DNA from: Mycobacterium sp. BK086
GTDB taxonomy: Bacteria > Actinomycetota > Actinomycetes > Mycobacteriales > Mycobacteriaceae
Length of the DNA: 64,000 nt
NCBI GenBank assembly: GCA_004362315.1
Contig: SNWL01000010.1
Location: 297,491-361,490 of the forward strand
Reading direction: 5' to 3'
Shown here: positions 1-64,000 of the stretch, piece after piece
Layout: the number at the start of each line of letters is the position of its first letter
Numbering within the stretch: the stretch's first letter is position 1
Program-made: the position numbers and the translations under genes
Notes under the pieces: generated by a model
The model's database searches: none
Told to the model about the DNA's origin: nothing
The model's input: only the letters and a program-made list of their open reading frames with translations

Positions 1-1172
1 CCGAGGGCGTGAGCCAGAACGGGCGAGTTCGTCGACATCGTCTGTGCGCGAGTCAGGGGTATCACTGAGCCATCAAGTCCGGCAACAAATACCGCGCCGT
101 CGCCGACGTGGATCCCTTCGACCTCGGGCTCGCCGGCACTGCTCGACAATCCGATTACGTCGACCGTGCTTGCCAGCTCACCCGAGCGTTCGTCGCGGCC
201 GACCTGCTGAAGGGTGCTGTGGAGATGCGCGACAAGTTCGGGCAACGGATACGTGGTCAACGCGCCGCCGGTCAATTGATCCCGTAGAACCTGAGCGGTG
301 ACCATTCCGCGGGAATCATCGCCGACCGCGTCGGCGACGACAATTCGGCTGGGCCGCACGGCGTACAGATCGTTGTTGTGTCTGCGGTCACCTGCCGACG
401 TCGCACCGGCGGCCCGGAATCGCACTGTTGACAGCGCATTCGTGCCCGGTGCAAGGGCTGTCGCCGACGCGCCGGATGTCTTGCCTCGCCAGGGTTTCTG
501 AGACTGGTGTACGACCAGATAGGTGGCCGCGCCAAACCGTACGCGGTCTCCCTCGGCAACCAGAGTCGGTGGACCCGCGCGCGGCACAGGACGCTCGTTA
601 ACGAAAGTACCTGAGTTGCTGCCGTTGTCGTGGACGAGCCACCCGGAGATGCCGCGTTCGAGTATCGCGTGGTCGCGGCTGACGGTCGGGTCGCCGACGA
701 CGACATCGCACGAACTGGCACGGCCGACCGTCACGCGTGCGCCTGACAGAGGTATCGGTAGAAAGTAGGTAACGTCCTCTAGCACCAGCGCCAATTCTTG
801 AGCCGGCACGGCCGCGGAGGGTTCGGAGGATCGTGGTGGCACCGCGACGGATGGGACGTGTCCCTGCCGTTGGCCGTCGTGTCCCACGACGTGCGCAGTG
901 CGTCGTTGAGTGTGGATCCTCAGTGGGCCAGGCCATTTTGACACTCCCAGTCGTCTGCCGACTCGACCGCTAAACACGCTTGTTCCGCTTAGCGAACAAC
1001 GGGCCACCCTCGTCGAATGTCCGCGGAACCGCCGACGTCGTATTGCGGCAGCGATGGTGACGACGATGGCGGCCAACAACAGCAGCCCCAGCGCTGGCGT
1101 CCACCACGGCGGCAGCCGCAACCGGCCACTTGGCTGCGTCAGCAGTGCAGCCGCCAATAGAACAAGAGTCAT
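1..1172 (-). CDS. Membrane FHA domain protein with PP2C-like phosphatase domain, C-terminus outside window
   Basis: The minus-strand frame is open from an ATG at 1172 to the window edge (390 codons). A hydrophobic helix at residues 27-43 is followed by a basic RRRR stretch. An FHA domain spans about 130-222, with G150-R151, S165-R166-H168 and VN at 191-192 all present. A PP2C-like region starts near 247: N267-D268 and VVADAVGD near 278-285 match the family's metal-site segments, but the usual DG is DA, so activity may be altered. The ATG has a GGAAG ribosome site 8 bases upstream. The gene lies 68 bp downstream of the DUF4407-kinase gene and is probably co-transcribed, so it may counteract that kinase. 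The C-terminus is not visible. Confidence 0.8.
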   Translation of the reverse strand, partial: MTLVLLAAALLTQPSGRLRLPPWWTPALGLLLLAAIVVTIAAAIRRRRFRGHSTRVARCSLSGTSVFSGRVGRRLGVSKWPGPLRIHTQRRTAHVVGHDGQRQGHVPSVAVPPRSSEPSAAVPAQELALVLEDVTYFLPIPLSGARVTVGRASSCDVVVGDPTVSRDHAILERGISGWLVHDNGSNSGTFVNERPVPRAGPPTLVAEGDRVRFGAATYLVVHQSQKPWRGKTSGASATALAPGTNALSTVRFRAAGATSAGDRRHNNDLYAVRPSRIVVADAVGDDSRGMVTAQVLRDQLTGGALTTYPLPELVAHLHSTLQQVGRDERSGELASTVDVIGLSSSAGEPEVEGIHVGDGAVFVAGLDGSVIPLTRAQTMSTNSPVLAHAL

Positions 1173-1240
1173 GATTAACACTTCCATCGAGAGGTTTGCG
1201 CGATGGGTTGTCCAGGGCGCCGAGCAAGGGTCTGCAGCGG

Positions 1241-3808
1241 TCATAGATCATGCCGCCAAGTGGGCGATTCGGTGTCGATATGTTGCGGTGTAAGAGTCTG
1301 TCCGCCGCCGAGGTGAGGCGCAGGGTCTCCCAGACGATGTGTCGAAGTCTCTGCACCGTCCGGGTAGTGCTGGTCGCCATCCACAGTCCGCGCCAAATCC
1401 GCTTGAGCGCCCAGATTTCCAACTGGTAGATCGCAATATCGGGCATCCAGCAGGACGTCTTTGATCTCGGCCATGTTCAGACGCAGCCGTTCGATGAACG
1501 CGGATGTGTCGCCGGGCCCGGGATTGCGCTGGGGCGGATCAGCGCATAGCCATTGGGAAATGAGACGGTCGAATGTCTCGGGGACGAGGGTGTACTTCGA
1601 CAGCCGAGTCGGAGGGGTATGCGCGACGAACTCGGTCAACGCCTTACCGTTGGGCACATTGCCGTGTTGTTCTAGCCCGATGCGTATCGCCTCGCGGCGG
1701 TGGGGTGCTTCGCCGACGACCATCCAATACCATGTCGCAGCAAAGGCATACAGATCGGCGTGCAAGAGGTAGCTGCCCCACTCTGGCCGTTGGCGTGTTC
1801 GCTGCTCGGGCGGTGAGAAGTAGTTGGTAAAGGTTGGCCGCTCGGTGGCGAGGGCGTCGCGACCGTGGGCAAGCTTGGACAGCCCCCAATCAAAGATTTT
1901 CAAGGTGTGCGCCGCATCGTCGTCGACGCCGATGTTGGTGGGCTTGATATCAAGGTGGGTGCGGGGTTCGGGCAGTGTCCAAGCGGCAACAAGACCATTG
2001 AACACTTGCTCTGCGAGATCGAACGTTTCGCCCAAAGTCAAAAGAGGCAGCTGTTCAATATACGTCTGCAACGTCCATGGGAACATCTTGGTGACCACCA
2101 CAACGTCACGGCCGGAGGTGTTCACGTAGTAGATGTGCGCGTGGTTCTCGTGACCGATGCCGACCGGTATGGCGTGCGCCTCAGCCATCGCGGCACGCAA
2201 CACTGCACCGCCTCTTTCGTTTGCGGCCCAGTAGATCTTGACCGCGAAGTCGAAGTCAAAATCCTCCGCGACGTGGTGTGCCCGAAAGACCGCGGATTCG
2301 TCGGACGTGTGGACGCGCTCATCGAGAAAGTACTGACCGGCCACCACACTGCCGACGTCGACAACGCTGGTCTCAGGTTGAGGAGCGGTGATCGGAAATT
2401 CTTTGTGGGAAACGGATTCGCCAACGTCAGCAGTGCTTGCCGGCGGCGGAGTTGCGAAATCCGGAGGCGGATAGGCGCCCCGGCGCTTCGATAGCTGAGT
2501 GCGTGCCTCGTCCAGATACTCGTCAACCAGCGCGCCCGGATCAGCGTCAGCAGTCATCACCTCTCTGGCCGCGCCGCCGACGGCTGCGAGGGCATGCGAG
2601 GCCAACGCTGCCTTCTCCTCGGCGGCCGCCAGGTCAGTGTTTCTGTGCCACTGGGTGATCAGGGATTTTTGCTCACGAGCCGCAAGCCGGTCTTGTGCAT
2701 CATGTAGCGCTAGGTCGCGGTCGTATTGAATAGACGCGATGGCGCCATAGGTTTGTCGCATGGCCTCCACGCGACCGATGCGTTCATACAGTGTTCGTCC
2801 CGACGTCATTTTCAGCAGCGCTGGCATCAAGTCGACCAGCAGCAACGCCCCGGTTAGAAACCACCGCACAAGCTGCAAGCGCGGGTTGTCGGTCAACACG
2901 TGCTCGAGGGCTTCTTCGCGGATCAGGAGGCCGCCGTCGTCGCGGATAGTCGCAGCTCTGCGGTCAATCTCGCCGGCGATCAACCGACTTAGCTCGGCCT
3001 GGTCCTGCGCGTGCTTCGTGATCGCCGCGGCCAGTATCCCATCAGCGTCGATACGCGCATCGCGCTTTCGGTTGTAAATCCCTTGGGCTGTATAAGCTTC
3101 CGGACCGTTGCCGACATCACCCGTTCCGCCGGTGCCATGTAGCTCGGCCTGCCAATCCCCATATGCATTGCTCTCCGCGACGGAGGAATCCTTCTGGTTG
3201 ATTTGCGCGGCGGTAAGTGCAGCTTCGATCGCCATGCTCTGCTGCACAAACGAAGCCTCTTGAGGCACAGTATCGTTGAGCTGTTTGATTTGGCCGCTAT
3301 GGATCTTATCGATCTCGTCGGCGATATCGTCGCGAAAGATACCGAGGATGATCGGCTCGGCAATCAACAGCCCGATTACACCCGCCAACAGCAGTCGGCC
3401 GCCGAAGTAGCCTATCTTGTTCCACCAATGTCGCGGGCGTTCACCGGGTTCGAGATTCCCGTAGTCGATCGTGGCGGTGATCCACCGATCAATCATGAAC
3501 ACCACGAGCCCCCACGTGGAGCCCACGGCGACGAAATACGCGCGGAAGCCACCGAGCACGGTGGACAACAGCAGTACCATTGCCGCCGCGCCGGCGAGCG
3601 CGGTCAGGCACACGATCCCGCCAGCACACGTTAGCCGGGCTCGTTCAGCCCGATTGGTGATCCAGCCGAACTCAGCACCGGCAGCCCATAGGAGAGGGCT
3701 CCTCCAGGTCGGTGTCGGCTTCACTGCCGCGGCATGCCCCGAAGGTCCGCGCGCGTCCACCGGCCACGCTTCCCCGGCTGATTGCGGAAGGTCGCGAACT
3801 TCATCCAC
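1241..3808 (-). CDS. DUF4407 membrane protein fused to a Ser/Thr protein kinase domain
   Basis: The 855-residue protein has two architectures joined. The N-terminal half resembles DUF4407: hydrophobic segments near 62-85, 92-110, 136-157 and 312-335, with a charged helical region between and after them. A linker near 445-485 leads to a kinase domain (about 487-790) with the AVK lysine at 524, HLDIKPTN at 618-625 (catalytic Asp620, Lys622, Asn625), DWG at 640-642 in place of DFG, and SPPEQ in place of APE. The key catalytic residues are kept, so activity is likely. The DUF4407 part may sense or anchor at the membrane, which is inference. FHA genes lie on both sides, giving likely phosphothreonine readers. 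Confidence 0.85.
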   Translation of the reverse strand: MDEVRDLPQSAGEAWPVDARGPSGHAAAVKPTPTWRSPLLWAAGAEFGWITNRAERARLTCAGGIVCLTALAGAAAMVLLLSTVLGGFRAYFVAVGSTWGLVVFMIDRWITATIDYGNLEPGERPRHWWNKIGYFGGRLLLAGVIGLLIAEPIILGIFRDDIADEIDKIHSGQIKQLNDTVPQEASFVQQSMAIEAALTAAQINQKDSSVAESNAYGDWQAELHGTGGTGDVGNGPEAYTAQGIYNRKRDARIDADGILAAAITKHAQDQAELSRLIAGEIDRRAATIRDDGGLLIREEALEHVLTDNPRLQLVRWFLTGALLLVDLMPALLKMTSGRTLYERIGRVEAMRQTYGAIASIQYDRDLALHDAQDRLAAREQKSLITQWHRNTDLAAAEEKAALASHALAAVGGAAREVMTADADPGALVDEYLDEARTQLSKRRGAYPPPDFATPPPASTADVGESVSHKEFPITAPQPETSVVDVGSVVAGQYFLDERVHTSDESAVFRAHHVAEDFDFDFAVKIYWAANERGGAVLRAAMAEAHAIPVGIGHENHAHIYYVNTSGRDVVVVTKMFPWTLQTYIEQLPLLTLGETFDLAEQVFNGLVAAWTLPEPRTHLDIKPTNIGVDDDAAHTLKIFDWGLSKLAHGRDALATERPTFTNYFSPPEQRTRQRPEWGSYLLHADLYAFAATWYWMVVGEAPHRREAIRIGLEQHGNVPNGKALTEFVAHTPPTRLSKYTLVPETFDRLISQWLCADPPQRNPGPGDTSAFIERLRLNMAEIKDVLLDARYCDLPVGNLGAQADLARTVDGDQHYPDGAETSTHRLGDPAPHLGGGQTLTPQHIDTESPTWRHDL

Positions 3809-4034
3809 CGCGTAGCTCCCCGACGGTCGGTGATGCCCTCATCTCGATTGCCGCCTGACCGCCGATGACGAGCATCTGTTCTGACACCGTTCGGCCCGTA
3901 CCGCGGCCTATGGCAGCTGTCGATGGGCGGCGACACGCAGCACCATGGCGCATTGTGACTCCGAGCTGCGCGAGACTATCGATGATTTTCACCGTTGACC
4001 CTTCCGTCGATGTGACCCCCAAGTTTGACAGCAA
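3801..4034 (-). CDS. Small hypothetical protein between FHA and kinase genes
   Basis: The ORF encodes 77 residues with no family I recognise. It starts 64 bp after the FHA gene ends, and its stop overlaps the kinase start by 8 bp, which would suit translational coupling inside this operon. Third codon positions are GC-biased but less strongly than in the neighbours. It could be a real small regulator or just an open leader between two genes. I see no signal peptide or membrane segment. Confidence 0.35.
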   Translation of the reverse strand: MLSNLGVTSTEGSTVKIIDSLAQLGVTMRHGAACRRPSTAAIGRGTGRTVSEQMLVIGGQAAIEMRASPTVGELRGG

Positions 4035-4098
4035 TTCCGCGCAGGTCGCCGGGGAAATCAGTGCTCAATATTCAGAATGCGTATACCGTCCCGAACCG

Positions 4099-5016
4099 CT
4101 ACCCTTCGGCTCCTTTGCCGGTGTGGATCACTGACCGTAATGCCGTCGAGTGGCGTCCCCAGGCCACCACGTCCCCGTCGTGCAGCTGCCGCCAGCCGCT
4201 CACGGCCACGCCGTTGACGGCACAACCGTTGGCGCTGCGGTCCGCTATCCACCAAGCGCCACCGTCATTCCGAACTACGGCGTGGACACGCGACATCCAG
4301 GGATCGAGGGCAATCTGTACGTCAGCGTGTCGGGAACGGCCGATTGTGGCTGACGGCGCGACGACGCGGTGGACTCGACCGTCGGTTGCCAATTCAAGGT
4401 ACTTTCCATGGCCACGGCCGGCGCTGATTGAGATGGATGTGTTGCTAGTGGAGTGTCCGTCGTCACGGCGCGTCGACGGCACGAATGCCCGGCCGGGGAC
4501 GGCTGGAGCGACCGCCTGCACCCAGCAGGTGCCACGACGCTGCCGGGGAGTCGACTCGATCAGGATCGATGGGGATCCAGAGAAATCCTGTACCGCAGCG
4601 AAGCGACGGATGGTTTCGAGGTACTGGTCGGTGAGATACTCCATGATGGCGTCAGTGCCGTAGTGCGCCACTAAGGCGCCGTGGTCGTCATCGTTGAGTC
4701 TGACCCGCACGATGCCGGGAGCGTGTGACCACCACTGCTCATGTCGGATCACGCCCGGCAGAGCCTCGACAGCCCGATCGACAACCGTCAGTGGGTCTTT
4801 CACCGGGCGCCAGGTCCGCTGTACGCGCACAGCGCTTACCAAGGCGGCCAGTACTGCGCCAAATGCAGCGACTACAAGCGTCGCAACTACGATATCGCGT
4901 GCTGATACCTCGACCAGGATCCACAGCACACCGACAGCACTGAGCACGACCCGCGTCGGGCCTGGCCGATTGCGGAAACCGTTGTGCGGCCACAGCCGGA
5001 AGCGTGAAAGCGTCAT
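4099..5016 (-). CDS. Membrane-anchored FHA domain protein
   Basis: The 305-residue protein has two adjacent hydrophobic segments (about 21-38 and 41-63), a middle region without recognised motifs, and a C-terminal FHA domain (about 207-296). The FHA signature is complete: G226-R227-S228, S242-R243-H245 and N263/N268 with the NG turn. It should bind phosphothreonine peptides at the membrane. I chose the ATG at 5016, preceded by GAGGGG. The frame stays open to 5187, but that extension reads into sequence that looks like degraded mobile DNA. It is first in the minus-strand order FHA, small ORF, DUF4407-kinase, FHA-PP2C, so it is a candidate docking partner or substrate of the kinase. Confidence 0.8.
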   Translation of the reverse strand: MTLSRFRLWPHNGFRNRPGPTRVVLSAVGVLWILVEVSARDIVVATLVVAAFGAVLAALVSAVRVQRTWRPVKDPLTVVDRAVEALPGVIRHEQWWSHAPGIVRVRLNDDDHGALVAHYGTDAIMEYLTDQYLETIRRFAAVQDFSGSPSILIESTPRQRRGTCWVQAVAPAVPGRAFVPSTRRDDGHSTSNTSISISAGRGHGKYLELATDGRVHRVVAPSATIGRSRHADVQIALDPWMSRVHAVVRNDGGAWWIADRSANGCAVNGVAVSGWRQLHDGDVVAWGRHSTALRSVIHTGKGAEG

Positions 5017-5246
5017 AGGCCCCTCTGAGTGTGCGCGAATGTAGTTCCAGGCAAGCAGCAAATTTCTTCGAGTACTAGGGCAGGCGTCGCTCAAAATTGA
5101 GCTTGCCTGTTCCACGGCACGGGGGCGATCCGACGGTTTGGCGCAGCGGTCGTGTGGATCGATCGCTCGGCTGAATTCCCTGGACACGTGAGCCGACGGC
5201 TCCTAGGCAAGCTTTTACATCGCCGTGGCGCCCCCTCGCACGCCCG

Positions 5247-5360
5247 GGACTGAGCCGCCAACGTCTGGGCCCGCCAGCCGTCGACCACCGCAGTGAACAC
5301 CGTCTCGTCGGCCGGCAGCAACGAGACGTCGTCGCGACGCAGAATCTGCCGGAAGTTCAT
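5247..5360 (-). pseudogene. Possible tyrosine-recombinase N-terminal fragment
   Basis: The frame starting at 5360 gives a short segment with ETVFTAVVDGWRAQTLAAQS, which resembles the N-terminal stretch of actinobacterial site-specific integrases (xFxAMVDGWRAQQLAR type). After this the similarity is lost and no catalytic domain follows. I read it as a decayed integrase remnant at the edge of the accessory block. The assignment rests on one short motif recalled from the family and could be chance. Confidence 0.3.
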
Positions 5361-6178
5361 CAGCCATCCCGGGTCCTAACAGCGAGCCCAGCGGTCATCG
5401 AGGACCGTGATCGCCGAGCGGACTCGACTACGAAAGACCCAGCGGTGCATTATAATTCGTCACAGTGACGTATCGATGCCATAGCACCGGATGGGTTCCG
5501 GTCGCTGAATCGGCGCCTCGGAGCTATCGGGTCGGGACTGCAACCACACGGACGCCGACGCGACGTCGCAGGTCCATCGTGCTCAAGCCCCGGCGATACC
5601 TCGACGGCTATCCAGGCCGGACCACCGCATAATCGGGGCGGCCGGCATACCGCCTGAATTGGTCGAGTAACCAAGGACTGCAGGGGATTTCATAGGATAC
5701 AAATGGCACTGGTTATTACCGATAACATATCTTATGTCAGGTAAGCGTGAGAGATGCTGTACCCCCGGGTATTTCTCGTCACCATCATCAATTGCAGTAT
5801 CCCCCTCGACCACGCGCACTGCAGCAGTTGGTTAGAATTGAATGAGACGACGCGCCCCCGGCTGCAGGGTGACGGCTGTCTCTCCGGAGAAGGCGATACC
5901 GCGCGAAGGCTGCCTTAGGTGGCTGTCTTGTGCTGAAACGCAGAATAATTCGCGTGCGGAGGGTGAGGTTGCGTCGGCTATGCGCCACCGTCAACAATGC
6001 AATGCGCTCTGCTGCAACGGTATTGCCAGATAGACAGAATCGCAAGGGCTCGTAACCCCGAGGCGCGCGCCTCGGGGTTACGCTCAAGTTTGGTCGATTC
6101 TTTGATCGTCTGAGTACATCTGGCGAGGACAACTTCTTCGTCGGACCTATTTGGAGGGTCCTTCCGAGAGAGATCATC
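5361..6178. other. Intergenic stretch without a recognisable gene
   Basis: I find no convincing gene in this stretch. Base composition around 5690-5760 is visibly more AT-rich than the flanks. The only strong structural element is the perfect palindrome at 6051-6082. Confidence 0.6.
6051..6082. repeat. Perfect 32-bp palindrome with no spacer
   Basis: The left arm CGTAACCCCGAGGCGC is followed immediately by its exact reverse complement GCGCCTCGGGGTTACG. It could fold as a strong hairpin or serve as a dimeric protein site. No T-run follows, so a classic intrinsic terminator is less likely. Confidence 0.85.
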
Positions 6179-6514
6179 TTGTCCCTAAGCGACGCACTGG
6201 GCGAGGCCATCCTGTTGAATGATCCAGCGACACTTCAGGAAAAGGCCGAAGTGGTCGCCATGGCCAAGTATCACACCACCGCTCTGATTGGGATCTTGCG
6301 CTCACATCTAGGCGCTCAGCACGACCGTGAAACGTACAAGCGACGCCTGATCTATGTGATGGTTTCAACAAGCGTATGTCCTGTCGACAAGCCTTTCTCC
6401 CGGCACGTCGACCGTAAAGGGACCCGGTCGACGTCGCGCAACCTCATCCTCGGACCCGAGGGAGCATGTCAGGGCTGCCGATTTGACCGAATTGTCGGGA
6501 CAACAACGGTTTAG
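6179..6514 (+). CDS. Hypothetical protein, possibly a 5'-truncated accessory gene
   Basis: The 111-residue frame starts at a TTG. It stays open upstream into the palindrome region without an ATG, which suggests the true 5' end has been lost or moved. The N-terminal half is helical and hydrophobic in places. The C-terminal part carries CPVDKPFSR and later CQGC, perhaps remnants of a zinc-ribbon. Codon choice is less GC-rich than in neighbouring genes. Its 3' part overlaps one copy of a degenerate repeat found again at 7861-7930. I do not recognise a family. Confidence 0.4.
   Translation: MSLSDALGEAILLNDPATLQEKAEVVAMAKYHTTALIGILRSHLGAQHDRETYKRRLIYVMVSTSVCPVDKPFSRHVDRKGTRSTSRNLILGPEGACQGCRFDRIVGTTTV
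6361..6430 (+). repeat. Copy 1 of a degenerate ~70-bp direct repeat
   Basis: This copy shares CGACAAGCCT, a CCCGGC core and ACCCGGTC with the copy at 7861-7930, at roughly three quarters identity by eye. In one frame both copies encode a DKP(F/L)(S/P)R segment. Confidence 0.6.
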
Positions 6515-6602
6515 GACGGGCACGTCCATCGTCAGGGCTGACCGTGGCGGGTGCTACAGCGCTGCGCCGCCCAGCGATGATAGGCGCCCTTGGTTGGTGG
6601 GG

Positions 6603-7718
6603 TCAGTCGTGCGGGTCGGTTGGCGGCTGGGGTTGGACGCGGTAGGTGCCGATGTTGGTGCCGTTGGCTGCGTTGCCTCGCGGATATGGTTTGACCCGGA
6701 TTTCCTTGCCGGACCGATCGTGGCGGACGTGTCCTCGAACGTTGTGCAACGGCATTGCCTTGTGGTCCTCGGCGCGGTGCGTCGGTGACGTCGTGGCTGT
6801 GACGTCGATGAGGACGGTGCGTTCGTCGGTGCGTGGTGCGGCCGGCACGCGGTACTGACCGGGCCTGACTTCCTCCCGCATAGTATGCGGTTGGTTGAGG
6901 TAGGCCAGGATGTCGTAGAGCTGCGTAAAGGCGGCCTGCTGGTGAGAGAGTCGACGGGACCAGAGCTGGTCGGCGAACTCCTCGCGGCCAATGAAAATCC
7001 CTGTGGCATCCAACATTACCATGTCGGGCTGGTCGTAGAAGGTGATCTTCTTCTTATCTGAGATGACCAGCGATACCGCCAGGCGGTGGCTCGCCGTGCG
7101 AGTGATGTGCGCCCCGACCCGGTAATGCGGGGTGCGCCACTCGATCCACGTATTGTCGAATGGTGGGAGCAACACCGCGCGTACGGGGCGCGGGGCAACG
7201 TCGCCTTCGACGGTGAACGGGGTGGCGGACAAAAAGGTTGACCGCAGTCCGGCCAGGCGTTGGATGGTCGCGGTCTCGGAGCCTTCGCGGGGTGTGAACT
7301 TGGGCGCTAGTTTGGCGGGCTTGGTGCCGGCTTCGACGATAGCGAGGACCGGAAATAGGTCCGGATCCGTTTGGGTGGTAGATGGTTGGAGATGCGGTGT
7401 CGCTACGACTGTCGGGGTGGGTCGGGTCTCGGCAGGGCGGGCTTCGGGTAGCCGACCTGCGTGGACTCGATCGTGCAGGTGTTTGGCCTGCGAGTGCAGG
7501 TCCCGGTCTAATCTGCTGGTCAGTTCGGTGGGGCGCAGCTCGTCGAGCATGGCGTCCAGGCGCCTGGCATATTCGTTGGACAGGCGACCACCGCGGTCGA
7601 CGATGGCGCGCATCCCGTCGAGCGAAATTTTCAATTGCTCGTGGCGGGTCATGAGGACGAGGTGCCGCGTCGGCTGGTGTGGGCGTCGGGGCGATTTCCT
7701 CGCGTCGGCGTCCGCCAT
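6603..7718 (-). CDS. Hypothetical accessory protein with C-terminal H-x-VRGH motif
   Basis: The protein has 371 residues from the ATG at 7718, chosen because AGGAGGG lies 9 bases upstream. An ATG at 7742 is possible but lacks such a site. The N-terminus is basic, a Pro/Thr-rich linker lies near 95-120, and the C-terminus contains HNVRGHVRHD followed by GKEIRVKPYPRG. This H-VRGH ... GK ... RG arrangement recurs in actinobacterial phage and plasmid proteins of unknown role. The gene is bracketed by two degenerate direct repeats and sits 290 bp from the protease gene on the same strand, so it may belong to the same accessory block. No enzymatic motif is evident. Confidence 0.65.
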   Translation of the reverse strand: MADADARKSPRRPHQPTRHLVLMTRHEQLKISLDGMRAIVDRGGRLSNEYARRLDAMLDELRPTELTSRLDRDLHSQAKHLHDRVHAGRLPEARPAETRPTPTVVATPHLQPSTTQTDPDLFPVLAIVEAGTKPAKLAPKFTPREGSETATIQRLAGLRSTFLSATPFTVEGDVAPRPVRAVLLPPFDNTWIEWRTPHYRVGAHITRTASHRLAVSLVISDKKKITFYDQPDMVMLDATGIFIGREEFADQLWSRRLSHQQAAFTQLYDILAYLNQPHTMREEVRPGQYRVPAAPRTDERTVLIDVTATTSPTHRAEDHKAMPLHNVRGHVRHDRSGKEIRVKPYPRGNAANGTNIGTYRVQPQPPTDPHD

Positions 7719-7860
7719 CACTCGGATCCCTCCTGGCGGCACCCGGCGTGCGGCCCGCTCACAGTTTACGAGCCGGTGACCGGCCCATGGCTACCGTCGA
7801 ACAAGAAAACTATTGTGAAGGCGCAGCAGGGTGTCGATCGCTCGCGCAGCGCGTTCTGCT

Positions 7861-7930
7861 GAGTTTCAGCAAGTACGTCCTAGCGACAAGCCTCTCCCCC
7901 GGCGTCTCGGACCGCACAGGGGACCCGGTC
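7861..7930 (+). repeat. Copy 2 of the degenerate ~70-bp direct repeat
   Basis: This copy lies in the 290-bp gap between the hypothetical gene ending its 5' side at 7718 and the protease gene ending at 8009. It has the same orientation as the copy at 6361-6430, about 1.5 kb away. Confidence 0.6.
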
Positions 7931-8008
7931 CGCATCAGCATCGCTTAGCTGGTCGCGCCGTCGCCGCACCGCAGCGGTTCGACACTGTGCGAGCCAGATT
8001 CGGTTCCA

Positions 8009-10267
8009 TCACGTCCGCACCCGCAGCCGTCCAACGTCGATGGCCAAAGCACTCGGATAGCGCAGCGCGGCGACCGCGGCCAGGCCATCGTTGTGAACGG
8101 GGAGCGTTTCGTCGGGGCTCTCGAGCGTGACGATCACGAAGACCCGCTGCGTCAGCGGCTCGATTGTGCTGTCACGGGCCGTGAGCCGTAGCTTCAGTGC
8201 CCAGTCACCATAGGCATCAACACCGCCCCATTTCTTGCGGTATGTCTTGATCGGGCTCCACTTTCCCCGATCGATGAGATCCTTTTCCCAGCTTTGACTG
8301 TCACCCATCTTGCCCTTGAAGGTCTCTTTGCCGTTCTTCATAGTGTATCGGCCGAAAGAGGACTCCACGCACGTTCGGGTGCATTCTTCGCCGAACGCGG
8401 GATCGATCACCGGAGCATATGAAATCGTCAGCGCCACTGTTGCTTTCATCTTTCCGGCAGCGTCGATCAAACACTCCGGCAGCGGAAACGGCCGCTTCTC
8501 CCAGTTGACCCCGCTGACCAGTTCGACTTCGTGGATCGAGGTGAAGGCATTGGGCCGATCGAACAAGACGACTGACTCGCCGTGCGGGCGTCCGGCGCCG
8601 TAGTAGGGGCGCTGTTCATCGGAAATCGCCATATTCGCGACCGTCGCGCTATGCACGACAAGCCCTTTGACTAGTTCGGGGGCAATGGACTCAACAGCGC
8701 CACCGACGAGCAGGTCCGACCAGATGTTCGCCGCGATCGAGCTGACGATTGGAGTCGCAAAGCTGGTACCTACCATCTCGAGTTTGAAATCGCCCGGGCC
8801 CAGAGACTGCACACCGTAGCCGGAGAGTTGCTCGGATTCGTCGAAATCGCCTGACCAGTAGGTGACTTCGGGCTTCTGTTGCCCGCCGAAGCTGGGTCCG
8901 CGCCGACTGTAGGACGCCACCGCGCCGCGAGGCGTCAGGCCGCCGAGGTGTGACAGTGATCCGACGGTGAGACTGCGCACCGCTTCAGCGGGGACGGCGA
9001 GCCCGTCCTCCTTCCCGGGGGAGCCGTCGGGCGGCCATGTCCGTCGTAGCCCCGGAAAGTTGCCCGCTGACTGCACAAATAGGACGCCATGTGTGTCGGA
9101 GAGGAGGTCCAATTCCTGGCTCAGGGTGCCGTAGGCGATCGGATCCATGTGTTCTTCGTTGTTAAAGGAGCAGTTCCAGATTCGGGGACCGGTCGGTCCG
9201 GATTCATTGAGCACTTCGGTTATCCGGTCGATGAGGACATCTTCGCTGACCTTCCCTGCCGGCAGGACCTGCGCATCGAAGAGCAGGGCCGGGTCGAGCG
9301 GAAAGTCCTCGCTGTCATCGTTGAGCTGGCGACTGGCGACAACCAGACCGCCAACGAACGTCCCGTGGGTCGTGTCGCTGTCAGGCGGAACCTCATAGGC
9401 CCAGCGGCGCCGGATCCAGGCATCGAGTGCCCCGTGTTCGATACCGCTATCGAGGATGCCGACCATCGCATCGATATCGACGGGGTCGGGTACCTGCACC
9501 TCGCCAGGGCCGGCGACCACCCGAAATGATTGCGGGCCAACGGGTGCTGGTGCGTTGTAGGCCGGTGCCAGCACTGCGCTGCGGATGCCGATGAGCGTTT
9601 GCAGCGACTGCACGGTCGCGTCGTCGGTCACTTGTAGATACAGGGCGGTCCGGGTTCTGCTGCCCGCTGTGGACATCACCGGCAGGCCGACCAGTTCCAA
9701 GTACTGACCCAGTGTCTGGCCGTCCTGCCACAATGATTGCAGGGACAGCCAGGGAAAAAGCTCAACCCTCAACGGTGTGGAGTGTGCTCGGGCAGCATCT
9801 AACAGGCTCTGCGCCGACGAAAACTCCGCCGACGCCGCAGCGTCAGATACCGGGTCGAAGACGCGAAACGACTCGAATGTCGAGATGGCAAAGGTATCCC
9901 GCTTGCTGGTGCGGGTGGCGATGAGTTCGGCGAGCGCATTGGTGTTTTCGGGTGTGGCTCGGCTGATCATCTCGCCGCGGGCGCCACCAGCCACCGGCAT
10001 CAGATCGGCATCGGCCAGGAACTCGTAGGGCCGGTTGGACTTTGCCAATGCTTCGTCGCGCACCCGGATCGCGACCGGAGTCCCCTGAACAGCTCCGGGC
10101 CGGTCAGCCGCCGCGATCTGCCGCACCGAGGACAGCTGTGTCACCAGGCCAGACCGCAGCTGCCGATCGACGGTCACTATCGGCGCGGGAGTCTTGCCGC
10201 CACCCTTTTTGCGGGCGTACTCGCCCCGCTGCGCGGGTAAGACGATGATGGGTTCCAGATCAGGCAT
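8009..10267 (-). CDS. Subtilisin-like (S8) serine protease, cytoplasmic
   Basis: The 752-residue protein carries a full S8 catalytic set: Asp273 in ILDSGIEHG, His301 in THGTFVGG, oxyanion Asn403 in SAGNFPG and Ser502 in GTSFATP. There is no signal peptide. About 260 residues precede the catalytic domain and about 200 follow it. The start overlaps the stop of the AAA+ ATPase gene by 8 bp, so the two are co-translated and probably work together, with the ATPase gating or activating the protease. AAA plus S8 gene pairs recur in bacterial accessory islands and are suspected defence modules. Here the pair is divergent from a ubiquitin-like conjugation operon. Substrates cannot be deduced. Confidence 0.9.
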   Translation of the reverse strand: MPDLEPIIVLPAQRGEYARKKGGGKTPAPIVTVDRQLRSGLVTQLSSVRQIAAADRPGAVQGTPVAIRVRDEALAKSNRPYEFLADADLMPVAGGARGEMISRATPENTNALAELIATRTSKRDTFAISTFESFRVFDPVSDAAASAEFSSAQSLLDAARAHSTPLRVELFPWLSLQSLWQDGQTLGQYLELVGLPVMSTAGSRTRTALYLQVTDDATVQSLQTLIGIRSAVLAPAYNAPAPVGPQSFRVVAGPGEVQVPDPVDIDAMVGILDSGIEHGALDAWIRRRWAYEVPPDSDTTHGTFVGGLVVASRQLNDDSEDFPLDPALLFDAQVLPAGKVSEDVLIDRITEVLNESGPTGPRIWNCSFNNEEHMDPIAYGTLSQELDLLSDTHGVLFVQSAGNFPGLRRTWPPDGSPGKEDGLAVPAEAVRSLTVGSLSHLGGLTPRGAVASYSRRGPSFGGQQKPEVTYWSGDFDESEQLSGYGVQSLGPGDFKLEMVGTSFATPIVSSIAANIWSDLLVGGAVESIAPELVKGLVVHSATVANMAISDEQRPYYGAGRPHGESVVLFDRPNAFTSIHEVELVSGVNWEKRPFPLPECLIDAAGKMKATVALTISYAPVIDPAFGEECTRTCVESSFGRYTMKNGKETFKGKMGDSQSWEKDLIDRGKWSPIKTYRKKWGGVDAYGDWALKLRLTARDSTIEPLTQRVFVIVTLESPDETLPVHNDGLAAVAALRYPSALAIDVGRLRVRT

Positions 10268-11384
10268 CGGCGGTCACCTTCCCGATGGCTTTTGATACCT
10301 GGCGGGTGCTGACACCGAAGCTCTCGCTGAGAGCTCGTACGGTGAACACGTCCGGGGCCCATTCCCTGAGCGCTGCGATTTCCGACGCACCATCTTTGAA
10401 CTTCTCGTAGGAGTCGAACCAGAGCACTCGCGCCAGCCTGCGCAGCATCGTGGGCAGTGGCAGCATGTCGACTCCCTGTTTCACAGCCACTCGCCACATA
10501 TCGTTTGCCGCCGATGTGATTGCCGAACCGGACAGCCCCTCGGACAGATCGACAAGTCGACTGAGGTCGGTATCGGCAGAAGCGAGCTGGGCCAACGTAT
10601 TTCGCCAAATCAGCGTGCGCTCGGCGGCGCCGGGCAGGTCGACCTTCAGGGTGTAGTCAAATCGCCGCCACACCGCGCTATCCAGCAGCTGGGGATGATT
10701 GGTCGCGGCCACCAGGATCGTCGAGGGATCCATGGCGTCGATATTCTGCAACAGCGAGATGACCACGCGCTGCAGCTCACCAATCTCGTGAGAATCCCCA
10801 CGGTTTTTGGCCAGCGCATCGAACTCGTCCAGGAATAACACACATGGCATTGACGCATTGAAGTCGAACACGGTGCGCAGGTTGCGGCTGGTCTGTCCGA
10901 GCAGCGACGACATCAGCGCGTCGCTGCGGCTCAGCACCAGGGGCAAGCGCAGATCTTTGGCGATGCGCGCAGCAATACTGGTCTTGCCGGTACCCGGCGG
11001 CCCGTAGATCAGCAGTCGATTAGATGCCGCTACGCCCTTGGCTGCCCACGTGTCATACATCTGCACCGACTCGAGGAAGTCGCCGAGGCGATCGCGTACA
11101 TACGGGTGCAGCACGAGCTCGTCGACGGGCAGTTGCTCTGCCGGGGTCACGTCCACGATCGCGAGCATGTTCTCGACGTCGACCGGCGCCTTGGCCACAC
11201 TCGACGACGCGCCGATGGCGGGTCCGGGCATTTTCGCCAGCACGGCGCGGACCGCGCGTGCCTGCCTCAATTCGCAGTCGCCCTCAAGCTTGGCTGCCAG
11301 CAGCTCTCCGTAGGAGTGCGCCTTGCGTGTGTCATGCATCAACGCCGCGTCCAGGATCTTCACGACCTCCGACAGATGCTCCAC
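10260..11384 (-). CDS. AAA+ ATPase partner of the S8 protease
   Basis: The 374-residue protein has one AAA+ module: Walker A GPPGTGKT (128-135), Walker B LFLDEFDAL (183-191), sensor-1 Asn229 in ATNHP and arginine-finger candidates R240-R241 in WRRFDY. The layout resembles the FtsH/classical AAA clade. The N-terminal 90 residues may recognise the target or the partner. The C-terminus (about 330-374) includes a helix-turn-helix-like segment (VRALSESFGVSTRQVSKAIG). It heads the minus-strand pair with the S8 protease and shares the 235-bp divergent region with the ubiquitin-like operon. Confidence 0.9.
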   Translation of the reverse strand: MEHLSEVVKILDAALMHDTRKAHSYGELLAAKLEGDCELRQARAVRAVLAKMPGPAIGASSSVAKAPVDVENMLAIVDVTPAEQLPVDELVLHPYVRDRLGDFLESVQMYDTWAAKGVAASNRLLIYGPPGTGKTSIAARIAKDLRLPLVLSRSDALMSSLLGQTSRNLRTVFDFNASMPCVLFLDEFDALAKNRGDSHEIGELQRVVISLLQNIDAMDPSTILVAATNHPQLLDSAVWRRFDYTLKVDLPGAAERTLIWRNTLAQLASADTDLSRLVDLSEGLSGSAITSAANDMWRVAVKQGVDMLPLPTMLRRLARVLWFDSYEKFKDGASEIAALREWAPDVFTVRALSESFGVSTRQVSKAIGKVTADA

Positions 11385-11517
11385 GACCCTCCAACTCGAT
11401 AGCTACGTCATTGCTGTTTCGGAAAGCGGCGCACTTGTCCCGGAATATTTATCAAACCAGGCGAATTCACCGAATACCGTCACGATATCAGTCAGATCTG
11501 TCTCACGGATAGACCAG

Positions 11518-11576
11518 CTGCTTGATCTCCAAGCACCGCTTGCTTTTTCTTCAAGCAGCGCGTAGCTTTCAAGCAG
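11518..11576. promoter_or_regulatory. Cluster of CAAGC/GCTTG sites, likely operator array
   Basis: Five copies of GCTTG or its complement occur at 11520-11524, 11530-11534, 11538-11542, 11552-11556 and 11570-11574. CTGCTTGA (11518-11525) is the exact complement of TCAAGCAG at 11551-11558, which is repeated directly at 11569-11576. The array lies between the divergent AAA and ubiquitin-like genes. CAAGCA also occurs upstream of the XRE gene, so XRE binding here is a reasonable inference. Confidence 0.55.
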
Positions 11577-11578
11577 AG

Positions 11579-11600
11579 CGCGATCCACCTTCGGATCGCG
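11579..11600 (+). promoter_or_regulatory. Leader hairpin upstream of the ubiquitin-like gene
   Basis: CGCGATCC and GGATCGCG form a perfect 8-bp stem around a 6-base loop. It ends 11 bases before the GAGGAGGA ribosome site of the ubiquitin-like gene and may affect translation or RNA stability. Confidence 0.4.
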
Positions 11601-11619
11601 TCTGAGATGAGGAGGACCC

Positions 11620-11913
11620 ATGACCATCGCCAACGACCGCGCCGATCGAGGCAACGCGCACGATCATCACGACTGGCTCGAACTGCGCATCTTCGCGCCC
11701 CGCGACCCGGAGGAACGAACCTTCGTCTTCGACAGCACCACCGTCGTTGGCGAAGCGGCCCGCGAGGTCGCAACGGCGTTCGGCTACGCCGAGGGAAACC
11801 ACACCTTTCAGAATCGCCAGGACGACGTGCTGGATCGAACGACGACGCTGGCCCACGCCCACGTCCACGATGGTGAGCTGCTCGAACTCATCGATGTCGG
11901 GGGCGGGGTATGA
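11620..11913 (+). CDS. Ubiquitin-like (beta-grasp) protein with GGGV tail
   Basis: The 97-residue protein has alternating hydrophobic strands typical of a beta-grasp fold (WLELRIF, RTFVFD, ELLELIDV) and ends in D-V-G-G-G-V. A glycine-rich C-terminus after a final beta strand is the hallmark of proteins activated by E1 enzymes. The single Val after GGG implies either trimming, for which the neighbouring JAB peptidase is the obvious candidate, or use of the tail as it stands. The start is well supported by GAGGAGGA before ATG 11620. The stop overlaps the E2-like start (ATGA), giving tight coupling. The fold is inferred from sequence pattern and operon context. Confidence 0.8.
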   Translation: MTIANDRADRGNAHDHHDWLELRIFAPRDPEERTFVFDSTTVVGEAAREVATAFGYAEGNHTFQNRQDDVLDRTTTLAHAHVHDGELLELIDVGGGV

Positions 11914-12401
11914 CGGTGACGGACCCGCGCGTCGCGCGGGCGGTCATCGACGCGGAGATGGCGGCCGTAGCGGCGTGGGCTGCTCGTAACGGGTGGGACG
12001 TCCGGATCGACATCGACGGTGGCGTCGAGGGTCCGGTGCTGCAAGCCCGAACGGCCCATCCAGTAACCCACGTGCCGATTGTGTTCTACGCCGAATTGCA
12101 CGATTACCCGGTGCTGCCGCCGGCATGGACCTGTCGCGACGCAGCCGGTGCCGTGAGCGCGGCGGCCTTTCCCCTGGCGGGAACGCGGCCGGGACTGAGC
12201 GGCTCGATCTTCCACGGCGCGCTGGTGCTCTGCGCCCCGTGGAACAGGCTGGCGTACGGCGCCCACGGCGGCCCCCACGCCGACTGGACGGATCTGACCG
12301 CTTGGAAGTCCATCGGCGGCGTGACCCAGGCGCACACCCTGGCCGACATGCTGGCCTCGATCGCGGTGCACCTGTCCGCCAGTCCGGGAACAGTCTCGTG
12401 A
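11910..12401 (+). CDS. E2-like ubiquitin-conjugating family protein
   Basis: The 163-residue protein matches the bacterial E2-like pattern: beta strands ending in HVPIVFYAELHDYPVLPP, then an L-V-L-C-A-P-W-N-R segment with Cys108 as the likely thioester-forming residue, and HGGPHADWTDL downstream. C-x-PW followed by a GPH/DW segment is seen in E2-like proteins linked to prokaryotic E1 and JAB genes. It should accept the ubiquitin-like protein from the E1-like enzyme and pass it to targets. It overlaps its neighbours on both sides (ATGA and TGATG junctions). No RING or other E3 gene is visible nearby. Confidence 0.8.
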   Translation: MTVTDPRVARAVIDAEMAAVAAWAARNGWDVRIDIDGGVEGPVLQARTAHPVTHVPIVFYAELHDYPVLPPAWTCRDAAGAVSAAAFPLAGTRPGLSGSIFHGALVLCAPWNRLAYGAHGGPHADWTDLTAWKSIGGVTQAHTLADMLASIAVHLSASPGTVS

Positions 12402-12940
12402 TGCCGGTGCACCGGCGCACCCCGCTGCCGACCGCACCGGCGCGCGGCAAGCTGTTGGTCGCCGAACAAGTGCTCTCCCCTACCCTGGCTGCGCTGCGCG
12501 CGAGCTCCGGGCCCGACGGCCAGCACGAAGGTCTGGTGCTCTGGCTAGGCAGGACCGTCGAAACCACCACGGTGGTAATCGCACTAGTTTGCCCGCCGGC
12601 ACGCACCGGGCGCGACTTCGTCCTACTCGACGAGCGCGCGGTTGCCGCCGCCTCCCGCGCCGCGCGCGGCTGCGGACTCGGCGTGGTCGCTCAAGTGCAT
12701 AGTCACCCTGGCCGGGACACGCGCCATTCCGATGGCGATGACCAGCTAGTCCTGATGCCGTTCGAGGGAATGTTCTCCCTGGTGGTGGCGTCCTATGGCA
12801 GTGGCTCGATAGAGCCCGGCCGCGGCGCGGGTCTGCACCAGTACCAGGATCGGCGCTGGGTGCGCATCACCGACGACCAGACCATGGTGGTGGTCCCCGC
12901 AGCGCTGGCCGTGGCGGCCTCCGCCGGGAGAGGCCACTGA
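12401..12940 (+). CDS. JAB/JAMM metalloprotease, likely ubiquitin-like processing or deconjugating enzyme
   Basis: The 179-residue protein holds the complete JAMM set: Glu43 in HEGLVLWLG and HSHPGRDTRHSDGDD with H100, H102, S110 and D113, exactly the HxH-x10-D spacing of zinc-dependent JAB peptidases. In related systems (Cap3 of type II CBASS and bacterial ubiquitin-like operons) this enzyme removes ubiquitin-like tails or conjugates. Here it may trim the final Val of the GGGV tail and reverse conjugation. The start is ATG 12401, overlapping the E2 stop. A GTG one codon earlier is possible. The stop overlaps the E1-like start. Confidence 0.9.
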   Translation: MPVHRRTPLPTAPARGKLLVAEQVLSPTLAALRASSGPDGQHEGLVLWLGRTVETTTVVIALVCPPARTGRDFVLLDERAVAAASRAARGCGLGVVAQVHSHPGRDTRHSDGDDQLVLMPFEGMFSLVVASYGSGSIEPGRGAGLHQYQDRRWVRITDDQTMVVVPAALAVAASAGRGH

Positions 12941-14355
12941 TGACTCCCGAGCAGATCACGCAGTTCTACTTCGCGCGCGACGCCCGAACCGTCAGCTACG
13001 GCAGCATTGCCGAATCCCTTTGCGCCGAAGTGGTCCTCGTCATCGGTGCCGCCGCCGCCGCGCGCCCCGGTCAAGTCGCGCTGCTGGCAGTGGTCAACAT
13101 GATGGCGCGCACCCACCGCTACTTCAGTATCGAGGTGCCGCCACTGCCGCTGGTCGCGTCATCACTCACCACCGCCACCTCGATCGCAGAGGCCGTCGGA
13201 CAGACCGTTCTGGCCGCCAACCCTGCGGCCAGAGTCGTTGTCAACGGGAGGCGCATCGATACCAATGACATCACCGACCCACCTCGGCGCCAGGTATCGG
13301 CGGCAATCGGCGCCGATGTGACTGGGGATTTCGACATGTGGCTGGGCTGGGCCGGTGGGCTCGGACTCCTGACGACACACCCCATCCCCACCACCGATGC
13401 GGACTCCGGCGTCCTCGGGGCTGCCACCGCAGCGTGCATGGCCGCCGGAGGCCTGTTCCAGCGCAGTCACGGTCATCCCGTCCTGCCGGGCGCAGTCAAC
13501 CTCGTCGAACGCAGGAGTGCGAGCGGCGAGGATGTCGCGACGGCGGCGATCGGTTCGGGCACTGACGGTCTCGGTACCAGCAGCATCACCGGCCCGATCG
13601 ACGCAGGCGATGTGGCTGTCGTCGGCGCTGGCGCCGTCGCACACTCGTTGGGCTGGTGGACAAGGGAATTCGGGCACGCCGGGTCGTGGAGCGTGATCGA
13701 CGGCGACGACGCCGAATTGTCCAACGCCAACCGGTGTATGGCGATGAGCGCCGCGGACGCCGGGTGGCCTGGAGGGCTGCCGGGTCCGCCGGCCCGGACA
13801 AAAGCCGACGTGCTCGCCGACTTCCTGCACGCCGAACCGGTACCGACGTGGTTCGACACGCAGATTCCGGCGGTGCGCCCAGACCTTGTCCTGGTCCTCG
13901 CCAACGAACGCGGAGTGCGGGCGCACGCAGCCGCCCTGGGAGAACCCGTTCTCCTGCACGCCACCACATCCTCATCCTGGACCGCCGAGTTGCACCGCCA
14001 CCTACCCACAGCTGACGACTGTCCAGCCTGTCGGATTCCTGCGGCCGCAACACCGGCCTTCGCCTGCGCCACAGGGCCCGTCGGCCCCGCACCCGACTCC
14101 GGTGATGCCGCACTGCCCTTTCTGTCCGCAGCGGCCGGTCTGATGCTGACCGTCGCGCTGTTCCAGCTGTCCCCGGATCAGGCACTGATCACGGGTCGCC
14201 ACAACCACTGGCGATTGAGTTTTGAACGCGGCGTGAGCCTGCGTCCCTCGGTGCACGCGCCGAGCTGCCCACACACCCTGCCGACCGCGGCCCGCCGCAC
14301 TCTGCACGCGGCGCAGCCGCGCAGGCATGACCACCTCGACCCTGCCTATCGCTGA
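12940..14355 (+). CDS. ThiF/E1-like activating enzyme with N-terminal extension
   Basis: The 471-residue protein has a ThiF-type Rossmann core: VAVVGAGAVAHS (226-236) for nucleotide binding, VIDGDDAELSNANR (252-265) for ATP/Mg contacts, Lys288, and CPAC (361-364) with a later SCPH (442-445) as possible zinc ligands. The first 220 residues form an extra domain I do not recognise. It should adenylate the C-terminal Gly of the ubiquitin-like protein and transfer it to the E2-like Cys108. Cys376 and Cys361/364 are candidates for a thioester residue, but which one acts cannot be told. It is the last gene of the four-gene operon. Confidence 0.88.
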   Translation: MTPEQITQFYFARDARTVSYGSIAESLCAEVVLVIGAAAAARPGQVALLAVVNMMARTHRYFSIEVPPLPLVASSLTTATSIAEAVGQTVLAANPAARVVVNGRRIDTNDITDPPRRQVSAAIGADVTGDFDMWLGWAGGLGLLTTHPIPTTDADSGVLGAATAACMAAGGLFQRSHGHPVLPGAVNLVERRSASGEDVATAAIGSGTDGLGTSSITGPIDAGDVAVVGAGAVAHSLGWWTREFGHAGSWSVIDGDDAELSNANRCMAMSAADAGWPGGLPGPPARTKADVLADFLHAEPVPTWFDTQIPAVRPDLVLVLANERGVRAHAAALGEPVLLHATTSSSWTAELHRHLPTADDCPACRIPAAATPAFACATGPVGPAPDSGDAALPFLSAAAGLMLTVALFQLSPDQALITGRHNHWRLSFERGVSLRPSVHAPSCPHTLPTAARRTLHAAQPRRHDHLDPAYR

Positions 14356-14382
14356 CTCATCCCGTGCCCGGCCGTTGTCCGA

Positions 14383-15300
14383 TCAGCGGGGCCGGTGCAG
14401 GACCTGCACATGCGGGCGGTGCAGCGCGAGCCGAGGACGGGGCCGCAGCAGCACGAAATGCAATCGCAGCGTGGCACATTCAGCCAGGAAGGTGACTGCG
14501 CCCCGCTTGGTGTCGAGAGCGATCTCGGTCTGTGTTTCATCCAGACCGGTCTGAGCGGTCACGGCGTGCGCGGCAAACCGGTAGTCGGTCAGCGTCACAT
14601 GCTCTCCGAACAGATCCGTCACCTGTCCGTAGCGATCCCGGAAGGACTCCGATTCCACGCACTGCGTGTCGAACACTTCTAGACCTGGCCGGCCACCCCG
14701 ATACTTCGTTATCTTTCCCAACACCAGCAGTGCGACAGGCCGCGACGCGTGCGCGACATAGTGCCGCATCGCCGCATGGCCCGAGGTGGCGAACCGCGTA
14801 CTCAACTCCAGCGGCACCGCGAGAGACACCGCACGGCTATCGGTCATCTGGGTGAAGCGATCCACCCCGAATAGCAATTCCGCAGCGAATGCGTTGGCCT
14901 CCCGCTCCAGCTCGGCACGGCTGCGGGGATCCAGTGTCGCATCGTCGTCTAGGTAATACGCTCCCTGATGCCAAGGCATTGCCTTGTGCCCCAGTTCATG
15001 CCCGTGGGTGAAGCGACGCCGGTGATGCGGCAGTTCGGGGTCCAGATAAATGACGTCGTGGCCAAAGCCCAACGCGCCCAACACCCGTGACGGCGCCGAC
15101 CGAATTTTCCGCAATAACGCCGCGTAACGCGGCGGGACATCGTCGCCCGCAAGATATAGATCCTGGGCCGGATGCAGGCCGATCGCCGCTTCCACGTCCG
15201 CGAGAGGAACGGGTAGGGTGTCCGCGGCGCCTGCAAGACTCAGCGCGCCCCGGGCACACTTGCGCACGTCCTGTAGCGACGGCACCATGAGTGCACTCAT
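14383..15300 (-). CDS. ImmA/IrrE-type metalloprotease
   Basis: The 305-residue protein has the zinc motif HELGH (101-105) in FTHGHELGHKAMPW and the following helix LEREANAFAAELL (131-143), the standard ImmA/IrrE signature (COG2856). Family members cleave a partner XRE repressor after DNA damage or another signal. Its start overlaps the XRE stop by 4 bases, so the two form a regulator-protease pair. About 160 C-terminal residues may sense a signal. It is convergent to the E1-like gene, with only 27 bp between the stops. Confidence 0.9.
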   Translation of the reverse strand: MSALMVPSLQDVRKCARGALSLAGAADTLPVPLADVEAAIGLHPAQDLYLAGDDVPPRYAALLRKIRSAPSRVLGALGFGHDVIYLDPELPHHRRRFTHGHELGHKAMPWHQGAYYLDDDATLDPRSRAELEREANAFAAELLFGVDRFTQMTDSRAVSLAVPLELSTRFATSGHAAMRHYVAHASRPVALLVLGKITKYRGGRPGLEVFDTQCVESESFRDRYGQVTDLFGEHVTLTDYRFAAHAVTAQTGLDETQTEIALDTKRGAVTFLAECATLRLHFVLLRPRPRLALHRPHVQVLHRPR

Positions 15301-15716
15301 GATCTGTTCTTCTTCCGTGATTTTAAGAACTCGAGGTAATCGCGGAGCAGCTCCTGATCTTGCTCGTCAAGCTCCTGCAGTGCGCGCAGCGGAACGCCGG
15401 CGACCGTCTGTGGCGCCACGGTGACTTCGCTGGCGCTCTTGGGTATTCGATGACCCGCGCGCGTCATCAAGTCCGCATAATCGATGTCGTACACGTTCGC
15501 CAAGTGGTACAGCACACTGGGAGAAGGCTTTTCGACGCTGCCCGACTCAATCTGACTCAGATAGCCGTTGCTGACCGACTTATCGGTCGCCGCCTCGACA
15601 TCACGAAGCGTCATGTTCAACAGGCCGCGGATCTGGCGCAGGTATGCTCCCAGCGAGGCGTCAGATGACGTTCTCGCTGCAGTAGTCTGATGCGAAGAGC
15701 TTTTTGCTGCCATCAT
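15297..15716 (-). CDS. XRE-family transcriptional regulator
   Basis: From ATG 15716 the protein has 139 residues. An XRE helix-turn-helix occupies about 23-84 (AYLRQIRGLLNMTLRDVEAA, then NGYLSQIESG). The C-terminal tail may be the substrate of the adjacent ImmA/IrrE protease. The frame is open to 15854, but the upstream codons look non-coding, so I prefer the Met-Met at 15716/15713. A CAAGCA element lies about 30 bp upstream, which would allow autoregulation and control of the divergent promoter near 11.5 kb. Confidence 0.85.
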   Translation of the reverse strand: MMAAKSSSHQTTAARTSSDASLGAYLRQIRGLLNMTLRDVEAATDKSVSNGYLSQIESGSVEKPSPSVLYHLANVYDIDYADLMTRAGHRIPKSASEVTVAPQTVAGVPLRALQELDEQDQELLRDYLEFLKSRKKNRS

Positions 15717-15745
15717 TACAGTCTCGCCGCTCGCGCTCAGTATGG

Positions 15746-15751
15746 CAAGCA
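15746..15751. promoter_or_regulatory. CAAGCA element upstream of the XRE gene
   Basis: It matches the core repeated at 11520-11576 and sits about 30 bp before the XRE start. A single 6-mer can arise by chance. Confidence 0.3.
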
Positions 15752-15774
15752 ATGCGTACTTTGGGGCGCAGATT

Positions 15775-15972
15775 TTACTGTGGCGATGCCGCCTCACGAA
15801 GTCGCAGCCGTGTTCCGTGGCCTTTGGCGATGAAGGTTCGTGAATCACACCCACGCGTCAAGCTGATGCGCTCGTGCTCACCGACTAGCTCCAGCACCGC
15901 ATCTTCATAGGCGATCAACGCCTGCTCCATCCCGGGGCGCGGCCAAAGAAACACATAGAACCTCAGCTTCAC
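15775..15972 (-). pseudogene. Truncated DUF1330/dimeric alpha-beta barrel-like fragment
   Basis: A GTG at 15972 opens VKLRFYVFLWPRPGMEQAL, the typical first strand and helix of small ferredoxin-like barrel proteins. The similarity continues to about residue 40 (LVGEHERISLTR). The rest reads into unrelated residues and stops at 65, short of the usual 90-100. It abuts the XRE promoter and looks like a gene cut by the insertion of the island. Confidence 0.45.
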
Positions 15973-16091
15973 CGTTCCAAGAGTGCCACGCCGCAGTGCT
16001 GCATCAGACCAGCTTTGCGGCATGGTCGATGACCAACTTCGCCCTCAGCATCGGTGCCCTTCTCGCGTTGCAACCGCTCACCATTACGGAA

Positions 16092-16229
16092 ATGACAACT
16101 TCACTGAGACGAATGAGACCAACGCCGTCTCAGTGAACTTGGCACTTTCGCAGCTCGCGGATGACAACTTCACTGAGACCGGACATTCTTTTTCTTCTTG
16201 TCGTTGTCCGGTCTCAGTGAAGTTGTCAT
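16092..16229. mobile_element. IS21-like terminal repeats without a transposase
   Basis: A 25-base sequence at 16161-16185 (starting ATGACAACTTCACTGAGACC) is exactly inverted at 16205-16229 around a 19-base loop. Partial copies lie at 16092-16110 and, inverted, at 16127-16146. Multiple short repeats at an end are typical of IS21-family elements. Related copies occur at 21598-21622 and 32435-32493. The family assignment is inference. Confidence 0.6.
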
Positions 16230-16493
16230 TTTTCGCAGTGAAATATCCATCAAATGGATTCTGGGCGGTTCCAGTGCCGAGTGTGGACGACACTGTCTGC
16301 CTCGGTGGAGAACACCCGGGTTTGGATGAGCGACGGCGTGGTCGGTGAAGTTGCCTTGCCGTCCAACAATCAGACTGGGACCGGACACTGGTTGCCCGCC
16401 GCCGAACCAATCGGCTACAGCCGTTCCTGTCACAAGTTGTTTGAGTGCAGGTACGAAAACCGCGCATACCGCGGTCGACGGGCACCGACAGGT

Positions 16494-16508
16494 TAGACTA
16501 GCGAACTA
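16494..16508 (+). promoter_or_regulatory. -10 element and leaderless start of the MarR gene
   Basis: TAGACT at 16494-16499 is followed after 8 bases by the ATG at 16508, and no ribosome site lies between. This is the usual arrangement of a leaderless mycobacterial transcript. Confidence 0.45.
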
Positions 16509-16966
16509 TGGTTGAGGTCGAATCGCAGGTTACCCACCTGTCTGATGACCTGCAACGGGTGCTCGTGAAGGTGTTTTCGGTCTTGCGTCGCGCCGACACC
16601 AAGTCCAATAACGCCGGCGCGGACCTCACGCTCGCGCAGGTGTCGATCCTGATGACCCTGCTCGACCGGGGTCCGATCCGGATGACCGAGCTTGCCGCAT
16701 GCGAGCGGGTGCGCACCCCCACCACCACCGTGGCGATCCGTCGCCTGGAGAAGCTGGGTCTGGTCAAGCGCTCGCGGGATCCCTCCGACCTGCGCGCCGT
16801 TCTCGTCGAGGTCACCCCTCAAGGACGGGTGCAAAACCGCGAGGCGCTGGCCGTGCGGAGGGCGAATCTGTCGGCCCTGCTGTCGAAGTTGACCGACGAG
16901 GAGCGGGACACTTTAGTCACCGCGCTTCGGCCGCTGGAGCGGTTGGCCGAGCAGGCCGAGAACTAG
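16508..16966 (+). CDS. MarR-family transcriptional regulator
   Basis: The 152-residue protein has the MarR winged helix: LAQVSILMTLLDRGPIRMTELAACERVRTPTTTVAIRRLEKLGLVKRSRDPSDLRAVLVEVT. The DPSDLRAV segment is the wing with the conserved D-x-R. Helices at both ends should form the dimer. It probably represses itself or a neighbour in response to a small phenolic or lipophilic ligand, but the target is not evident. Its stop codon TAG lies at the left end of a MITE-like insertion, so any downstream partner may have been displaced. Confidence 0.88.
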   Translation: MVEVESQVTHLSDDLQRVLVKVFSVLRRADTKSNNAGADLTLAQVSILMTLLDRGPIRMTELAACERVRTPTTTVAIRRLEKLGLVKRSRDPSDLRAVLVEVTPQGRVQNREALAVRRANLSALLSKLTDEERDTLVTALRPLERLAEQAEN

Positions 16967-17228
16967 GGCGTGTCTGACAAATGGGTTAGCCAGATTGTGA
17001 TTGCCCGCAGGACCGCGGCGCGCCGGTAGTCGATGGCCCGGTGCTGGAACTTCTCTCGCCCCGATAAACATCTGTTAGGCCGGTGCATCTCGAGCGCGGC
17101 GGAAGCGCTCAAGCCCGATCTGTGTGCGGCGCTGCCGCGGTCCGTCTTCGCGATCGACGGCCGCCAAACTATGGGTCAGGTCAAACTGTCACCTGATCGT
17201 GCAGCAGACCCAATTGTCAGACACGCCC
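16966..17228. mobile_element. 263-bp MITE-like element with 15-bp inverted ends
   Basis: GGGCGTGTCTGACAA at 16966-16980 is the exact reverse complement of TTGTCAGACACGCCC at 17214-17228. The outer flanks read CTA on the left and TTA on the right, which fits the YTAR target of IS5-family transposases. The interior holds no transposase I can recognise, so it is either a MITE or an internally deleted insertion sequence. Confidence 0.65.
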
Positions 17229-17229
17229 T

Positions 17230-17415
17230 TAGGTGCCGACGATGGCGCGTTCGAGTCGTTACGCACATGGAATGCAAGCATGGCCGACGCGAGGTGGGCA
17301 GCCCCGTCATGGCCACAAGCCTACGGCTGCCGCGGCGCGACCGTGCTCGAACAGCTCGTCTACGCCGAGGAACTGGCCCGCGCTCGCGCCCCCGTGCCGC
17401 TCAACGTAATCGTGG
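17230..17415 (+). pseudogene. Acyl-CoA dehydrogenase N-terminal fragment
   Basis: The plus frame gives ARWAAPSWPQAYGCRGATVLEQL followed by VYAEELARARAPVPLNVI, the conserved N-terminal segment of FadE-type proteins. It lines up with DNGWLLPAQPSEFGGRNATV in the intact gene at 25506. There is no start, and the frame departs after PLNVI where the convergent acyltransferase gene ends. The MITE lies immediately upstream, so insertion and deletion probably destroyed this gene. Confidence 0.6.
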
Positions 17416-17426
17416 GCCGACCTACA

Positions 17427-18845
17427 TCAGCGCACCACGCCCACCGCTGTTTCGAGTTCGGCCAGGCACCGCTCGGTCAGCGGCACCACCGACTCGATGT
17501 CGGGCATCACGTCGGGGCCCGTCAGATAACTGAAACTAATGCGGTCGGCGTACGAGCACACCGTCACGTTCAGTGTCAGGCTGTCGTAGACCATCCCCAC
17601 CGGATAGATCTCCTCGACATGCGCTCCGTTCCAATACATTTCGGTCCGTGGGCCCGGAACACTCGAGATCGGAAGGTTGTATCCGGGGCGCACCTTCGGC
17701 GCAAACCGCACCTTCAGTAACAACACAGTCAGGGCTTGGGTCGGCACGAGCAGCAACAACGATGCTCCCGACCCGCGGCTGGCCACCTGCTGCTTTCCTT
17801 CTGACATCGACCGGTGGATCAGATCCAGCCGTTCGGCGGGGTCTTCCAGGTCGGTGCCCAGCGTGCACGGCCAGAGACCAAACTTGTTGCCGTGCCCGTC
17901 GTCCGGCCCGTGCTCACGGTCACGGTCACGCAGGGTGATCGGGCAAATGGCCACCAGCGACCGTTCGGGGAGTTCCCCGTGGTCGAGCAGCCAGCTCCGC
18001 AACACCCCGGCGATCACCGCGACGACGACGTCGTTGCCGGTCACTGCTACCTCCTCTTGCACGGCGCGGATACGGTTCTTCGACAAGCTGGCGGCCGCGA
18101 CGGTGCGCTCGTGGCCGAGTCGGCCATTGAACGGGGTGTAAGGAGCGCCCATAGGCGGAATGGTCGTGTCTGTCGTCATGCCGGCAAGCAGGTTGGATAC
18201 CTCGCCGGTGACAACTTTCTCGACCAGCGCGGCGCTCGACGTCGCGGCACGCACCAGCGATCGCAGCATCGTGAACGGATTCGGTAACCTCCCGTGCGCC
18301 GACGTGACCCGCGCGGTGGGTTCGTCGTGCTGGGCTGTATGAAGCGGCGGCATAGACCGGCGTGTCGGGTCGGCGCTCAGCGCGTCGGTGATCATCTGGA
18401 AACCGGCGACGCCATCCATGACGGAGTGGTGCACCTTCACGTAGAAGGCGAAGCGGCCATTGTCGAGACCATCGATCAGGTAACACATCCACATCGGGCG
18501 AGAGGGGTCGAGGCGCTCGGGGTACAGCTCACCAATCAGCCGCCAGAATTCGTCTCGGCCGGTGCCAGGCGGCAGTGTCCTGCGCTGGACATGCTGGCTG
18601 ATGTCGAGGTTGTCAGCATCACGCCAGACCCAGATGCCCCCGGTGCCCAAGCCGCGATGGGGATATCGGCGAAGCCGCGGGTCGATTGGGTCCGTTGCGG
18701 CGAGCGTCTCCCGATACAGTTCGTCGACGTACCCTGGCCCCGCATCCTCGGGGGGCGACAGGATCAGCACGGCGGCCGTGTGCTGCGGGTGGCTCAGCGG
18801 CTCCACGGTAATCATCGCCGCTGCCAGCGGATCCAACTTGTCCAT
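17427..18845 (-). CDS. WS/DGAT-type acyltransferase
   Basis: The 472-residue protein carries the HHxxxDG active-site motif (HHSVMDG at 139-145) and the family's overall layout, including the PISSVPGPRTEMYWNGA segment near the C-terminus. It should esterify acyl-CoA to diacylglycerol or fatty alcohol, forming storage triacylglycerol or wax esters at the inner face of the membrane. I chose ATG 18845, preceded by GGAG. A TTG five codons earlier gives 477 residues. Mycobacteria carry many paralogues, so the precise substrate is unknown. Confidence 0.9.
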   Translation of the reverse strand: MDKLDPLAAAMITVEPLSHPQHTAAVLILSPPEDAGPGYVDELYRETLAATDPIDPRLRRYPHRGLGTGGIWVWRDADNLDISQHVQRRTLPPGTGRDEFWRLIGELYPERLDPSRPMWMCYLIDGLDNGRFAFYVKVHHSVMDGVAGFQMITDALSADPTRRSMPPLHTAQHDEPTARVTSAHGRLPNPFTMLRSLVRAATSSAALVEKVVTGEVSNLLAGMTTDTTIPPMGAPYTPFNGRLGHERTVAAASLSKNRIRAVQEEVAVTGNDVVVAVIAGVLRSWLLDHGELPERSLVAICPITLRDRDREHGPDDGHGNKFGLWPCTLGTDLEDPAERLDLIHRSMSEGKQQVASRGSGASLLLLVPTQALTVLLLKVRFAPKVRPGYNLPISSVPGPRTEMYWNGAHVEEIYPVGMVYDSLTLNVTVCSYADRISFSYLTGPDVMPDIESVVPLTERCLAELETAVGVVR

Positions 18846-18935
18846 GGGTCCAGACTCCAATTTGCAATAGAGCGCCCCCGACGCACCTTGAGGTCAGTAA
18901 CCCCACATGGTCGCGGCGTCCGCGCCAATATTTCA

Positions 18936-20462
18936 TTATCGGTGTACGGCGGCCCTAAGGCGGGAGGGGGTCGCGCTGCGAAGCACGGTTAAGACCGTCA
19001 GCGCCAGGATCTTGAAATCCAATCCAAGGGACCAGTTCTCGACGTAGTAGTTGTCCCACTCGGCGCGGTCGGCGATGGAAGTTTCGCCTCGCAGCCCATG
19101 GACCTGTGCCCATCCGGTCAGTCCGGCCTTGACCCGGTGGCGTTCGCCGTAGCGCTGGATCTGTATTTCGAACAGATCGACGAACTCAGGCCGCTCTGGC
19201 TGCGGGCCCACCAGGCTCATCTGGCCCTTGATCACGTTGATGAGTTGTGGCAATTCATCCAGTGCCGTAGCTCGAAGGATCTTGCCGACCATTGTTCGCT
19301 GGCGCGGTCCCTCGACACCTGTCGGCGCGCTGCCACGATCGGGAGCGAAGGTTTCGGCGGCATCTGCGGTCTGCATGGTCCGAAATTTCAGGCGCTCAAA
19401 AATCTGCGCATCCCGCCCAACCCGCTGTTGGCGGAGGAATACGGGCCCCGGCGAACTAACCTTGACCACCATCATGAGAGCCAGGAACAGCGGCGAAATG
19501 ACGAGCAGCCCAACGCTAGCCAGTACTCGATCACCAAGGTGTTTGACGGCGAAGTCCCCACCACGGGGATTGGTATGGGGAATCGCGAGCAGCGGCAGAC
19601 CGCCCACATGATCGACGCGTGCTCGCTCCCCGACTACATCGAACATCCGAGGAACCACCCACACCCGCAAATCATGGTGATGGGCGACGCGAATGATGGG
19701 CGTTAGGAGCTCGTCGGGCACCCGTGAAAAGGCGATGATGACCGCCTCAGCACCGGTGTTGTGGATCGCTTCTTCAATGGAGTCTGGTGAGCCGAGTCTC
19801 GGGACGTCGAGGGCGGACAGGCCGTCGGATCCGTTCCACGGTCGGTCTACCGACAACAGGCCGACCGGTGCGAGTCCATAGTCTGGGGACTTCGTGAGGC
19901 GGTCGACGATTTGGTGTGCAACACGCCCGTTTCCGATGATTAGTGTTGGGGCCAGCAGACGACGCTTTTGACGCAGGCGGCGTTGGGCGATCGCTCCGAT
20001 CGACCGCAGCGTCAGCATCATTGCTGTTGCGCACATCCATACCTTGGAGACCAGCAGGCTCGGCTGACCGGGCACTGCGGCGAGAAACATGGCGGTGAGC
20101 GTGAAGATCGCCGCCAGCGACACCGCCGTGGTCACCGGACCGATTTCGTTGACGAACCTGCGGTCTAGACCGTGGCGATACCCCGACCGCAGGGCCAGAA
20201 TCACGATCATAAGCGGCACGAACAACGCCACTATCCAGACTGGCGCCGTATTGGCTTGGACTCGGTAGGCCCACCGGACGCCGAGGATCACCGCGGCGGT
20301 GGCTACCACGGCATCGGCCGACACCAGCAGGATCGTGCGCAGCGGCTCGGTGCGAAGGGCAACTGCAAAGGTGCTATCGACCGGTGCGAAGTCCAGCAGT
20401 ACGCAATCGTCTGCGGTCTTCTGGGCGGACGTGTTCGTTGTCGCCATCGGTCGCTCAATCAC
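18936..20462 (-). CDS. Polyprenyl-phosphate sugar-1-phosphate transferase (WcaJ/CpsE-like)
   Basis: The 508-residue protein has four hydrophobic helices in the first 160 residues, a central Rossmann-like region (TLIIGNGRVAHQIVDRL) and a C-terminal bacterial sugar transferase domain: KHLGDRVLASVGLLVISPLF, PVFLRQQRVGRDAQIFERLKFRTM and VKAGLTGWAQVHGLRG. It should transfer a hexose-1-phosphate to undecaprenyl/decaprenyl phosphate, starting an exopolysaccharide or glycolipid. The start is a GTG at 20462 or the ATG five codons later at 20447. No glycan cluster follows, so this gene stands alone here. Confidence 0.88.
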   Translation of the reverse strand: MIERPMATTNTSAQKTADDCVLLDFAPVDSTFAVALRTEPLRTILLVSADAVVATAAVILGVRWAYRVQANTAPVWIVALFVPLMIVILALRSGYRHGLDRRFVNEIGPVTTAVSLAAIFTLTAMFLAAVPGQPSLLVSKVWMCATAMMLTLRSIGAIAQRRLRQKRRLLAPTLIIGNGRVAHQIVDRLTKSPDYGLAPVGLLSVDRPWNGSDGLSALDVPRLGSPDSIEEAIHNTGAEAVIIAFSRVPDELLTPIIRVAHHHDLRVWVVPRMFDVVGERARVDHVGGLPLLAIPHTNPRGGDFAVKHLGDRVLASVGLLVISPLFLALMMVVKVSSPGPVFLRQQRVGRDAQIFERLKFRTMQTADAAETFAPDRGSAPTGVEGPRQRTMVGKILRATALDELPQLINVIKGQMSLVGPQPERPEFVDLFEIQIQRYGERHRVKAGLTGWAQVHGLRGETSIADRAEWDNYYVENWSLGLDFKILALTVLTVLRSATPSRLRAAVHR

Positions 20463-21732
20463 CTTGTTGCTTCATCAACAGAGGATAGTGGAAGTACCCG
20501 TCAGCCACCCTCAAATGACCCAAGCATATTTGCTGTCCGAGGATTCCGTGCTTCGCGTACACGAAATATTCGATGTCTATCGGTGCAGCAAGAGCACGTA
20601 CCGGACGACGAAGTTCCCGCCGCAACAGAAGACCCCGATACGGGCGGCTACGTACCTCGTGGCACCGGTGCCCGGCCGGCCGGGATGGCGATTCCCAGAT
20701 GCGAGCATGACAATGCGATGTTCGCCGTCTTCAGAATGGCCGGCATCGATCCACCTATCGGATGTTCCGCGATGTGTACCGTCGCCGAACAATGTGCGTC
20801 CGAACACACTTGGCGACCATTGGGGCCGCTGACCCTCTTGCGGACACAGCGCAGCATCGGTTCCCGTCGCGCCGTTGGCGCCCCTACGACAACGCGCGCC
20901 TGCCCGAGATCGGAGGGCACGGCACCGCTATCGACGAGGGTTGCTCAGCGGGTACATGGACCGATTACTGACTGCTGCCGAACATGACACCGCGGCATTG
21001 GAGTAGTTCGTCAAGGTGGCCTGGCTTGTCGACACACCGATTCGGCTGCTTCGTCCTTCGATGATGTGGCGTGCCATCTCGGCCAGACGACGCAGGCAAA
21101 AACGAGGCGTTGCTCGCGTGGGCTGAAGGCACGAGGTTCGCGTTCCGGGTCGACGGCGCATGCAAGCGCTCCGGAGTTTCACGCCTGGGTCGAGGACTAC
21201 CACTTCGATTCGGACGGTCCCTGCACCTTGTTGAGTGTCGGCATCGGCAGCAAGCCGCGACGTGCCTTCAGGCTGGCCGCAACAGTGCTGCTGTGCGCCT
21301 TGACCCTTGTGCTGACTCGTGCATGTCACGACCTCGAACATGGCCGCTGGCACTCTAGGCCGTCATCGAACTCTTTGCCGCTCGGCGTCATTGATGGCGC
21401 GCGCACCTCCTAATGCAGATCGTCCAAGCCTAAGAACCGAAGGCTGGAAGTAATTGTGTAGACCGCGAAGTCGGACAACTACCCGATAAAGATGCCTCGC
21501 GTCGGCGTCGACCGGATGCAACCAGGCCGAGCGGTGGCGTGCCATCAAACCGTTTGTCTTAACCCGGATAGGCGATCGATTCGTCGCCGTTTCGGAGATG
21601 ACAACATCATTGAGACCGGACACGTCACTTATCCGCCTCTTGTCCCGCTAAGGCTGCGACCCGGGCGGCGACCCGGGCGGTGACGGCATTGAAGAAATCA
21701 GGCCCGTGGTATGCGTCGCGTGCAATGGTGGG
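20463..21732. other. 1.27-kb stretch without a recognisable gene
   Basis: Several open frames exist on both strands but none shows a family motif or a good start. One copy of the IS21-like end repeat lies at 21598-21622, and a tandem GACCCGGGCGG repeat lies near 21657-21682. The region probably consists of decayed mobile DNA. Confidence 0.5.
21598..21622 (+). repeat. Solo IS21-like end repeat
   Basis: This 25-base copy differs from the repeat at 16161-16185 at only two positions (ATGACAACATCATTGAGACC and the following CGGACA end). No transposase lies nearby. Confidence 0.55.
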
Positions 21733-22365
21733 TCAGGGATATGGCAGCGTTGGGACGCTGCGTTGTTCAAGCAGGATGGTCATCAATCCGACTTCTTGTG
21801 TTTGTTCCTCGACCATGGCGGCGGCGGTTTTCCGCACGGTGTCAATCAGTGTGTGCTTGTAGGCGTAGGCAGCCATGTCGATGCCGCCTTGGTGGTGCCG
21901 AATCATCAACTGCAGGAATAGGATTTCGTTGTCGCGGCCAGTAACGCGCTGCAGTCGGGTGAGGTCGTCTTGCGAGGCCATACCCATCATGGCGCCCCGA
22001 GCTGGGTGTTGGTTGTGCGCGACACCACCCATCCATTTCGTCGGTGACGAAGAGGTCATTGGTGCCCCGACGATTTGTAGCCAGCCCATCATGATGCCGA
22101 TCTCTCGGATTTGGGTGAGCCGGATCTGGTCGGCCAAGGCACGTACTTCCGGTGCGGTGTCGAGTGTGAGCATATCTGCCATGATGGCGGCTTGTTGATG
22201 GTGGACGATCATGTCTTGGGCGAAGCCGATATCGGTTTCCGATAATGATGGTTGCCTGGGTTGGCGATCGTTGAACACGAAGCTGAACACCGCCGCGGTC
22301 AGGACCGCGCCGATTGTCGCCGCCACAAGCAATTGGACGGCGCGTCGACTGGTCGGTGCTTTCAT
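21733..22365 (-). CDS. DUF305 family protein
   Basis: The 210-residue protein has a membrane or signal segment at about 8-30 and the two DUF305 signatures DMIVHHQQAAIMADM (HH55-56) and LMIRHHQGGIDMA (HH157-158), which pair into a ferritin-like four-helix bundle and are thought to bind metal. It should face the outside of the cell membrane. The ATG at 22365 overlaps the stop of the LVIVD-repeat lipoprotein gene (ATGA), fixing the start and linking the two genes. This pairing is often seen in actinobacteria; its role may be metal or copper handling, which is inference. Confidence 0.88.
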   Translation of the reverse strand: MKAPTSRRAVQLLVAATIGAVLTAAVFSFVFNDRQPRQPSLSETDIGFAQDMIVHHQQAAIMADMLTLDTAPEVRALADQIRLTQIREIGIMMGWLQIVGAPMTSSSPTKWMGGVAHNQHPARGAMMGMASQDDLTRLQRVTGRDNEILFLQLMIRHHQGGIDMAAYAYKHTLIDTVRKTAAAMVEEQTQEVGLMTILLEQRSVPTLPYP

Positions 22366-23948
22366 CGGGGTGGGTACACCGACGGGTCCAGTCGCAAGGT
22401 CATGAAGCCGTTGTCGGAACAGGTGACGAACAGCAGGTTTCCTCGGAATTCCGGTGGTGACATGCACCAGTCGGCGGTGAGGTCTGCGACGAAGCGACCG
22501 TTGCGGGTCAGATCACTTGCTTGTGCTTGGTCGTTGAGGATGGCGCGCGCGACCGCGAAGGTCCCTCCGAGGGGAAGCGAACCAACGTTTTCGAAGGTCG
22601 CGTGTGTCGAGTTGGTCAGCTCTGGTTTCTTGTCGGCCTGTGCTGGAGGGTTGTAGTAGGCGATTTCGTGGATGTTGTTGGGGTCCCGGACGTCGAAGAC
22701 TCGCACGCCTGCTTGGGTCCATCCGCACGCGAGCGCTTGGGGCTCGACGCGGCGGTCGACTGAGCAGTAGTGCGGGTCGTAGGCGAAAAACCCTGTGCTG
22801 GAGGCGCTGCTGGCCCAGCGGTCAGTGTGGCCCGGTAGGTCGATGGCGAGTTTGATGACGTTGACGAGTCGCAGGTTGGCGGGGTCGGAGGCGTCGAAGA
22901 GCTTCACCCCACCGGAGCCCATTTCGCCGACCTGGAAGATGTAAGGCACGCCGCGATAGGTGGTGTAGATGCTGTGTTGTTGCCCTTGACCGTCGAGCCA
23001 GTGCTTGTCCCCCCGCAGCGGCAGCAGCTGATGCATCGTGAAGTCGGGGGCAGCACGTTGTTGAACGGCTGTGGTATCAAGGACGTTCAGTCCGAACGCC
23101 GTTGACATGTACATGGTGTCGCCGTCGGGGGTGAAGTCCATGCCGTGGTTTGCCAGTCCGGCTGGCGCGCTCCACACCGTGTGCGGGTCAGTGGGATCGG
23201 AGACGTCAAGGGCGCTGACCCACATTTGTCCTGACGCCCAGTAGGTGTTGCCGTCGGGTGAGAATGCGCCTTCGTGGGTGAGCATGGGGATGCGCATCCC
23301 GGGTATCGATCCTCGGCCGAGATTGAGTAACCGTGGGTGTGCGCAGTCTTGGGAGATGTCGTAGATCGAGAAGTATCCCAGACCCAACACGAAGGGGACG
23401 CCGGTGCCTGCGAGCAGGCCCCGAGTGTCGTTGACCTTCAGCGACTCCCAGGTTCCGGCCATCATGGCGGGTTCGGTCAGGGTGTCGGTGAGCTTGGGAT
23501 TCGCCGGATCTGACGCATCGATGACTTGTAGGCCCGTGGTGTGCGGCCAGGTAGGGGCGATGTAGGCGCAGCTTCTATAGGATGCGCTCACGAAACCGGC
23601 ACCCTGACCTTGGTATTGACCGACCAGGTCGATATTGCAGTTATATCCTTGCGCGCTGCGCCCGGAAACGCGGTCCTCTACGGTGACCTCGCCTTGCAAC
23701 CCGGTCTCGACGCGGTCTTCGGATCGGCAGCTCGCCGGCTGCACCGCGGTCGGCCAGACGTCGAGTGTGTCATCGAACCCCGGCGGCGGTTCCGCCCCCG
23801 CGGGTGGGCAACTAGCGAGGATCAGGGTCGCCACCGCGCACAGCGTCGCCGCACGCCTTAGGCCGCGAAAAGGCAAGTGTGCCTCGTCATCTGCGGATCC
23901 GGTTTCACACCGTCGTCTCCCGCCATGCCGAACGACTGCTAGCGCCAT
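22362..23948 (-). CDS. LVIVD-repeat lipoprotein
   Basis: From ATG 23948 (GGGGGAG 6 bases upstream) the protein has 528 residues. A lipobox LILASC places the lipidated Cys at 47. The rest is a beta-propeller-like array of repeats resembling LVIVD: GLQVIDASDPANPK, SIYDISQDCAHPR, SALDVSDPTDPH, VKLFDASDPANLR and VRVFDVRDPNNIH. It should be anchored to the outer face of the membrane. The longer frame to 24149 has no ribosome site. It is coupled to the DUF305 gene. The function of LVIVD proteins is not settled; a scaffolding or metal-related role is possible. Confidence 0.85.
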   Translation of the reverse strand: MALAVVRHGGRRRCETGSADDEAHLPFRGLRRAATLCAVATLILASCPPAGAEPPPGFDDTLDVWPTAVQPASCRSEDRVETGLQGEVTVEDRVSGRSAQGYNCNIDLVGQYQGQGAGFVSASYRSCAYIAPTWPHTTGLQVIDASDPANPKLTDTLTEPAMMAGTWESLKVNDTRGLLAGTGVPFVLGLGYFSIYDISQDCAHPRLLNLGRGSIPGMRIPMLTHEGAFSPDGNTYWASGQMWVSALDVSDPTDPHTVWSAPAGLANHGMDFTPDGDTMYMSTAFGLNVLDTTAVQQRAAPDFTMHQLLPLRGDKHWLDGQGQQHSIYTTYRGVPYIFQVGEMGSGGVKLFDASDPANLRLVNVIKLAIDLPGHTDRWASSASSTGFFAYDPHYCSVDRRVEPQALACGWTQAGVRVFDVRDPNNIHEIAYYNPPAQADKKPELTNSTHATFENVGSLPLGGTFAVARAILNDQAQASDLTRNGRFVADLTADWCMSPPEFRGNLLFVTCSDNGFMTLRLDPSVYPPR

Positions 23949-24183
23949 TGCCAGCTCCCCCACAATTAATTGATCATCGCCACCGACGCACCGCGTCTCC
24001 GAAGGGCCAAGCGTGCAGCCGTGCCGGCACCGTCGACCGCGGTGGTAGCTCGACAGCCGCAGCGATGGCCGATGGCCCCCGGTTAGGCACGGTGGATTGG
24101 CCCCGGAGCTTGTCAGTTGCCATAAGCGATTTCCGCGCTGCGATGGCAACCAGTGGTGTCCGGTGTGGTCGAAGTCTGTCCGG

Positions 24184-24825
24184 TCATGTCACCGGCGCCT
24201 GCCACAGTCCGACGACCCCATCGATCAAGCCTTTGCTGGCCTGTTCCCAGCTGTGGCAGCCTGCTTTTTGTTCGGCGAGATTGCGCTCAAACTCGGCGCT
24301 GGTATGCACCAGCATTGTCCGCATCATGATGGTCCGCTGTGTCCGGACGTAGTCGGGTAGCTCCTGCACGCAACAGGCGATGCCGTCCGTGATCCGAAGG
24401 ATTGTTGGCGACTCCATCGCGTTCTTGGTGACGATGCGCTGATAGGTCGGATCCATCATGACCTGGGCGGCGAAGCGCGCGTACCAGCTCGGGCTGCCCT
24501 CAGCTGCGAGATGCTCTGTGACCGGTTCCGCCAGGCATGTCACCCACTGGCGCAGCGTCGCCGGCTGACAGGCATCGAGCTTGCGGCGCCGCAGCTCCTC
24601 GATCGGGTCGGCGTGACGCTGCTCGATGGCGCGAACGAGATCTTCCTTAGTGCCGAAGTGGTACACCACCGCGGCGGTATTGCCCTGATTGGCGGCCTTA
24701 GTGATTTGCCGGTGCGTCACCGCTGCAACGCCATTTTCAGCGAAGAGCCGTTCGGCCGCGGCTATCAGCGCAGCGCGGGTGTCCTCCGCGCGTGGCGACC
24801 GCGCCGTCGTGGTAGCTGACGTCAT
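24184..24825 (-). CDS. TetR-family repressor
   Basis: The 213-residue protein has the TetR N-terminal helix-turn-helix (RAALIAAAERLFAENGVAAVTHRQITKAANQGNTAAVVYHFGTKEDLV, residues about 17-63) and a long ligand-binding C-terminal domain. A near-perfect 22-bp palindrome lies between its start and the divergent NTF2-like gene, so it probably represses both. The neighbouring catabolic genes suggest an acyl-CoA-like or aromatic ligand, which is inference. Confidence 0.9.
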   Translation of the reverse strand: MTSATTTARSPRAEDTRAALIAAAERLFAENGVAAVTHRQITKAANQGNTAAVVYHFGTKEDLVRAIEQRHADPIEELRRRKLDACQPATLRQWVTCLAEPVTEHLAAEGSPSWYARFAAQVMMDPTYQRIVTKNAMESPTILRITDGIACCVQELPDYVRTQRTIMMRTMLVHTSAEFERNLAEQKAGCHSWEQASKGLIDGVVGLWQAPVT

Positions 24826-24855
24826 GACAAGGCAGTCAACCTCGACCCTTGAAAT

Positions 24856-24877
24856 AAGTCAAACATTTGTTTTACTT
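24856..24877. promoter_or_regulatory. 22-bp palindromic operator, probably for the adjacent TetR
   Basis: AAGTcAAACA and TGTTTtACTT are complementary arms around a central TT, with 18 of 22 positions symmetric. It sits 31-52 bp upstream of the TetR start and 36-57 bp upstream of the divergent gene. Confidence 0.65.
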
Positions 24878-24912
24878 TGTGCGTTGCTGCTACCGATGCG
24901 TTGGGGAGGGCC

Positions 24913-25431
24913 ATGGCGAATACGACTGGCGATGTTGTCGCCATCACCGGGTTGGTCAATCTGTACGGGATTGCCGTGGACAGCCAGCGCTGGGAGCTGT
25001 TCGACCGCATCTTTTCCGCCGACGTTCACGCCGACTACGGCGCGTCGTCTCACTGGACGGATCTCGACCAGTTCAAGTCTGATTTTGCTGCGTTTCACGA
25101 CCCGTTCGACTCGACCCAACACACCATGTCCACTCACGTGGTTCACGTCGACGGAGATCGTGCGCACAGCTTCTGCAACGGCGGCTGGCGCCTCGTCCGT
25201 AAAGCTGTGGACGGCAACCCGCTATGGGATGGCACCGGCTGGTACGACGACGCCTGGGTGCGCACAGGCCACGGGTGGCGTATCGCGCAACGAGTGTGCC
25301 GCATCACCTGGTGGACCGGTGACCCCTTCGTCAACGAAACGATCCCCGGGGTGAAATTCGAGTTGACCACCACGGTGCTGCGGCGCGAAGCCGACGCCGG
25401 GCGCATCGGCGTACTCACCGCGTGCGACTAG
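24913..25431 (+). CDS. SnoaL/NTF2-like protein
   Basis: From ATG 24913 (GGGGAGGG upstream) the protein has 172 residues. The cone-shaped NTF2-like fold is indicated by VVAITGLVNLYGIAVDSQRWELFDRIFSADVHADYG and the later GTGWYDDAWVRTGHGWRIAQRVCRITWW. Such proteins are small isomerases, dehydratases or hydrolases, or binding partners in catabolic operons. It is followed at 75 bp by an acyl-CoA dehydrogenase gene, so a common pathway is likely. The substrate cannot be read from sequence. Confidence 0.85.
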   Translation: MANTTGDVVAITGLVNLYGIAVDSQRWELFDRIFSADVHADYGASSHWTDLDQFKSDFAAFHDPFDSTQHTMSTHVVHVDGDRAHSFCNGGWRLVRKAVDGNPLWDGTGWYDDAWVRTGHGWRIAQRVCRITWWTGDPFVNETIPGVKFELTTTVLRREADAGRIGVLTACD

Positions 25432-25505
25432 TCGGTGGCGAACGAGGGGCAACTGGCCGCCAAAGTCATGAGGTTGATCACCAGAGGTGACCGCCGAGGG
25501 AGAAA

Positions 25506-26684
25506 ATGATGCAGTTGCACTTCGATGCCGACGTCGAGCGGTTCCGTGCTGAATTCACTTCGTTCCTCGACGAGCACGCCCCCGCGCAGGCCCAGACGTT
25601 CGAGCGGTCACGCTCGGCATCCCACATGCCGCAGTGGGCCAGGAATTGGCAGCGCGTACTTTTCGACAACGGATGGCTGCTGCCGGCGCAACCATCAGAG
25701 TTCGGCGGCCGCAACGCGACCGTGCTGCAGCACTTCGTCTACCTCCAGGAACTCTGCCGCAGGCGAATCTATCACAGCCTGAACCCTCAAGGCGTCAACA
25801 TCGTTGCTGCGTCATTGATTTCATTCGGCTCTGACTACCAGAAGGCCCAGTGGGCAATTCCGGTGTTACGTGCCGAGATGACGGCCTCGGTCGGCATGAG
25901 CGAACCTAGCGCAGGATCAGATCTGGCATCACTGCGCACACGCGCTGTGCTCGACGGCGACCACTTCATCGTCAATGGGCAGAAACTATGGACCTCGGGC
26001 GCCCACGACGCGGACTTCCTCCTGGCCTTCGTCCGTACCGACGCAGCGGCGCCCAAGCACCACGGCATCAGCGCGTTGATCGTCCCAACCAACCTCGACG
26101 GTGTCCAGTGTCGACCGTTCGCCGATCTGTGCGGCGAAGACAACAAGGACTTCAACGAAGTCTTCTTCACCGACGTGGCTGTACCTGCCGAGAACCTCGT
26201 CGGCGCCCTCAACGATGGATGGAGCGTCATCAACGGATCTCTGGGCCACGAACGGACCATGATGTGGCTTGGCTTCGCCGACCGAATCGACAATGCACTC
26301 GCCGATTTCCGGCCCCGGACCGAGTTGGAACGCGATCAATATGCGTCGATAGTGATGGACCATTACGCGCTCCACGCAATGGGTTCCACCGCATTATCAC
26401 GCGCCGCCCGAGGAGCACCGGACGCGGCGTCGGTGGCCATTCTCAAACTGTTCGGAGCTGAAGCCGAACTGCGTGCGACCGACGTGGCGCTGACAGCTGC
26501 CGGGACGGAGGGGCTGATTCACCCCTCCACGTCGGGCCGCTACGCGCACATGAACCATGACAGCTACTTCGCCAGCTGGTTTGAACGCTACGCCCGCAGC
26601 TTCTCCGGCACGATCGCCGGCGGAACCTCCGAGATTCAGCGCAATATCATCGCGACCCAGATCCTCAAACTTCCCCGACGCTGA
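25506..26684 (+). CDS. Acyl-CoA dehydrogenase (FadE type)
   Basis: The 392-residue protein shows the family features in order: N-terminal helical domain with GGRNATVLQHFVYLQEL, the FAD-contact segment SVGMSEPSAGSDLASL, the beta domain with VNGQKLWTSGAHDADFLL, and the C-terminal GTIAGGTSEIQRNIIATQIL. It should oxidise an acyl-CoA at the alpha-beta bond with FAD as cofactor. GAGGGAGAAA precedes ATG 25506. It follows the NTF2-like gene on the same strand and probably shares its control by the TetR at 24184. Confidence 0.9.
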   Translation: MMQLHFDADVERFRAEFTSFLDEHAPAQAQTFERSRSASHMPQWARNWQRVLFDNGWLLPAQPSEFGGRNATVLQHFVYLQELCRRRIYHSLNPQGVNIVAASLISFGSDYQKAQWAIPVLRAEMTASVGMSEPSAGSDLASLRTRAVLDGDHFIVNGQKLWTSGAHDADFLLAFVRTDAAAPKHHGISALIVPTNLDGVQCRPFADLCGEDNKDFNEVFFTDVAVPAENLVGALNDGWSVINGSLGHERTMMWLGFADRIDNALADFRPRTELERDQYASIVMDHYALHAMGSTALSRAARGAPDAASVAILKLFGAEAELRATDVALTAAGTEGLIHPSTSGRYAHMNHDSYFASWFERYARSFSGTIAGGTSEIQRNIIATQILKLPRR

Positions 26685-26780
26685 CCTAATTGACCGGCCT
26701 CGAAAGCCGGATGGCGCCTCGGTGGTCGAGCCGGATGCGCAGCCGTCACCCTGTGGTCGTGCGTGCGCGCTCACACCGAC

Positions 26781-27215
26781 TCAACCAGTGACACCGGCAT
26801 CGTCGCCGCCATGCACGACGTGCACGCTCGTCGGCTCACCGCCTGGCCCCATCGGCGAATCGAACTCGAGCACCGAGCACACCGGATTGCTGTGCGAGGC
26901 GAACAGATACTCCTCGTCCTCCTTGATCGACGGCAACCGATCCGGTGAGCCGATCACGCGTTGCGATGCCTCGAAATCCTCACGGCTGTTCCACCAAATC
27001 TCCATCAGGCAGTCAAAGCCGGGGTCGATGACCTCGCCGGTCACCGGATTGCGCTCCGGCGTGAGATAGCGCCGCACATACCGCACAGCGTTCGGAATCG
27101 AGGGCGTGCGTCCCGCTCGCTCAGACAAGCGAGAGTGCTGATGCTCGTAGTAGTTCATGAACTCCTGCATGGACATGTCCGGGCGCTTACGAAAAAAGCA
27201 GACTTGCTTGAACAT
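26781..27215 (-). CDS. EthD-domain protein
   Basis: The 144-residue protein begins MFKQVCFFRKRPDMSMQEF and continues NYYEHQHSRLSE, the EthD ferredoxin-like barrel pattern; FDCLMEIWWNSREDFEAS is the second characteristic segment. I chose ATG 27215 (GGGGAA 4 bases upstream) over the longer frame from 27566, which crosses the palindromic operator. EthD proteins accompany oxygenases and catabolic enzymes and may act as small isomerases or lyases. It is divergent from the amidohydrolase cluster and shares its operator region. Confidence 0.85.
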   Translation of the reverse strand: MFKQVCFFRKRPDMSMQEFMNYYEHQHSRLSERAGRTPSIPNAVRYVRRYLTPERNPVTGEVIDPGFDCLMEIWWNSREDFEASQRVIGSPDRLPSIKEDEEYLFASHSNPVCSVLEFDSPMGPGGEPTSVHVVHGGDDAGVTG

Positions 27216-27282
27216 TCGTTCCCCACTTTCTCTGTGGACCCGACGATGCACTTTGGCTCGTTGAGAAACGGTGAGATATCCG

Positions 27283-27299
27283 TTAGAGTCGGACTCTAA
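27283..27299. promoter_or_regulatory. Perfect 17-bp palindrome, likely TetR-type operator
   Basis: TTAGAGTC and GACTCTAA flank a single G. CTAGAG follows as an extra half-site at 27302-27307. It lies between the divergent EthD gene and the amidohydrolase operon. A TTTAGAGT half-site also occurs near 31682. Confidence 0.65.
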
Positions 27300-27389
27300 T
27301 CTACTAGAGTTGGTTGACCGCGGGCGGGACTTCGGTGCGTACTGATGTGTCGCGCAATATGACTGGCAACTTCGGGAGGCCGTGCCGCA

Positions 27390-27665
27390 GTGCAGTACGT
27401 CGACGAAACCGCGGTTCTGCTGACCGACGCCCGCGTCCGCATCTTCTTTCCGTCGAATCAGGAGCTGCGCACGTCGGTCATGCGGGAGCCGTTCGCCAGC
27501 CGGGGCTTCGCCGACTATGCGATGGATCTGTTCCCCGCCCGGGCGGGAAACACCTTGACTGTGCACGCGACCCTGAAGACCAATATCCCGGTTCTGAACC
27601 CGAGTGGGTCCCGGTCGCGTCCGCCGCCGGTGCGGCTCAATAGCGCAAGCAAGGAGGCCGCGTGA
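27390..27665 (+). CDS. Small hypothetical protein preceding the amidohydrolase
   Basis: The 91-residue frame from GTG 27390 has no family I recognise. It starts MQYVDETAVLLTDARVRIFF and is alpha/beta-looking until about 65, after which it becomes Pro/Ser-rich. Its stop overlaps the GTG start of the amidohydrolase (GTGA), which argues that it is translated. It may be a small accessory subunit or a remnant of a larger gene. Confidence 0.55.
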   Translation: MQYVDETAVLLTDARVRIFFPSNQELRTSVMREPFASRGFADYAMDLFPARAGNTLTVHATLKTNIPVLNPSGSRSRPPPVRLNSASKEAA

Positions 27666-28804
27666 CTACCTACACCAACCCTCGGGTGCCCGCCACCGAA
27701 CGGATCGCCGTGCGATGCGTAGACGCGGACGTGCACCCGATGCCCAAACGGGGTCAGCTCATCGAGTACATCCCCGAGCCCTGGCGCAGCAATTACTTCA
27801 CGAATCACGCGGTTGGCGACCTGATCTATTACGACGCACCCGATTACGCTCACGCCTACGCGATGCGTGTCGATGCTTTTCCTTCCGACGGTGAATTCGC
27901 CTGCAGCGACCCCGAGATGGCGTTTCGTCAACTCATCATGGAGGCCGGATCGGACATCGCCATTCTCGAACCCGCGGCCTACCCCGCGCGGATACCGGAG
28001 GCCGAGCATGCGATCAACTCAGCACTCAACCACTGGCAGGCCAATCACTGGCTCGACAGCCACAACAACTGGCACGAGCGCTGGCGTGGCTCGATCTGTG
28101 TCGCAGTAGAAGCGCCTGAACTGGCTGCCCTAGAAATCGAGAAGTGGTCAGACCATCGGTTCATGGCGCAGGTTCTGATCAAAGCCGAGCGCCGACCGTC
28201 GTGGGGCGATCGGAAATACGACCCGATCTGGGCCGCGGCCACCAAGCACGACATCACCGTCAGCTGCCACCTCTCCCGTGGCCAATTCGACGAATTGCCC
28301 ATCCCGCCGGTGGGATTCCCGAGCTACAACCACGATTTCATGGTCAGCTACTCACTGCTGGCCGCCAACCAGGTGATGAGCCTGATCTTCGACGGCACGT
28401 TCGACCGGTTTCCCACTTTGCGGATTGTTTTCGTCGAGCACGCATTCACCTGGATCTTGCCGTTGATGTGGCGGATGGACGCCATCTACGCCAAGCGCAA
28501 ATCGTGGATGGACATCAAACGCAAGCCCAGCGACTACGTCAAAGACCACATTAAGTTCACCACCCAGCCGCTGGACTACCCCGAAGACAAAACGGAACTC
28601 CGCCGAGCGTTGGAATGGATGGAGTGTGAGAAGATCCTGCTGTTCAGCAGCGACTACCCACATTGGACGTTCGACGATCCGCGTTGGCTGGTCAAACATC
28701 TGCCTGAGCACGCCCGTGAGGCCATCATGTTCCGCAACGGCATCCAGACCTACAAGCTGCCCGACACGGTGCCTGCCATCGAGGGCCAGGCCCGGGTGTT
28801 CTGA
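27662..28804 (+). CDS. Amidohydrolase_2 family protein
   Basis: The 380-residue protein resembles the amidohydrolase/decarboxylase family PF04909: a metal-site strand CVDADVHPMP near the N-terminus, VEAPELAALEIEKW, HLSRGQF, VEHAFTWILPLMWRMD, and the C-terminal SSDYPHWTFDDPRW with the conserved Asp. Members act on ring-cleavage products, often as decarboxylases or hydrolases. The start is GTG 27662, overlapping the upstream ORF. It is followed by an alpha/beta hydrolase at 63 bp, so the two probably act in one degradation pathway. Confidence 0.88.
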   Translation: MTTYTNPRVPATERIAVRCVDADVHPMPKRGQLIEYIPEPWRSNYFTNHAVGDLIYYDAPDYAHAYAMRVDAFPSDGEFACSDPEMAFRQLIMEAGSDIAILEPAAYPARIPEAEHAINSALNHWQANHWLDSHNNWHERWRGSICVAVEAPELAALEIEKWSDHRFMAQVLIKAERRPSWGDRKYDPIWAAATKHDITVSCHLSRGQFDELPIPPVGFPSYNHDFMVSYSLLAANQVMSLIFDGTFDRFPTLRIVFVEHAFTWILPLMWRMDAIYAKRKSWMDIKRKPSDYVKDHIKFTTQPLDYPEDKTELRRALEWMECEKILLFSSDYPHWTFDDPRWLVKHLPEHAREAIMFRNGIQTYKLPDTVPAIEGQARVF

Positions 28805-28867
28805 CGTGGTATCCGCGCTGACATTTTTCAGGAACCCAACGGCGACGACCGCGCGGGTGGTGCAGTC

Positions 28868-29776
28868 GTGACGACGCCGATAATGCGGACGCCAAAGCTC
28901 GACGGACGCGAGAAGATCATGGAGATCAACGGCGGAAACGTCGTCTACGAAATCCTGGGCGACACTGGAGAGTTCGTCGTTCTGACCCCAGGTGGCCGCT
29001 ACAGCAAAGACATCCCAGGACTGCGGCCGCTGGCGCAGAAGTTGGTCGACGGCGGCTACCGTGTGTTGTTGTGGGACCGCCCCAACTGCGGCAAGTCTGA
29101 TGTGCAGTTCTACGGCGACAGCGAATCACACATGCGCGCTCATACCCTGCAGCAGCTGATCACCAAGCTTGAAATCGGCCCCTGCATCATCGCGGGAGGC
29201 AGCGGCGGAGCACGCGATTCGCTGATCACCGCAATGCACTATCCCGAAATCGTCACCAAGCTGGTGGTGTGGAACATCGTGGGGGGTGTCTATGGCTCAT
29301 TCGTGCTCGGCGCCTATTACATCGTGCCAAGCATCCTGGCTGTGCGTGGCGAGGGGATGAAAGCGGTTGCCCGACTGGATGAATGGCAGGAATGCATCAA
29401 GGCCAGTGCTGTCAACGAAGAACGTATACTCGCCCTCGATGCCGATGAGTTCCTCAAACTCATGCTCCGCTGGCTCAATGCGTTCGTACCCAAGCCCGGT
29501 CAAACCATTCCCGGTGTCGCAGACGAGATGTTCGACAACATCACTGTGCCAACGCTGATCATCCGCGGCGGAGAGAACGACTTGGATCACCCCAAGCGGA
29601 CCTCCCTGGAGATCAACTGCTTGATCAAGGGATCGCAGCTAATTGACCCGCCCTGGCCGGAGGACGCCTGGGAGCGAGCCGGTGAGGACCGCGCTTCGGG
29701 AAAAGTGCAGCGCTTCAACTTGTTCGATACCTGGGAGCAGGCGGCCCCCGCGATCCTGTCCTTCTTGAACGCCTAA
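28868..29776 (+). CDS. Alpha/beta hydrolase
   Basis: The 302-residue protein has the alpha/beta hydrolase pattern: TPGGRYSKDIPGLRPLA (oxyanion region), VLLWDRPNCGKSD, nucleophile elbow GGSGGARDS, then TVPTLIIRGGENDLDHP with the likely acid. The nucleophile is the Ser of G-x-S-x-G. The start is GTG 28868. It resembles hydrolases of meta-cleavage or ester degradation, and its place behind an amidohydrolase supports a catabolic role. The C-terminal catalytic His is not obvious from motif alone. Confidence 0.85.
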   Translation: MTTPIMRTPKLDGREKIMEINGGNVVYEILGDTGEFVVLTPGGRYSKDIPGLRPLAQKLVDGGYRVLLWDRPNCGKSDVQFYGDSESHMRAHTLQQLITKLEIGPCIIAGGSGGARDSLITAMHYPEIVTKLVVWNIVGGVYGSFVLGAYYIVPSILAVRGEGMKAVARLDEWQECIKASAVNEERILALDADEFLKLMLRWLNAFVPKPGQTIPGVADEMFDNITVPTLIIRGGENDLDHPKRTSLEINCLIKGSQLIDPPWPEDAWERAGEDRASGKVQRFNLFDTWEQAAPAILSFLNA

Positions 29777-30169
29777 GGCCGGCCGGCGCCAACAATTCGC
29801 GACACCTAGCCTACCGCGCGCCGAACATCGTGCCGACTGGAGTCGACACGATGTTCGTACCCGCTCCGGCGAGGGAGGAGCCGACGATGCTACCGACACG
29901 AGATCTATTGTCGCGACGGCTGGGCGCTCGCGGCTTCGGCGCGTGCGACTGACCATACCGCCGGGCACCCGTCAGCTCGTCCCCTGAGGTCGCTCTGCGA
30001 GCGACACCCAGCGAGGGGGCGGGCTCACCTCGCTGATGGGCGCTTCCGTGCAGTCGATGAGGGTGCCTTTGCCCCCGGAACTTTGGCGGCGTTTCGCCGA
30101 AAGCCGCAGCCGCATAACCGTCGTCGGTCAATGTGAACACCTCGGGACAAAGCGCCGCACTGACCGTGC
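29777..30169. other. Intergenic region, decayed
   Basis: I see no intact gene. The region lies where the rest of the P450 pseudogene would be expected, but no heme-binding motif can be found in any frame. Confidence 0.5.
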
Positions 30170-30732
30170 AGCACATCGAGTGGACTGTGCGCCAACGACT
30201 ACGGTCCGTGCTGCCACTCCGCCAACAGCGTCAAGGGGCGGCGAAACCATTAACGACGTCACCGTCGCCAGGTGCGAGAAACGCATCCATCACAAGGTCG
30301 GCCAGCTGTCACATCGCGTTCGCGTTCTCCCTGAGGCGCTTCGGTGTGATCAACCGCATCAACAGTGCACGGTGACTGGTGCGCACCGGCGGGAGCTTAG
30401 TCGCCGAATGGAATCTCGTCGCGATGCGCTGCGATGAGGGCAGCAATGTGTCTTCCCGCCTCAGCGGTACAGGGAAACCAAGGAAAGGGGCCGGGGGACA
30501 CCGTGATGCACGAAGAGAACGTCTCCGCGTCGTTGTAAACATCCACGGCCGCTTGCCATCCCGACACCGTCGCGACCTCGTGATGAGGTTCACGGACAAC
30601 GGGGCAGCGCGTACGCAACGACTCAAAGAACCGGTACGGGTCCGCGGCAACATGCAGATCGCGAATGTAGTTGACCGACATCGGGTCGTCTGCCATGTGC
30701 AACCTGCCTTCCTCGGCCCGATGCATCTCCAT
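30170..30732 (-). pseudogene. Frameshifted and truncated cytochrome P450
   Basis: The first frame gives MSVNYIRDLHVAADPYRFFE and SGWQAAVDVYNDAETFSSCI, then stops near 30397. A second frame continues TSHRALLMRLITPKRLRENA, the P450 region after the B helix, and a third adds ADLVMDAFLAPGDGDVVNGF. At least two frameshifts and a missing C-terminal half, including the Cys loop, mean that it cannot make an enzyme. The start is either 30732 or 30696. It is divergent from the TetR gene at 30887. Confidence 0.8.
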
Positions 30733-30872
30733 TTTCTCAGAGTGGCATTTGCGGCGGCGTTGGGTCCACGCGGCGGACACGCCGCACCACGCCACAGAGA
30801 GAGATACGGCAACTCGCCGATTTGATGCCCGAATACTTGAAGCTATCGCCGGGCCGGGCTGACCTCCGTGGC

Positions 30873-30887
30873 TAAGATTACGTCTTG
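30873..30887 (+). promoter_or_regulatory. -10 element and leaderless start of the second TetR gene
   Basis: TAAGAT at 30873-30878 is followed after 8 bases by the GTG at 30887, with no ribosome site between. Confidence 0.45.
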
Positions 30888-31561
30888 TGGAGCGGCGCAA
30901 ACCCGACGGCGACGAGCGTCGCCGAACGCTGTGTGACGCGGCGATTCGACTTCTCGCCGACGAGGGCGCCAAGGGGTTGAGCCACCCAAGAGTCGACCGT
31001 CAAGCTGGAGTGCCCGCCGGGAGTACGTCGTTCTATTTTCGTACGCGCTCGGCCCTGTTGCTCGCCGTGGCTAAACGTCTTTGCGAACTGGACTTGGCGG
31101 ACTTCACCCGGGCAGCCGAGGCGCTTGACGACAACGATGTGAGCGCCCACGAACCTTCGGCGCTTGCTACCACGATCATGGCCTCAGCGCATGAACCCGG
31201 GTTGAGCCGCACGAAGGCACGCTTTGAACTGCTGCTTCATGCGAACCGCGAACCGGCGATCGCTGATGTGTTCCGGGCTAACTTTGCGTTGTTCACCCAG
31301 TTGCACCGAGACCTCGTCATCCGATCGCAACCTAACGGGCAACTCGATCGGGCGGTGATTGACGAACAGGTTGGCGGGGTCATGAGTTTCGTCAGCGGCG
31401 TGTTGATGAGGCTGGCCGCCGGTGACCGGCCAGTTACGAGCGCCGAGCACCTAGACCAGCTGCTGGCCGGCGTCATCAACGGCATCGCCCACGCACGTCA
31501 CGTGGGCCCGTCGCGGCCGGAATCGCTGGCCAATGCACGCCGAGCCTCGGCCAGGACCTGA
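30887..31561 (+). CDS. TetR-family repressor
   Basis: The 224-residue protein begins with a TetR helix-turn-helix (RRRTLCDAAIRLLADEGAKG, then RQAGVPAGSTSFYFRTRSALL) and has a variable C-terminal domain. The start is GTG 30887, probably leaderless. Its natural target may have been the divergent P450, now broken, or the amidohydrolase cluster. The nitroreductase-like gene downstream is another candidate because AT-rich repeats lie before it. Confidence 0.88.
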   Translation: MERRKPDGDERRRTLCDAAIRLLADEGAKGLSHPRVDRQAGVPAGSTSFYFRTRSALLLAVAKRLCELDLADFTRAAEALDDNDVSAHEPSALATTIMASAHEPGLSRTKARFELLLHANREPAIADVFRANFALFTQLHRDLVIRSQPNGQLDRAVIDEQVGGVMSFVSGVLMRLAAGDRPVTSAEHLDQLLAGVINGIAHARHVGPSRPESLANARRASART

Positions 31562-31648
31562 GTGGACAACGCCGGCCGGCGGTGCGCAGCCCCGTGATCC
31601 CCGCCATCCGGTTCGAAGGGACAGCTTCTTCTTAACGGATTGTCCTGC

Positions 31649-31680
31649 CATCTAATAATCCTGCCACCCAGCATCTAATA
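31649..31680. repeat. Direct repeat of CATCTAATA
   Basis: CATCTAATA occurs at 31649-31657 and 31672-31680, 23 bp apart from start to start, in an AT-rich gap between the TetR gene and the nitroreductase-like gene. The spacing of about two helical turns suits a regulator site. Confidence 0.45.
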
Positions 31681-31862
31681 GTTTAGAGTATGGGTGGGCG
31701 CGTGTACAGACTAGAACGGCTCGGCGCATGCGCCGCTTACGTCGCCCCTGTCCTCGTCCACGGCGCACTTATCGAGCGGCCGCCGCCGACAGAGGACTGA
31801 TGGAAACCTGCTGGCATCTCCAGCTGCTAGACGACAAGAAGTCCAAACAGGAAGAACGCCAG

Positions 31863-32351
31863 ATGAACGATGCAAGTGCGGCGGCAATTCGGGCCGGTCG
31901 AGGCAATTGGGCAACAGAACACCGTCAGATGTATCTGGACTCAGGCGGGACTCGGGGCCACATTATGGACATCTCCGACGTCGGCGGACATACCTTGACA
32001 ACCCACTGCTTACTCAAGACGAGCGGCCGGCGGTCCGGCCGGACGTTCATCAACCCCCTCATTTATGGCACCTTCGCGGGCGAGGTGGTAATCGTCGCGT
32101 CGAAGGGTGGAGCGGACCGGCACCCCGACTGGTATCTCAACATCCGCGCACACAAGTACGTCGAATTTCAAATCGCCACACAGGCCTTCCGCGCCAGCTG
32201 GCGCGAACCCGAAGGTATTGAGCGCAAGGCGGTTTGGCGATACATGGTGAGCATCTTTCCCCCCTATTCTGCATACCAGGAATCCACTGACCGCGCGATA
32301 CCACTCGTGCTGATGGACGCGCTGGAACCAACCGACTCGTTCGGTGTCTAA
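31863..32351 (+). CDS. Deazaflavin (F420)-dependent nitroreductase-like protein
   Basis: The 162-residue protein matches the DDN/FGD-type split-barrel family of mycobacteria: LLKTSGRRSGRTFINPLIYG, EVVIVASKGGADRHPDWYLNI and HKYVEFQI are characteristic. These proteins use reduced F420 to reduce quinones or nitroaromatics. I chose ATG 31863 with GGAAG 8 bases upstream; an in-frame ATG at 31800 is also possible. It lies immediately before an IS21-like end, so any downstream partner may be lost. Confidence 0.88.
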   Translation: MNDASAAAIRAGRGNWATEHRQMYLDSGGTRGHIMDISDVGGHTLTTHCLLKTSGRRSGRTFINPLIYGTFAGEVVIVASKGGADRHPDWYLNIRAHKYVEFQIATQAFRASWREPEGIERKAVWRYMVSIFPPYSAYQESTDRAIPLVLMDALEPTDSFGV

Positions 32352-32434
32352 CTCCGTCCAAGGTTGGGCACTTCAGTGACGGCTTTGTCGGGTCGGAAGC
32401 GACGATGAACAGATGGCTGGTCGGAAGCGGCATC

Positions 32435-32493
32435 GTCTCAGCCAACTTGACATTCTCACAGTTAGCGGATGACAACATGACTGAGACCGGACA
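32435..32493 (+). mobile_element. Solo IS21-like end, 59-bp unit
   Basis: The unit has the same length as and high similarity to 16127-16185, beginning GTCTCAG and ending GAGACCGGACA. It borders the truncated TnsA-like gene, which suggests that an insertion sequence landed here and was later deleted. Confidence 0.6.
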
Positions 32494-32500
32494 GTCGTAG

Positions 32501-33081
32501 GTAGACAGCGTTGGCCGGCCAGTTGCCCCCGATGTTGCGAGCCGGCAGGTGGGCGCCGAGGTGAGCGGCGTGCCGGTCGAGACTGCTGAGCATATCCGGT
32601 GGTTTTATTCGTGGAGCGGCAAACGCAACTATGACGGCCGGTGGTGGCTCTCCACGTCGCGTAGGCATGTGTGTTCGAGTCGCTGTTAGAGCGTGATGCC
32701 TTGATGGTGGCGGACTTCACCGCGGAGGTGGTCGTCGTTTCTGCTCAGCCGCTGGCGTTTCTGTGGCCGTGTGGCACTGTGCATGCGGCGCACCACGTTC
32801 CGGACTCTTTCTTGCGGCTCTCGGACGGCGGCGGCTGCGTCGTAGACGTCAAACGCGCCGACGTCCTCGCGCGTGCGCAATCCCAGATTGCATTAGCGGA
32901 GGCAGCGTGCGCCGAGATCGGCTGGCAGTACTGCGTCTTCACCGGCGTCGCCCCCACGCTGGACCAGAACATGCGCTGGTTGTCTGGTTACCGCCACGAC
33001 CGCTACCGGCCCGCCCGAAGCGTGCTGGCCGTCGTCGACGACGTGTTCAGCAGCACTGCCCCGCTGTCCGAGGGTGCGTGA
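32501..33081 (+). pseudogene. TnsA-like transposition endonuclease, frameshifted
   Basis: The first frame (32501 to about 32674) gives RWFYSWSGKRNYDGRWWLST followed by SRRHVC. A one-base loss then shifts to the frame FESLLERDALMVADF, HHVPDSFLRLSDG and GGCVVDVKRAD. Together these match actinobacterial TnsA-like proteins, with catalytic Glu (LLERD), Asp (VPDSF) and Lys (VDVK) all present. There is no start codon before the IS21-like end at 32493, so the 5' end is cut off as well. No TnsB-like transposase follows. Confidence 0.65.
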
Positions 33082-33385
33082 TGGGCGACCGCACGGTGCG
33101 CACTGCCGGTGAGCATCATGTTCCAGCCTCGCGCAGGGTACGAATATATTGCGACAGTGTGGATTTCGGGATCGAGCGACCGTTGACATTCAGGCAGTCG
33201 GTGCAGGGTCGCGGAAGCTCACGCTGGCTCAAAAGGAGCTCGCCGCCAACCCGTAACATCGAACACTGTTGTCAAGCAACGAGTCGGCATCGTCGACGCG
33301 TCCGCCTTGCCTACGGGATGGCCGAGTCCTGCGGTGTGCTGGGCACCCGGCAGTTCTCGGCTCGACGATACGACCCAGCGGAGCG
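33082..33385. other. Short stretch without a recognisable gene
   Basis: A frame begins immediately at the TnsA-like stop (TGATG), but the translation shows no transposase or other family motif. It may be the decayed partner of TnsA. Confidence 0.4.
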
Positions 33386-33853
33386 TCACCCAGACCGTGA
33401 TTGAGCCCTGACGCCTATCACCGCGAAGCCCAACCGCTCGTAGAAAGCCTGCGTCGCATCACGACGTGGGAATCCGGGTCCGGGAAGTCCAACTTCGAAT
33501 TGTGAAATCTCGGGCGCAGCTTCATCCCGCAAGAATTTGATCAGCCGTGCTCCGATGCCATGACTGCGCCATGAACTGGTCACCCAAAGCTCCTGGATCA
33601 AACAGTATTGGCCGCCCGCCCTCAAGGCCGCCTGTTTCGAATACGTGAGCACCCCGGCGATCTCACGCGACTCAGACTCTCGCGCTACGAGCACACCGCC
33701 GACATGGCGCGACACCAAGAACTGGTACGTAGATTCGAAATTCGCCATCATCCGCGCAACATCGCCACTCAGCTCTACCAGCAGTGACGCGATGGCGGTA
33801 CGCACGTCTTCCAAATCACTCCGGTCGGCGAACCGCACATCGAAATTTGTCAC
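33386..33853 (-). CDS. GNAT-family acetyltransferase
   Basis: From GTG 33853 (AGAGGG upstream) the protein has 155 residues. The acetyl-CoA site is clear in IQELWVTSSWRSHGIGARLI (R-x-x-G-x-G/A type), followed by QAFYERLGF near the C-terminus. It should acetylate a small molecule or a protein N-terminus or lysine. The longer frame from 33964 lacks a ribosome site. Neighbours give no substrate hint. Confidence 0.88.
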   Translation of the reverse strand: MTNFDVRFADRSDLEDVRTAIASLLVELSGDVARMMANFESTYQFLVSRHVGGVLVARESESREIAGVLTYSKQAALRAGGQYCLIQELWVTSSWRSHGIGARLIKFLRDEAAPEISQFEVGLPGPGFPRRDATQAFYERLGFAVIGVRAQSRSG

Positions 33854-34262
33854 ACCGCCCTCTTCCGGGAACGACCAAGCACGCCAAATCGCTGTCAATG
33901 CTAGGTCAGTACTTGGTGACCGCGAAGAGGCTGACCCTGCTTCCTCGAAGTGCGCCGTGGGCAATTTGCACGCCAGTGGCCGAGCTCGGTGCAGAGCCCG
34001 CCGGTGTCCGCCGTGTAGGCGTCGTCTAGGTGCGCTCGGTGCTTGGCTGGTGTGCGGGAGGCGATTTGGAGCAGTCGGCTTTCTTCGTCGAGGACACTGA
34101 GTAGGTACCGGCCGCGGATGGTGAGTTGGGTGCGCAGGGTGGGCACGGGGTGGCCCGAAGTCTCAATCCCGAGTCGGGTACGACGTCGGCACCGGGGCCG
34201 ATTCGCCGCACCCAGGGTCCAACCACGCCCAGGTCACGGACTGCTCGATACGTCGCGTGCTG
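33854..34262. other. 400-bp stretch without a supported gene
   Basis: A minus-strand frame gives RGRYLLSVLDEESRLLQIAS, which is protein-like, but I cannot place it in a family or give it a good start. It could be a fragment. Confidence 0.4.
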
Positions 34263-35141
34263 TTAGCACACATGGGGTAGCACTTCGTCGGCGAACCGCT
34301 TGAGACCATCGAGGGTGTCGACGCCGACCTGGAGGGAGTGGACGCCGAGTGCTTCGTAGGCCCGGACCCCGTCGAGGGTGGTTGCCCCTGGGCTGCTGCA
34401 GTAGATCAAAAGCGTTGATGGGTCGCGGTCGTGGCGCTCTGCGGCAGCGCGGAGGGTGGGGAGCATCTCTGCTAGCCGTTGCGGTGACATCTGCGCGGCA
34501 ATCCAGCCGTCGCCCAGCCGCGCGGCGCGGTCGATCGCGGCGACGCTGTGACCACCGACCAGGATCGGGATGGGTTGCTGCACTGGGCGCGGCTCGGGAT
34601 CCATCGCCGGGACGTCCCAGAACTCGCCGTGAAACTCGACGTGCTTGCCCGGCGCGGTCCAAAGGGTGCGCAACAACGCAATATGCTCGTCAGTGCGGGC
34701 ACCGCGCCGGTCCCACGGCATGCCCATGGCGTCGGCCTCTTCCTTCAGCCACCCCGCGCCGACCCCGCATATAACGCGCCCACCCGAGTAACGGTCGACG
34801 GTAGCCAGTTGGCGTGCGTTGAGCACCGCATTGCGGATGGCCAACACTTCCACCGCACTACCGATGCGGATCCGGTGCGTGACCGCGGCGACCACCGCCA
34901 TGGTGGTGATGAGCTCAAAATTCGGCGACAGCAGATCCGACACCGCATCCTCGGCGATCATCGCTGGAGTGCGCGGCAGTACATACTCCGATTCCACATA
35001 GCGCGGCATCACCACGTGATCGGCGCCCCACAACACCCCGAAGCCAGCATCGTCGGCGGTCGTGCACCACTGACGCACCCACTCGGGAGTCGCGTGCGCA
35101 CCCGTATGTGGAATGCCGAGCCCGATCTCCAATCGAGTCAT
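34263..35141 (-). CDS. LLM-class F420-dependent oxidoreductase
   Basis: The 292-residue protein shows the luciferase-like TIM barrel: GLGIPHTGAHATPEWVRQWC, DDAGFGVLWGADHVVMPR, THRIRIGSAVEVLAIRNAVL, RLATVDRYSGGRVICGVGAGW-type turn and PILVGGHSVAAIDRAARLGDGW. It should bind F420 and oxidise or reduce a lipophilic substrate. The ATG at 35141 overlaps the stop of the SnoaL-like gene (ATGA), fixing the start and linking the two. Confidence 0.9.
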   Translation of the reverse strand: MTRLEIGLGIPHTGAHATPEWVRQWCTTADDAGFGVLWGADHVVMPRYVESEYVLPRTPAMIAEDAVSDLLSPNFELITTMAVVAAVTHRIRIGSAVEVLAIRNAVLNARQLATVDRYSGGRVICGVGAGWLKEEADAMGMPWDRRGARTDEHIALLRTLWTAPGKHVEFHGEFWDVPAMDPEPRPVQQPIPILVGGHSVAAIDRAARLGDGWIAAQMSPQRLAEMLPTLRAAAERHDRDPSTLLIYCSSPGATTLDGVRAYEALGVHSLQVGVDTLDGLKRFADEVLPHVC

Positions 35142-35707
35142 GTCCCGCGCTCGGGCAATGGGCGAGGACCACGCGCCCAAAACGATTCGAACGTCGGAAA
35201 CCCCTCGGGCAGTTGCATTCCTCGCATGGGTCCTTCAGTCGAAACGGGTGTCGTCACCCGATCGGTTCCATGCTCCGGGTGGCCGAACTCTTGCCGGTAC
35301 CACGACTTGAGGACGCGACGGCGAAAGAACCATTCGTCGCCAACACGCTCGTACGTGTCGAAGTACGCCAGTGCCATGTCAAACCAGTGCTCCGGGTCGA
35401 GTACGTGATGCTGGGCGCGGCAGTAGACCACACCGTGCGCGCGGTGATCGTCGTCGAGTTCGATGGGATGGTTAGCAACCAGGTGCATCGAGCAGTGGAA
35501 TTCGCGGAGAACATGGTCGTAGAACGTCTTCACTCCGTCACGTCCGGGCCCGTAACGGCCATTGTCGACGTCCTCGACAAAGAGCGCGGCGATGCTGTCG
35601 ACATCCTTGCCATCGACCGCTACGGCATACCGATCCGCCAGTTGATGAATCTGGTCGCGCGCGATCATGTGGTCGAGAGCGCGCGGATCAGATGATCGCC
35701 GCGTCAC
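35138..35707 (-). CDS. SnoaL-like (NTF2 fold) protein
   Basis: The protein has 189 residues from GTG 35707 (AGGA 9 bases upstream), or 202 from ATG 35746. The SnoaL pattern is plain: HQLADRYAVAVDGKDVDSIAALFVEDVDNGRYG, then VYCRAQHHV, then the WFDMALAYFDTYERVGDEWF strand pair. It is coupled to the LLM oxidoreductase gene and downstream of a P450, which suggests a shared steroid or polycyclic substrate. That pathway is inference. Confidence 0.85.
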   Translation of the reverse strand: MTRRSSDPRALDHMIARDQIHQLADRYAVAVDGKDVDSIAALFVEDVDNGRYGPGRDGVKTFYDHVLREFHCSMHLVANHPIELDDDHRAHGVVYCRAQHHVLDPEHWFDMALAYFDTYERVGDEWFFRRRVLKSWYRQEFGHPEHGTDRVTTPVSTEGPMRGMQLPEGFPTFESFWARGPRPLPERGT

Positions 35708-35913
35708 GATCGCATCCTCGCGTCTCCCCGTTGAATTCGACGGCATGTATGCCGGCGGCCGGCAATGTCGACCACGTTGTCACGAATCGGGCCGTCCGAT
35801 GCACGAATGACGACCCTGGATGCGGAACCTCATCGGTTGGACAACAGGCATCAAAGCCGCTGTAGGCCAACATGTTCAGCATCGTGTGGGTGGGCGACTC
35901 CCCCGCACCGAGC

Positions 35914-37122
35914 TCACCACGAGACAGGCATGGAGTGCACACCGAAGACGCCCATCCCATGCCGCAGGTCCAGCGACTCCAACGGCACGTTGAGCCGCAG
36001 CTGTGGAAGCCGGCGCAGCAATGTGGGTATCGCGATCTCCATCTCAGCGCGGGCCAGTAGCTGTCCGATGCACTGGTGGGTACCGTAGCCGAAGGCAATG
36101 TGACCCTGGTTGTCGCGGTCGATGTCGAAGGCGTCGGGGTCATCAAGGAATGCCGAATCCCGGTTGCCGGCAGGGAGATTGAGGATCATGCCCTCACCGG
36201 CGCGGATGAGCTGGCCGCCGATCTCGATGTCCTCTGCGGCGATGCGGTCGACGAGGCTGGTCACGATGGTCAGATAGCGCAGCAGTTCTTCGCAGGCCTT
36301 TGCGATCACTTTCGGGTCGTCAGTGTCGCGTAACCGGGCCATCGCCTCGGGATGGTGCAGCAGATAGAGAGTGCTCAACGCGATCATGTTTGCCGTCGTC
36401 TCGTGCCCGGCCTCAAGCAGCAGTACGCAATTGGCGGCCAGATGGAAGCGGTCGAGGTCGCCGGCGAGCACGTGTTCGTGCAACACCCGGCTGATCAAAC
36501 CGTCCGTAGGATCCTTCTCCTTCCGATCGATCAGCTCGGTCAAGTACAGGAACAGCGCGGTGGTGGCGGCATCGTGCGCCTCTTTCGTCGCCTCCATGTC
36601 GAGCATGACATTGCTGTGTTCCCGGAAGAATTCGTGGTCTTCGTAGGGCACCCCGAGCAGCAACGAGATGGCCAGTGTCGGAACCGGCAATGCAAAGCCC
36701 TGCACGAGGTCTGCGGGCGCACCCTTGGCGATCATCTCGTCCAGGGCGGTGTCGACCATCTCCTGGATTTTCGGGCGCATCGCCTGGACTCGTTTGACGG
36801 TGAAGTCTTTGGTTAGCATGCGGCGGATGCGGTTGTGCTCGGGATCATCCATGCGCGGAAATACCTGGAACCCCCCTGGGAATTCCTGGATGAGTTTGCC
36901 GGCCGTGTCGGCGCTGACCCGGGGGTCGGTCAGTGCGGTCTTGATGTCGTGATAGCGGCTGACCGCCCATACCGTATTGCCGTTCCACTCCACGCGTTTC
37001 AGACCGTCCTGCGCGCGCCATTCGGCGAATTCCGCAGGCGGATCGAACGGACACGACGCCGCACGCACTGGTGGGAAAGCGGGAAGGGTACTCGTGTCGT
37101 TGGTGTCGCTTGTCGTGCTCAC
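35914..37122 (-). CDS. Cytochrome P450
   Basis: The 402-residue protein is a complete P450: I-helix EAGHETTANM, ExxR in EELLRYL, and the heme loop HIAFGYGTHQC with Cys351 as axial ligand. The N-terminus has no membrane anchor, as in bacterial soluble P450s of the CYP105/107 type. It should hydroxylate a lipophilic compound with electrons from a ferredoxin, but no ferredoxin gene is adjacent. It lies 166-206 bp upstream of the SnoaL-like gene on the same strand. Confidence 0.92.
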   Translation of the reverse strand: MSTTSDTNDTSTLPAFPPVRAASCPFDPPAEFAEWRAQDGLKRVEWNGNTVWAVSRYHDIKTALTDPRVSADTAGKLIQEFPGGFQVFPRMDDPEHNRIRRMLTKDFTVKRVQAMRPKIQEMVDTALDEMIAKGAPADLVQGFALPVPTLAISLLLGVPYEDHEFFREHSNVMLDMEATKEAHDAATTALFLYLTELIDRKEKDPTDGLISRVLHEHVLAGDLDRFHLAANCVLLLEAGHETTANMIALSTLYLLHHPEAMARLRDTDDPKVIAKACEELLRYLTIVTSLVDRIAAEDIEIGGQLIRAGEGMILNLPAGNRDSAFLDDPDAFDIDRDNQGHIAFGYGTHQCIGQLLARAEMEIAIPTLLRRLPQLRLNVPLESLDLRHGMGVFGVHSMPVSW

Positions 37123-37589
37123 AGCTCTCCAGGGGTTGGCGGTATTGAGAATGTCTGCAGCGTGCGGCGATCCGCGTGGCTGCTGGCGCGTTGTGGAGCC
37201 CTCGCAAATCGCGATCCTCGTCCAGCGGTTCCGTGATGTCCAAGCTCGGAATTTCCTCCGTTGGACACCGGGTGTGCCACGCCGTCGCGCAGTCCCACCT
37301 CGCGGATCCGAAGGCTTCCTTGATCATCGACCATATTGAGTACGGGCTGCGTTCGCAATAGCGACTAGCGCTCCCTGTAGCTGCCCTCCGCGGCGCCGTC
37401 GAAGACGCGGATCCACGACGTGTCCCGCAATGGGCCAGCGGGCACCAACGCAGGTGGTTCATCGATCGGTCGTCCGCGATCAGCGGGATTTCGATAGCGC
37501 CTGCCGATGCCGCATCACGTGGCACCCGGCGGCAAAGCTGCCGGCGCCCGCACGCGGGTCGGCCGACAGATCGCGGACCTCGAGGCGCG
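37123..37589. other. Intergenic region upstream of the P450
   Basis: I see no supported gene or clear palindrome. It separates the P450 gene from the exported-protein genes at the end of the mce operon. Confidence 0.5.
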
Positions 37590-38003
37590 CTAGTCTTCGG
37601 ACCAGTGATCGGCACGCACCCAACGGGTTTCACCGCTGCCATCCTCGTGTAGGGCCGTGGCGCACAGAAGAAACAGGCCATCCGGAGCTTGAGCCATCTG
37701 GTTGTAGGGCTGATCGCAAGGTGCGTTGAATTCCCGGATACCAGCGACGGGCAACGCCCGAAAGTACCTGGGCGCCAGACCCTTCGCCGAGTCGCAGAAG
37801 ACGACTCGTCCCGTCGGGGTGGTGGCGAAGACGTTGTAGATCACGTTGTCGCAGTAGGCGCCGAGCTCGACGACCCTGTTGATTCCCGGCACACAGCTCG
37901 GGTCGTTGCAGGCCGGACCAGGATCGCCACGCGCCGCAAATGGCATGGTTGTCCCACCAAGCAGCACCGCTGCAATGCCGGCGTGAATACTTCTGCACCA
38001 CAC
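37590..38003 (-). CDS. Small exported hypothetical protein
   Basis: From GTG 38003 (GAAAGGGG 10 bases upstream) the protein has 137 residues with a signal peptide (IHAGIAAVLLGGTTMPFAARG) and then a Cys-rich mature part: ACNDPSCVPG, AYCDNVIYNVF, VFCDS, APCDQPYNQM and LLCATAL. Six to seven Cys suggest disulfide bonds outside the membrane. It is the last of four exported proteins after the mce genes. I do not recognise its family. Confidence 0.75.
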   Translation of the reverse strand: MWCRSIHAGIAAVLLGGTTMPFAARGDPGPACNDPSCVPGINRVVELGAYCDNVIYNVFATTPTGRVVFCDSAKGLAPRYFRALPVAGIREFNAPCDQPYNQMAQAPDGLFLLCATALHEDGSGETRWVRADHWSED

Positions 38004-38043
38004 GATTGCGTGTCCCCTTTCTCGCGGAGTGCGCGTGCGGTTG

Positions 38044-38406
38044 TCAGGACGGCAGGTTGGGTATGCGGCCCTGAGGGGGTATTGCGGTGGTGTAGTCATC
38101 CGGGCAGAAAGCGCGGGTCGCCAACGCAATGAAGTACCGCGCATTGCGGCGAGTCCAACGCTGGTCGTTAGCAACGGCCTGTACTGCATCGTCGTAGCCG
38201 GTGCCGCTCGCCCACTCGTCGCAAACGTTGTGACCGACACCGAGGATGTAGGGCTCCGCGAAAGGCCAGAACCATTTCTGCTGAGTCCGATAGAGCTCGT
38301 AGAGGAACCAGTCTTCACTTGCATCGGCCGACGCCGTGGGCGCAGCGCCAAAAGCCACCGCTGAGATGACCACGACGGCGACTGGGTAGTAGATCACGCG
38401 CCACAT
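38044..38406 (-). CDS. DUF732-like exported protein
   Basis: The 120-residue protein has a signal peptide ending ASADASED, and the mature part has two Cys (NVCDEW and AFCPDDY) and the spacing of the mycobacterial DUF732 family (helical core with YDDAVQAVANDQRWTRRNARYFIALA). AAGGAAA precedes the ATG. It is exported and probably disulfide-bonded. DUF732 proteins are widespread in mycobacteria with unknown function. Confidence 0.82.
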   Translation of the reverse strand: MWRVIYYPVAVVVISAVAFGAAPTASADASEDWFLYELYRTQQKWFWPFAEPYILGVGHNVCDEWASGTGYDDAVQAVANDQRWTRRNARYFIALATRAFCPDDYTTAIPPQGRIPNLPS

Positions 38407-38445
38407 AGGGTTTCCTTGAGTCTAATTCGGATCGGTCCTGGGGTG

Positions 38446-38907
38446 TCACGTCGTTGGTTCGAGCGCAATATCGGCACTGTCGACCGTGGTGGGACCGCCA
38501 CACTGATCGCCGCGGACGGTTTCGACCGAGCCCGTCAGCGTGTCGCCGTTCCACGTCCAGTGCTGTACCAGATCGCCAGCCGGTGAGCTCGGGCAAATCG
38601 CGGGATCAACGGGATATGAAGAGTCGGGCCAGTTTCCGAGGTACACCGACATCGTCCACGAGTTGTCGGTCAGGGTTGCATAACCCCGCCAGCCCCGGGA
38701 ACTGGCGACAGAGGCGGCGCAGGCAGGCGTGCAGGCAGAGGTGATCGTCCACGTCGACGGGCCGCCGTGAGCAGTCACCACGGTGTACTGGCCGGCTAAC
38801 GGGCTATCGGCTTGTGCGGGAACATCCGTCACCACCATCCCTCCGACCGTTGCTGCGGCGCTGCAGGCAAGGGCAATGCACACAGGCCGCCGCGATGTGC
38901 GCATCAT
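38446..38907 (-). CDS. Exported hypothetical protein
   Basis: The 153-residue protein has a signal peptide (RRPVCIALACSAAATVGGMV, then ADSPLAG) and a beta-rich mature part with Cys pairs (ACTPAC, AICPSS, DQCGG). The pattern GQYTVVTAHGGPSTWTITSAC ... WTWNGDTLTGSVE is common in small mycobacterial secreted proteins. Its ATG overlaps the stop of the thioredoxin-like gene by one base, so they are co-translated. Confidence 0.78.
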   Translation of the reverse strand: MMRTSRRPVCIALACSAAATVGGMVVTDVPAQADSPLAGQYTVVTAHGGPSTWTITSACTPACAASVASSRGWRGYATLTDNSWTMSVYLGNWPDSSYPVDPAICPSSPAGDLVQHWTWNGDTLTGSVETVRGDQCGGPTTVDSADIALEPTT

Positions 38908-39446
38908 CAGTTACCCGTCAATGCCGCGACACGCGCCGTCAGATCGTCTTCGGACATGGGCATCGCGATGTTGTTGACGAGGTCTCCTGACCCGTCGGGC
39001 CGCAGGAACGCCCAGGCCGACGGCCAAGGCACCCCGAACGATCGCCATAGTTCACCGTTAGCGTCGGTGAGATTAGTGAACTGCAGCTGGTAGGTGATCA
39101 CGAACCGCTTCATCGAGGCGGCGTCCCATCTGCCCGCGACTCCGAGGAACGTCACTTGCGGATTCGCTGCCGAAACCCGGCTCAGAACCGGCGCCTCCTG
39201 AGCGCAGACTCCACAGTCGGGCGCAGGCGTCCAAAACCAGATGACGGCTGGTTTGCCGATCAGAGTGCGGCCATCGAACAGCGCGCCGGAGAGCTGTGTT
39301 CCGTAGAACCGCAGCCGTTCGGTGTTGCCTGCGAGCGCGACATCGGCGTGCGCGGGTGCCGGCTGCAGGTTGAACACCACGGCGACCACCAATGCGCCGA
39401 CGCCGAACGCCGCAGCGGCCCATCGTGGCGAGATCGCTTGCCGCAT
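38907..39446 (-). CDS. Exported thioredoxin-like (TlpA/DsbE-type) protein
   Basis: From ATG 39446 (GAGGTGG upstream) the protein has 179 residues: a signal anchor near 10-33, then a thioredoxin fold with the CGVC active site (Cys78, Cys81) in IWFWTPAPDCGVCAQEAPVL. WSFG-like WRSFGVPWPSAWAFLRPDG supplies the cis-Pro region. It should act as a thiol-disulfide oxidoreductase outside the membrane, perhaps on the Cys-rich exported proteins encoded just downstream. It begins 71 bp after mceF. Confidence 0.88.
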   Translation of the reverse strand: MRQAISPRWAAAAFGVGALVVAVVFNLQPAPAHADVALAGNTERLRFYGTQLSGALFDGRTLIGKPAVIWFWTPAPDCGVCAQEAPVLSRVSAANPQVTFLGVAGRWDAASMKRFVITYQLQFTNLTDANGELWRSFGVPWPSAWAFLRPDGSGDLVNNIAMPMSEDDLTARVAALTGN

Positions 39447-39517
39447 CTGACCACCTCTTTCTTCGATCATGCCCCGCGGATTGGCGCCGGGGCCGAGCTT
39501 CCATCGCCTCCCGAGCG

Positions 39518-41170
39518 CTATTCGCTGAGAACCAGGTCCTTCCAGGTCTTGTGCGCTGTCAGGGGGACGAGGTCGGCTTGGCGGTAAACCCGCCCGTCTG
39601 CGCCGATGTATTCACCGGTGCGGGGGTTGTACATCGCTGTAGCAACCGCACCGGCCGGCGCTACTGCCCCGCTGAAGCCGGCGGCGGGCGTGGATGGAAC
39701 GGGCGGGTCGGTAGCGGCCGCTGATCCGCTTCCTTCGGCCGGAGGTGGCGAAACTGGCGGTGGGGCAAGGCCGTCGCTGTTGTAGATATCCCTCGGCAGC
39801 GGCGACACCGGCAGACCGGGCGGTGGGGGCGCCGGCGGTTGGGTCGGCGGGACGCCGGGCCCTTCACCTGGTGGGGAGTACAAACCTTGATCGGGGAACC
39901 AGCGGCTGTCGGGTGGAACGCCTTGGGCTTCCAGATTCGGGTCGCGGGGGAATGGCCCGATCGGCGGATTGCGCTGGGCCAGTGGCTCGTAGTTTTGGTC
40001 GCTGTTGCACATCGCGGCGGTCGGTGCGCGTTTGCCGGGCTTCCGGATGCACGGGTAGTTGCGCAGTCCGCGGACTGCGATCGGTGAATCTTGCGGCAGT
40101 TTGCAGTAGAGGCCGTCGGGTGTGTCGATGGTCGTCGTGTCCGAGGGTGCGCGCCACGCGCTTGGCGGCAGGTAGCCGACGTTGCATGTTGGCGGGTCGT
40201 TGAACTCTTGCGCATAGTTGCCCAGCAACATTCCCTGCGGATTGTGGGCGGGTGAGCCGGTGATCAGGCCCGCGACGTAGGGCGGGTACAGAACGAGGAC
40301 CTGTTCCAGCGATGCGTTGTAGGTTGCCGTGATTTCGCCGAGGGTGCTCAGATTGGCCAGCAGAATCGGAAGGGTGGGCTTGAGTTGGTTGAACAGACGG
40401 GTGGCTTCCTGAGCGAACCCCGGACCGGTCTGCAGCAGGGTTCGTATCTGAGGGTCGTTGTCGCGCAGTTGATCTGTCAGTCCGGCCAGACTGCGTGACC
40501 AGACACGGAGCGCGTCGATGGATGTCGTCTGGGAATCCACCAGCGGTGCCGCGTCATTGAACAACGCGTGCGTCGGTTCACCGGCGGTGTCGAGGGCAAT
40601 GGAGAAGGTGGCGCTGGAGTCGATCAGAGATTGCAGATCGTACTGGCCGCCCTTCACGCTGTTGTAGCCCTCGTCGACGAGCGTGTGCAGGGAGCCTTCG
40701 GGCATCGTGGCCAACAGCGTTTTGACGTTGTCCAACACCGGGCCGATGGCTCGCGGGATGCTGGTGTCCGCGACGGCGATGACCGAGCCATCCTGCAGGA
40801 AAGGAGCGCCCTGGCTACGGGGACGCAGGTCGACGTACTGCTCCCCCACTGCTGAAACACTGCGGACATGTGCCTCGAGATCGGCCGGGATCTGAGCCGT
40901 ACTACTCAGCGACAGGGTGGCGTCCACGGCAAGTTGGGAGCCGTGTTTGGCCAATTGCACCTTTGTCACTCTGCCGACCTGAACGCCTCGATAGGTGACA
41001 TTGCTGAAGCGGTACAGTCCGCCGGTGGCGGGTAGCTGCAGGGTCACGGTGAGGCGGTCCAGGCCCAACAGCGACTGGATCTGCATGTAGGTGAACGCCA
41101 CCGACAACATCCCCAACATGCCTATCACCACGAAGATCCCGAGCTGAGCACGCACTATTCGAGTCAGCAT
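39518..41170 (-). CDS. mceF: Mce family protein, MceF position
   Basis: The 550-residue protein has an N-terminal membrane anchor (about 10-30), an MlaD/Mce beta domain (about 38-115), a long helical region, and a Pro-rich C-terminus (about 430-500) ending in a short folded tail. It is the sixth subunit of the Mce ring that carries lipids to the YrbE permease. The Pro-rich tail probably reaches through the wall. Its start overlaps mceE by one base. The substrate of this particular Mce system is not known. Confidence 0.9.
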   Translation of the reverse strand: MLTRIVRAQLGIFVVIGMLGMLSVAFTYMQIQSLLGLDRLTVTLQLPATGGLYRFSNVTYRGVQVGRVTKVQLAKHGSQLAVDATLSLSSTAQIPADLEAHVRSVSAVGEQYVDLRPRSQGAPFLQDGSVIAVADTSIPRAIGPVLDNVKTLLATMPEGSLHTLVDEGYNSVKGGQYDLQSLIDSSATFSIALDTAGEPTHALFNDAAPLVDSQTTSIDALRVWSRSLAGLTDQLRDNDPQIRTLLQTGPGFAQEATRLFNQLKPTLPILLANLSTLGEITATYNASLEQVLVLYPPYVAGLITGSPAHNPQGMLLGNYAQEFNDPPTCNVGYLPPSAWRAPSDTTTIDTPDGLYCKLPQDSPIAVRGLRNYPCIRKPGKRAPTAAMCNSDQNYEPLAQRNPPIGPFPRDPNLEAQGVPPDSRWFPDQGLYSPPGEGPGVPPTQPPAPPPPGLPVSPLPRDIYNSDGLAPPPVSPPPAEGSGSAAATDPPVPSTPAAGFSGAVAPAGAVATAMYNPRTGEYIGADGRVYRQADLVPLTAHKTWKDLVLSE

Positions 41171-42318
41171 CAGCGCCCCCCGGGGACGGCCGGAGGCGAT
41201 TGCGCAGGGTTCGTCGGGTCAGCAGCCGGCGGCGTGCCCGGGTTCTGCTCGGCGTAGCCAGGATCTCCCAAGGCCGCCTGCAGCGCGACGCCGATGTCAC
41301 CCCACCGGGTGCCCGCCAGCAGATCGTGTTTGAGTCTGGGCAGGGTGAAATCGAACGCACCGGCCAGGTTGACGTAGTCGCCCTTCACAGCGTGGTCGAT
41401 GAAGTACTGGTTTTGCGGGAAAGTTGTCGCCGCCGCAATTGCCGTGTCGATGTCCTCGCCGACATCGGCCAGCGCGCGCACAGTGGGCTCGAGGTGGCGC
41501 AAGTTCGCCACGAGGTCGGTCTTCACGTCGCTGATGACACCGGTAGCGGTGTCGCTGAAGACATGAAGTTTGTCCAGCGCAGCAGTCAGACGGGGTTCTT
41601 CGCGAACCAGGATGTCCAGTGCCGGAGGCAACTCGGCCAACGCCCGGGTGATGGTGTCGCGTTGTCCGGCGATCGTGGCGGTCAATGCGTTGAGCTGTTC
41701 CATGGTGGCGATGACGTCGGCGCGCTGGGCCGCGAACACACCGACGAAGGTATCGAGCCGGGTCAGCAGGTCGCGGATCGCGCCCTCGCGTCCGTTCAAA
41801 GCGTTGTTGAATTGCTTGACGATGTCGCCGATTTGGCCGAGGCCGCCGCCGTTGACCACAACCGAGAGGGCGGCGAGGGTCTGCTCCGTGGTCGGCGCAG
41901 TGGTTGATCGGCTCAGCGGGATCGTCGAGCGCGCGGGGAGCTGGCCAGTGGGGACCGCGCCCACCGGAGGGTCCAGCGCGATGTGGCTCGACCCGAGCAG
42001 GCTGGTTTGTCCGACGGTGGCAGTCGCGTTGGCGGGCACTGTGATGCCGGGTTCGATGAAGACGGTGACGCGGGCGTGCCAGTTGTGCACCGACATGTCG
42101 CCGACACTGCCCACCGTGACGTCATTGAGCTTCACCGGCGAATTCGAGTCCAACGAGCCGACATCGGAGATGTCGATGTAGTAGACGGCGGCGCCGGGGA
42201 CCCGTCCGGTGGCCCCCGGTAGGGGCAGCGAATTCAACCCGCGCCATTGGCATCCGCTCAACGACAACGTCACGGTCACCACGATCGCGACGCAGGACCA
42301 CCTGCGGGTGCGCGTCAT
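41170..42318 (-). CDS. mceE: Mce family lipoprotein, MceE position
   Basis: The 382-residue protein starts with a lipoprotein signal (VTLSLSGCQW, lipidated Cys near 23) and continues with an Mce domain (AAVYYIDISDVGSLDSNSPV, VGSVGDMSV) and a long helical part. In Mce systems the fifth subunit (LprN/LprK type) is a lipoprotein, which fits. The four-base overlap with mceD and one-base overlap with mceF show tight operon structure. The C-terminus is Pro-rich and short. Confidence 0.9.
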   Translation of the reverse strand: MTRTRRWSCVAIVVTVTLSLSGCQWRGLNSLPLPGATGRVPGAAVYYIDISDVGSLDSNSPVKLNDVTVGSVGDMSVHNWHARVTVFIEPGITVPANATATVGQTSLLGSSHIALDPPVGAVPTGQLPARSTIPLSRSTTAPTTEQTLAALSVVVNGGGLGQIGDIVKQFNNALNGREGAIRDLLTRLDTFVGVFAAQRADVIATMEQLNALTATIAGQRDTITRALAELPPALDILVREEPRLTAALDKLHVFSDTATGVISDVKTDLVANLRHLEPTVRALADVGEDIDTAIAAATTFPQNQYFIDHAVKGDYVNLAGAFDFTLPRLKHDLLAGTRWGDIGVALQAALGDPGYAEQNPGTPPAADPTNPAQSPPAVPGGR

Positions 42319-43562
42319 TTCGGTTGCGCTTCCGCTGGCAGCAGCATATCGGGCAGCCCCTGCGGTGCGGGTCGCTGCGATTCAGGCGCTGCGGGGGCGC
42401 CCGGAATCAGACCGGGCTCGGTGTAGATGAGCCGATCCGGGGGTACCGACGGTTTCAGGAAGGGGTTCCACGCAATGGGGAGCGTGTTGAAGTTGAACAG
42501 GCGCATCAACGGTCCCAGGTACTCTGCACACTTCTTGGCGGTCTCCGTTGGGTTGTTGTTGGTATTGGTGACGAGTGCACCGCACAACAGCTGGGGCAAG
42601 TTGGAAAAGCCACTGAAGACGAACGTTCCCCCGCCGCCGCCCGTCAGGGGGTCATAGATGTTGTAGCCATTGGCCAACACGTTGGGGAAGATGTGCAGCA
42701 ACTCCTCGACTTCTCCCTTGTTGTCGGCAAGGTTCTGCGTGACGTCCGCTAGCCGGACTACTTGCTCGGATGTCCTGTCGCGGGTGGCGGCGACGAACCG
42801 CTGCACGTCCCCGACGGCCACGGACAAGGTGCTCAACGCGCCGTCAAGGTCTGACCGGTTGCCGTCCAGGACACTGGATAAGGTGGCCAGCCGGTCCTCG
42901 AACTGGACGATCTCCTGATTGCTGTCGCGCAACGCGGTGACGAATCGCTGCAGGTTCTTGAGGATGTCGACAATGTTGCCGCTGCCCTCACCGAGGATGC
43001 GTGCGACGCCCGATAGTTCTTTGAGCGTTTGGCGCAGCTTGTCCCCGTTGCCGTCCATGGCCGCCGCGGCGCTGTCGAAGAATCGGCCCAGTGACCCGGT
43101 CGGTGCGCCGTTCGTGGGGCCCAATGCGACGGCAAGCCGGTCGAGTTGGTCTTTGACCTCGTCCCATTCAACCGGGACCGCAGTGCGGTCGAGCGGAATC
43201 ACGTCACCGTCGCGCATCGTCGGACCGGTGGTTTCGTAGGGCGGACTGAGTTGCACATAGCGTGCGGCGATGAGGTTTTCGGCGACGATGATTGCCTGGG
43301 CGTTGGCTGGGATCGGCACGTCTTTGTCCACTCTGAACGTCAACCGTACGGTAGTTCCTTCCGGTTGGATCGCCGAGATTGTTCCGGCTTTGACGCCCGC
43401 CACCCGAACGTCGTCGCCGATATAGATCGATGGGGCACTGGTGAACACCGCGGTGATTGTGGTGGGCCGGTTCAACCGGTTGTAGCCGAGCATCGCTGCG
43501 GCGCAGACGATTACGCCGATGAGTACACCGGCGCACAGGCGCCGGGCTAGGGGCCGGTTCAT
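42315..43562 (-). CDS. mceD: Mce family protein, MceD position
   Basis: The 415-residue protein has a membrane anchor near 8-26, an Mce domain beginning TITAVFTSAPSIYIGDDVRV with GVKAGTISAI, and a helical region. The C-terminus is Pro-rich. It forms part of the hetero-hexameric channel. It overlaps mceC and mceE by four bases each, as is usual for these operons. Confidence 0.9.
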   Translation of the reverse strand: MNRPLARRLCAGVLIGVIVCAAAMLGYNRLNRPTTITAVFTSAPSIYIGDDVRVAGVKAGTISAIQPEGTTVRLTFRVDKDVPIPANAQAIIVAENLIAARYVQLSPPYETTGPTMRDGDVIPLDRTAVPVEWDEVKDQLDRLAVALGPTNGAPTGSLGRFFDSAAAAMDGNGDKLRQTLKELSGVARILGEGSGNIVDILKNLQRFVTALRDSNQEIVQFEDRLATLSSVLDGNRSDLDGALSTLSVAVGDVQRFVAATRDRTSEQVVRLADVTQNLADNKGEVEELLHIFPNVLANGYNIYDPLTGGGGGTFVFSGFSNLPQLLCGALVTNTNNNPTETAKKCAEYLGPLMRLFNFNTLPIAWNPFLKPSVPPDRLIYTEPGLIPGAPAAPESQRPAPQGLPDMLLPAEAQPK

Positions 43563-44644
43563 TTGCGGGGTCCTTGAGGGATGTAGGGAGATTCCTTTCG
43601 GCTGTAGCAGTCACCGGTATCGCCACAGGTGGGCAGCGGAAACAACGTCCGCGGCTGCACGCGGAATGCCCAGTCGATGAACGGCTGCATGTAGGATCCG
43701 GGCAGCAGGTTGCCCAAAGTTACGTTGGCGTATGGGCCGCCGGCGACGGATTCACCGTTGGTTTGAGCAACCTTTCGCACGCCAGTGATCGACTTCGCGA
43801 GGTTGTCCCGGTTCTTCTGCAATACCGCGGTGACAGAGTTCAAGCGGTCCAGCGTCGGAGCGAGGTCGGCTTCGTTGTCGTGCACCAGGCCAGACAGCTG
43901 CTTCGCGACCACCGAGATGTTTTGCAGCAAACCGACGATCGCGTCACGCCGGTCGATAAGGACACCCAGCAGCGTGTTCGCATTGAGGATAAGGGCGTTC
44001 ATCTGCTGGCTGCGCTCGGCGAGGACGCCGCTGACATTGCCGGTGCTGCCCAGCAGTTCGCGAAGCGATTCGTTGCGCGCGTTGATGATCTGTGACAGGC
44101 GGGACAAGCCGTCGAATGTTGGCGCCAATTGCGGCGCGATGCGGTCGAGCGTCGTCGAGAGTGTATCGAGGGCCAAGTTGAGCTGTTCGGTATCGGTGCC
44201 GGCGGAATTGGTGGTCAGATCGCTGAGGGCATCGGTCAATGAATATGGCGACGAGGTCCGAGACAGCGGAATGACCGCACGGGCATCGAGTCGTTGTGGA
44301 CCTGCCGATTCCAGAGTGAGCACCCGCCGTCCTAGCAGGGATCCGATCTTGATGTGTGCGGTGGTTTCTGAACCCAACCTGACGGATGCCTTGACGGTGA
44401 AGTCGACCAGCACCTTGCCGCGATCTAGCGACACCGCCTTCACGGTGCCAACGGCGACCCCCGAAACTTTGACGTCGTTGCCCGGCATCAGCCCGCCCGC
44501 TTCGGCGAACATCGCCTGATAGGGGATGGTGGTGGCCAAAGTGACCAACATCTGGGGTGCAAGACCGATCGCGATGACGAGACCGACGAGAACGACGCCG
44601 ATGAATCCCGATCGAATCAGCTGTTGGGCACGGTATTTGAGCAT
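43559..44644 (-). CDS. mceC: Mce family protein, MceC position
   Basis: I start it at ATG 44644 (361 residues), two bases after the mceB stop; a longer frame to 44737 would overlap mceB widely. The protein has an N-terminal anchor (about 12-32), the Mce domain (MFAEAGGLMPGNDVKVSGVA, VGTVKAVSLD), and a helical C-terminal part with paired Cys near the end (PTCGDTGDCYSR). Confidence 0.9.
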   Translation of the reverse strand: MLKYRAQQLIRSGFIGVVLVGLVIAIGLAPQMLVTLATTIPYQAMFAEAGGLMPGNDVKVSGVAVGTVKAVSLDRGKVLVDFTVKASVRLGSETTAHIKIGSLLGRRVLTLESAGPQRLDARAVIPLSRTSSPYSLTDALSDLTTNSAGTDTEQLNLALDTLSTTLDRIAPQLAPTFDGLSRLSQIINARNESLRELLGSTGNVSGVLAERSQQMNALILNANTLLGVLIDRRDAIVGLLQNISVVAKQLSGLVHDNEADLAPTLDRLNSVTAVLQKNRDNLAKSITGVRKVAQTNGESVAGGPYANVTLGNLLPGSYMQPFIDWAFRVQPRTLFPLPTCGDTGDCYSRKESPYIPQGPRK

Positions 44645-44646
44645 CG

Positions 44647-45672
44647 TTACTCCCGACAGCGTCCGGCATCGGAGTGCACCCACGGAAGGACCAGCACTTT
44701 TCCGGACGGGTCGTTGACTCGCAGCGTCAGGTCGCACAGGTAGTAGTTGATGAAGCTGCCGTAAGAACCGATGCGGGCGAGTTTGCGGAAGTTCTCGGGC
44801 GCTTTCTGCAGCGCCCCATCGACGTAGTCCTTGTGCATGTCGAGGTTGGGCGCCACGCGTGCGAGTTGATCGACAGCGCCGGCCAGCGGCACACGTACGT
44901 TGGCCAACAGATCTGCCACCGAAGCGGTTCCCTTATCGAGCGCGTCGATGGCGCTGCCGATGGGTTCGGCGTCATGCGACAGTGACCCGACGAGTTGTTG
45001 GAGACGATCGATGGCAGCGGAGAACTTGGCGCCATCTTGTCCGACCGTCGCCATGACATCGCGCAGATTGTCGATAAGCTGCTGCACGACCTCACCGTGA
45101 TCGGCCAGATCGGTGGTGAAGGATGTGGTCTTGGAGAACAGCGAATCCAGCGTCGTGTCCTGCCCCTGAACGATCTGCAGCAGTGAGCCGGTCAGTGCGT
45201 TGACCTCGTGCGGATCGAGGCTCTGCACAACGGGTTTCAGTCCACCTAATAACAGATCGAGATCCAGCGCGGGCGCTGTCCGGTCGCTGGGAATGGTGGA
45301 ACCCGCCGGCAACATCTGGATCGGGCCGGGCCCGTCGAGTAGGGCGAGGTAACGATCACCGACAAGGTTCTGATAGCGGATGACGGCCCGGGTGCCGGTG
45401 GTGAGCTGCACGGAGTCGTCGACGTCGAAGCTCACGGTGACGTGCTGGTCGTCACCGAGCTGCACGCCGGTAACAGTGCCCACCCGGATGCCACTGACCC
45501 GGACAGACTCCCCGGAGCGTAGGTCTGAGGCGTCGGTGAACACCGCCGAATAGCTCTTGGCTCCGCCGGCTTGGACTTGGATGAAGCCCATGTATAGGAA
45601 CGTCGACGCGAAGGCCATCACGATGATGAAGATCGTGAATTTCACGAATGCCGCGCTGCGCAGAATGCTCAT
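44647..45672 (-). CDS. mceB: Mce family protein, MceB position
   Basis: The 341-residue protein has a membrane anchor at about 10-28 and an Mce domain (SYSAVFTDASDLRSGESVRV, GIRVGTVTGVQL), followed by helices and a C-terminal Cys pair (YYLCDLTL, AGRCRE). Its ATG overlaps the mceA stop by four bases. It is the second of the six ring subunits. Confidence 0.9.
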   Translation of the reverse strand: MSILRSAAFVKFTIFIIVMAFASTFLYMGFIQVQAGGAKSYSAVFTDASDLRSGESVRVSGIRVGTVTGVQLGDDQHVTVSFDVDDSVQLTTGTRAVIRYQNLVGDRYLALLDGPGPIQMLPAGSTIPSDRTAPALDLDLLLGGLKPVVQSLDPHEVNALTGSLLQIVQGQDTTLDSLFSKTTSFTTDLADHGEVVQQLIDNLRDVMATVGQDGAKFSAAIDRLQQLVGSLSHDAEPIGSAIDALDKGTASVADLLANVRVPLAGAVDQLARVAPNLDMHKDYVDGALQKAPENFRKLARIGSYGSFINYYLCDLTLRVNDPSGKVLVLPWVHSDAGRCRE

Positions 45673-46862
45673 CCGGGCTGACCTATCTGCGCGACGTTAC
45701 GGGGCGGCCCGTCGATCGGACCGAACAGCAGTTGCTTGAGTCCGTCGCTGTTGAGTACGACTCCCTGGTTGCCGTACTTGAATGGGTTGGCGCCGACATC
45801 GGCAACCAGGAATGGCGCGGTATCGCCGTGGGGCACAGGCAAGAACTCACAGTGCGGGCCACCCGTTGCGCCCACTTTGGGCAGATCGTCCGGGTACCGG
45901 TAACGCTCACGGCCGAGCGTGAAGTTGACCGATGCCGGGTTGCCACTCTGGTAGCCGACCGGCGAGTCCCTGTCGTACTGGGCAACCGCCTTCAGCCCGC
46001 AGGTGAGCACAGGGTTGTAGCGGTCGAGCAGTGTTGACGTCGGCAGCAACAGGTGCACGACATCGGTCAGGGTTGAGTGGTTTTGCGCCAGCACCTCATT
46101 GCCGGTGTCGGCCAATCCGATCACACTGACCAACAATGTGTCGAAGTTCTGCTGTTCGTCGGTCAGGGTGCGGCTCATGGCCGTGACGTTCGCCATGGTC
46201 TTCAGCAGATCGGGGGCCGCGTCGTTGTAGGCGGCAAGGACTTGAGGAGCGACCGAGAGTTCGTGGGACAGCGCCGGTAGCGACGGTTCGATCTTGGCCA
46301 GGGCGGCGTCGAGGGCGGCTAAGCCCTGGCCGAACTGGGCACCGCGGCCACTCAGCGACCGGGAGATCACCCCGAGGGCTTCATTCAGTTTCATCGGCTC
46401 TATCTGTCCCAGGATCTCGGCGAGCCTTTCGAACAATGTGTTGAATTCGACGGTGACCTGTTGCGCCTGGAGAACCTGTCCGGCGTACATGCTGCGCGCG
46501 GACGGCTCTTGTGGCGGTATCAGTTGGACGAACTTGGCGCCGAACACCGTGGTCGACGCGATGTCTGCGACGACGTTGGCCGGAATCTTCGCCAATTCGG
46601 AGGGATCGATCGACAGGTGCAGCACGGCGTGGTTGTCCGAGCGTTCCTCGATCGACTGCACGGTCCCGACCTGCACACCGAGCATCGTTACCTTTGCATC
46701 GGGATCCATTACCAGTCCAGCACGCGGCGCGACGAGCGTGACCGGAACACTGCGGGTGAAGCCACCTGCGAACGCGGTCAACGCAATTGTGACGATCATG
46801 ACCAGCACGGCGGCGAACGCGACGCCGGTCACGAAGCGAAACATTCTTGGCGACAGGTGCAT
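45669..46862 (-). CDS. mceA: Mce family protein, MceA position
   Basis: The 397-residue protein carries an N-terminal anchor (about 8-30), an Mce domain (VPVTLVAPRAGLVMDPDAKV, GVQVGTVQSI) and a helical domain. Paired Cys occur in LTCGLKAV and GPHCEFLPV. It starts 4 bp after the yrbEB stop. In mycobacteria the Mce set carries lipids such as fatty acids or sterols towards the YrbE permease; which lipid this set carries cannot be read from sequence. Confidence 0.92.
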   Translation of the reverse strand: MHLSPRMFRFVTGVAFAAVLVMIVTIALTAFAGGFTRSVPVTLVAPRAGLVMDPDAKVTMLGVQVGTVQSIEERSDNHAVLHLSIDPSELAKIPANVVADIASTTVFGAKFVQLIPPQEPSARSMYAGQVLQAQQVTVEFNTLFERLAEILGQIEPMKLNEALGVISRSLSGRGAQFGQGLAALDAALAKIEPSLPALSHELSVAPQVLAAYNDAAPDLLKTMANVTAMSRTLTDEQQNFDTLLVSVIGLADTGNEVLAQNHSTLTDVVHLLLPTSTLLDRYNPVLTCGLKAVAQYDRDSPVGYQSGNPASVNFTLGRERYRYPDDLPKVGATGGPHCEFLPVPHGDTAPFLVADVGANPFKYGNQGVVLNSDGLKQLLFGPIDGPPRNVAQIGQPG

Positions 46863-46866
46863 TCGA

Positions 46867-47709
46867 TCACCCGGACAAGTTGAAGTTGCCGTTGGTGCCG
46901 TAGATGGCCAGCGACACCAACAGTGTTATCGACACCGTCACCATCAATGAGGTGCGGACGGCGTTGCCGACCGCCACGCCCACACCTGCTGGTCCCCCAG
47001 ACGCGAAGAACCCGAAGTAAGTGTGAATGAGCAGGATCGCCAGGGCCATGAGAATCGCCTGCACGAACGACCACATCAAATCGATCGGGTTGAGGAAGGT
47101 CGCGAAGTAGTGGTTGTACAGTCCTGCCGATTGCCCGAGCATCTCCACGGTCACGAATCTGCTTGCCAGAAATGACGTTACGACTGCCACCGCGTAGAGC
47201 GGCGCGATCACCGTCATCCCGGCGACGATCCTGGTTCCGACGAGATAAGCGATTGGCGGGATCGCCATCGATTCGAGTGCATCGATCTCCTCGTTGATGC
47301 GCATGGCGCCCAGCTGGGCGGTTGCGCCGGCACCGAAGGTGGCGGTCAGGCCGATGCCAGCGATGACCGGAGCGGCTATGCGGACGTTGGCGAACGCTGC
47401 CAGGAATCCGGTCAACGCCTCGATGCCGACATTGCCCAGCGAGCTGTACCCCTGCACCGCGAGTGTCGCCCCGGTGGAAACGGTCAGAAAGCCAACGATC
47501 GCAAGGGTTCCGCCGATAGTGGCAAGGGTCCCCACGCCCATGCTGATCTCGGCGATCAGGCGGATCGTTTCACGTCGATATCGCAATGCTGCGCCCGGTG
47601 CCCCGACGAGCGCCTTCCAGTAGAAGGCGGCATGGTCACCCAATTGCCCGAATCGGTCGACGGGCGCATTCACCGCGCGGTATACGCGGGGGTAGACGGC
47701 TTCTAGCAT
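46867..47709 (-). CDS. yrbEB: YrbE/MlaE permease, B type
   Basis: The 280-residue membrane protein has five to six hydrophobic helices and the MlaE signature (GIGLTATFGAGATAQLGAMR, INEEIDALESMAIPP) that contacts the MlaF-type ATPase. It forms the permease with YrbEA. It starts 16 bp after the yrbEA stop and is followed immediately by mceA. The shared ATPase is usually encoded elsewhere, and none is found here. Confidence 0.93.
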   Translation of the reverse strand: MLEAVYPRVYRAVNAPVDRFGQLGDHAAFYWKALVGAPGAALRYRRETIRLIAEISMGVGTLATIGGTLAIVGFLTVSTGATLAVQGYSSLGNVGIEALTGFLAAFANVRIAAPVIAGIGLTATFGAGATAQLGAMRINEEIDALESMAIPPIAYLVGTRIVAGMTVIAPLYAVAVVTSFLASRFVTVEMLGQSAGLYNHYFATFLNPIDLMWSFVQAILMALAILLIHTYFGFFASGGPAGVGVAVGNAVRTSLMVTVSITLLVSLAIYGTNGNFNLSG

Positions 47710-47725
47710 TGTCTGGCCCCTGTCA

Positions 47726-48538
47726 TCACGCTGTCACCTGGATGCCGATCGCGGTCGCGATGACGTTGATGACAAACAGGCACATGAACGCAAAGACCAC
47801 GGTTTCGTTGACGGCGTTACCCACCGCTTTGGCGCCGCCGCCAGTGATGATCAGGCCGCGATAACACGCGACCAGCCCTGCGGTCAGTCCGAACAAGGCC
47901 GCTTTGACGCTGGAGATGATCAGCTCGGGTACGCCGGTGAGCAGCGTGATACCCCCGACGAACGCGCCCGGGTTGACCTTCTGAATGAACACCGAAAAAA
48001 CGAACCCGCCGCAGATTCCGATGAGGCACACCAGGTTGTTCAGCAACAGCGCCACCAGCGAGGACGCCAAGATGCGGGGAGTCACCAAGCGATGCACGGG
48101 GTTGATGCCCAAAATCTCCAAGGCATCGATTTCCTCGCGGATGGTGCGTGCCCCAAGATCGGCGCACATCGCGGTCGCTCCGGCCCCAGCCACGACCAAG
48201 ACGGTGACGATCGGTCCGATCTGCGTGACGGCCCCGAACGCCGCGCCCGCTCCGCTGAGGTCTGCGGCGCCGAGTTCACGCAGCAGGACGTTGAGTGTGA
48301 AACTCACCAGGACGGTGAACGGAATCGCCACCAGCAGCGTCGGCAACATCGACACTCGGGCCACAAACCAGGCTTGCTCCCAGAACTCGCGCGCGTAAAA
48401 GGGGCGGCGGAAGGTGAATCTGATTGCGTCCGCCGACATCGCGACGAAACCACCGATCGCCCGCATCGGCGTGCGAATGTCGACGCTCAGCAGCGGTAGT
48501 CCAGTCCCCCACCGGTCAGCGCGATGTCCTGCAGTCAT
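47726..48538 (-). CDS. yrbEA: YrbE/MlaE permease, A type
   Basis: The 270-residue protein has the MlaE layout with GAGATAMCADLGARTIREEI and DALEILGINPVHRLVTPRIL as the conserved ATPase-contact segment. I chose ATG 48538; a TTG at 48574 would add 12 residues, and neither has a strong ribosome site. It heads the operon yrbEA-yrbEB-mceABCDEF. It is similar to the partial copy at 63554-64000. Confidence 0.92.
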   Translation of the reverse strand: MTAGHRADRWGTGLPLLSVDIRTPMRAIGGFVAMSADAIRFTFRRPFYAREFWEQAWFVARVSMLPTLLVAIPFTVLVSFTLNVLLRELGAADLSGAGAAFGAVTQIGPIVTVLVVAGAGATAMCADLGARTIREEIDALEILGINPVHRLVTPRILASSLVALLLNNLVCLIGICGGFVFSVFIQKVNPGAFVGGITLLTGVPELIISSVKAALFGLTAGLVACYRGLIITGGGAKAVGNAVNETVVFAFMCLFVINVIATAIGIQVTA

Positions 48539-48673
48539 CAGCGCACCACTCGCCGGTTCCGCCGACTGGCCCAAGGTTTACCGGCGCAACCAGTCGAGTC
48601 GCACGGTGATCCCTTGCGCTCCAACGGTATTGGCATCTCACGCTGGTGCTCTACGATGCGCCCGCCGAAGGCG

Positions 48674-49642
48674 CTACGGAGCATCGCGGTACCAGTCGTC
48701 GCCGCCCACCGCTCGTTTCAGAACAGTAAGGCGCTCGGCGTCCTCACGCCGACTGATGCTGGCGTGTCTCACCATCGCCGAGCCATGGAACGTGCCGGGA
48801 AACAGATGCAACTCCACCGTGACCCCCGCGCACAGCAGCGCCTGGGCGTAGGCAATGCCCTCATCGCGCATCGGATCGAACTCCATCACTGAGATGTAGG
48901 CGGGAGGCAATCCGGTGAGATCGGTTGCACGGGCCGGTGCGGCGTACGGCGACACATCGGCCGATCCGCGCTTACCGGGCCCGAGATAGCAATCCCAGCT
49001 GATCTCCACCAGTGGCCGGTTCCAATTCGGCGTGTCGGTGAACATCTGCATGCTCGGTGACGCGAGTCGGTCATCTAGTTCGGGAACCGACAGGAATTGA
49101 AAGGCGATCGCCGGACCCCCGCGGTCGCGTGCAAGCAAGGCCAGGGCAGCACACAACCCGCCGCCGGCGCTGGCGCCGTGTAACACGATCCGGTCGGGGT
49201 CTACGCCTAGCTCGTGGGCGTTCTTGGCGACCCAGGTCAGCGCGGCATAGCAATCTTCGACCGGGGCAGGAAACGGCGCTTCCGGCGCCAACCGGTAGCC
49301 CACAGAAACCACGACGACGCCTAGGTCTCTGGCCAACTCGATGTTCTGGACGTGGTCGAGGGCCAGGCTTCCGGTGATGAAGGCACCGCCGTGGACATCG
49401 AACAGCAGTGAGGGGTGGTTGACGGTATCGGGTGCGTAGATGCGGATCGGCACGTCGGGTGAGTCCGGTGGTCCAGGTACCGACACCGCCCGCACACGGA
49501 CTCCCGCGGTGTCGATCTCGGCGTTAACCGCCGCTACCAGGCTCTCTGTCAGCGCCCGCGCGCCAGCGATATCCGCGGCAAGGTCGACGTTCGGCAGAAA
49601 CGGAATAGCAGCGGCGATCTCGGGGTCGAGCGGATATGTCAT
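48674..49642 (-). CDS. Alpha/beta hydrolase, HSL (LipH-like) family esterase
   Basis: From ATG 49642 (GAAGGAAG upstream) the protein has 322 residues. The hormone-sensitive lipase pattern is complete: FDVHGGAFITGS (oxyanion HGG), nucleophile VLHGASAGGGLCAAL (G-x-S-x-G), and the C-terminal EFDPMRDEG and HLFPGTFHGSA with the acid and His. It hydrolyses short-chain or medium-chain carboxyl esters. It lies 135 bp upstream of yrbEA on the same strand and may be co-transcribed with the mce operon. Confidence 0.9.
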   Translation of the reverse strand: MTYPLDPEIAAAIPFLPNVDLAADIAGARALTESLVAAVNAEIDTAGVRVRAVSVPGPPDSPDVPIRIYAPDTVNHPSLLFDVHGGAFITGSLALDHVQNIELARDLGVVVVSVGYRLAPEAPFPAPVEDCYAALTWVAKNAHELGVDPDRIVLHGASAGGGLCAALALLARDRGGPAIAFQFLSVPELDDRLASPSMQMFTDTPNWNRPLVEISWDCYLGPGKRGSADVSPYAAPARATDLTGLPPAYISVMEFDPMRDEGIAYAQALLCAGVTVELHLFPGTFHGSAMVRHASISRREDAERLTVLKRAVGGDDWYRDAP

Positions 49643-49952
49643 CGGCTTCCTTCGACATCGAGGTCTAGACATCGTGGCAGCGGTTGCATCGCTGTGTCAT
49701 CCGCCATCTGGCGCTCATCGCGGCGTCGCAGTCCGCCGAACGCGCGATCGTGCCGTCCTGCCCTGCATCGCCCTGCCTGCCTGCTTGCGGTGCGGTAGGG
49801 CGAAGGGCCTCAGCAGTGTCGCAGCCCAGCAATCGGCGATGCTGAATGGTGAAACTGCTTACCGCACAGTTAGTTCAGCCTCCGGGCGGCCCGAATGCGG
49901 CTGCTGGCAGTTAAACTCGCGCCCACAGGGATGCGCTGCTCGGTCGGGGTGG
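49643..49952. other. Intergenic gap, no gene seen
   Basis: The gap separates the PucR regulator gene from the esterase gene on the same strand. I see no clear hairpin or operator. Confidence 0.5.
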
Positions 49953-51149
49953 CTACTCGGACGTCGGGGCGTGGGCCAGCCGATAGGACCATAAGGCGAA
50001 CTGCGCGCGAAACCGGCCCGTCGGATCGTCGAGGTGCCAATTGAGGGTCTCCTCGATGCGACTGAGTCGCGCGGAAACGGTGCTGTGGTGCAGATACAGC
50101 GCGTTTGCTGTCTGCCGAAGCGAGCCTTCCCGGAAGTACGCCTCGAGGGTGGCGATGTCGTCGGGCCCATGTTCGGTCGCATGCAGCGCCTCAAGCGCGA
50201 TGAGGTCGGTTGCTTGCAGCAGACGTTCGGCCGGTATCTCGGCCAGCAGTGCAAGCACCCCCAATTCGTCGTAATCGGTCACGTCCGCACCGGGATCGTC
50301 GCCGGCGTGGAAGTGTTCGGCGGCCGATGCCAGTCGCAGCGCCAGGCGCGCTTGTCGCCAAGAAGAATGGGCTGCGGGCGGCTGCACCACGCGGCCGAGG
50401 CCGATGCGCGGCCGGTGACGAAAGGAGCTGCCGCGCAGCGAGTTGCGCAAGCCGTCGGCATTGAGCGGAGAAGCGCCGTGGTGTTGCACCAATACGGCGG
50501 CGATACCGCCGATGACTTCGGCAAACGCTGCTCGAGCCGGATATACCGTTGAGATGTGCGCGACGAGTTCGGCAATCGGGCGGTCTTCGACGTCCGCAGA
50601 CACCGCGGCCACCTGGATGGGTCGCTGAGGGTCAAGACCGAGGCGGCGCAACGCGGCTGACCGATCTGCAATCTCGGCATGGCTACTGAGCACCATCTCT
50701 ACGAGCGTGGGATCTGCCAGGAGGGCGGCCTGGGGGCCCACCACCGCGCCCAGGAGCATCCGCGCCGCCAGTGACGCACGCTCGAGCACCAAGTCATCGA
50801 GCGGGGCCGGCTGGCGCGGCCGTTCCAGCCATACGCAGGCGGGTGTGCCGTTGATATCGAACTCGAAGCGAACCGTGGCGCGGGAGGCATCTTTGGACAA
50901 TGCGTCGCCTCCGGGGCTGAATCGCCACATTCGGTCCTCGCCCAGCTGTAACCCGCTGGAGCATTCCGCCACCCCGCTGGTGGCCCGGACCAGCGCTTCG
51001 GGGCTCGCGCGGCGTTCCACCAGAGCATCGAAGTAGGCGATCACCCGGACGCAGGTCTCCGCGTCGGCGTCCAGTGTCGCCAACCGCAGGAGCAGACCCT
51101 TCATGGGCGGACTCGTCGTGTCACGCTTAGCTCCCCCGGGTCTCCTCAT
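49953..51149 (-). CDS. PucR-type helix-turn-helix regulator
   Basis: The 398-residue protein ends in the PucR C-terminal HTH: TLEAYFREGSLRQTANALYL then HHSTVSARLSRIEETLNWHLDD. The central part resembles the GGDEF-like/CdaR domain of these regulators. It is likely an activator responding to a small metabolite. An ATG at 51104 (383 residues) is a good alternative start. It may control the esterase or mce genes downstream, or the DUF1214 gene upstream, which is inference. Confidence 0.85.
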   Translation of the reverse strand: MRRPGGAKRDTTSPPMKGLLLRLATLDADAETCVRVIAYFDALVERRASPEALVRATSGVAECSSGLQLGEDRMWRFSPGGDALSKDASRATVRFEFDINGTPACVWLERPRQPAPLDDLVLERASLAARMLLGAVVGPQAALLADPTLVEMVLSSHAEIADRSAALRRLGLDPQRPIQVAAVSADVEDRPIAELVAHISTVYPARAAFAEVIGGIAAVLVQHHGASPLNADGLRNSLRGSSFRHRPRIGLGRVVQPPAAHSSWRQARLALRLASAAEHFHAGDDPGADVTDYDELGVLALLAEIPAERLLQATDLIALEALHATEHGPDDIATLEAYFREGSLRQTANALYLHHSTVSARLSRIEETLNWHLDDPTGRFRAQFALWSYRLAHAPTSE

Positions 51150-51325
51150 GGCGTCATACGGTTACGGATGACGAATGTGCGGTGAGACTACGCCCGCGGG
51201 CGGGCGCTTCGAGCCGAAACGCAGTGCTGCTTGGTAATTCCTCGACTGGTCTATGCGTTGGCACCGGCCGCGGCAGCCGCTGACCCCGGGGTGATTCTGC
51301 TGGCAGCCCGACTGGCGGCCCGGCG

Positions 51326-52585
51326 TCAGTCGAGGAGGAGTCGGGCGACACCCTCGCGCCGCTCGGCCAGCTGTGCGCGACGCTGATCAGCGTCACACGC
51401 CTTCAAGGCTGGCTCCATCGTGTCGAGCTCGGCGAGCCCGACCACGCGACATGTGGGTGGCACCGGCTTGGTCGCGCCGCACAGCCGCAGAATGAGCACC
51501 CCCTGCTCAAGCCCGGTCGTGTCGAGCCAGTTGTAGACCCCAGGATCGTGGTGGGCCAGCACGAACCGGTACACCCCGTCGTCGTCGCGGTGAGCCTGCG
51601 CAGGATTGATCGTCGTCAATCGGTTGGCGTAGTCGAGTGTGTGCCACAGTGACGTAGCTAATTGCAGACCCCAATACGCCGCCTGCGGATCGACGAGCTC
51701 GATGACGAGCGCCTCGTTAGGAGCTAGCTTCCACCAGCCGAAGGTAGTTACCGGCAGCTTCGTCTCGGTCCGGTGCAGCTGAGAGTCAAATCTGTTCTCC
51801 TGCTTGGCGGCAAGGCCGCGAGACCGGTCCATCCAGAACCGGACTGCGCCCTCCAGGACCCAATCGCCGATGACGTCGAATTCTGCGGCAACGCGGCTGG
51901 CCCGGTGTTCGGGACGGGGCGCGTTCTGCCCGTCCACGCACTCGATGCGGAGGTGCGAGCGGCGGGCGTCCAGCCAGTCAACGAAGAATTCGCGGGTGAC
52001 CAACCCAGTGGTGCCTGGGTACAGCGGCCACCACTGGTGGTCGCGGGGCTCGCCGCCGAGGAAGATCTCGAAGTTGCCCTCGCCGTCCAGGTCGAGGTCG
52101 TCACGCAGGATGGTGGTCGCCGGCGTACTTTGGCGAAAATCCATCGAGACGTAGCTCGCATTGCCGAGTATTCCACGCACGCGATACCCGCGGTCGTCGC
52201 GAACCATCGCGCGCCGGTACACCCCGTCGGGGCTGGCTGCACCCCAGTCCAGCAGGTGCAGGCGATAGGGCGCCGAGAACATCGGCTCGAGCGGGTCGGC
52301 GTTGAGTAGCCCCGCATCGACCGAATACGCCAGCATCGTCAGCAGGTACCGAAACGATTCGGCGCGATCGACCGGATTGGCGGTGAGGGGAAACTGCGAT
52401 AGCAGCAGCGCACTTTCGCGCACACGGGCGCAAAACACTTCTACGGTCCGCTCATCGAGAACTGTCGCCGAATCATCGACAACGTTCCGCAGTAGTTTGT
52501 CCATCAGTGCCGACGACGGCATCCGCGCTTGCGCGAAGATCGACATGGTGCTCGAATCACCGTTCGGCTTGGTGTGTTCCGCCAT
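51326..52585 (-). CDS. DUF1214 domain protein
   Basis: From ATG 52585 (GGAGAGGAGTCCCGTG leader) the protein has 419 residues. The C-terminal half shows DUF1214 features: WWKLAPNEALVIELVDPQAA, YWGLQLATSLWHTLDYANRL and GVYRFVLAHHDPGVYNWLDT. Such proteins often occur beside sulfotransferases and acyl-CoA genes in mycobacteria, and a sulfotransferase is divergent here at 111 bp. Its biochemical role is not known. Confidence 0.85.
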   Translation of the reverse strand: MAEHTKPNGDSSTMSIFAQARMPSSALMDKLLRNVVDDSATVLDERTVEVFCARVRESALLLSQFPLTANPVDRAESFRYLLTMLAYSVDAGLLNADPLEPMFSAPYRLHLLDWGAASPDGVYRRAMVRDDRGYRVRGILGNASYVSMDFRQSTPATTILRDDLDLDGEGNFEIFLGGEPRDHQWWPLYPGTTGLVTREFFVDWLDARRSHLRIECVDGQNAPRPEHRASRVAAEFDVIGDWVLEGAVRFWMDRSRGLAAKQENRFDSQLHRTETKLPVTTFGWWKLAPNEALVIELVDPQAAYWGLQLATSLWHTLDYANRLTTINPAQAHRDDDGVYRFVLAHHDPGVYNWLDTTGLEQGVLILRLCGATKPVPPTCRVVGLAELDTMEPALKACDADQRRAQLAERREGVARLLLD

Positions 52586-52696
52586 CACGGGACTCCTCTC
52601 CGAACCGAACGACGAGGTTGGGTCCAAGGCGATGTTAGCGTCGAGCTGTTGGCCCGCTCTCGATATGGGAGCCAATTGGGTTGGAGGAGATCTGAA

Positions 52697-53821
52697 GTGA
52701 CCACGACGCCCGGCCTACTACTCGAGCGCGCCACGGAGCGAACCCAGATGTCGGACTTCGGTCCCGATGGGTGGCAAGACGGGTTCGAGCAGCTCGTCGC
52801 GGCGATTGCGGAGGACATCGGCGATAACGACGACGCTCGCCGCATTGAGGCGATCGTCGTTGACCGCCTTGCTGTTCGCCTCCGAATCGAGTCCTGGTAC
52901 AGCCAGCACGCCGGTGAGGCTGCAGCCCATCCGGTTGAGGGGCCCCTGATGGTTGTGGGCACCGGACGATCGGGAACGACCGCGTTGCACTACCTGCTCG
53001 CTGTCGACCCGCAGTTTCGCTACCTGCGCAAATGGGAGATCGCAGACCCGGTGCCGCCGCCGGACGCGGCAACTGAACATGCTGATCCCCGCCGGCCGGT
53101 GAACCGGGTCGGGCAAAATGTACAGCACATCGTCACGGCGGACGGGCCGACTGAGGACCGCAAGATCCATGAGCTCTCGTTCGGAGAGCACGGAGCCGTA
53201 CTGGGACTGCCAAGCTATGTAGCGTGGTGGCGGAATGCCGACCATACCGCGAAGTTCCCGTACCACGAACGCGTGCTGCGACTTCTGCACTCGCACCGGC
53301 CGCCGTATCGCTGGCTGTTGAAATCCCCAGAGGACATGATCAATCTGTTGCCAATGGCCCAGCACTATCCGCAGACAAGATTCGTGATGACCCATCGCGA
53401 TCCCCTCAAGGTGATCCCGTCAGCATGCAGCGTCATCGCGGAGCACACCCGAATGCGGCTTCCTGACTGGAAATTTGACGCAGCGACGTTCGGGCGTCAG
53501 ATTCTGATGGAGTTTCACGACAATATTGCGCGTGCCATCACCGCGCGCGCGGTGATCGGCGAGAGCCGATTTGTTGACGTCGGTCAACCCGAACTGGCGG
53601 CCAACCCGATCGGCGTGGCGGAACGCGTATATGCCTTGGCCGGACTCGAACTCACCGGTTCGGTGTGCGGCGCTATGCGGACCTGGAGTGCGCAGAATGC
53701 GGCCGGTTCCCGCGGTGAGCACCGTTACTCGGCCGAACAGTTCGGCATCACCGAAGGCGAGATCCGCGATGTATTCGCTGACTATTACGATCGCTTCGGC
53801 CAACACTTCGCATCGCCTTGA
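52697..53821 (+). CDS. Sulfotransferase family protein
   Basis: The 374-residue protein starts at GTG 52697 with GGAGGAGA upstream. The PAPS 5'-phosphosulfate loop is VVGTGRSGTTALHYLL and the 3'-phosphate region is RFVMTHRDPLKVIPSACSVI; LLKSPEDMINLL is another family block. It should transfer sulfate from PAPS to a lipid, sterol or polyketide hydroxyl, though several mycobacterial members are uncharacterised. It is divergent from the DUF1214 gene. Confidence 0.88.
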   Translation: MTTTPGLLLERATERTQMSDFGPDGWQDGFEQLVAAIAEDIGDNDDARRIEAIVVDRLAVRLRIESWYSQHAGEAAAHPVEGPLMVVGTGRSGTTALHYLLAVDPQFRYLRKWEIADPVPPPDAATEHADPRRPVNRVGQNVQHIVTADGPTEDRKIHELSFGEHGAVLGLPSYVAWWRNADHTAKFPYHERVLRLLHSHRPPYRWLLKSPEDMINLLPMAQHYPQTRFVMTHRDPLKVIPSACSVIAEHTRMRLPDWKFDAATFGRQILMEFHDNIARAITARAVIGESRFVDVGQPELAANPIGVAERVYALAGLELTGSVCGAMRTWSAQNAAGSRGEHRYSAEQFGITEGEIRDVFADYYDRFGQHFASP

Positions 53822-53986
53822 GAGGTACCGATCCGATGTTCGCCATTCCCTCCTCTCCCGTCAGTGCGCGCGGCGGCCGTTGGGGCTGGCGGCCCCTCAG
53901 CTACGAGCGCTCCTCTTGGCCTTTTTGGTGTCTGCGCTAGCAGACCGGAATATTCACTGCGCGAATGTAATCGCGGTGATCTCGTC

Positions 53987-54454
53987 TCAACTTGAACGTT
54001 GGGCTAGGACGGTACGGTAGGAGAACGGGCGGACGGCCACGACGTAAGCCACAAATATGATCGGCGCGGCAAGTATCGGCAGTCGTGGCAGATCGAGCGG
54101 TAGTGATGCGACCGATACGGCGACGACGGTGAAGCACATGGCGGCAACCATTGCGGATCGGCCCACCGATCCGGCGGGGGTGCGCTCCGTATGCCGCACC
54201 ATCAAGTAGTAGGCCCCGCACAGGCCGACCAGTCCGGCCTGCAGTGGCGGCGCGTCGCTGAGCAGGACTGCGGCCGCGGCGAGCAAGACAGCAGCGGTGG
54301 CGGCGTGGCGCACTCCAGTACCTACCCCCACCGCGAGCGCGCAGGCGACGGCGACGACGAACGCGGCTCCGGCGGTGTCGATTCCCGCGGTTGCCGCCAT
54401 CACCAGCCCGATCGCGGTCGAGAGTAGATGGGCCGTGCGCCAGTTGCGCGTCAT
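53987..54454 (-). CDS. Small integral membrane protein of the MoxR/DUF58 operon
   Basis: From ATG 54454 the protein has 155 residues and about four hydrophobic helices (STAIGLVMAATAG, AAFVVAVACALAVGVG, AATAAVLLAAAAVLL, MVAAMCFTVVAVSVASL, AAPIIFVAYVVAV). Its start overlaps the DUF58 stop (ATGA). It is the last gene of the operon. I do not recognise a named family. Confidence 0.75.
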   Translation of the reverse strand: MTRNWRTAHLLSTAIGLVMAATAGIDTAGAAFVVAVACALAVGVGTGVRHAATAAVLLAAAAVLLSDAPPLQAGLVGLCGAYYLMVRHTERTPAGSVGRSAMVAAMCFTVVAVSVASLPLDLPRLPILAAPIIFVAYVVAVRPFSYRTVLAQRSS

Positions 54455-55704
54455 CGCGACCGTTGCCGCGGGCGTCGATGTTGTGGTACGAGCGCCATGG
54501 CCTGATCGAGTGTGTGTTCTGGACCCCAGGACACCACGTCCACGCCGAGGGTGCTCATGTTGCGGTGCATGAATGATCGCTGTAGCGACCACATCCGGTC
54601 GACTAACGGGTCGTCGTGTTCGCCAGTGAAAGGAGTTCCGACAAGCATGTCGATTGCCACGACGGAATGCCCACGCTTGCGCAGATCGATCAGTGCAAGG
54701 GCGAAATCGGTCTCCAGCAGAGTGGAGAACGCGATGACGATCGCGCCGGCCGGGACCGATCCGGGCGGAACCAGTGTGCTGGTGCCGGTTTCAGGTCCGC
54801 TGCCCGTCGCGTCGAGAATGGTGTCGACGATTCGATAGAACTGGGCCTTGCCCATGTCGGCGCCCAGCCATTGGGTCCGGCGGTTGCCGAGAGCGACGAT
54901 GCCGGCGCGGTCCCCTTGGCGCAGGGCGGTCTGCGTTACTTGCACAGCGCCGCGTGCCATCCGGTCGGTGGCCTCGGTGGCAGGACCGAGAGGCTGGGCG
55001 TGGCTGTCGATCAGCACCACTACGTCCGCTGCCCGGTCGGTCAACCGTTCGGTCACGTGCAGTGTGCGACGTCGCGCGCTGACCGGCCAATTCACGGTGC
55101 GGAGTTGGTCACCTGGTACGTAGGCGCGGATATCGGCGAACTCCACACCGGGACCGACGCGACGGGTGAGGTGGGTGCCCAGACGATCAGGCAGCTCAAC
55201 GTTGGGCAGGCCGGTGGCGTGCGGGGGCGCGATGGGAAACACGCAGCAGTCCGCAACCTCGACGGTCGCAGTTCCGCGCAGTAGCCCACCGGCAGCGCTG
55301 ACCTCGACGTGGGCTCGTACTACATATCGTCCCCACCGCAGTGCCGATACGGCGATCGTTTGGCGATCCTCGGCGTACTCGACGATCTCGACTTCCAATC
55401 CAGTTGTCGCCGAAACCGTCAGTGTGGCAGCAGCTTCCGACTCGACCGATACGGCGAGTCGGGCTTGCTCGGATTCGAAGAAGTATTGTCGGTCCGCTGA
55501 ACTGTGAACTCGTAGGGTGGGCTTGTCGGACTGCCAGTAGATCGAGCACAGCATGCCGAGCAACGGCGCGGAGACGATGATCAGTTGCCAGCGGCCGCTG
55601 AACGCAGCTGCCGCCAGAATCACTGCCGCGCAGGTCGCTACCGCGAGAGTCAACGACGATGCGCGCCATACAGGCGCCACGTCGATCTCTCGGGTTTCGT
55701 TCAC
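54451..55704 (-). CDS. DUF58 domain membrane protein
   Basis: The 417-residue protein starts at GTG 55704, overlapping the MoxR stop by GTGA. Two N-terminal helices (about 14-48) precede a beta-rich domain and the DUF58 block GVEFADIRAYVPGD with LRTVNWPVSARRR. A vWA-like part follows (VVVLIDSHAQPLG). DUF58 proteins work with MoxR AAA ATPases, probably in assembly or metal insertion of a partner complex. Confidence 0.88.
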   Translation of the reverse strand: MNETREIDVAPVWRASSLTLAVATCAAVILAAAAFSGRWQLIIVSAPLLGMLCSIYWQSDKPTLRVHSSADRQYFFESEQARLAVSVESEAAATLTVSATTGLEVEIVEYAEDRQTIAVSALRWGRYVVRAHVEVSAAGGLLRGTATVEVADCCVFPIAPPHATGLPNVELPDRLGTHLTRRVGPGVEFADIRAYVPGDQLRTVNWPVSARRRTLHVTERLTDRAADVVVLIDSHAQPLGPATEATDRMARGAVQVTQTALRQGDRAGIVALGNRRTQWLGADMGKAQFYRIVDTILDATGSGPETGTSTLVPPGSVPAGAIVIAFSTLLETDFALALIDLRKRGHSVVAIDMLVGTPFTGEHDDPLVDRMWSLQRSFMHRNMSTLGVDVVSWGPEHTLDQAMALVPQHRRPRQRSR

Positions 55705-56666
55705 CCCGCACCCCGCGCCGGCGGGACAGGCATCCGGTCGAGCAATTCGGCCAGCACGTCGCCGGCCTGGATACGTCGCACCCACATCTCCGGGCGCAGG
55801 ATGATGCGGTGCGCCATCGCCGACACGGCAAGCGCTTTGACGTCCTCGGGGATTACGTGCTCGCGACCGCGCAGCAGAGCGTGGGCCCGGGCAAGTTGTA
55901 CCAGGTCGAGTTCGGCGCGCGGGCTGGCCCCGACGGCGACCTGAGGATGGTGGCGGGTGGCGTCGGCCAGCGAGATCACATAGTCGAGCACACCGTCGTC
56001 CACTGTGATCTGTTCAACCGATTCCTGCATGGCCAAAAGCTGAAGCCTGTCAACGACTGGACGTAGGTGTGGTTCGGCGGAGCCGCGGTCGAGGCGGCGA
56101 CGCAACATCGACCGTTCTTCGGGTTTGGACAGGTAATGCAGTTCGAGGCGAATCGCAAAGCGGTCCAGTTGAGCTTCCGGCAGTGCGTAGGTGCCCTCGT
56201 ACTCGATAGGATTCTCGGTCGCCAGCACGATGAACGGGTCCGGCAGCGGATGCGTGGTTCGGTCGATGCTGACCTGCCGCTCGGCCATGGCCTCCAGCAG
56301 GGCAGCCTGCGCCTTAGGAGGTGTCCGATTGATCTCGTCAGCCAGCAGCAGGTTGGTGAAAACGGGGCCTTGGCGGAATTCGAAGCGGCCCGACTGCATG
56401 TCGTAGATGGTCGAGCCAAGTAGATCAGCCGGCAGCAGATCCGGGGTGAACTGCACACGGGTGAAGTCCAACCCCAGCGTCGCTGCGAACGACCGCGCAA
56501 TCAACGTCTTGCCCAAGCCCGGGAGATCCTCGATGAGCACGTGCCCCCGCGCGAGCACAGTCGTCAGAATCTGGGTCAGCGCCTCGCGTTTGCCCACCAC
56601 GGCGCGACCAATCTCGTCCAGGACTGCGTCGCAGAGGTTGGCGGTCGTCGAAACCGACAGGGTCAC
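55701..56666 (-). CDS. moxR: MoxR-type AAA ATPase
   Basis: The 321-residue protein has Walker A DLPGLGKT (47-54), Walker B LLLADEINR (about 106-114), sensor-1 FIVLATENP and arginine finger LDRFAIRL. It belongs to the MoxR family, which acts as a chaperone with DUF58/vWA partners. The start is GTG 56666, overlapping the upstream stop by GTGA. It lies between the 163-residue hypothetical and DUF58 in a tightly overlapped operon. Confidence 0.9.
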   Translation of the reverse strand: MTLSVSTTANLCDAVLDEIGRAVVGKREALTQILTTVLARGHVLIEDLPGLGKTLIARSFAATLGLDFTRVQFTPDLLPADLLGSTIYDMQSGRFEFRQGPVFTNLLLADEINRTPPKAQAALLEAMAERQVSIDRTTHPLPDPFIVLATENPIEYEGTYALPEAQLDRFAIRLELHYLSKPEERSMLRRRLDRGSAEPHLRPVVDRLQLLAMQESVEQITVDDGVLDYVISLADATRHHPQVAVGASPRAELDLVQLARAHALLRGREHVIPEDVKALAVSAMAHRIILRPEMWVRRIQAGDVLAELLDRMPVPPARGAG

Positions 56667-57154
56667 AGGCGCTCCAGACGTTCGATGATGTCGATGAACA
56701 CCTTTCGACCCGGCCCCTGTTCCCGGCCACCGGTGCGTGAAATGTTCTCAGGGTCAACCCATTGCCACAGCTCATCGCCGAACAAGATTCGGCCAGTGGT
56801 CGCAAACGCCACTGGGTTTCTGATCCGCGGTTGCCTGGTGGCGATTTCGAACTGCCGGGCCAGCGTGGGCCGAAGCCGCCGATCCCAATCCGCCCGCGTG
56901 GAGTCTGACCACGCGATCTGGGACTGAGTCCGCTCGACCCAGCGACTGATCGTCGATCCGGTCTCATCGGCCCCGCCGTCGGCTTGCACAGGTTTTGGCC
57001 GACGGCCCAGCGACCATCGGACGGCTATGAGCGCGATCGCCAATGCGGCACCTGAAAACCACGACATCGCATGGCGGTCGGGCATCACCAGCGATACCGC
57101 CTCTGCGGCCAGCACGCCACAAACCCCGATTCCACCCACCGCCAACATCCTCAT
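56663..57154 (-). CDS. Membrane hypothetical protein upstream of MoxR
   Basis: The 163-residue protein has two N-terminal helices (about 3-24 and 30-46) and a cytoplasmic C-terminus with LRPTLARQFEIATRQPR, ILFGDELWQWVDP and GPGRKVFIDIIERLERL, a pattern I associate with mycobacterial MoxR operons. It overlaps the MoxR start, so it is part of the same complex or pathway. No catalytic motif is visible. Confidence 0.78.
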   Translation of the reverse strand: MRMLAVGGIGVCGVLAAEAVSLVMPDRHAMSWFSGAALAIALIAVRWSLGRRPKPVQADGGADETGSTISRWVERTQSQIAWSDSTRADWDRRLRPTLARQFEIATRQPRIRNPVAFATTGRILFGDELWQWVDPENISRTGGREQGPGRKVFIDIIERLERL

Positions 57155-57279
57155 CGCGCACGCATCAGCCCGCAGGGCAACCGTCGCGCCGTCTGCAGCA
57201 AATCGTCACAAACGCCTCCGATCAAGACGACGAACAGCACGACCGCGACGCAAACTGGCGCCATGTCGATCGCTGGCAT
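57151..57279 (-). CDS. 42-residue membrane micropeptide heading the MoxR operon
   Basis: The ORF from ATG 57279 encodes a short basic-ended protein with one helix (MAPVCVAVVLFVVLIGGVCD). Its stop overlaps the next gene's start (ATGA), the same junction used elsewhere in this operon. That supports translation. The ribosome site is weak, and it could be the remnant of a larger gene. Confidence 0.4.
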   Translation of the reverse strand: MPAIDMAPVCVAVVLFVVLIGGVCDDLLQTARRLPCGLMRAR

Positions 57280-57635
57280 CAATGACCCGCCGCTCGGCTA
57301 TCGCCCACCGCCCCTCATCGACCGCTAGTTCGACTGACATTCTCGCCTGCCCGGTACGGGCTGCATAGGCATATCTAGTGACGCGGTTGCTGCCGATCAC
57401 GACCAGCCAGGGAAATTGGCGAGTGTCGTGGTCAGTCGCGCTCTCATCTCCATGGCGCTTGGCGGCTTTGTTGCGAACGAAATCACGGTGCCGCACCCAC
57501 AACCCCGCAGTGCTCGAGCAGGCCCCGAGACCGCCGAGGCGGGCACCGCCGACCCGCCTCAGGCGCCTGGAGATTTGTGGCAGCGCCATGTTAATGTGGC
57601 AGTCATCTGTCATCTGTCGAGGAGGCGTCGCTAGG

Positions 57636-57821
57636 GTGACAATCGTCCAGCACGCACCGGCCGAACCGCGAAACCCTCAGGCCGCAAGGGAAGCGATGAG
57701 CGCGGGTATAGCCGCCCCGCGCGCGCTTCCCACCGTGCCGAGCAGTCTTACCTCGGCGCTGTCTTCTGCGGGTAGCCGCTGGATATCAAATCGACTCTTC
57801 TTCAGACGGCTGACACGATGA
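57636..57821 (+). CDS. Small hypothetical protein, first of a possible three-gene set
   Basis: GTG 57636 is preceded by GAGGAGG at good spacing, and the 61-residue frame ends in an ATGA overlap with the next ORF. The sequence is Ala/Ser/Arg-rich with no family match that I can see. The good ribosome site and the overlap are the main evidence. Confidence 0.4.
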   Translation: MTIVQHAPAEPRNPQAAREAMSAGIAAPRALPTVPSSLTSALSSAGSRWISNRLFFRRLTR

Positions 57822-58141
57822 GTCGCCGTCCAAGTCACCGAAGTTCGGCGTATTTGGGCTTCACAGTCGAGTATGCAATTTCCCTTGAACAGTGTCCTTT
57901 TGGTCTCCTGCAGATACTTGGAAGTTGGCTCACCCTGATTAGCTATGTCGATCCGGGCACCGCTCTCGACCTTATGACGACCTGCGACCTGATCGTTCGT
58001 AAACGGTTGACGGGCGAAGTTGTCTACCGGCACGGCCCGTATTGTTACAGCGACGGACAACGTCTTGCCGCAGAGGCACATTCGCTGATCAGAAACGTGG
58101 GGATCGAGGAGTTTTTGGCAACTGCAGACGGGCGCTGCTAA
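57818..58141 (+). CDS. Small hypothetical protein
   Basis: The 107-residue frame has a hydrophobic middle (FGLLQILGSWLTLISYV) and several Cys. Codon usage is less GC-rich at third positions than in neighbours, which suggests transfer or weak selection. It overlaps the ORF before it and lies 4 bp from the next. Family unknown. Confidence 0.42.
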   Translation: MSRRPSHRSSAYLGFTVEYAISLEQCPFGLLQILGSWLTLISYVDPGTALDLMTTCDLIVRKRLTGEVVYRHGPYCYSDGQRLAAEAHSLIRNVGIEEFLATADGRC

Positions 58142-58145
58142 GACC

Positions 58146-58385
58146 ATGCCGAGCACTAGAGCCTTGCACGAGTTGCGCGAGACGTTTCAACGGAATCTGA
58201 TCGCGGCGGTCGCGGACGGCAGAGTTCCTACGAGAAACTCCGGGCTTGGTCCCCACACCGTCTCGGCGATCGAGGCCATTGCAAATGACCATCCCGAAGC
58301 TCGGGTAGAGCTCATTACCAAGGCCTACGACACCTTCTCCGACGAGCACATCAGTGAGCGAGCATCGCGATGCCGGTTGCGTTGA
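58146..58385 (+). CDS. Small hypothetical protein
   Basis: The 79-residue frame is predicted mainly helical (ALHELRETFQRNLIAAVADG, then SAIEAIANDHPEARVELITK). It starts 4 bp after the previous stop. A helical hairpin-like small protein could be an antitoxin or adaptor, but I see no recognisable family. Confidence 0.42.
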   Translation: MPSTRALHELRETFQRNLIAAVADGRVPTRNSGLGPHTVSAIEAIANDHPEARVELITKAYDTFSDEHISERASRCRLR

Positions 58386-58738
58386 TGGCCTTCGGCTCAC
58401 GAGGACGGTCCGGGATCCCACAATCCCTGAGCGGCCGGACACCGGCATGGATGCGCGTGAGCATCGTCTTCGCCCATCTTCGGGGCCAAGTCGGCCAGCT
58501 CGGCACGATGAACGATTTGAGCCACGCACATTGATCGAACCCACCAGCCCACCCAAACTCCGTCGGTCAGACCCGGATCGCCGGGTTGTCGGTGGCGATG
58601 ACCAGATTCCGACGTGGAGCCACGCACGCCTACGACGTCTGGTGAACCGTCCGATTCGATGTCATTGCGGTGCCACAATGTGCAGCTTCAGTAACGCTAT
58701 TGCCGATGATTCAACAACCAGCTATTCAGGAGGCGGAC
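58386..58738. other. Intergenic region before the amidohydrolase operon
   Basis: No supported gene. The promoter of the amidohydrolase/acyl-CoA dehydrogenase operon should lie here, but I cannot place a convincing -10. Confidence 0.45.
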
Positions 58739-59932
58739 ATGCCATCCCGCGAGCTTTCCTTCCCGGTGTTCGATGCCGACAACCACTTCTATGAGACCAA
58801 AGAAGCTCTGACGAAGTTCCTGCCGGACAACCGCAAACGGGCGATTGAATACGTGGACGTGGGCGGCCGCACCAAGATCATGGTGCGCAACCAGGTCAGC
58901 GACTACATTCCGAACCCGACGTTCGACGTCGTCGCGCGGCCAGGCGCTCAGGAGGAGTACTTCCGGCACGGAAGCGGCGGCAAGTCGTATCGCGAGGTCA
59001 TGGGCAAGCCGATGGCGTCGATCCCTGCCTTCCGTGAGCCCGCGCCTCGGCTCGAGGCCATGGACGAACTGGGCCTCGATTACACGTTGATGTTCCCGAC
59101 CCTGGCCAGCCTGGTTGAGGAACGCATGAAGGACGATCCCGAACTCATCCATGACGTCATCCACGCCCTGAACGAATGGATGTATGAAACCTGGCAGTTC
59201 AACTACCACGACCGCATTTTCTCGACACCGGTGATCACGTTGCCCATCGTCGATCGCGCACTCGAGGAATTGGAATGGTGTCTGCAGCGCGGCGCGAAAA
59301 CCGTTCTGGTGCGTCCGGCGCCCGTCCCTGGCTACCGCGGCACCCGGTCGTTCGGACTGCCCGAGTTCGACCCGTTCTGGGCGGCGTGTGTCAACGCCGG
59401 CATCCCGGTGGCCATGCACGCCTCCGACAGCGGCTATGCGGAGTTCCTCAACATATGGGAACCTGGCGACGAATTCCTGCCGTTTAAGCCGACATCGTTC
59501 CGGATGGTCGCGATGGGCAAGCGCCCGATCGAGGATTCCATGGCCGCGCTGGTCTGCCATGGCGCGCTCACCCGCAACCCCGACCTGCGGGTGCTGTCGA
59601 TCGAGAATGGCGCGGACTGGGTTCCGCACCTGTTCAAACAGTTCACAAACTCTTTTGCAAAGATGCCTGATGAGTTCCCCGAGGATCCGATCGCGGCATT
59701 CAAACGGTGCGTGTACGTTGCCCCGTTCTGGGAGGACCACTTCAAGGATATGGCGGATTTGGTCGGGATCGACCGGGTCATCTTCGGTTCCGACTGGCCA
59801 CATCCTGAAGGCCTGCGTGATCCGCTCAGTCTGGTGGACGAACTCAGCGATCTGGACGAGGAGGGTAAGCGGAAGATAATGGGCGGCAATATGATCGATC
59901 TGTTCAAGATTCGCACCGCGGTATCAGTATGA
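58739..59932 (+). CDS. Amidohydrolase_2 family protein
   Basis: From ATG 58739 (AGGAGG upstream) the protein has 397 residues. Family blocks are FPVFDADNHFYET (metal-site strand), MDELGLDYTLMFPTLASLVE, NAGIPVAMHASD, LVCHGALTRNPDLRVLSIENG and VIFGSDWPHPEG. It is probably a hydrolase or decarboxylase in degradation of a ring or side chain. It is coupled by ATGA to the first acyl-CoA dehydrogenase. It resembles the one at 27662 in type but is a separate gene. Confidence 0.9.
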   Translation: MPSRELSFPVFDADNHFYETKEALTKFLPDNRKRAIEYVDVGGRTKIMVRNQVSDYIPNPTFDVVARPGAQEEYFRHGSGGKSYREVMGKPMASIPAFREPAPRLEAMDELGLDYTLMFPTLASLVEERMKDDPELIHDVIHALNEWMYETWQFNYHDRIFSTPVITLPIVDRALEELEWCLQRGAKTVLVRPAPVPGYRGTRSFGLPEFDPFWAACVNAGIPVAMHASDSGYAEFLNIWEPGDEFLPFKPTSFRMVAMGKRPIEDSMAALVCHGALTRNPDLRVLSIENGADWVPHLFKQFTNSFAKMPDEFPEDPIAAFKRCVYVAPFWEDHFKDMADLVGIDRVIFGSDWPHPEGLRDPLSLVDELSDLDEEGKRKIMGGNMIDLFKIRTAVSV

Positions 59933-61077
59933 CCGACCTTCAGGCAAACCAAGCATCGCCGGAGGTCGTGCTCTTCACTTCGACGGCTCAATCATTCCTC
60001 CAGAAAGAAGCGTCGCTGACCCGGGTGCGGGAGCTGCACGCCACCGGGAATTCCTTCGAAGCCGATTGGTGGCGAAGAGCCGCCGAGCTGGGCTGGACGA
60101 GCCTGCTTGTGCCCGAGGCACTCGGCGGTGGAAACGTGTCGGGTGATGGTGTCCGCGACTTGACGCTGGTCGCCGAGATCGCCGGCAGAACGGTGACCCC
60201 AGGACCGCTGCATTCGGTCAGCACCGTGCTCGCCGGTCTGGTGGAGGCGCCTGAGAACCATGAGGAAACCATCGAATCGTTGATCGAAGGGGATGTCGTT
60301 GCCACCTGGGCGGTATACGAGCCAGGCCAACCGTGGTCGCCGCACACCCCGGGCGTTACCGCAACGCCGACTGATTCCGGCTACCGTCTCGACGGAGTGA
60401 AGGATCGCGTGGAAATGGGCTCGGAGTGCGGCTTGTTCCTCGTGACAGCTCAGTCCGGCGGCACGACTCGCCAGTTCCTTGTCCCCGCTGACTGTACCGG
60501 GGTCCGTGTTGAAGCGCAGCGGTCGATCGACCTGGTGAAGCGTTATGCGCGAGTGAGTTTCGCGGGAGTCGAGATTGACAAGTCCGCAGTCGTCGGCTCA
60601 GCGCAGGAGACCGCCGAGGTGATCGCCCGCCAGAGCCAGATCGCACAGATTCTGCAATGTGCCGAGGTTATTGGGATCCTCGACACAGTGCTCAACTTCA
60701 CGATTCAGTGGGGCTTCGACCGGCATTCCTTCGGTCGCCCGTTAGGCTCGTATCAAGCCCTCAAACACAAGTACGCCGATCTGAAGATCTGGTTCGAGGC
60801 CTGCCGCGCGACCACCCGCGCCGCGATCGCCGCGGTTGCGACCCGCGATCCAGGAGCCCCACTCGCCGTCAGCGTGGCGAAATCCTATGTCGGCGAACGG
60901 GCTTCCGCGATGCTGCAGGACAGCGTGCAACTGCACGGAGGTATCGGGGTGACATGGGAGCATGATCTCCACGTCTTCCTGCGGCGGGTCACCCTGTACC
61001 GCTCCATGTTCGGCACTCCCGAGGAGCACAATCTCCGCGCCTACGCACTCACCAAGGAGCTGGAACCCGTCCTATGA
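59929..61077 (+). CDS. Acyl-CoA dehydrogenase, first of a pair
   Basis: The 382-residue protein has an ACAD fold: WWRRAAELGWTSLLVPEALG near the N-terminus, DRHSFGRPLGSYQALKHKYA in the C-terminal domain and HGGIGVTWEHDLHVFLRRVT near the end. The catalytic segment GTSEIQ/GTTEIxRN typical of single ACADs is absent, which is usual for one partner of an alpha2-beta2 pair. It overlaps both neighbours by four bases. Confidence 0.88.
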   Translation: MTDLQANQASPEVVLFTSTAQSFLQKEASLTRVRELHATGNSFEADWWRRAAELGWTSLLVPEALGGGNVSGDGVRDLTLVAEIAGRTVTPGPLHSVSTVLAGLVEAPENHEETIESLIEGDVVATWAVYEPGQPWSPHTPGVTATPTDSGYRLDGVKDRVEMGSECGLFLVTAQSGGTTRQFLVPADCTGVRVEAQRSIDLVKRYARVSFAGVEIDKSAVVGSAQETAEVIARQSQIAQILQCAEVIGILDTVLNFTIQWGFDRHSFGRPLGSYQALKHKYADLKIWFEACRATTRAAIAAVATRDPGAPLAVSVAKSYVGERASAMLQDSVQLHGGIGVTWEHDLHVFLRRVTLYRSMFGTPEEHNLRAYALTKELEPVL

Positions 61078-62330
61078 CCGAGATGAAATCCGCCGCGTCG
61101 ACAACAGGCGAGTCGGTCGAGGACTTCGCCGCCCGGGCCCGAACATGGCTGGCCGACAATATGCCGCGCATCGACCCGGAAAGCCCCCCTGAACCCGATC
61201 GCGGCGAAGTGGGGCCGTGGCTACGCGCGCGCAAACTCCAGAAGACACTCTATGCGGGCGGATTCGCCGGTATCTGCTTCCCGCGTGAATACGGCGGCCT
61301 GGGCTTACCCATCGCCTACCAGAAGGCCTTCGACAACGAATCGATCAACTACGAGCTCCCGACCATTCTCAACACGCCGACGTTCACGATCTGCGCCGCG
61401 ACCATCCTTGACACTGGCACTGAAGAGCAGAAGCGGCAACATATTTCGGCCGTACTGCGCGGCGATGAGGTCCTCGTCCAACTGCTGTCGGAGCCCAGCG
61501 GCGGATCGGATCTGGCCGGCGTCATCACCCGCGCTGACCGCACGGACAAGGGCTGGGTGATCAACGGCGCAAAGACGTGGAGCACGAGTGCCTTCGCCGC
61601 GGACTATGGGCTACTACTCGCCCGCACAGACTGGAACGTGCCCAAACACGAGGGCCTGACGATGTTCTTGGTGCCGATGGACAGTGCGGGCATCACTATG
61701 AGGCGGATCAAGCAGATCAACGGATCCATCGAGTTCTGCGAAGAGTTCTTCGACAATGTCGAACTCGGCGACGATGCGGTGATGGGTCAGGTCAATCAGG
61801 GCTGGGCGGTGGCGTCTCAGCAGACGTATCACGAGCGCAGGGCCGTCGGCGGCGGATCGGAGTTCGCCAGCGGGTTAGGCGCTGAGGGCACGAGCGACAG
61901 GCCGGTCGACTTTGTCGCACTACTCGCGGCAACGGGGACCGCCGACAGCGAGCGGGTCTGCGAAATGGCCGGTCGAGCGGTGGTGCACCGAGTTGTACAG
62001 CAGCAGTTGGTCGACCACATCTACCAGGCGGTGTTGGACGGCTCCCTGCCGGCGGCGGCAGGATCGATCATTCGCATCACGCACGCGGAGACCCAACAGC
62101 TCGAACTCGATACCGCGTTGGCGATCACGGGCAGCGCGGGTGTGGTCGATGGCGGCGGTGACCTGATTCACCACGGCGAGCGTTACCTGTCACGGCAGGC
62201 GATCGCGCTCGGTGGGGGCACCACAGAAATTGCGCGCAACATCATCGCGGAGCGCGTTCTGGGCTTCCCCCGCGAATTCGCGGCCGACCGTGGTGTGCCG
62301 TTCAATCAAGTCAAGCGAACCAAGAGCTGA
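61074..62330 (+). CDS. Acyl-CoA dehydrogenase, second of a pair
   Basis: The 418-residue protein has the FAD and substrate segments (VLVQLLSEPSGGSDLAGVIT, VINGAKTWSTSAFAADYGLL) and ends with GGGTTEIARNIIAERVLGFP, which the upstream partner lacks. The complementary features suggest a heterotetramer like the mycobacterial FadE28-FadE29 type used on steroid-side-chain CoA esters. The substrate here is unknown. Confidence 0.9.
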   Translation: MTEMKSAASTTGESVEDFAARARTWLADNMPRIDPESPPEPDRGEVGPWLRARKLQKTLYAGGFAGICFPREYGGLGLPIAYQKAFDNESINYELPTILNTPTFTICAATILDTGTEEQKRQHISAVLRGDEVLVQLLSEPSGGSDLAGVITRADRTDKGWVINGAKTWSTSAFAADYGLLLARTDWNVPKHEGLTMFLVPMDSAGITMRRIKQINGSIEFCEEFFDNVELGDDAVMGQVNQGWAVASQQTYHERRAVGGGSEFASGLGAEGTSDRPVDFVALLAATGTADSERVCEMAGRAVVHRVVQQQLVDHIYQAVLDGSLPAAAGSIIRITHAETQQLELDTALAITGSAGVVDGGGDLIHHGERYLSRQAIALGGGTTEIARNIIAERVLGFPREFAADRGVPFNQVKRTKS

Positions 62331-62337
62331 GCCGCGG

Positions 62338-62350
62338 GGGGCGACGCCCC
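62338..62350. terminator. Hairpin between convergent genes
   Basis: GGGGCG and CGCCCC flank a single A. It lies in the 70-bp gap between the convergent acyl-CoA dehydrogenase and LLM genes and could stop transcription from either side. No U-tract follows, so its strength is uncertain. Confidence 0.35.
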
Positions 62351-62400
62351 ACAGCGTTCGCGGCGGCGTAGCCCGACCCCGCCGGTAACGACTACGGTTG

Positions 62401-63417
62401 TTACGCGCGCTGCCACTCCTGGGCGATTGCCTGGTAACTCGCGATCCGGCGGGCACGATCGAGCCCCGGACTCACCAGCACCAGTTCATCGGCCCGCGAC
62501 TCGGCCTGCAGCTGCATCAGGCGCTCGACTACGGCTTGGGGTCGACCGACGACCATGTAGTCCCGGGCAAATGACTCGTCACGAAATTCCGGTGAGTGCG
62601 ATGCTTGCGCGATTTCGCTTGGCTCCAGCTGATTCTGGATCCCGCGGCGGATGTTCGCCATCGTCAAGGCCCACGCTGCACGGAACTCGGCAACCGCGTC
62701 TGGATCTTCGCTGGCGAAGGCCAGCACGGACAGCACCGCGTAGGGCGCGTCGGAATCGTGCCGGGGTGTGAAAGTCTGGCGATACTCGCGCAGGATGTCG
62801 ACCGCGATCGCGGGGTTCATATGATGTGCGAACGCCGCGCTCATTCCGTTCACAGCTGCGAAGCGCGGTCCATACTCGCTTGAGCCGAGCATGAACATCT
62901 CTGGTAGCTCCTGCACCACCGGGGCCGCGACAAGTTGACGGTACTGGTGTCCGTCGGGGAAGCCCTCACCCAGGAACGCGAGCAACTCCGCCATCTGCTG
63001 GGGGAACTCGGCAGCCGGATCGGCGCCGACGCCGCGGCGGAGTACATGCGCGGCGAGGGGGTCAGTGCCCGAAGCCCTTCCGAGCGCAAGGTCGATGCGG
63101 CCGGGGTAGAGCGCAAGAAGGGTCCGAAACATCTCGGCCACCTTGAGCGAGGTATGGTTCGGCAACATGATGCCCGCGGCGCCGACACGGATCCGGCTCG
63201 TCACGGCCGCGATGTGGGCGATCAGGATCTCCGGCGCGCTGCACGCCAAGTTGAGCATGTTGTGGTGCTCGGATATCCAGTATCGACGATAGCCGCACGC
63301 TTCAACGGCTTGGGCCAGCCGGACGCCGCCGGCCATACATTCCGCTGCTGTCTCGCCATACTCGATGCCCAGGAAATCGAGTACGGACAGAGGCAGGTTC
63401 GAGACTTGGTCGTTCAT
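62401..63417 (-). CDS. LLM-class flavin or F420 oxidoreductase (MsnO8-like)
   Basis: From ATG 63417 (GGAG upstream) the protein has 338 residues. The MsnO8-type layout appears as LSVLDFLGIEYGETAAECMA, VEACGYRRYWISEHHNMLNL, IRVGAAGIMLPNHTSLKVAE, LYPGRIDLALGRASGTDPLA and the C-terminal YMVVGRPQAVVERLMQLQAE. It should be a flavin-dependent monooxygenase or reductase. It lies 136 bp downstream of yrbEA on the same strand, where yrbEB is normally expected. Confidence 0.9.
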   Translation of the reverse strand: MNDQVSNLPLSVLDFLGIEYGETAAECMAGGVRLAQAVEACGYRRYWISEHHNMLNLACSAPEILIAHIAAVTSRIRVGAAGIMLPNHTSLKVAEMFRTLLALYPGRIDLALGRASGTDPLAAHVLRRGVGADPAAEFPQQMAELLAFLGEGFPDGHQYRQLVAAPVVQELPEMFMLGSSEYGPRFAAVNGMSAAFAHHMNPAIAVDILREYRQTFTPRHDSDAPYAVLSVLAFASEDPDAVAEFRAAWALTMANIRRGIQNQLEPSEIAQASHSPEFRDESFARDYMVVGRPQAVVERLMQLQAESRADELVLVSPGLDRARRIASYQAIAQEWQRA

Positions 63418-63553
63418 CACGCTCCTAGAGAATCCCGTCAGCGCCGTGGCCGACGGTCGACATACGTTCCGCCACTTCGGTTGCGGTCAATGACGATCGG
63501 CGGATTCAGCCGAATCCTCACGAATCGACTGACGCACCGCACATCACCGCCGC

Positions 63554-64000
63554 CTAGCGAGTCGTCATCCGAATGCCGATTGCTGTCACGACCACATTGA
63601 TGACGAACAGCGCCATGAACGCATACACCACCGTCTCATTGACCGCGTTCCCCACCGCTTTGGCGCCACCACCGGAGATGCTCAACCCGCGGTAGCAGGC
63701 CACCAGACCCGCGATCAACCCGAACAAGGCGGCCTTCACACAGGAGATGATCACCTCAGGCACCCCGGTCAACAACGTGATCCCCGCCGCGAACGCCCCC
63801 GGATTCACATCCTGAACAAACACCGAGAACACGTAACCACCCAAAATCCCGATGATCACCACCAGCGAGTTGAGCAACAGCGCCACCAGGCCCGAGGCCA
63901 GCATGCGCGGAGTCACCAACCGCTGCACCGGATTAATGCCCAACACTTCCATCGCGTCGATCTCTTCACGAATCGTGCGCGACCCCAAATCCGCACACAT
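63554..64000 (-). CDS. yrbEA: Partial YrbE/MlaE permease, A type (second mce locus)
   Basis: The frame is open to the right edge, so the N-terminus is missing; 148 codons remain. MCADLGSRTIREEI and DAMEVLGINPVQRLVTPRML match the segment at the same place in the yrbEA at 47726, and the C-terminus AVGNAVNETVVYAFMALFVI is nearly the same. The next gene on this strand is an LLM oxidoreductase rather than yrbEB, so the layout is unusual. Confidence 0.88.
   Translation of the reverse strand: MCADLGSRTIREEIDAMEVLGINPVQRLVTPRMLASGLVALLLNSLVVIIGILGGYVFSVFVQDVNPGAFAAGITLLTGVPEVIISCVKAALFGLIAGLVACYRGLSISGGGAKAVGNAVNETVVYAFMALFVINVVVTAIGIRMTTR

Follow-up and report, generated by a model that had tools for sequence, protein, structure and literature searches.

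Gene content of the block

The block lies at positions 8009 to 15716 of the window, the 64,000-nucleotide stretch of Mycobacterium sp. BK086 DNA that was analysed. Four of its genes are on the forward strand and overlap successively by 4, 4 and 1 bases: a 97-aa Ubl with a single ubiquitin-like domain and the C-terminus GGGV (11620-11913), a 163-aa E2 with a predicted UBC fold (11910-12401), a BilC-like JAB/JAMM protease (12398-12940, for which a longer open frame exists at 11993-12940 on the same strand) and a 471-aa E1-like adenylating enzyme resembling BilD (12940-14355). On the reverse strand, a 374-aa AAA+ ATPase (10260-11384) and a 752-aa S8 protease (8009-10267) have frames that share 8 bases, and the ATPase and Ubl starts diverge from a 235-base control region (11385-11619), where a repeat search found three direct repeats resembling TTCAAGCAG (11528-11580). 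The genes for an ImmA/IrrE (M78) metalloprotease (14383-15300), 27 bases from the end of the E1 gene, and for an XRE-type repressor (15297-15716) follow, also on the reverse strand. The XRE frame is open to 15854, and the start at 15716 is the likelier one, as the HTH does not begin before residue 70. Just beyond this pair, at 16087-16231, are IS21-like end repeats. An Rfam search gave no match at gathering thresholds.

The ImmA protein matches Pfam M78 (1.4e-10) and PADLOC capP (3.8e-21) and has an intact HELGH, and the XRE protein matches Pfam HTH_19 (4.6e-9) and PADLOC capH (6.3e-7). The initial annotation had described an overlapping Ubl, E2, JAMM and E1 operon, an overlapping S8/AAA pair leaving the same control region in the opposite direction, and an XRE-ImmA pair closing the block, and this layout is confirmed throughout. 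The block is best read as three modules with intact motifs, not as one device.

A Bil-like branch with a remodelled E2

The JAB is the only protein of the tagging operon in the window that PADLOC recognises (BilC, 2.7e-11; Pfam Prok-JAB, 2.1e-7). A profile of four JAB rows finds BilC 8tyx at 7.4e-14; E44, H101, H103, S111 and D114 are invariant in ten rows, and the JAMM motif is intact. The E2 and the E1 alone have no Pfam family match, and the identities of the E2, the E1 and the Ubl were assigned through relatives, by profiles and a model. A nine-row E1 profile finds BilD 8tyz at 4.1e-17, over 24-288 of 458 positions, and PADLOC BilD matches seven of the nine clade E1s, the window's own not being among them. 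GxG 229-231, D254/D256, N262/N264/R265 and the cysteines C361, C364, C376 and C443 are invariant in these nine rows, and K288 is not. The earlier view that the conjugation operon is related to described defence operons was right, as was the recognition of an XRE-ImmA switch.

The window Ubl gives a YukD match (4.6e-4) below the Pfam cut-off, and YukD was set aside as its family, the clade Ubl profile finding ubiquitin and ubiquilin instead; the same profile did not find BilA within E 0.1. The Ubl tail is GGGV in 10 of the 12 clade members, AGV in L032 and VAV in L033. For the E2, the structure model predicts a UBC fold whose best match is the Bil E1-E2-Ubl complex. Cys108, His123 and Asp125-Trp126 are invariant, and the clade motif reads Cys-x4-Arg-x-Ala-[Tyr/Phe]-x6-His...Asp-Trp. 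The CEHH motif (C x5 E x H x4 H) is found in none of the 12 clade E2s, as against 11 of 12 outgroup E2s (L044 is without it), in a test that left out L038 and that followed the placing of the CEHH label on all 13 outgroup rows of the E1 tree. In this branch the published residues around the catalytic cysteine have been replaced, and the cysteine and the distal histidine kept.

The Ubl-E2-JAB-E1 order is shared by the window and 11 further loci, a recurrence beyond chance; these 12 loci were gathered mainly through short JAB patterns and not by census. Besides one viral contig, the branch is found in Actinomycetota, Planctomycetota and Armatimonadota, into which it extends Bil-like tagging, and the operon also occurs on a plasmid. 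Among these loci, L025 has its E1 cut by the contig end and is a close relative of L017, so that the two are not independent; L033 is a contig of 3 kb that has no flanking sequence, and its Ubl was recognised by alignment, not by tblastn. Left out before counting were weak E1 matches in G618 and G523, a weak JAB match in G867 (9.7e-8), L013 and L019 (L033 and L025, respectively, read in reverse complement) and G1011, taken as L028. The clade E1s occupy a separate side of the E1 tree, in which long branches meet and the root serves for drawing only. The operon is rare and patchy: the E1 is present in 3 of 297 genomes of the genus. The phages searched with the E1 gave no match, and a first scan of genome contigs with the E1 alone returned no relative. 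What is new here is an E2-remodelled Bil-like branch that is barely detected by family libraries; surveys therefore probably undercount such systems.

Putative regulators beside the operon and the adjoining IetAS pair

A regulator adjoins the clade operon in all 11 informative loci. An ImmA-type gene stands there in nine of them, and a CapK/CapS-like pair, on weaker evidence, in the other two; the window's genome has three M78 genes in its 6.93 Mb. The conserved partner of the tagging operon is an ImmA-type or CapKS-like regulator. Its forms on the tagging core are XRE with ImmA, a fused XRE-ImmA, ImmA with a sigma-70 region 2 protein, and CapKS-like, and this exchange of regulators on one conserved core illustrates modular control of immunity in a form open to testing. 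The XRE-ImmA pair of the window is similar to a Nocardioides pair that sits divergently at the promoter of its own Ubl (the XRE proteins are 43% identical over 75 aa). K-mer and dyad searches for an operator common to the Ubl and XRE promoters of the window found nothing convincing. The region upstream of the Ubl in the Nocardioides locus L027 contains CAC-N4-GTG or CCA-N4-TGG words four times; 2000 samples from an order-1 Markov model averaged 0.26, and no sample reached four. As an operator these words are only suggestive, the word having been picked after the sequence was viewed.

The AAA/S8 pair is assigned by sequence to IetA and IetS, the two genes of a known anti-phage system. PADLOC IetS matches at 3.7e-156 over 5-737 of 752 residues and IetA at 2.5e-126 over 1-369 of 374; Pfam finds S8 at 8.1e-29 and AAA at 5.2e-29, and NCBIfam IteS (1e-148) and IteA (5e-123) both fall below their equivalog cut-offs. 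Walker A and B of IetA and the D/H/S motifs of IetS are intact. The initial annotation was right that the pair is real and overlooked that it belongs to a described system. Among plasmids, the closest relatives of the pair belong to Pseudomonadota and are 26-32% identical to it, and blastn found no IetAS in the E. coli genomes. The AAA profile matches 297 of 297 genus genomes and 14 of 14 controls. Among the AAA matches listed, 30 loci were examined with flanks of only 1.5 kb: Ubl genes were present at the window's own locus, and in the other 29 an IetS match was found in L061 only. This census is weak evidence, most of these 29 being no more than candidate IetA genes.

It had been proposed that tagging feeds the AAA/protease in a ubiquitin-proteasome-like device, in which IetA would unfold and IetS cut Ubl-tagged proteins, with expression of both halves directed by the divergent control region between them. 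The divergent adjacency across 235 bases speaks for this, as do the kinship of both halves with defence proteins and the position of IetAS, which occupies the place taken by a regulator in other loci. However, IetAS adjoins the operon in one of the 12 clade loci, the window itself, and in none of the 33 other loci searched, which hold members of the clade or further JAB relatives; within 9 kb of three plasmid IetAS pairs tblastn found no relative of the Ubl, E2, JAB or E1; and the E1 is confined to the few genus genomes mentioned above. The initial annotation had itself made the joint idea depend on the Ubl genes and the AAA/S8 pair occurring together more often than by chance. With one locus in 12 the idea is not sustained by that test, and on recurrence it was rejected as the main reading; we consider it highly improbable. 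It is likewise very doubtful that IetAS was recruited in this genome as a degradative arm for phage proteins marked by the E2-remodelled branch, which, if true, would be a bacterial tag-and-destroy immunity built from two known systems.

The Ubl operon might instead not be anti-phage at all, but serve the cell's general response to DNA damage or stress, or have been domesticated to regulate host proteins. We regard this as unlikely: its nearest relatives are the anti-phage Bil proteins, and it is patchy in the genus, is carried by a plasmid and a viral contig and here adjoins IetAS. Nevertheless, its recurrent regulators come from DNA-damage-responsive families, and, according to PMC13373217, operons of this kind may have a part in broader responses to stress. 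That the XRE-ImmA pair is a leftover mobile-element switch, part of neither system, seems to us quite unlikely, considering the ImmA-type genes at nine of 11 informative loci, against three in the whole of its own genome, and the related pair at the Nocardioides operon. Such pairs are common on mobile elements, however, and the IS21-like end repeats just beyond this one and the lack of a shared operator in our searches would fit that origin. We consider it probable that the block is a Bil-like tagging operon with its own CapH/CapP-type switch, adjoining an independent IetAS; the overall interpretation of the initial annotation is partly supported.

Proposed working and relation to known systems

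In the working that we infer for this tagging operon and its switch, the XRE protein would repress the Ubl operon until phage infection or other damage yields single-stranded DNA and makes ImmA active; active ImmA would cut the XRE protein and the operon would be expressed. The JAB would then trim the GGGV tail of the Ubl, exposing a glycine, and the E1 would adenylate the Ubl and load it onto the E2 at Cys108. The E2 would conjugate the Ubl to a target; by analogy with Bil this is probably a phage protein. Conjugation could also be undone by the JAB. IetA and IetS would form a separate ATPase-protease defence pair, divergent in the same defence neighbourhood.

The operon shares E1/E2/JAB chemistry with type II CBASS (Cap2/Cap3), but differs by its separate E1 and E2 genes and its dedicated Ubl, and no cyclase was matched among the ten window proteins scanned. 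The DUB of Bub (bacterial ubiquitination-like) is a serine protease, whereas the window operon carries a JAB. The two have in common a Ubl/E1/E2 operon beside Cap-type regulators; bacterial operons of this kind often adjoin CapW, CapH+CapP or CapK+CapS, as a part of PMC13373217 describes. The definition of the Bub components is reportedly that of Gong 2025 and Ye 2026. In CapH/CapP the repressor sits on the promoter of the immune operon and is cleaved in response to ssDNA or DNA damage. As in CapH/CapP, an XRE protein and an M78 protease with PADLOC capH and capP matches adjoin the Ubl operon. Unlike CapH/CapP and CapK/CapS, the pair stands 3' of the operon and convergent with the E1 gene, and its operator is only putative. 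The IetAS pair agrees with the known system in its nearly full-length proteins and in having IetA precede IetS on the same strand, and departs from it in scoring below the equivalog cut-offs.

Bil (bacterial ISG15-like) is the closest system. Its gene order, Ubl-E2-JAB-E1, is that of the window and is also seen in the outgroup loci; its proteins are anti-phage, and its E1, BilD, combines an inactive with an active adenylation domain. The window E1, JAB and E2 are closest to solved BilD, BilC and Bil E2, the JAMM and adenylation residues are intact, and the 97 aa of the Ubl compare with 100 in the solved BilA chain. In the part of PMC11354881 that bears on this, Bil is composed of BilABCD, BilA has two ubiquitin-like domains (the solved chain is only 100 residues long) and the E2 BilB carries the CEHH motif. 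The clade differs from Bil in that its Ubl profile finds ubiquitin and not BilA, its E1s stand on their own side of the tree, and its E2 has, in place of CEHH, an invariant motif of its own.

Gene content and conservation of the Ubl operon

All eight genes proposed in the initial annotation are present, with intact Walker, S8, HExxH and JAMM motifs. The plus-strand frames of the ubiquitin-like protein (Ubl, 11620-11913), E2 (11910-12401), JAB (12398-12940) and E1 (12940-14355) successively overlap by 4, 4 and 1 bases, and therefore probably form a single transcription unit. On the opposite strand the S8 (8009-10267) and AAA (10260-11384) frames overlap, as had been described, and the divergent AAA and Ubl starts lie 235 bases apart.

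Scanned singly against Pfam, NCBIfam and PADLOC, the window E1 and E2 return nothing within E 1; JAB matches Prok-JAB and BilC, and the sole family match of the Ubl in these collections is YukD, under the cut-off. With its own genome counted, a protein search found the E1 in three of the 297 genomes searched in the genus and in four of the 396 searched in the phylum; of the three other phylum matches, that in sampled genome G525 (5.6e-18) is clear and the remaining two are weak. A profile of nine E1 sequences recovered 2 of 296 class genomes at E 1e-20, own genome again included. The JAB-profile scan gave 29 loci, nine of which (L025-L033) carry the closely related four-gene set; together with an M. 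chubuense plasmid (L017), one viral contig (L097) and the window, they make up the 12 loci of the clade.

The JAMM residues of JAB are unchanged across 10 aligned rows, as are nucleotide-binding-region residues, Lys288 excepted, and four cysteines of E1 across nine. In E2, Cys108, Arg113, Ala115, Tyr116, His123, Asp125 and Trp126 are constant in 10 aligned rows; the viral contig has Phe in place of the conserved Tyr. Ten of the 12 Ubl tails read GGGV; that of L032 is AGV and that of L033 VAV. The M. pinniadriaticum E1 gene is divided between two contig ends (L018, start; L019 and its reverse complement L025, end), and the pieces were treated separately. A Thaumarchaeota MAG contig, assigned to an archaeon, also carries a Ubl-E2-JAB-E1 set, with the CEHH motif (L048, 4176-6891).

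The AAA/S8 pair and its surroundings

The AAA/S8 pair matches IetS (3.7e-156) and IetA (2.5e-126) of PADLOC over almost the full length, and NCBIfam IteS (1e-148) and IteA (5e-123) under their equivalog cut-offs. At E 1e-60 the IetS model finds 3 of 396 phylum-sample genomes, the window's match being by far the strongest. IetAS was reportedly described as anti-phage by Gao and colleagues in 2020. A review (PMC10286901) counts ietAS among defence systems.

The proposal that Ubl-tagged proteins are handed to this pair for destruction is not supported: IetAS adjoins the operon in one of the 12 loci, and the partner that recurs is a regulator. Furthermore, plasmids from Acidovorax, Dongshaea and Methylotuvimicrobium carry IetA and IetS next to each other, and there tblastn (E 0.01) with the window Ubl, E2, JAB and E1, plus four other JAB/E1 relatives, found no Ubl-pathway relative within 9 kb. 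Reciprocally, the window IetA and IetS found nothing (same threshold) in 33 loci with the clade or other JAB relatives, whose flanks run from none up to 10 kb. Within the open-licence literature searched, which does not include the main Bil (bacterial ISG15-like) and Bub papers, no paper treating the operon and IetAS together was found. We consider a functional link very improbable, and give it some small weight because IetAS occupies the divergent place taken by the regulator in other loci. The single co-occurrence agrees with defence-gene clustering.

To the left of IetS, on the minus strand, lie genes for a protein with PD-T4-6-like PADLOC matches (1241-3808; 2.7e-16) and an FHA-domain protein (4099-5187; 1.2e-14), possibly a further defence or signalling element, and a 379-aa open frame (6603-7742) whose coding signal is good and for which Pfam, PADLOC and NCBIfam yield nothing within E 1. 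Repeats of ATGACAACTTCACTGAGAC cluster at 16087-16231 and recur at 21598-21616 and 32469-32487 (three exact copies, one at 3 mismatches, and additionally two at 2 mismatches; 0.00 expected by chance), and at up to 2 mismatches are confined to this stretch of the genome. They are probably IS21-type end repeats, since a similar stretch precedes istA on an M. madagascariense plasmid.

Regulatory genes beside the operon

In nine of the 11 loci informative for neighbours (window, L017, L025, L027, L028, L030, L031, L032 and L097), the operon has an M78/ImmA gene no more than about 1.2 kb away, against a background of three M78 genes in the whole 6.93-Mb window genome. The window ImmA (14383-15300, minus strand) lies 27 bases past the E1 gene; in L028 and L030 ImmA is fused to an HTH domain, and in the Planctomycetota locus L031 a sigma-70 region 2 protein (8463-9071) adjoins it. 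At the equivalent place of the viral contig, an open frame (4126-4749) with no PADLOC match resembles the latter by eye.

The two remaining loci, L026 and L029, share a homologous gene pair divergent to the operon. Its first gene gives a sub-threshold HATPase match in L029 and a partial PADLOC DrmA match in L026, and the second gives sub-threshold winged-helix and STAS-like matches in L026. PMC13373217 describes a CapK+CapS regulator pair next to bacterial Ubl operons; the divergent pair is consistent with this, and forms the weaker part of the regulator count.

In two mycobacteria, a conserved 344-aa protein is encoded after the ImmA gene that adjoins the operon (L019, 3950-4984; L017, 7754-8788). 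It has no Pfam match above threshold, and by eye resembles a nucleotide cyclase, for which it is a candidate.

Judging from the named families, XRE (15297-15716, minus strand) would repress the operon until DNA damage led ImmA to release it; JAB would then trim the Ubl, which would pass from E1 to E2 before tagging. The Nocardioides counterparts (L027) match the window XRE at 43% over 75 aa and ImmA at 29% over 256 aa. However, no operator common to the window Ubl and XRE promoters was found, and the window XRE-ImmA pair lies at the 3' end of the operon, both of which speak against a simple copy of the Nocardioides arrangement.
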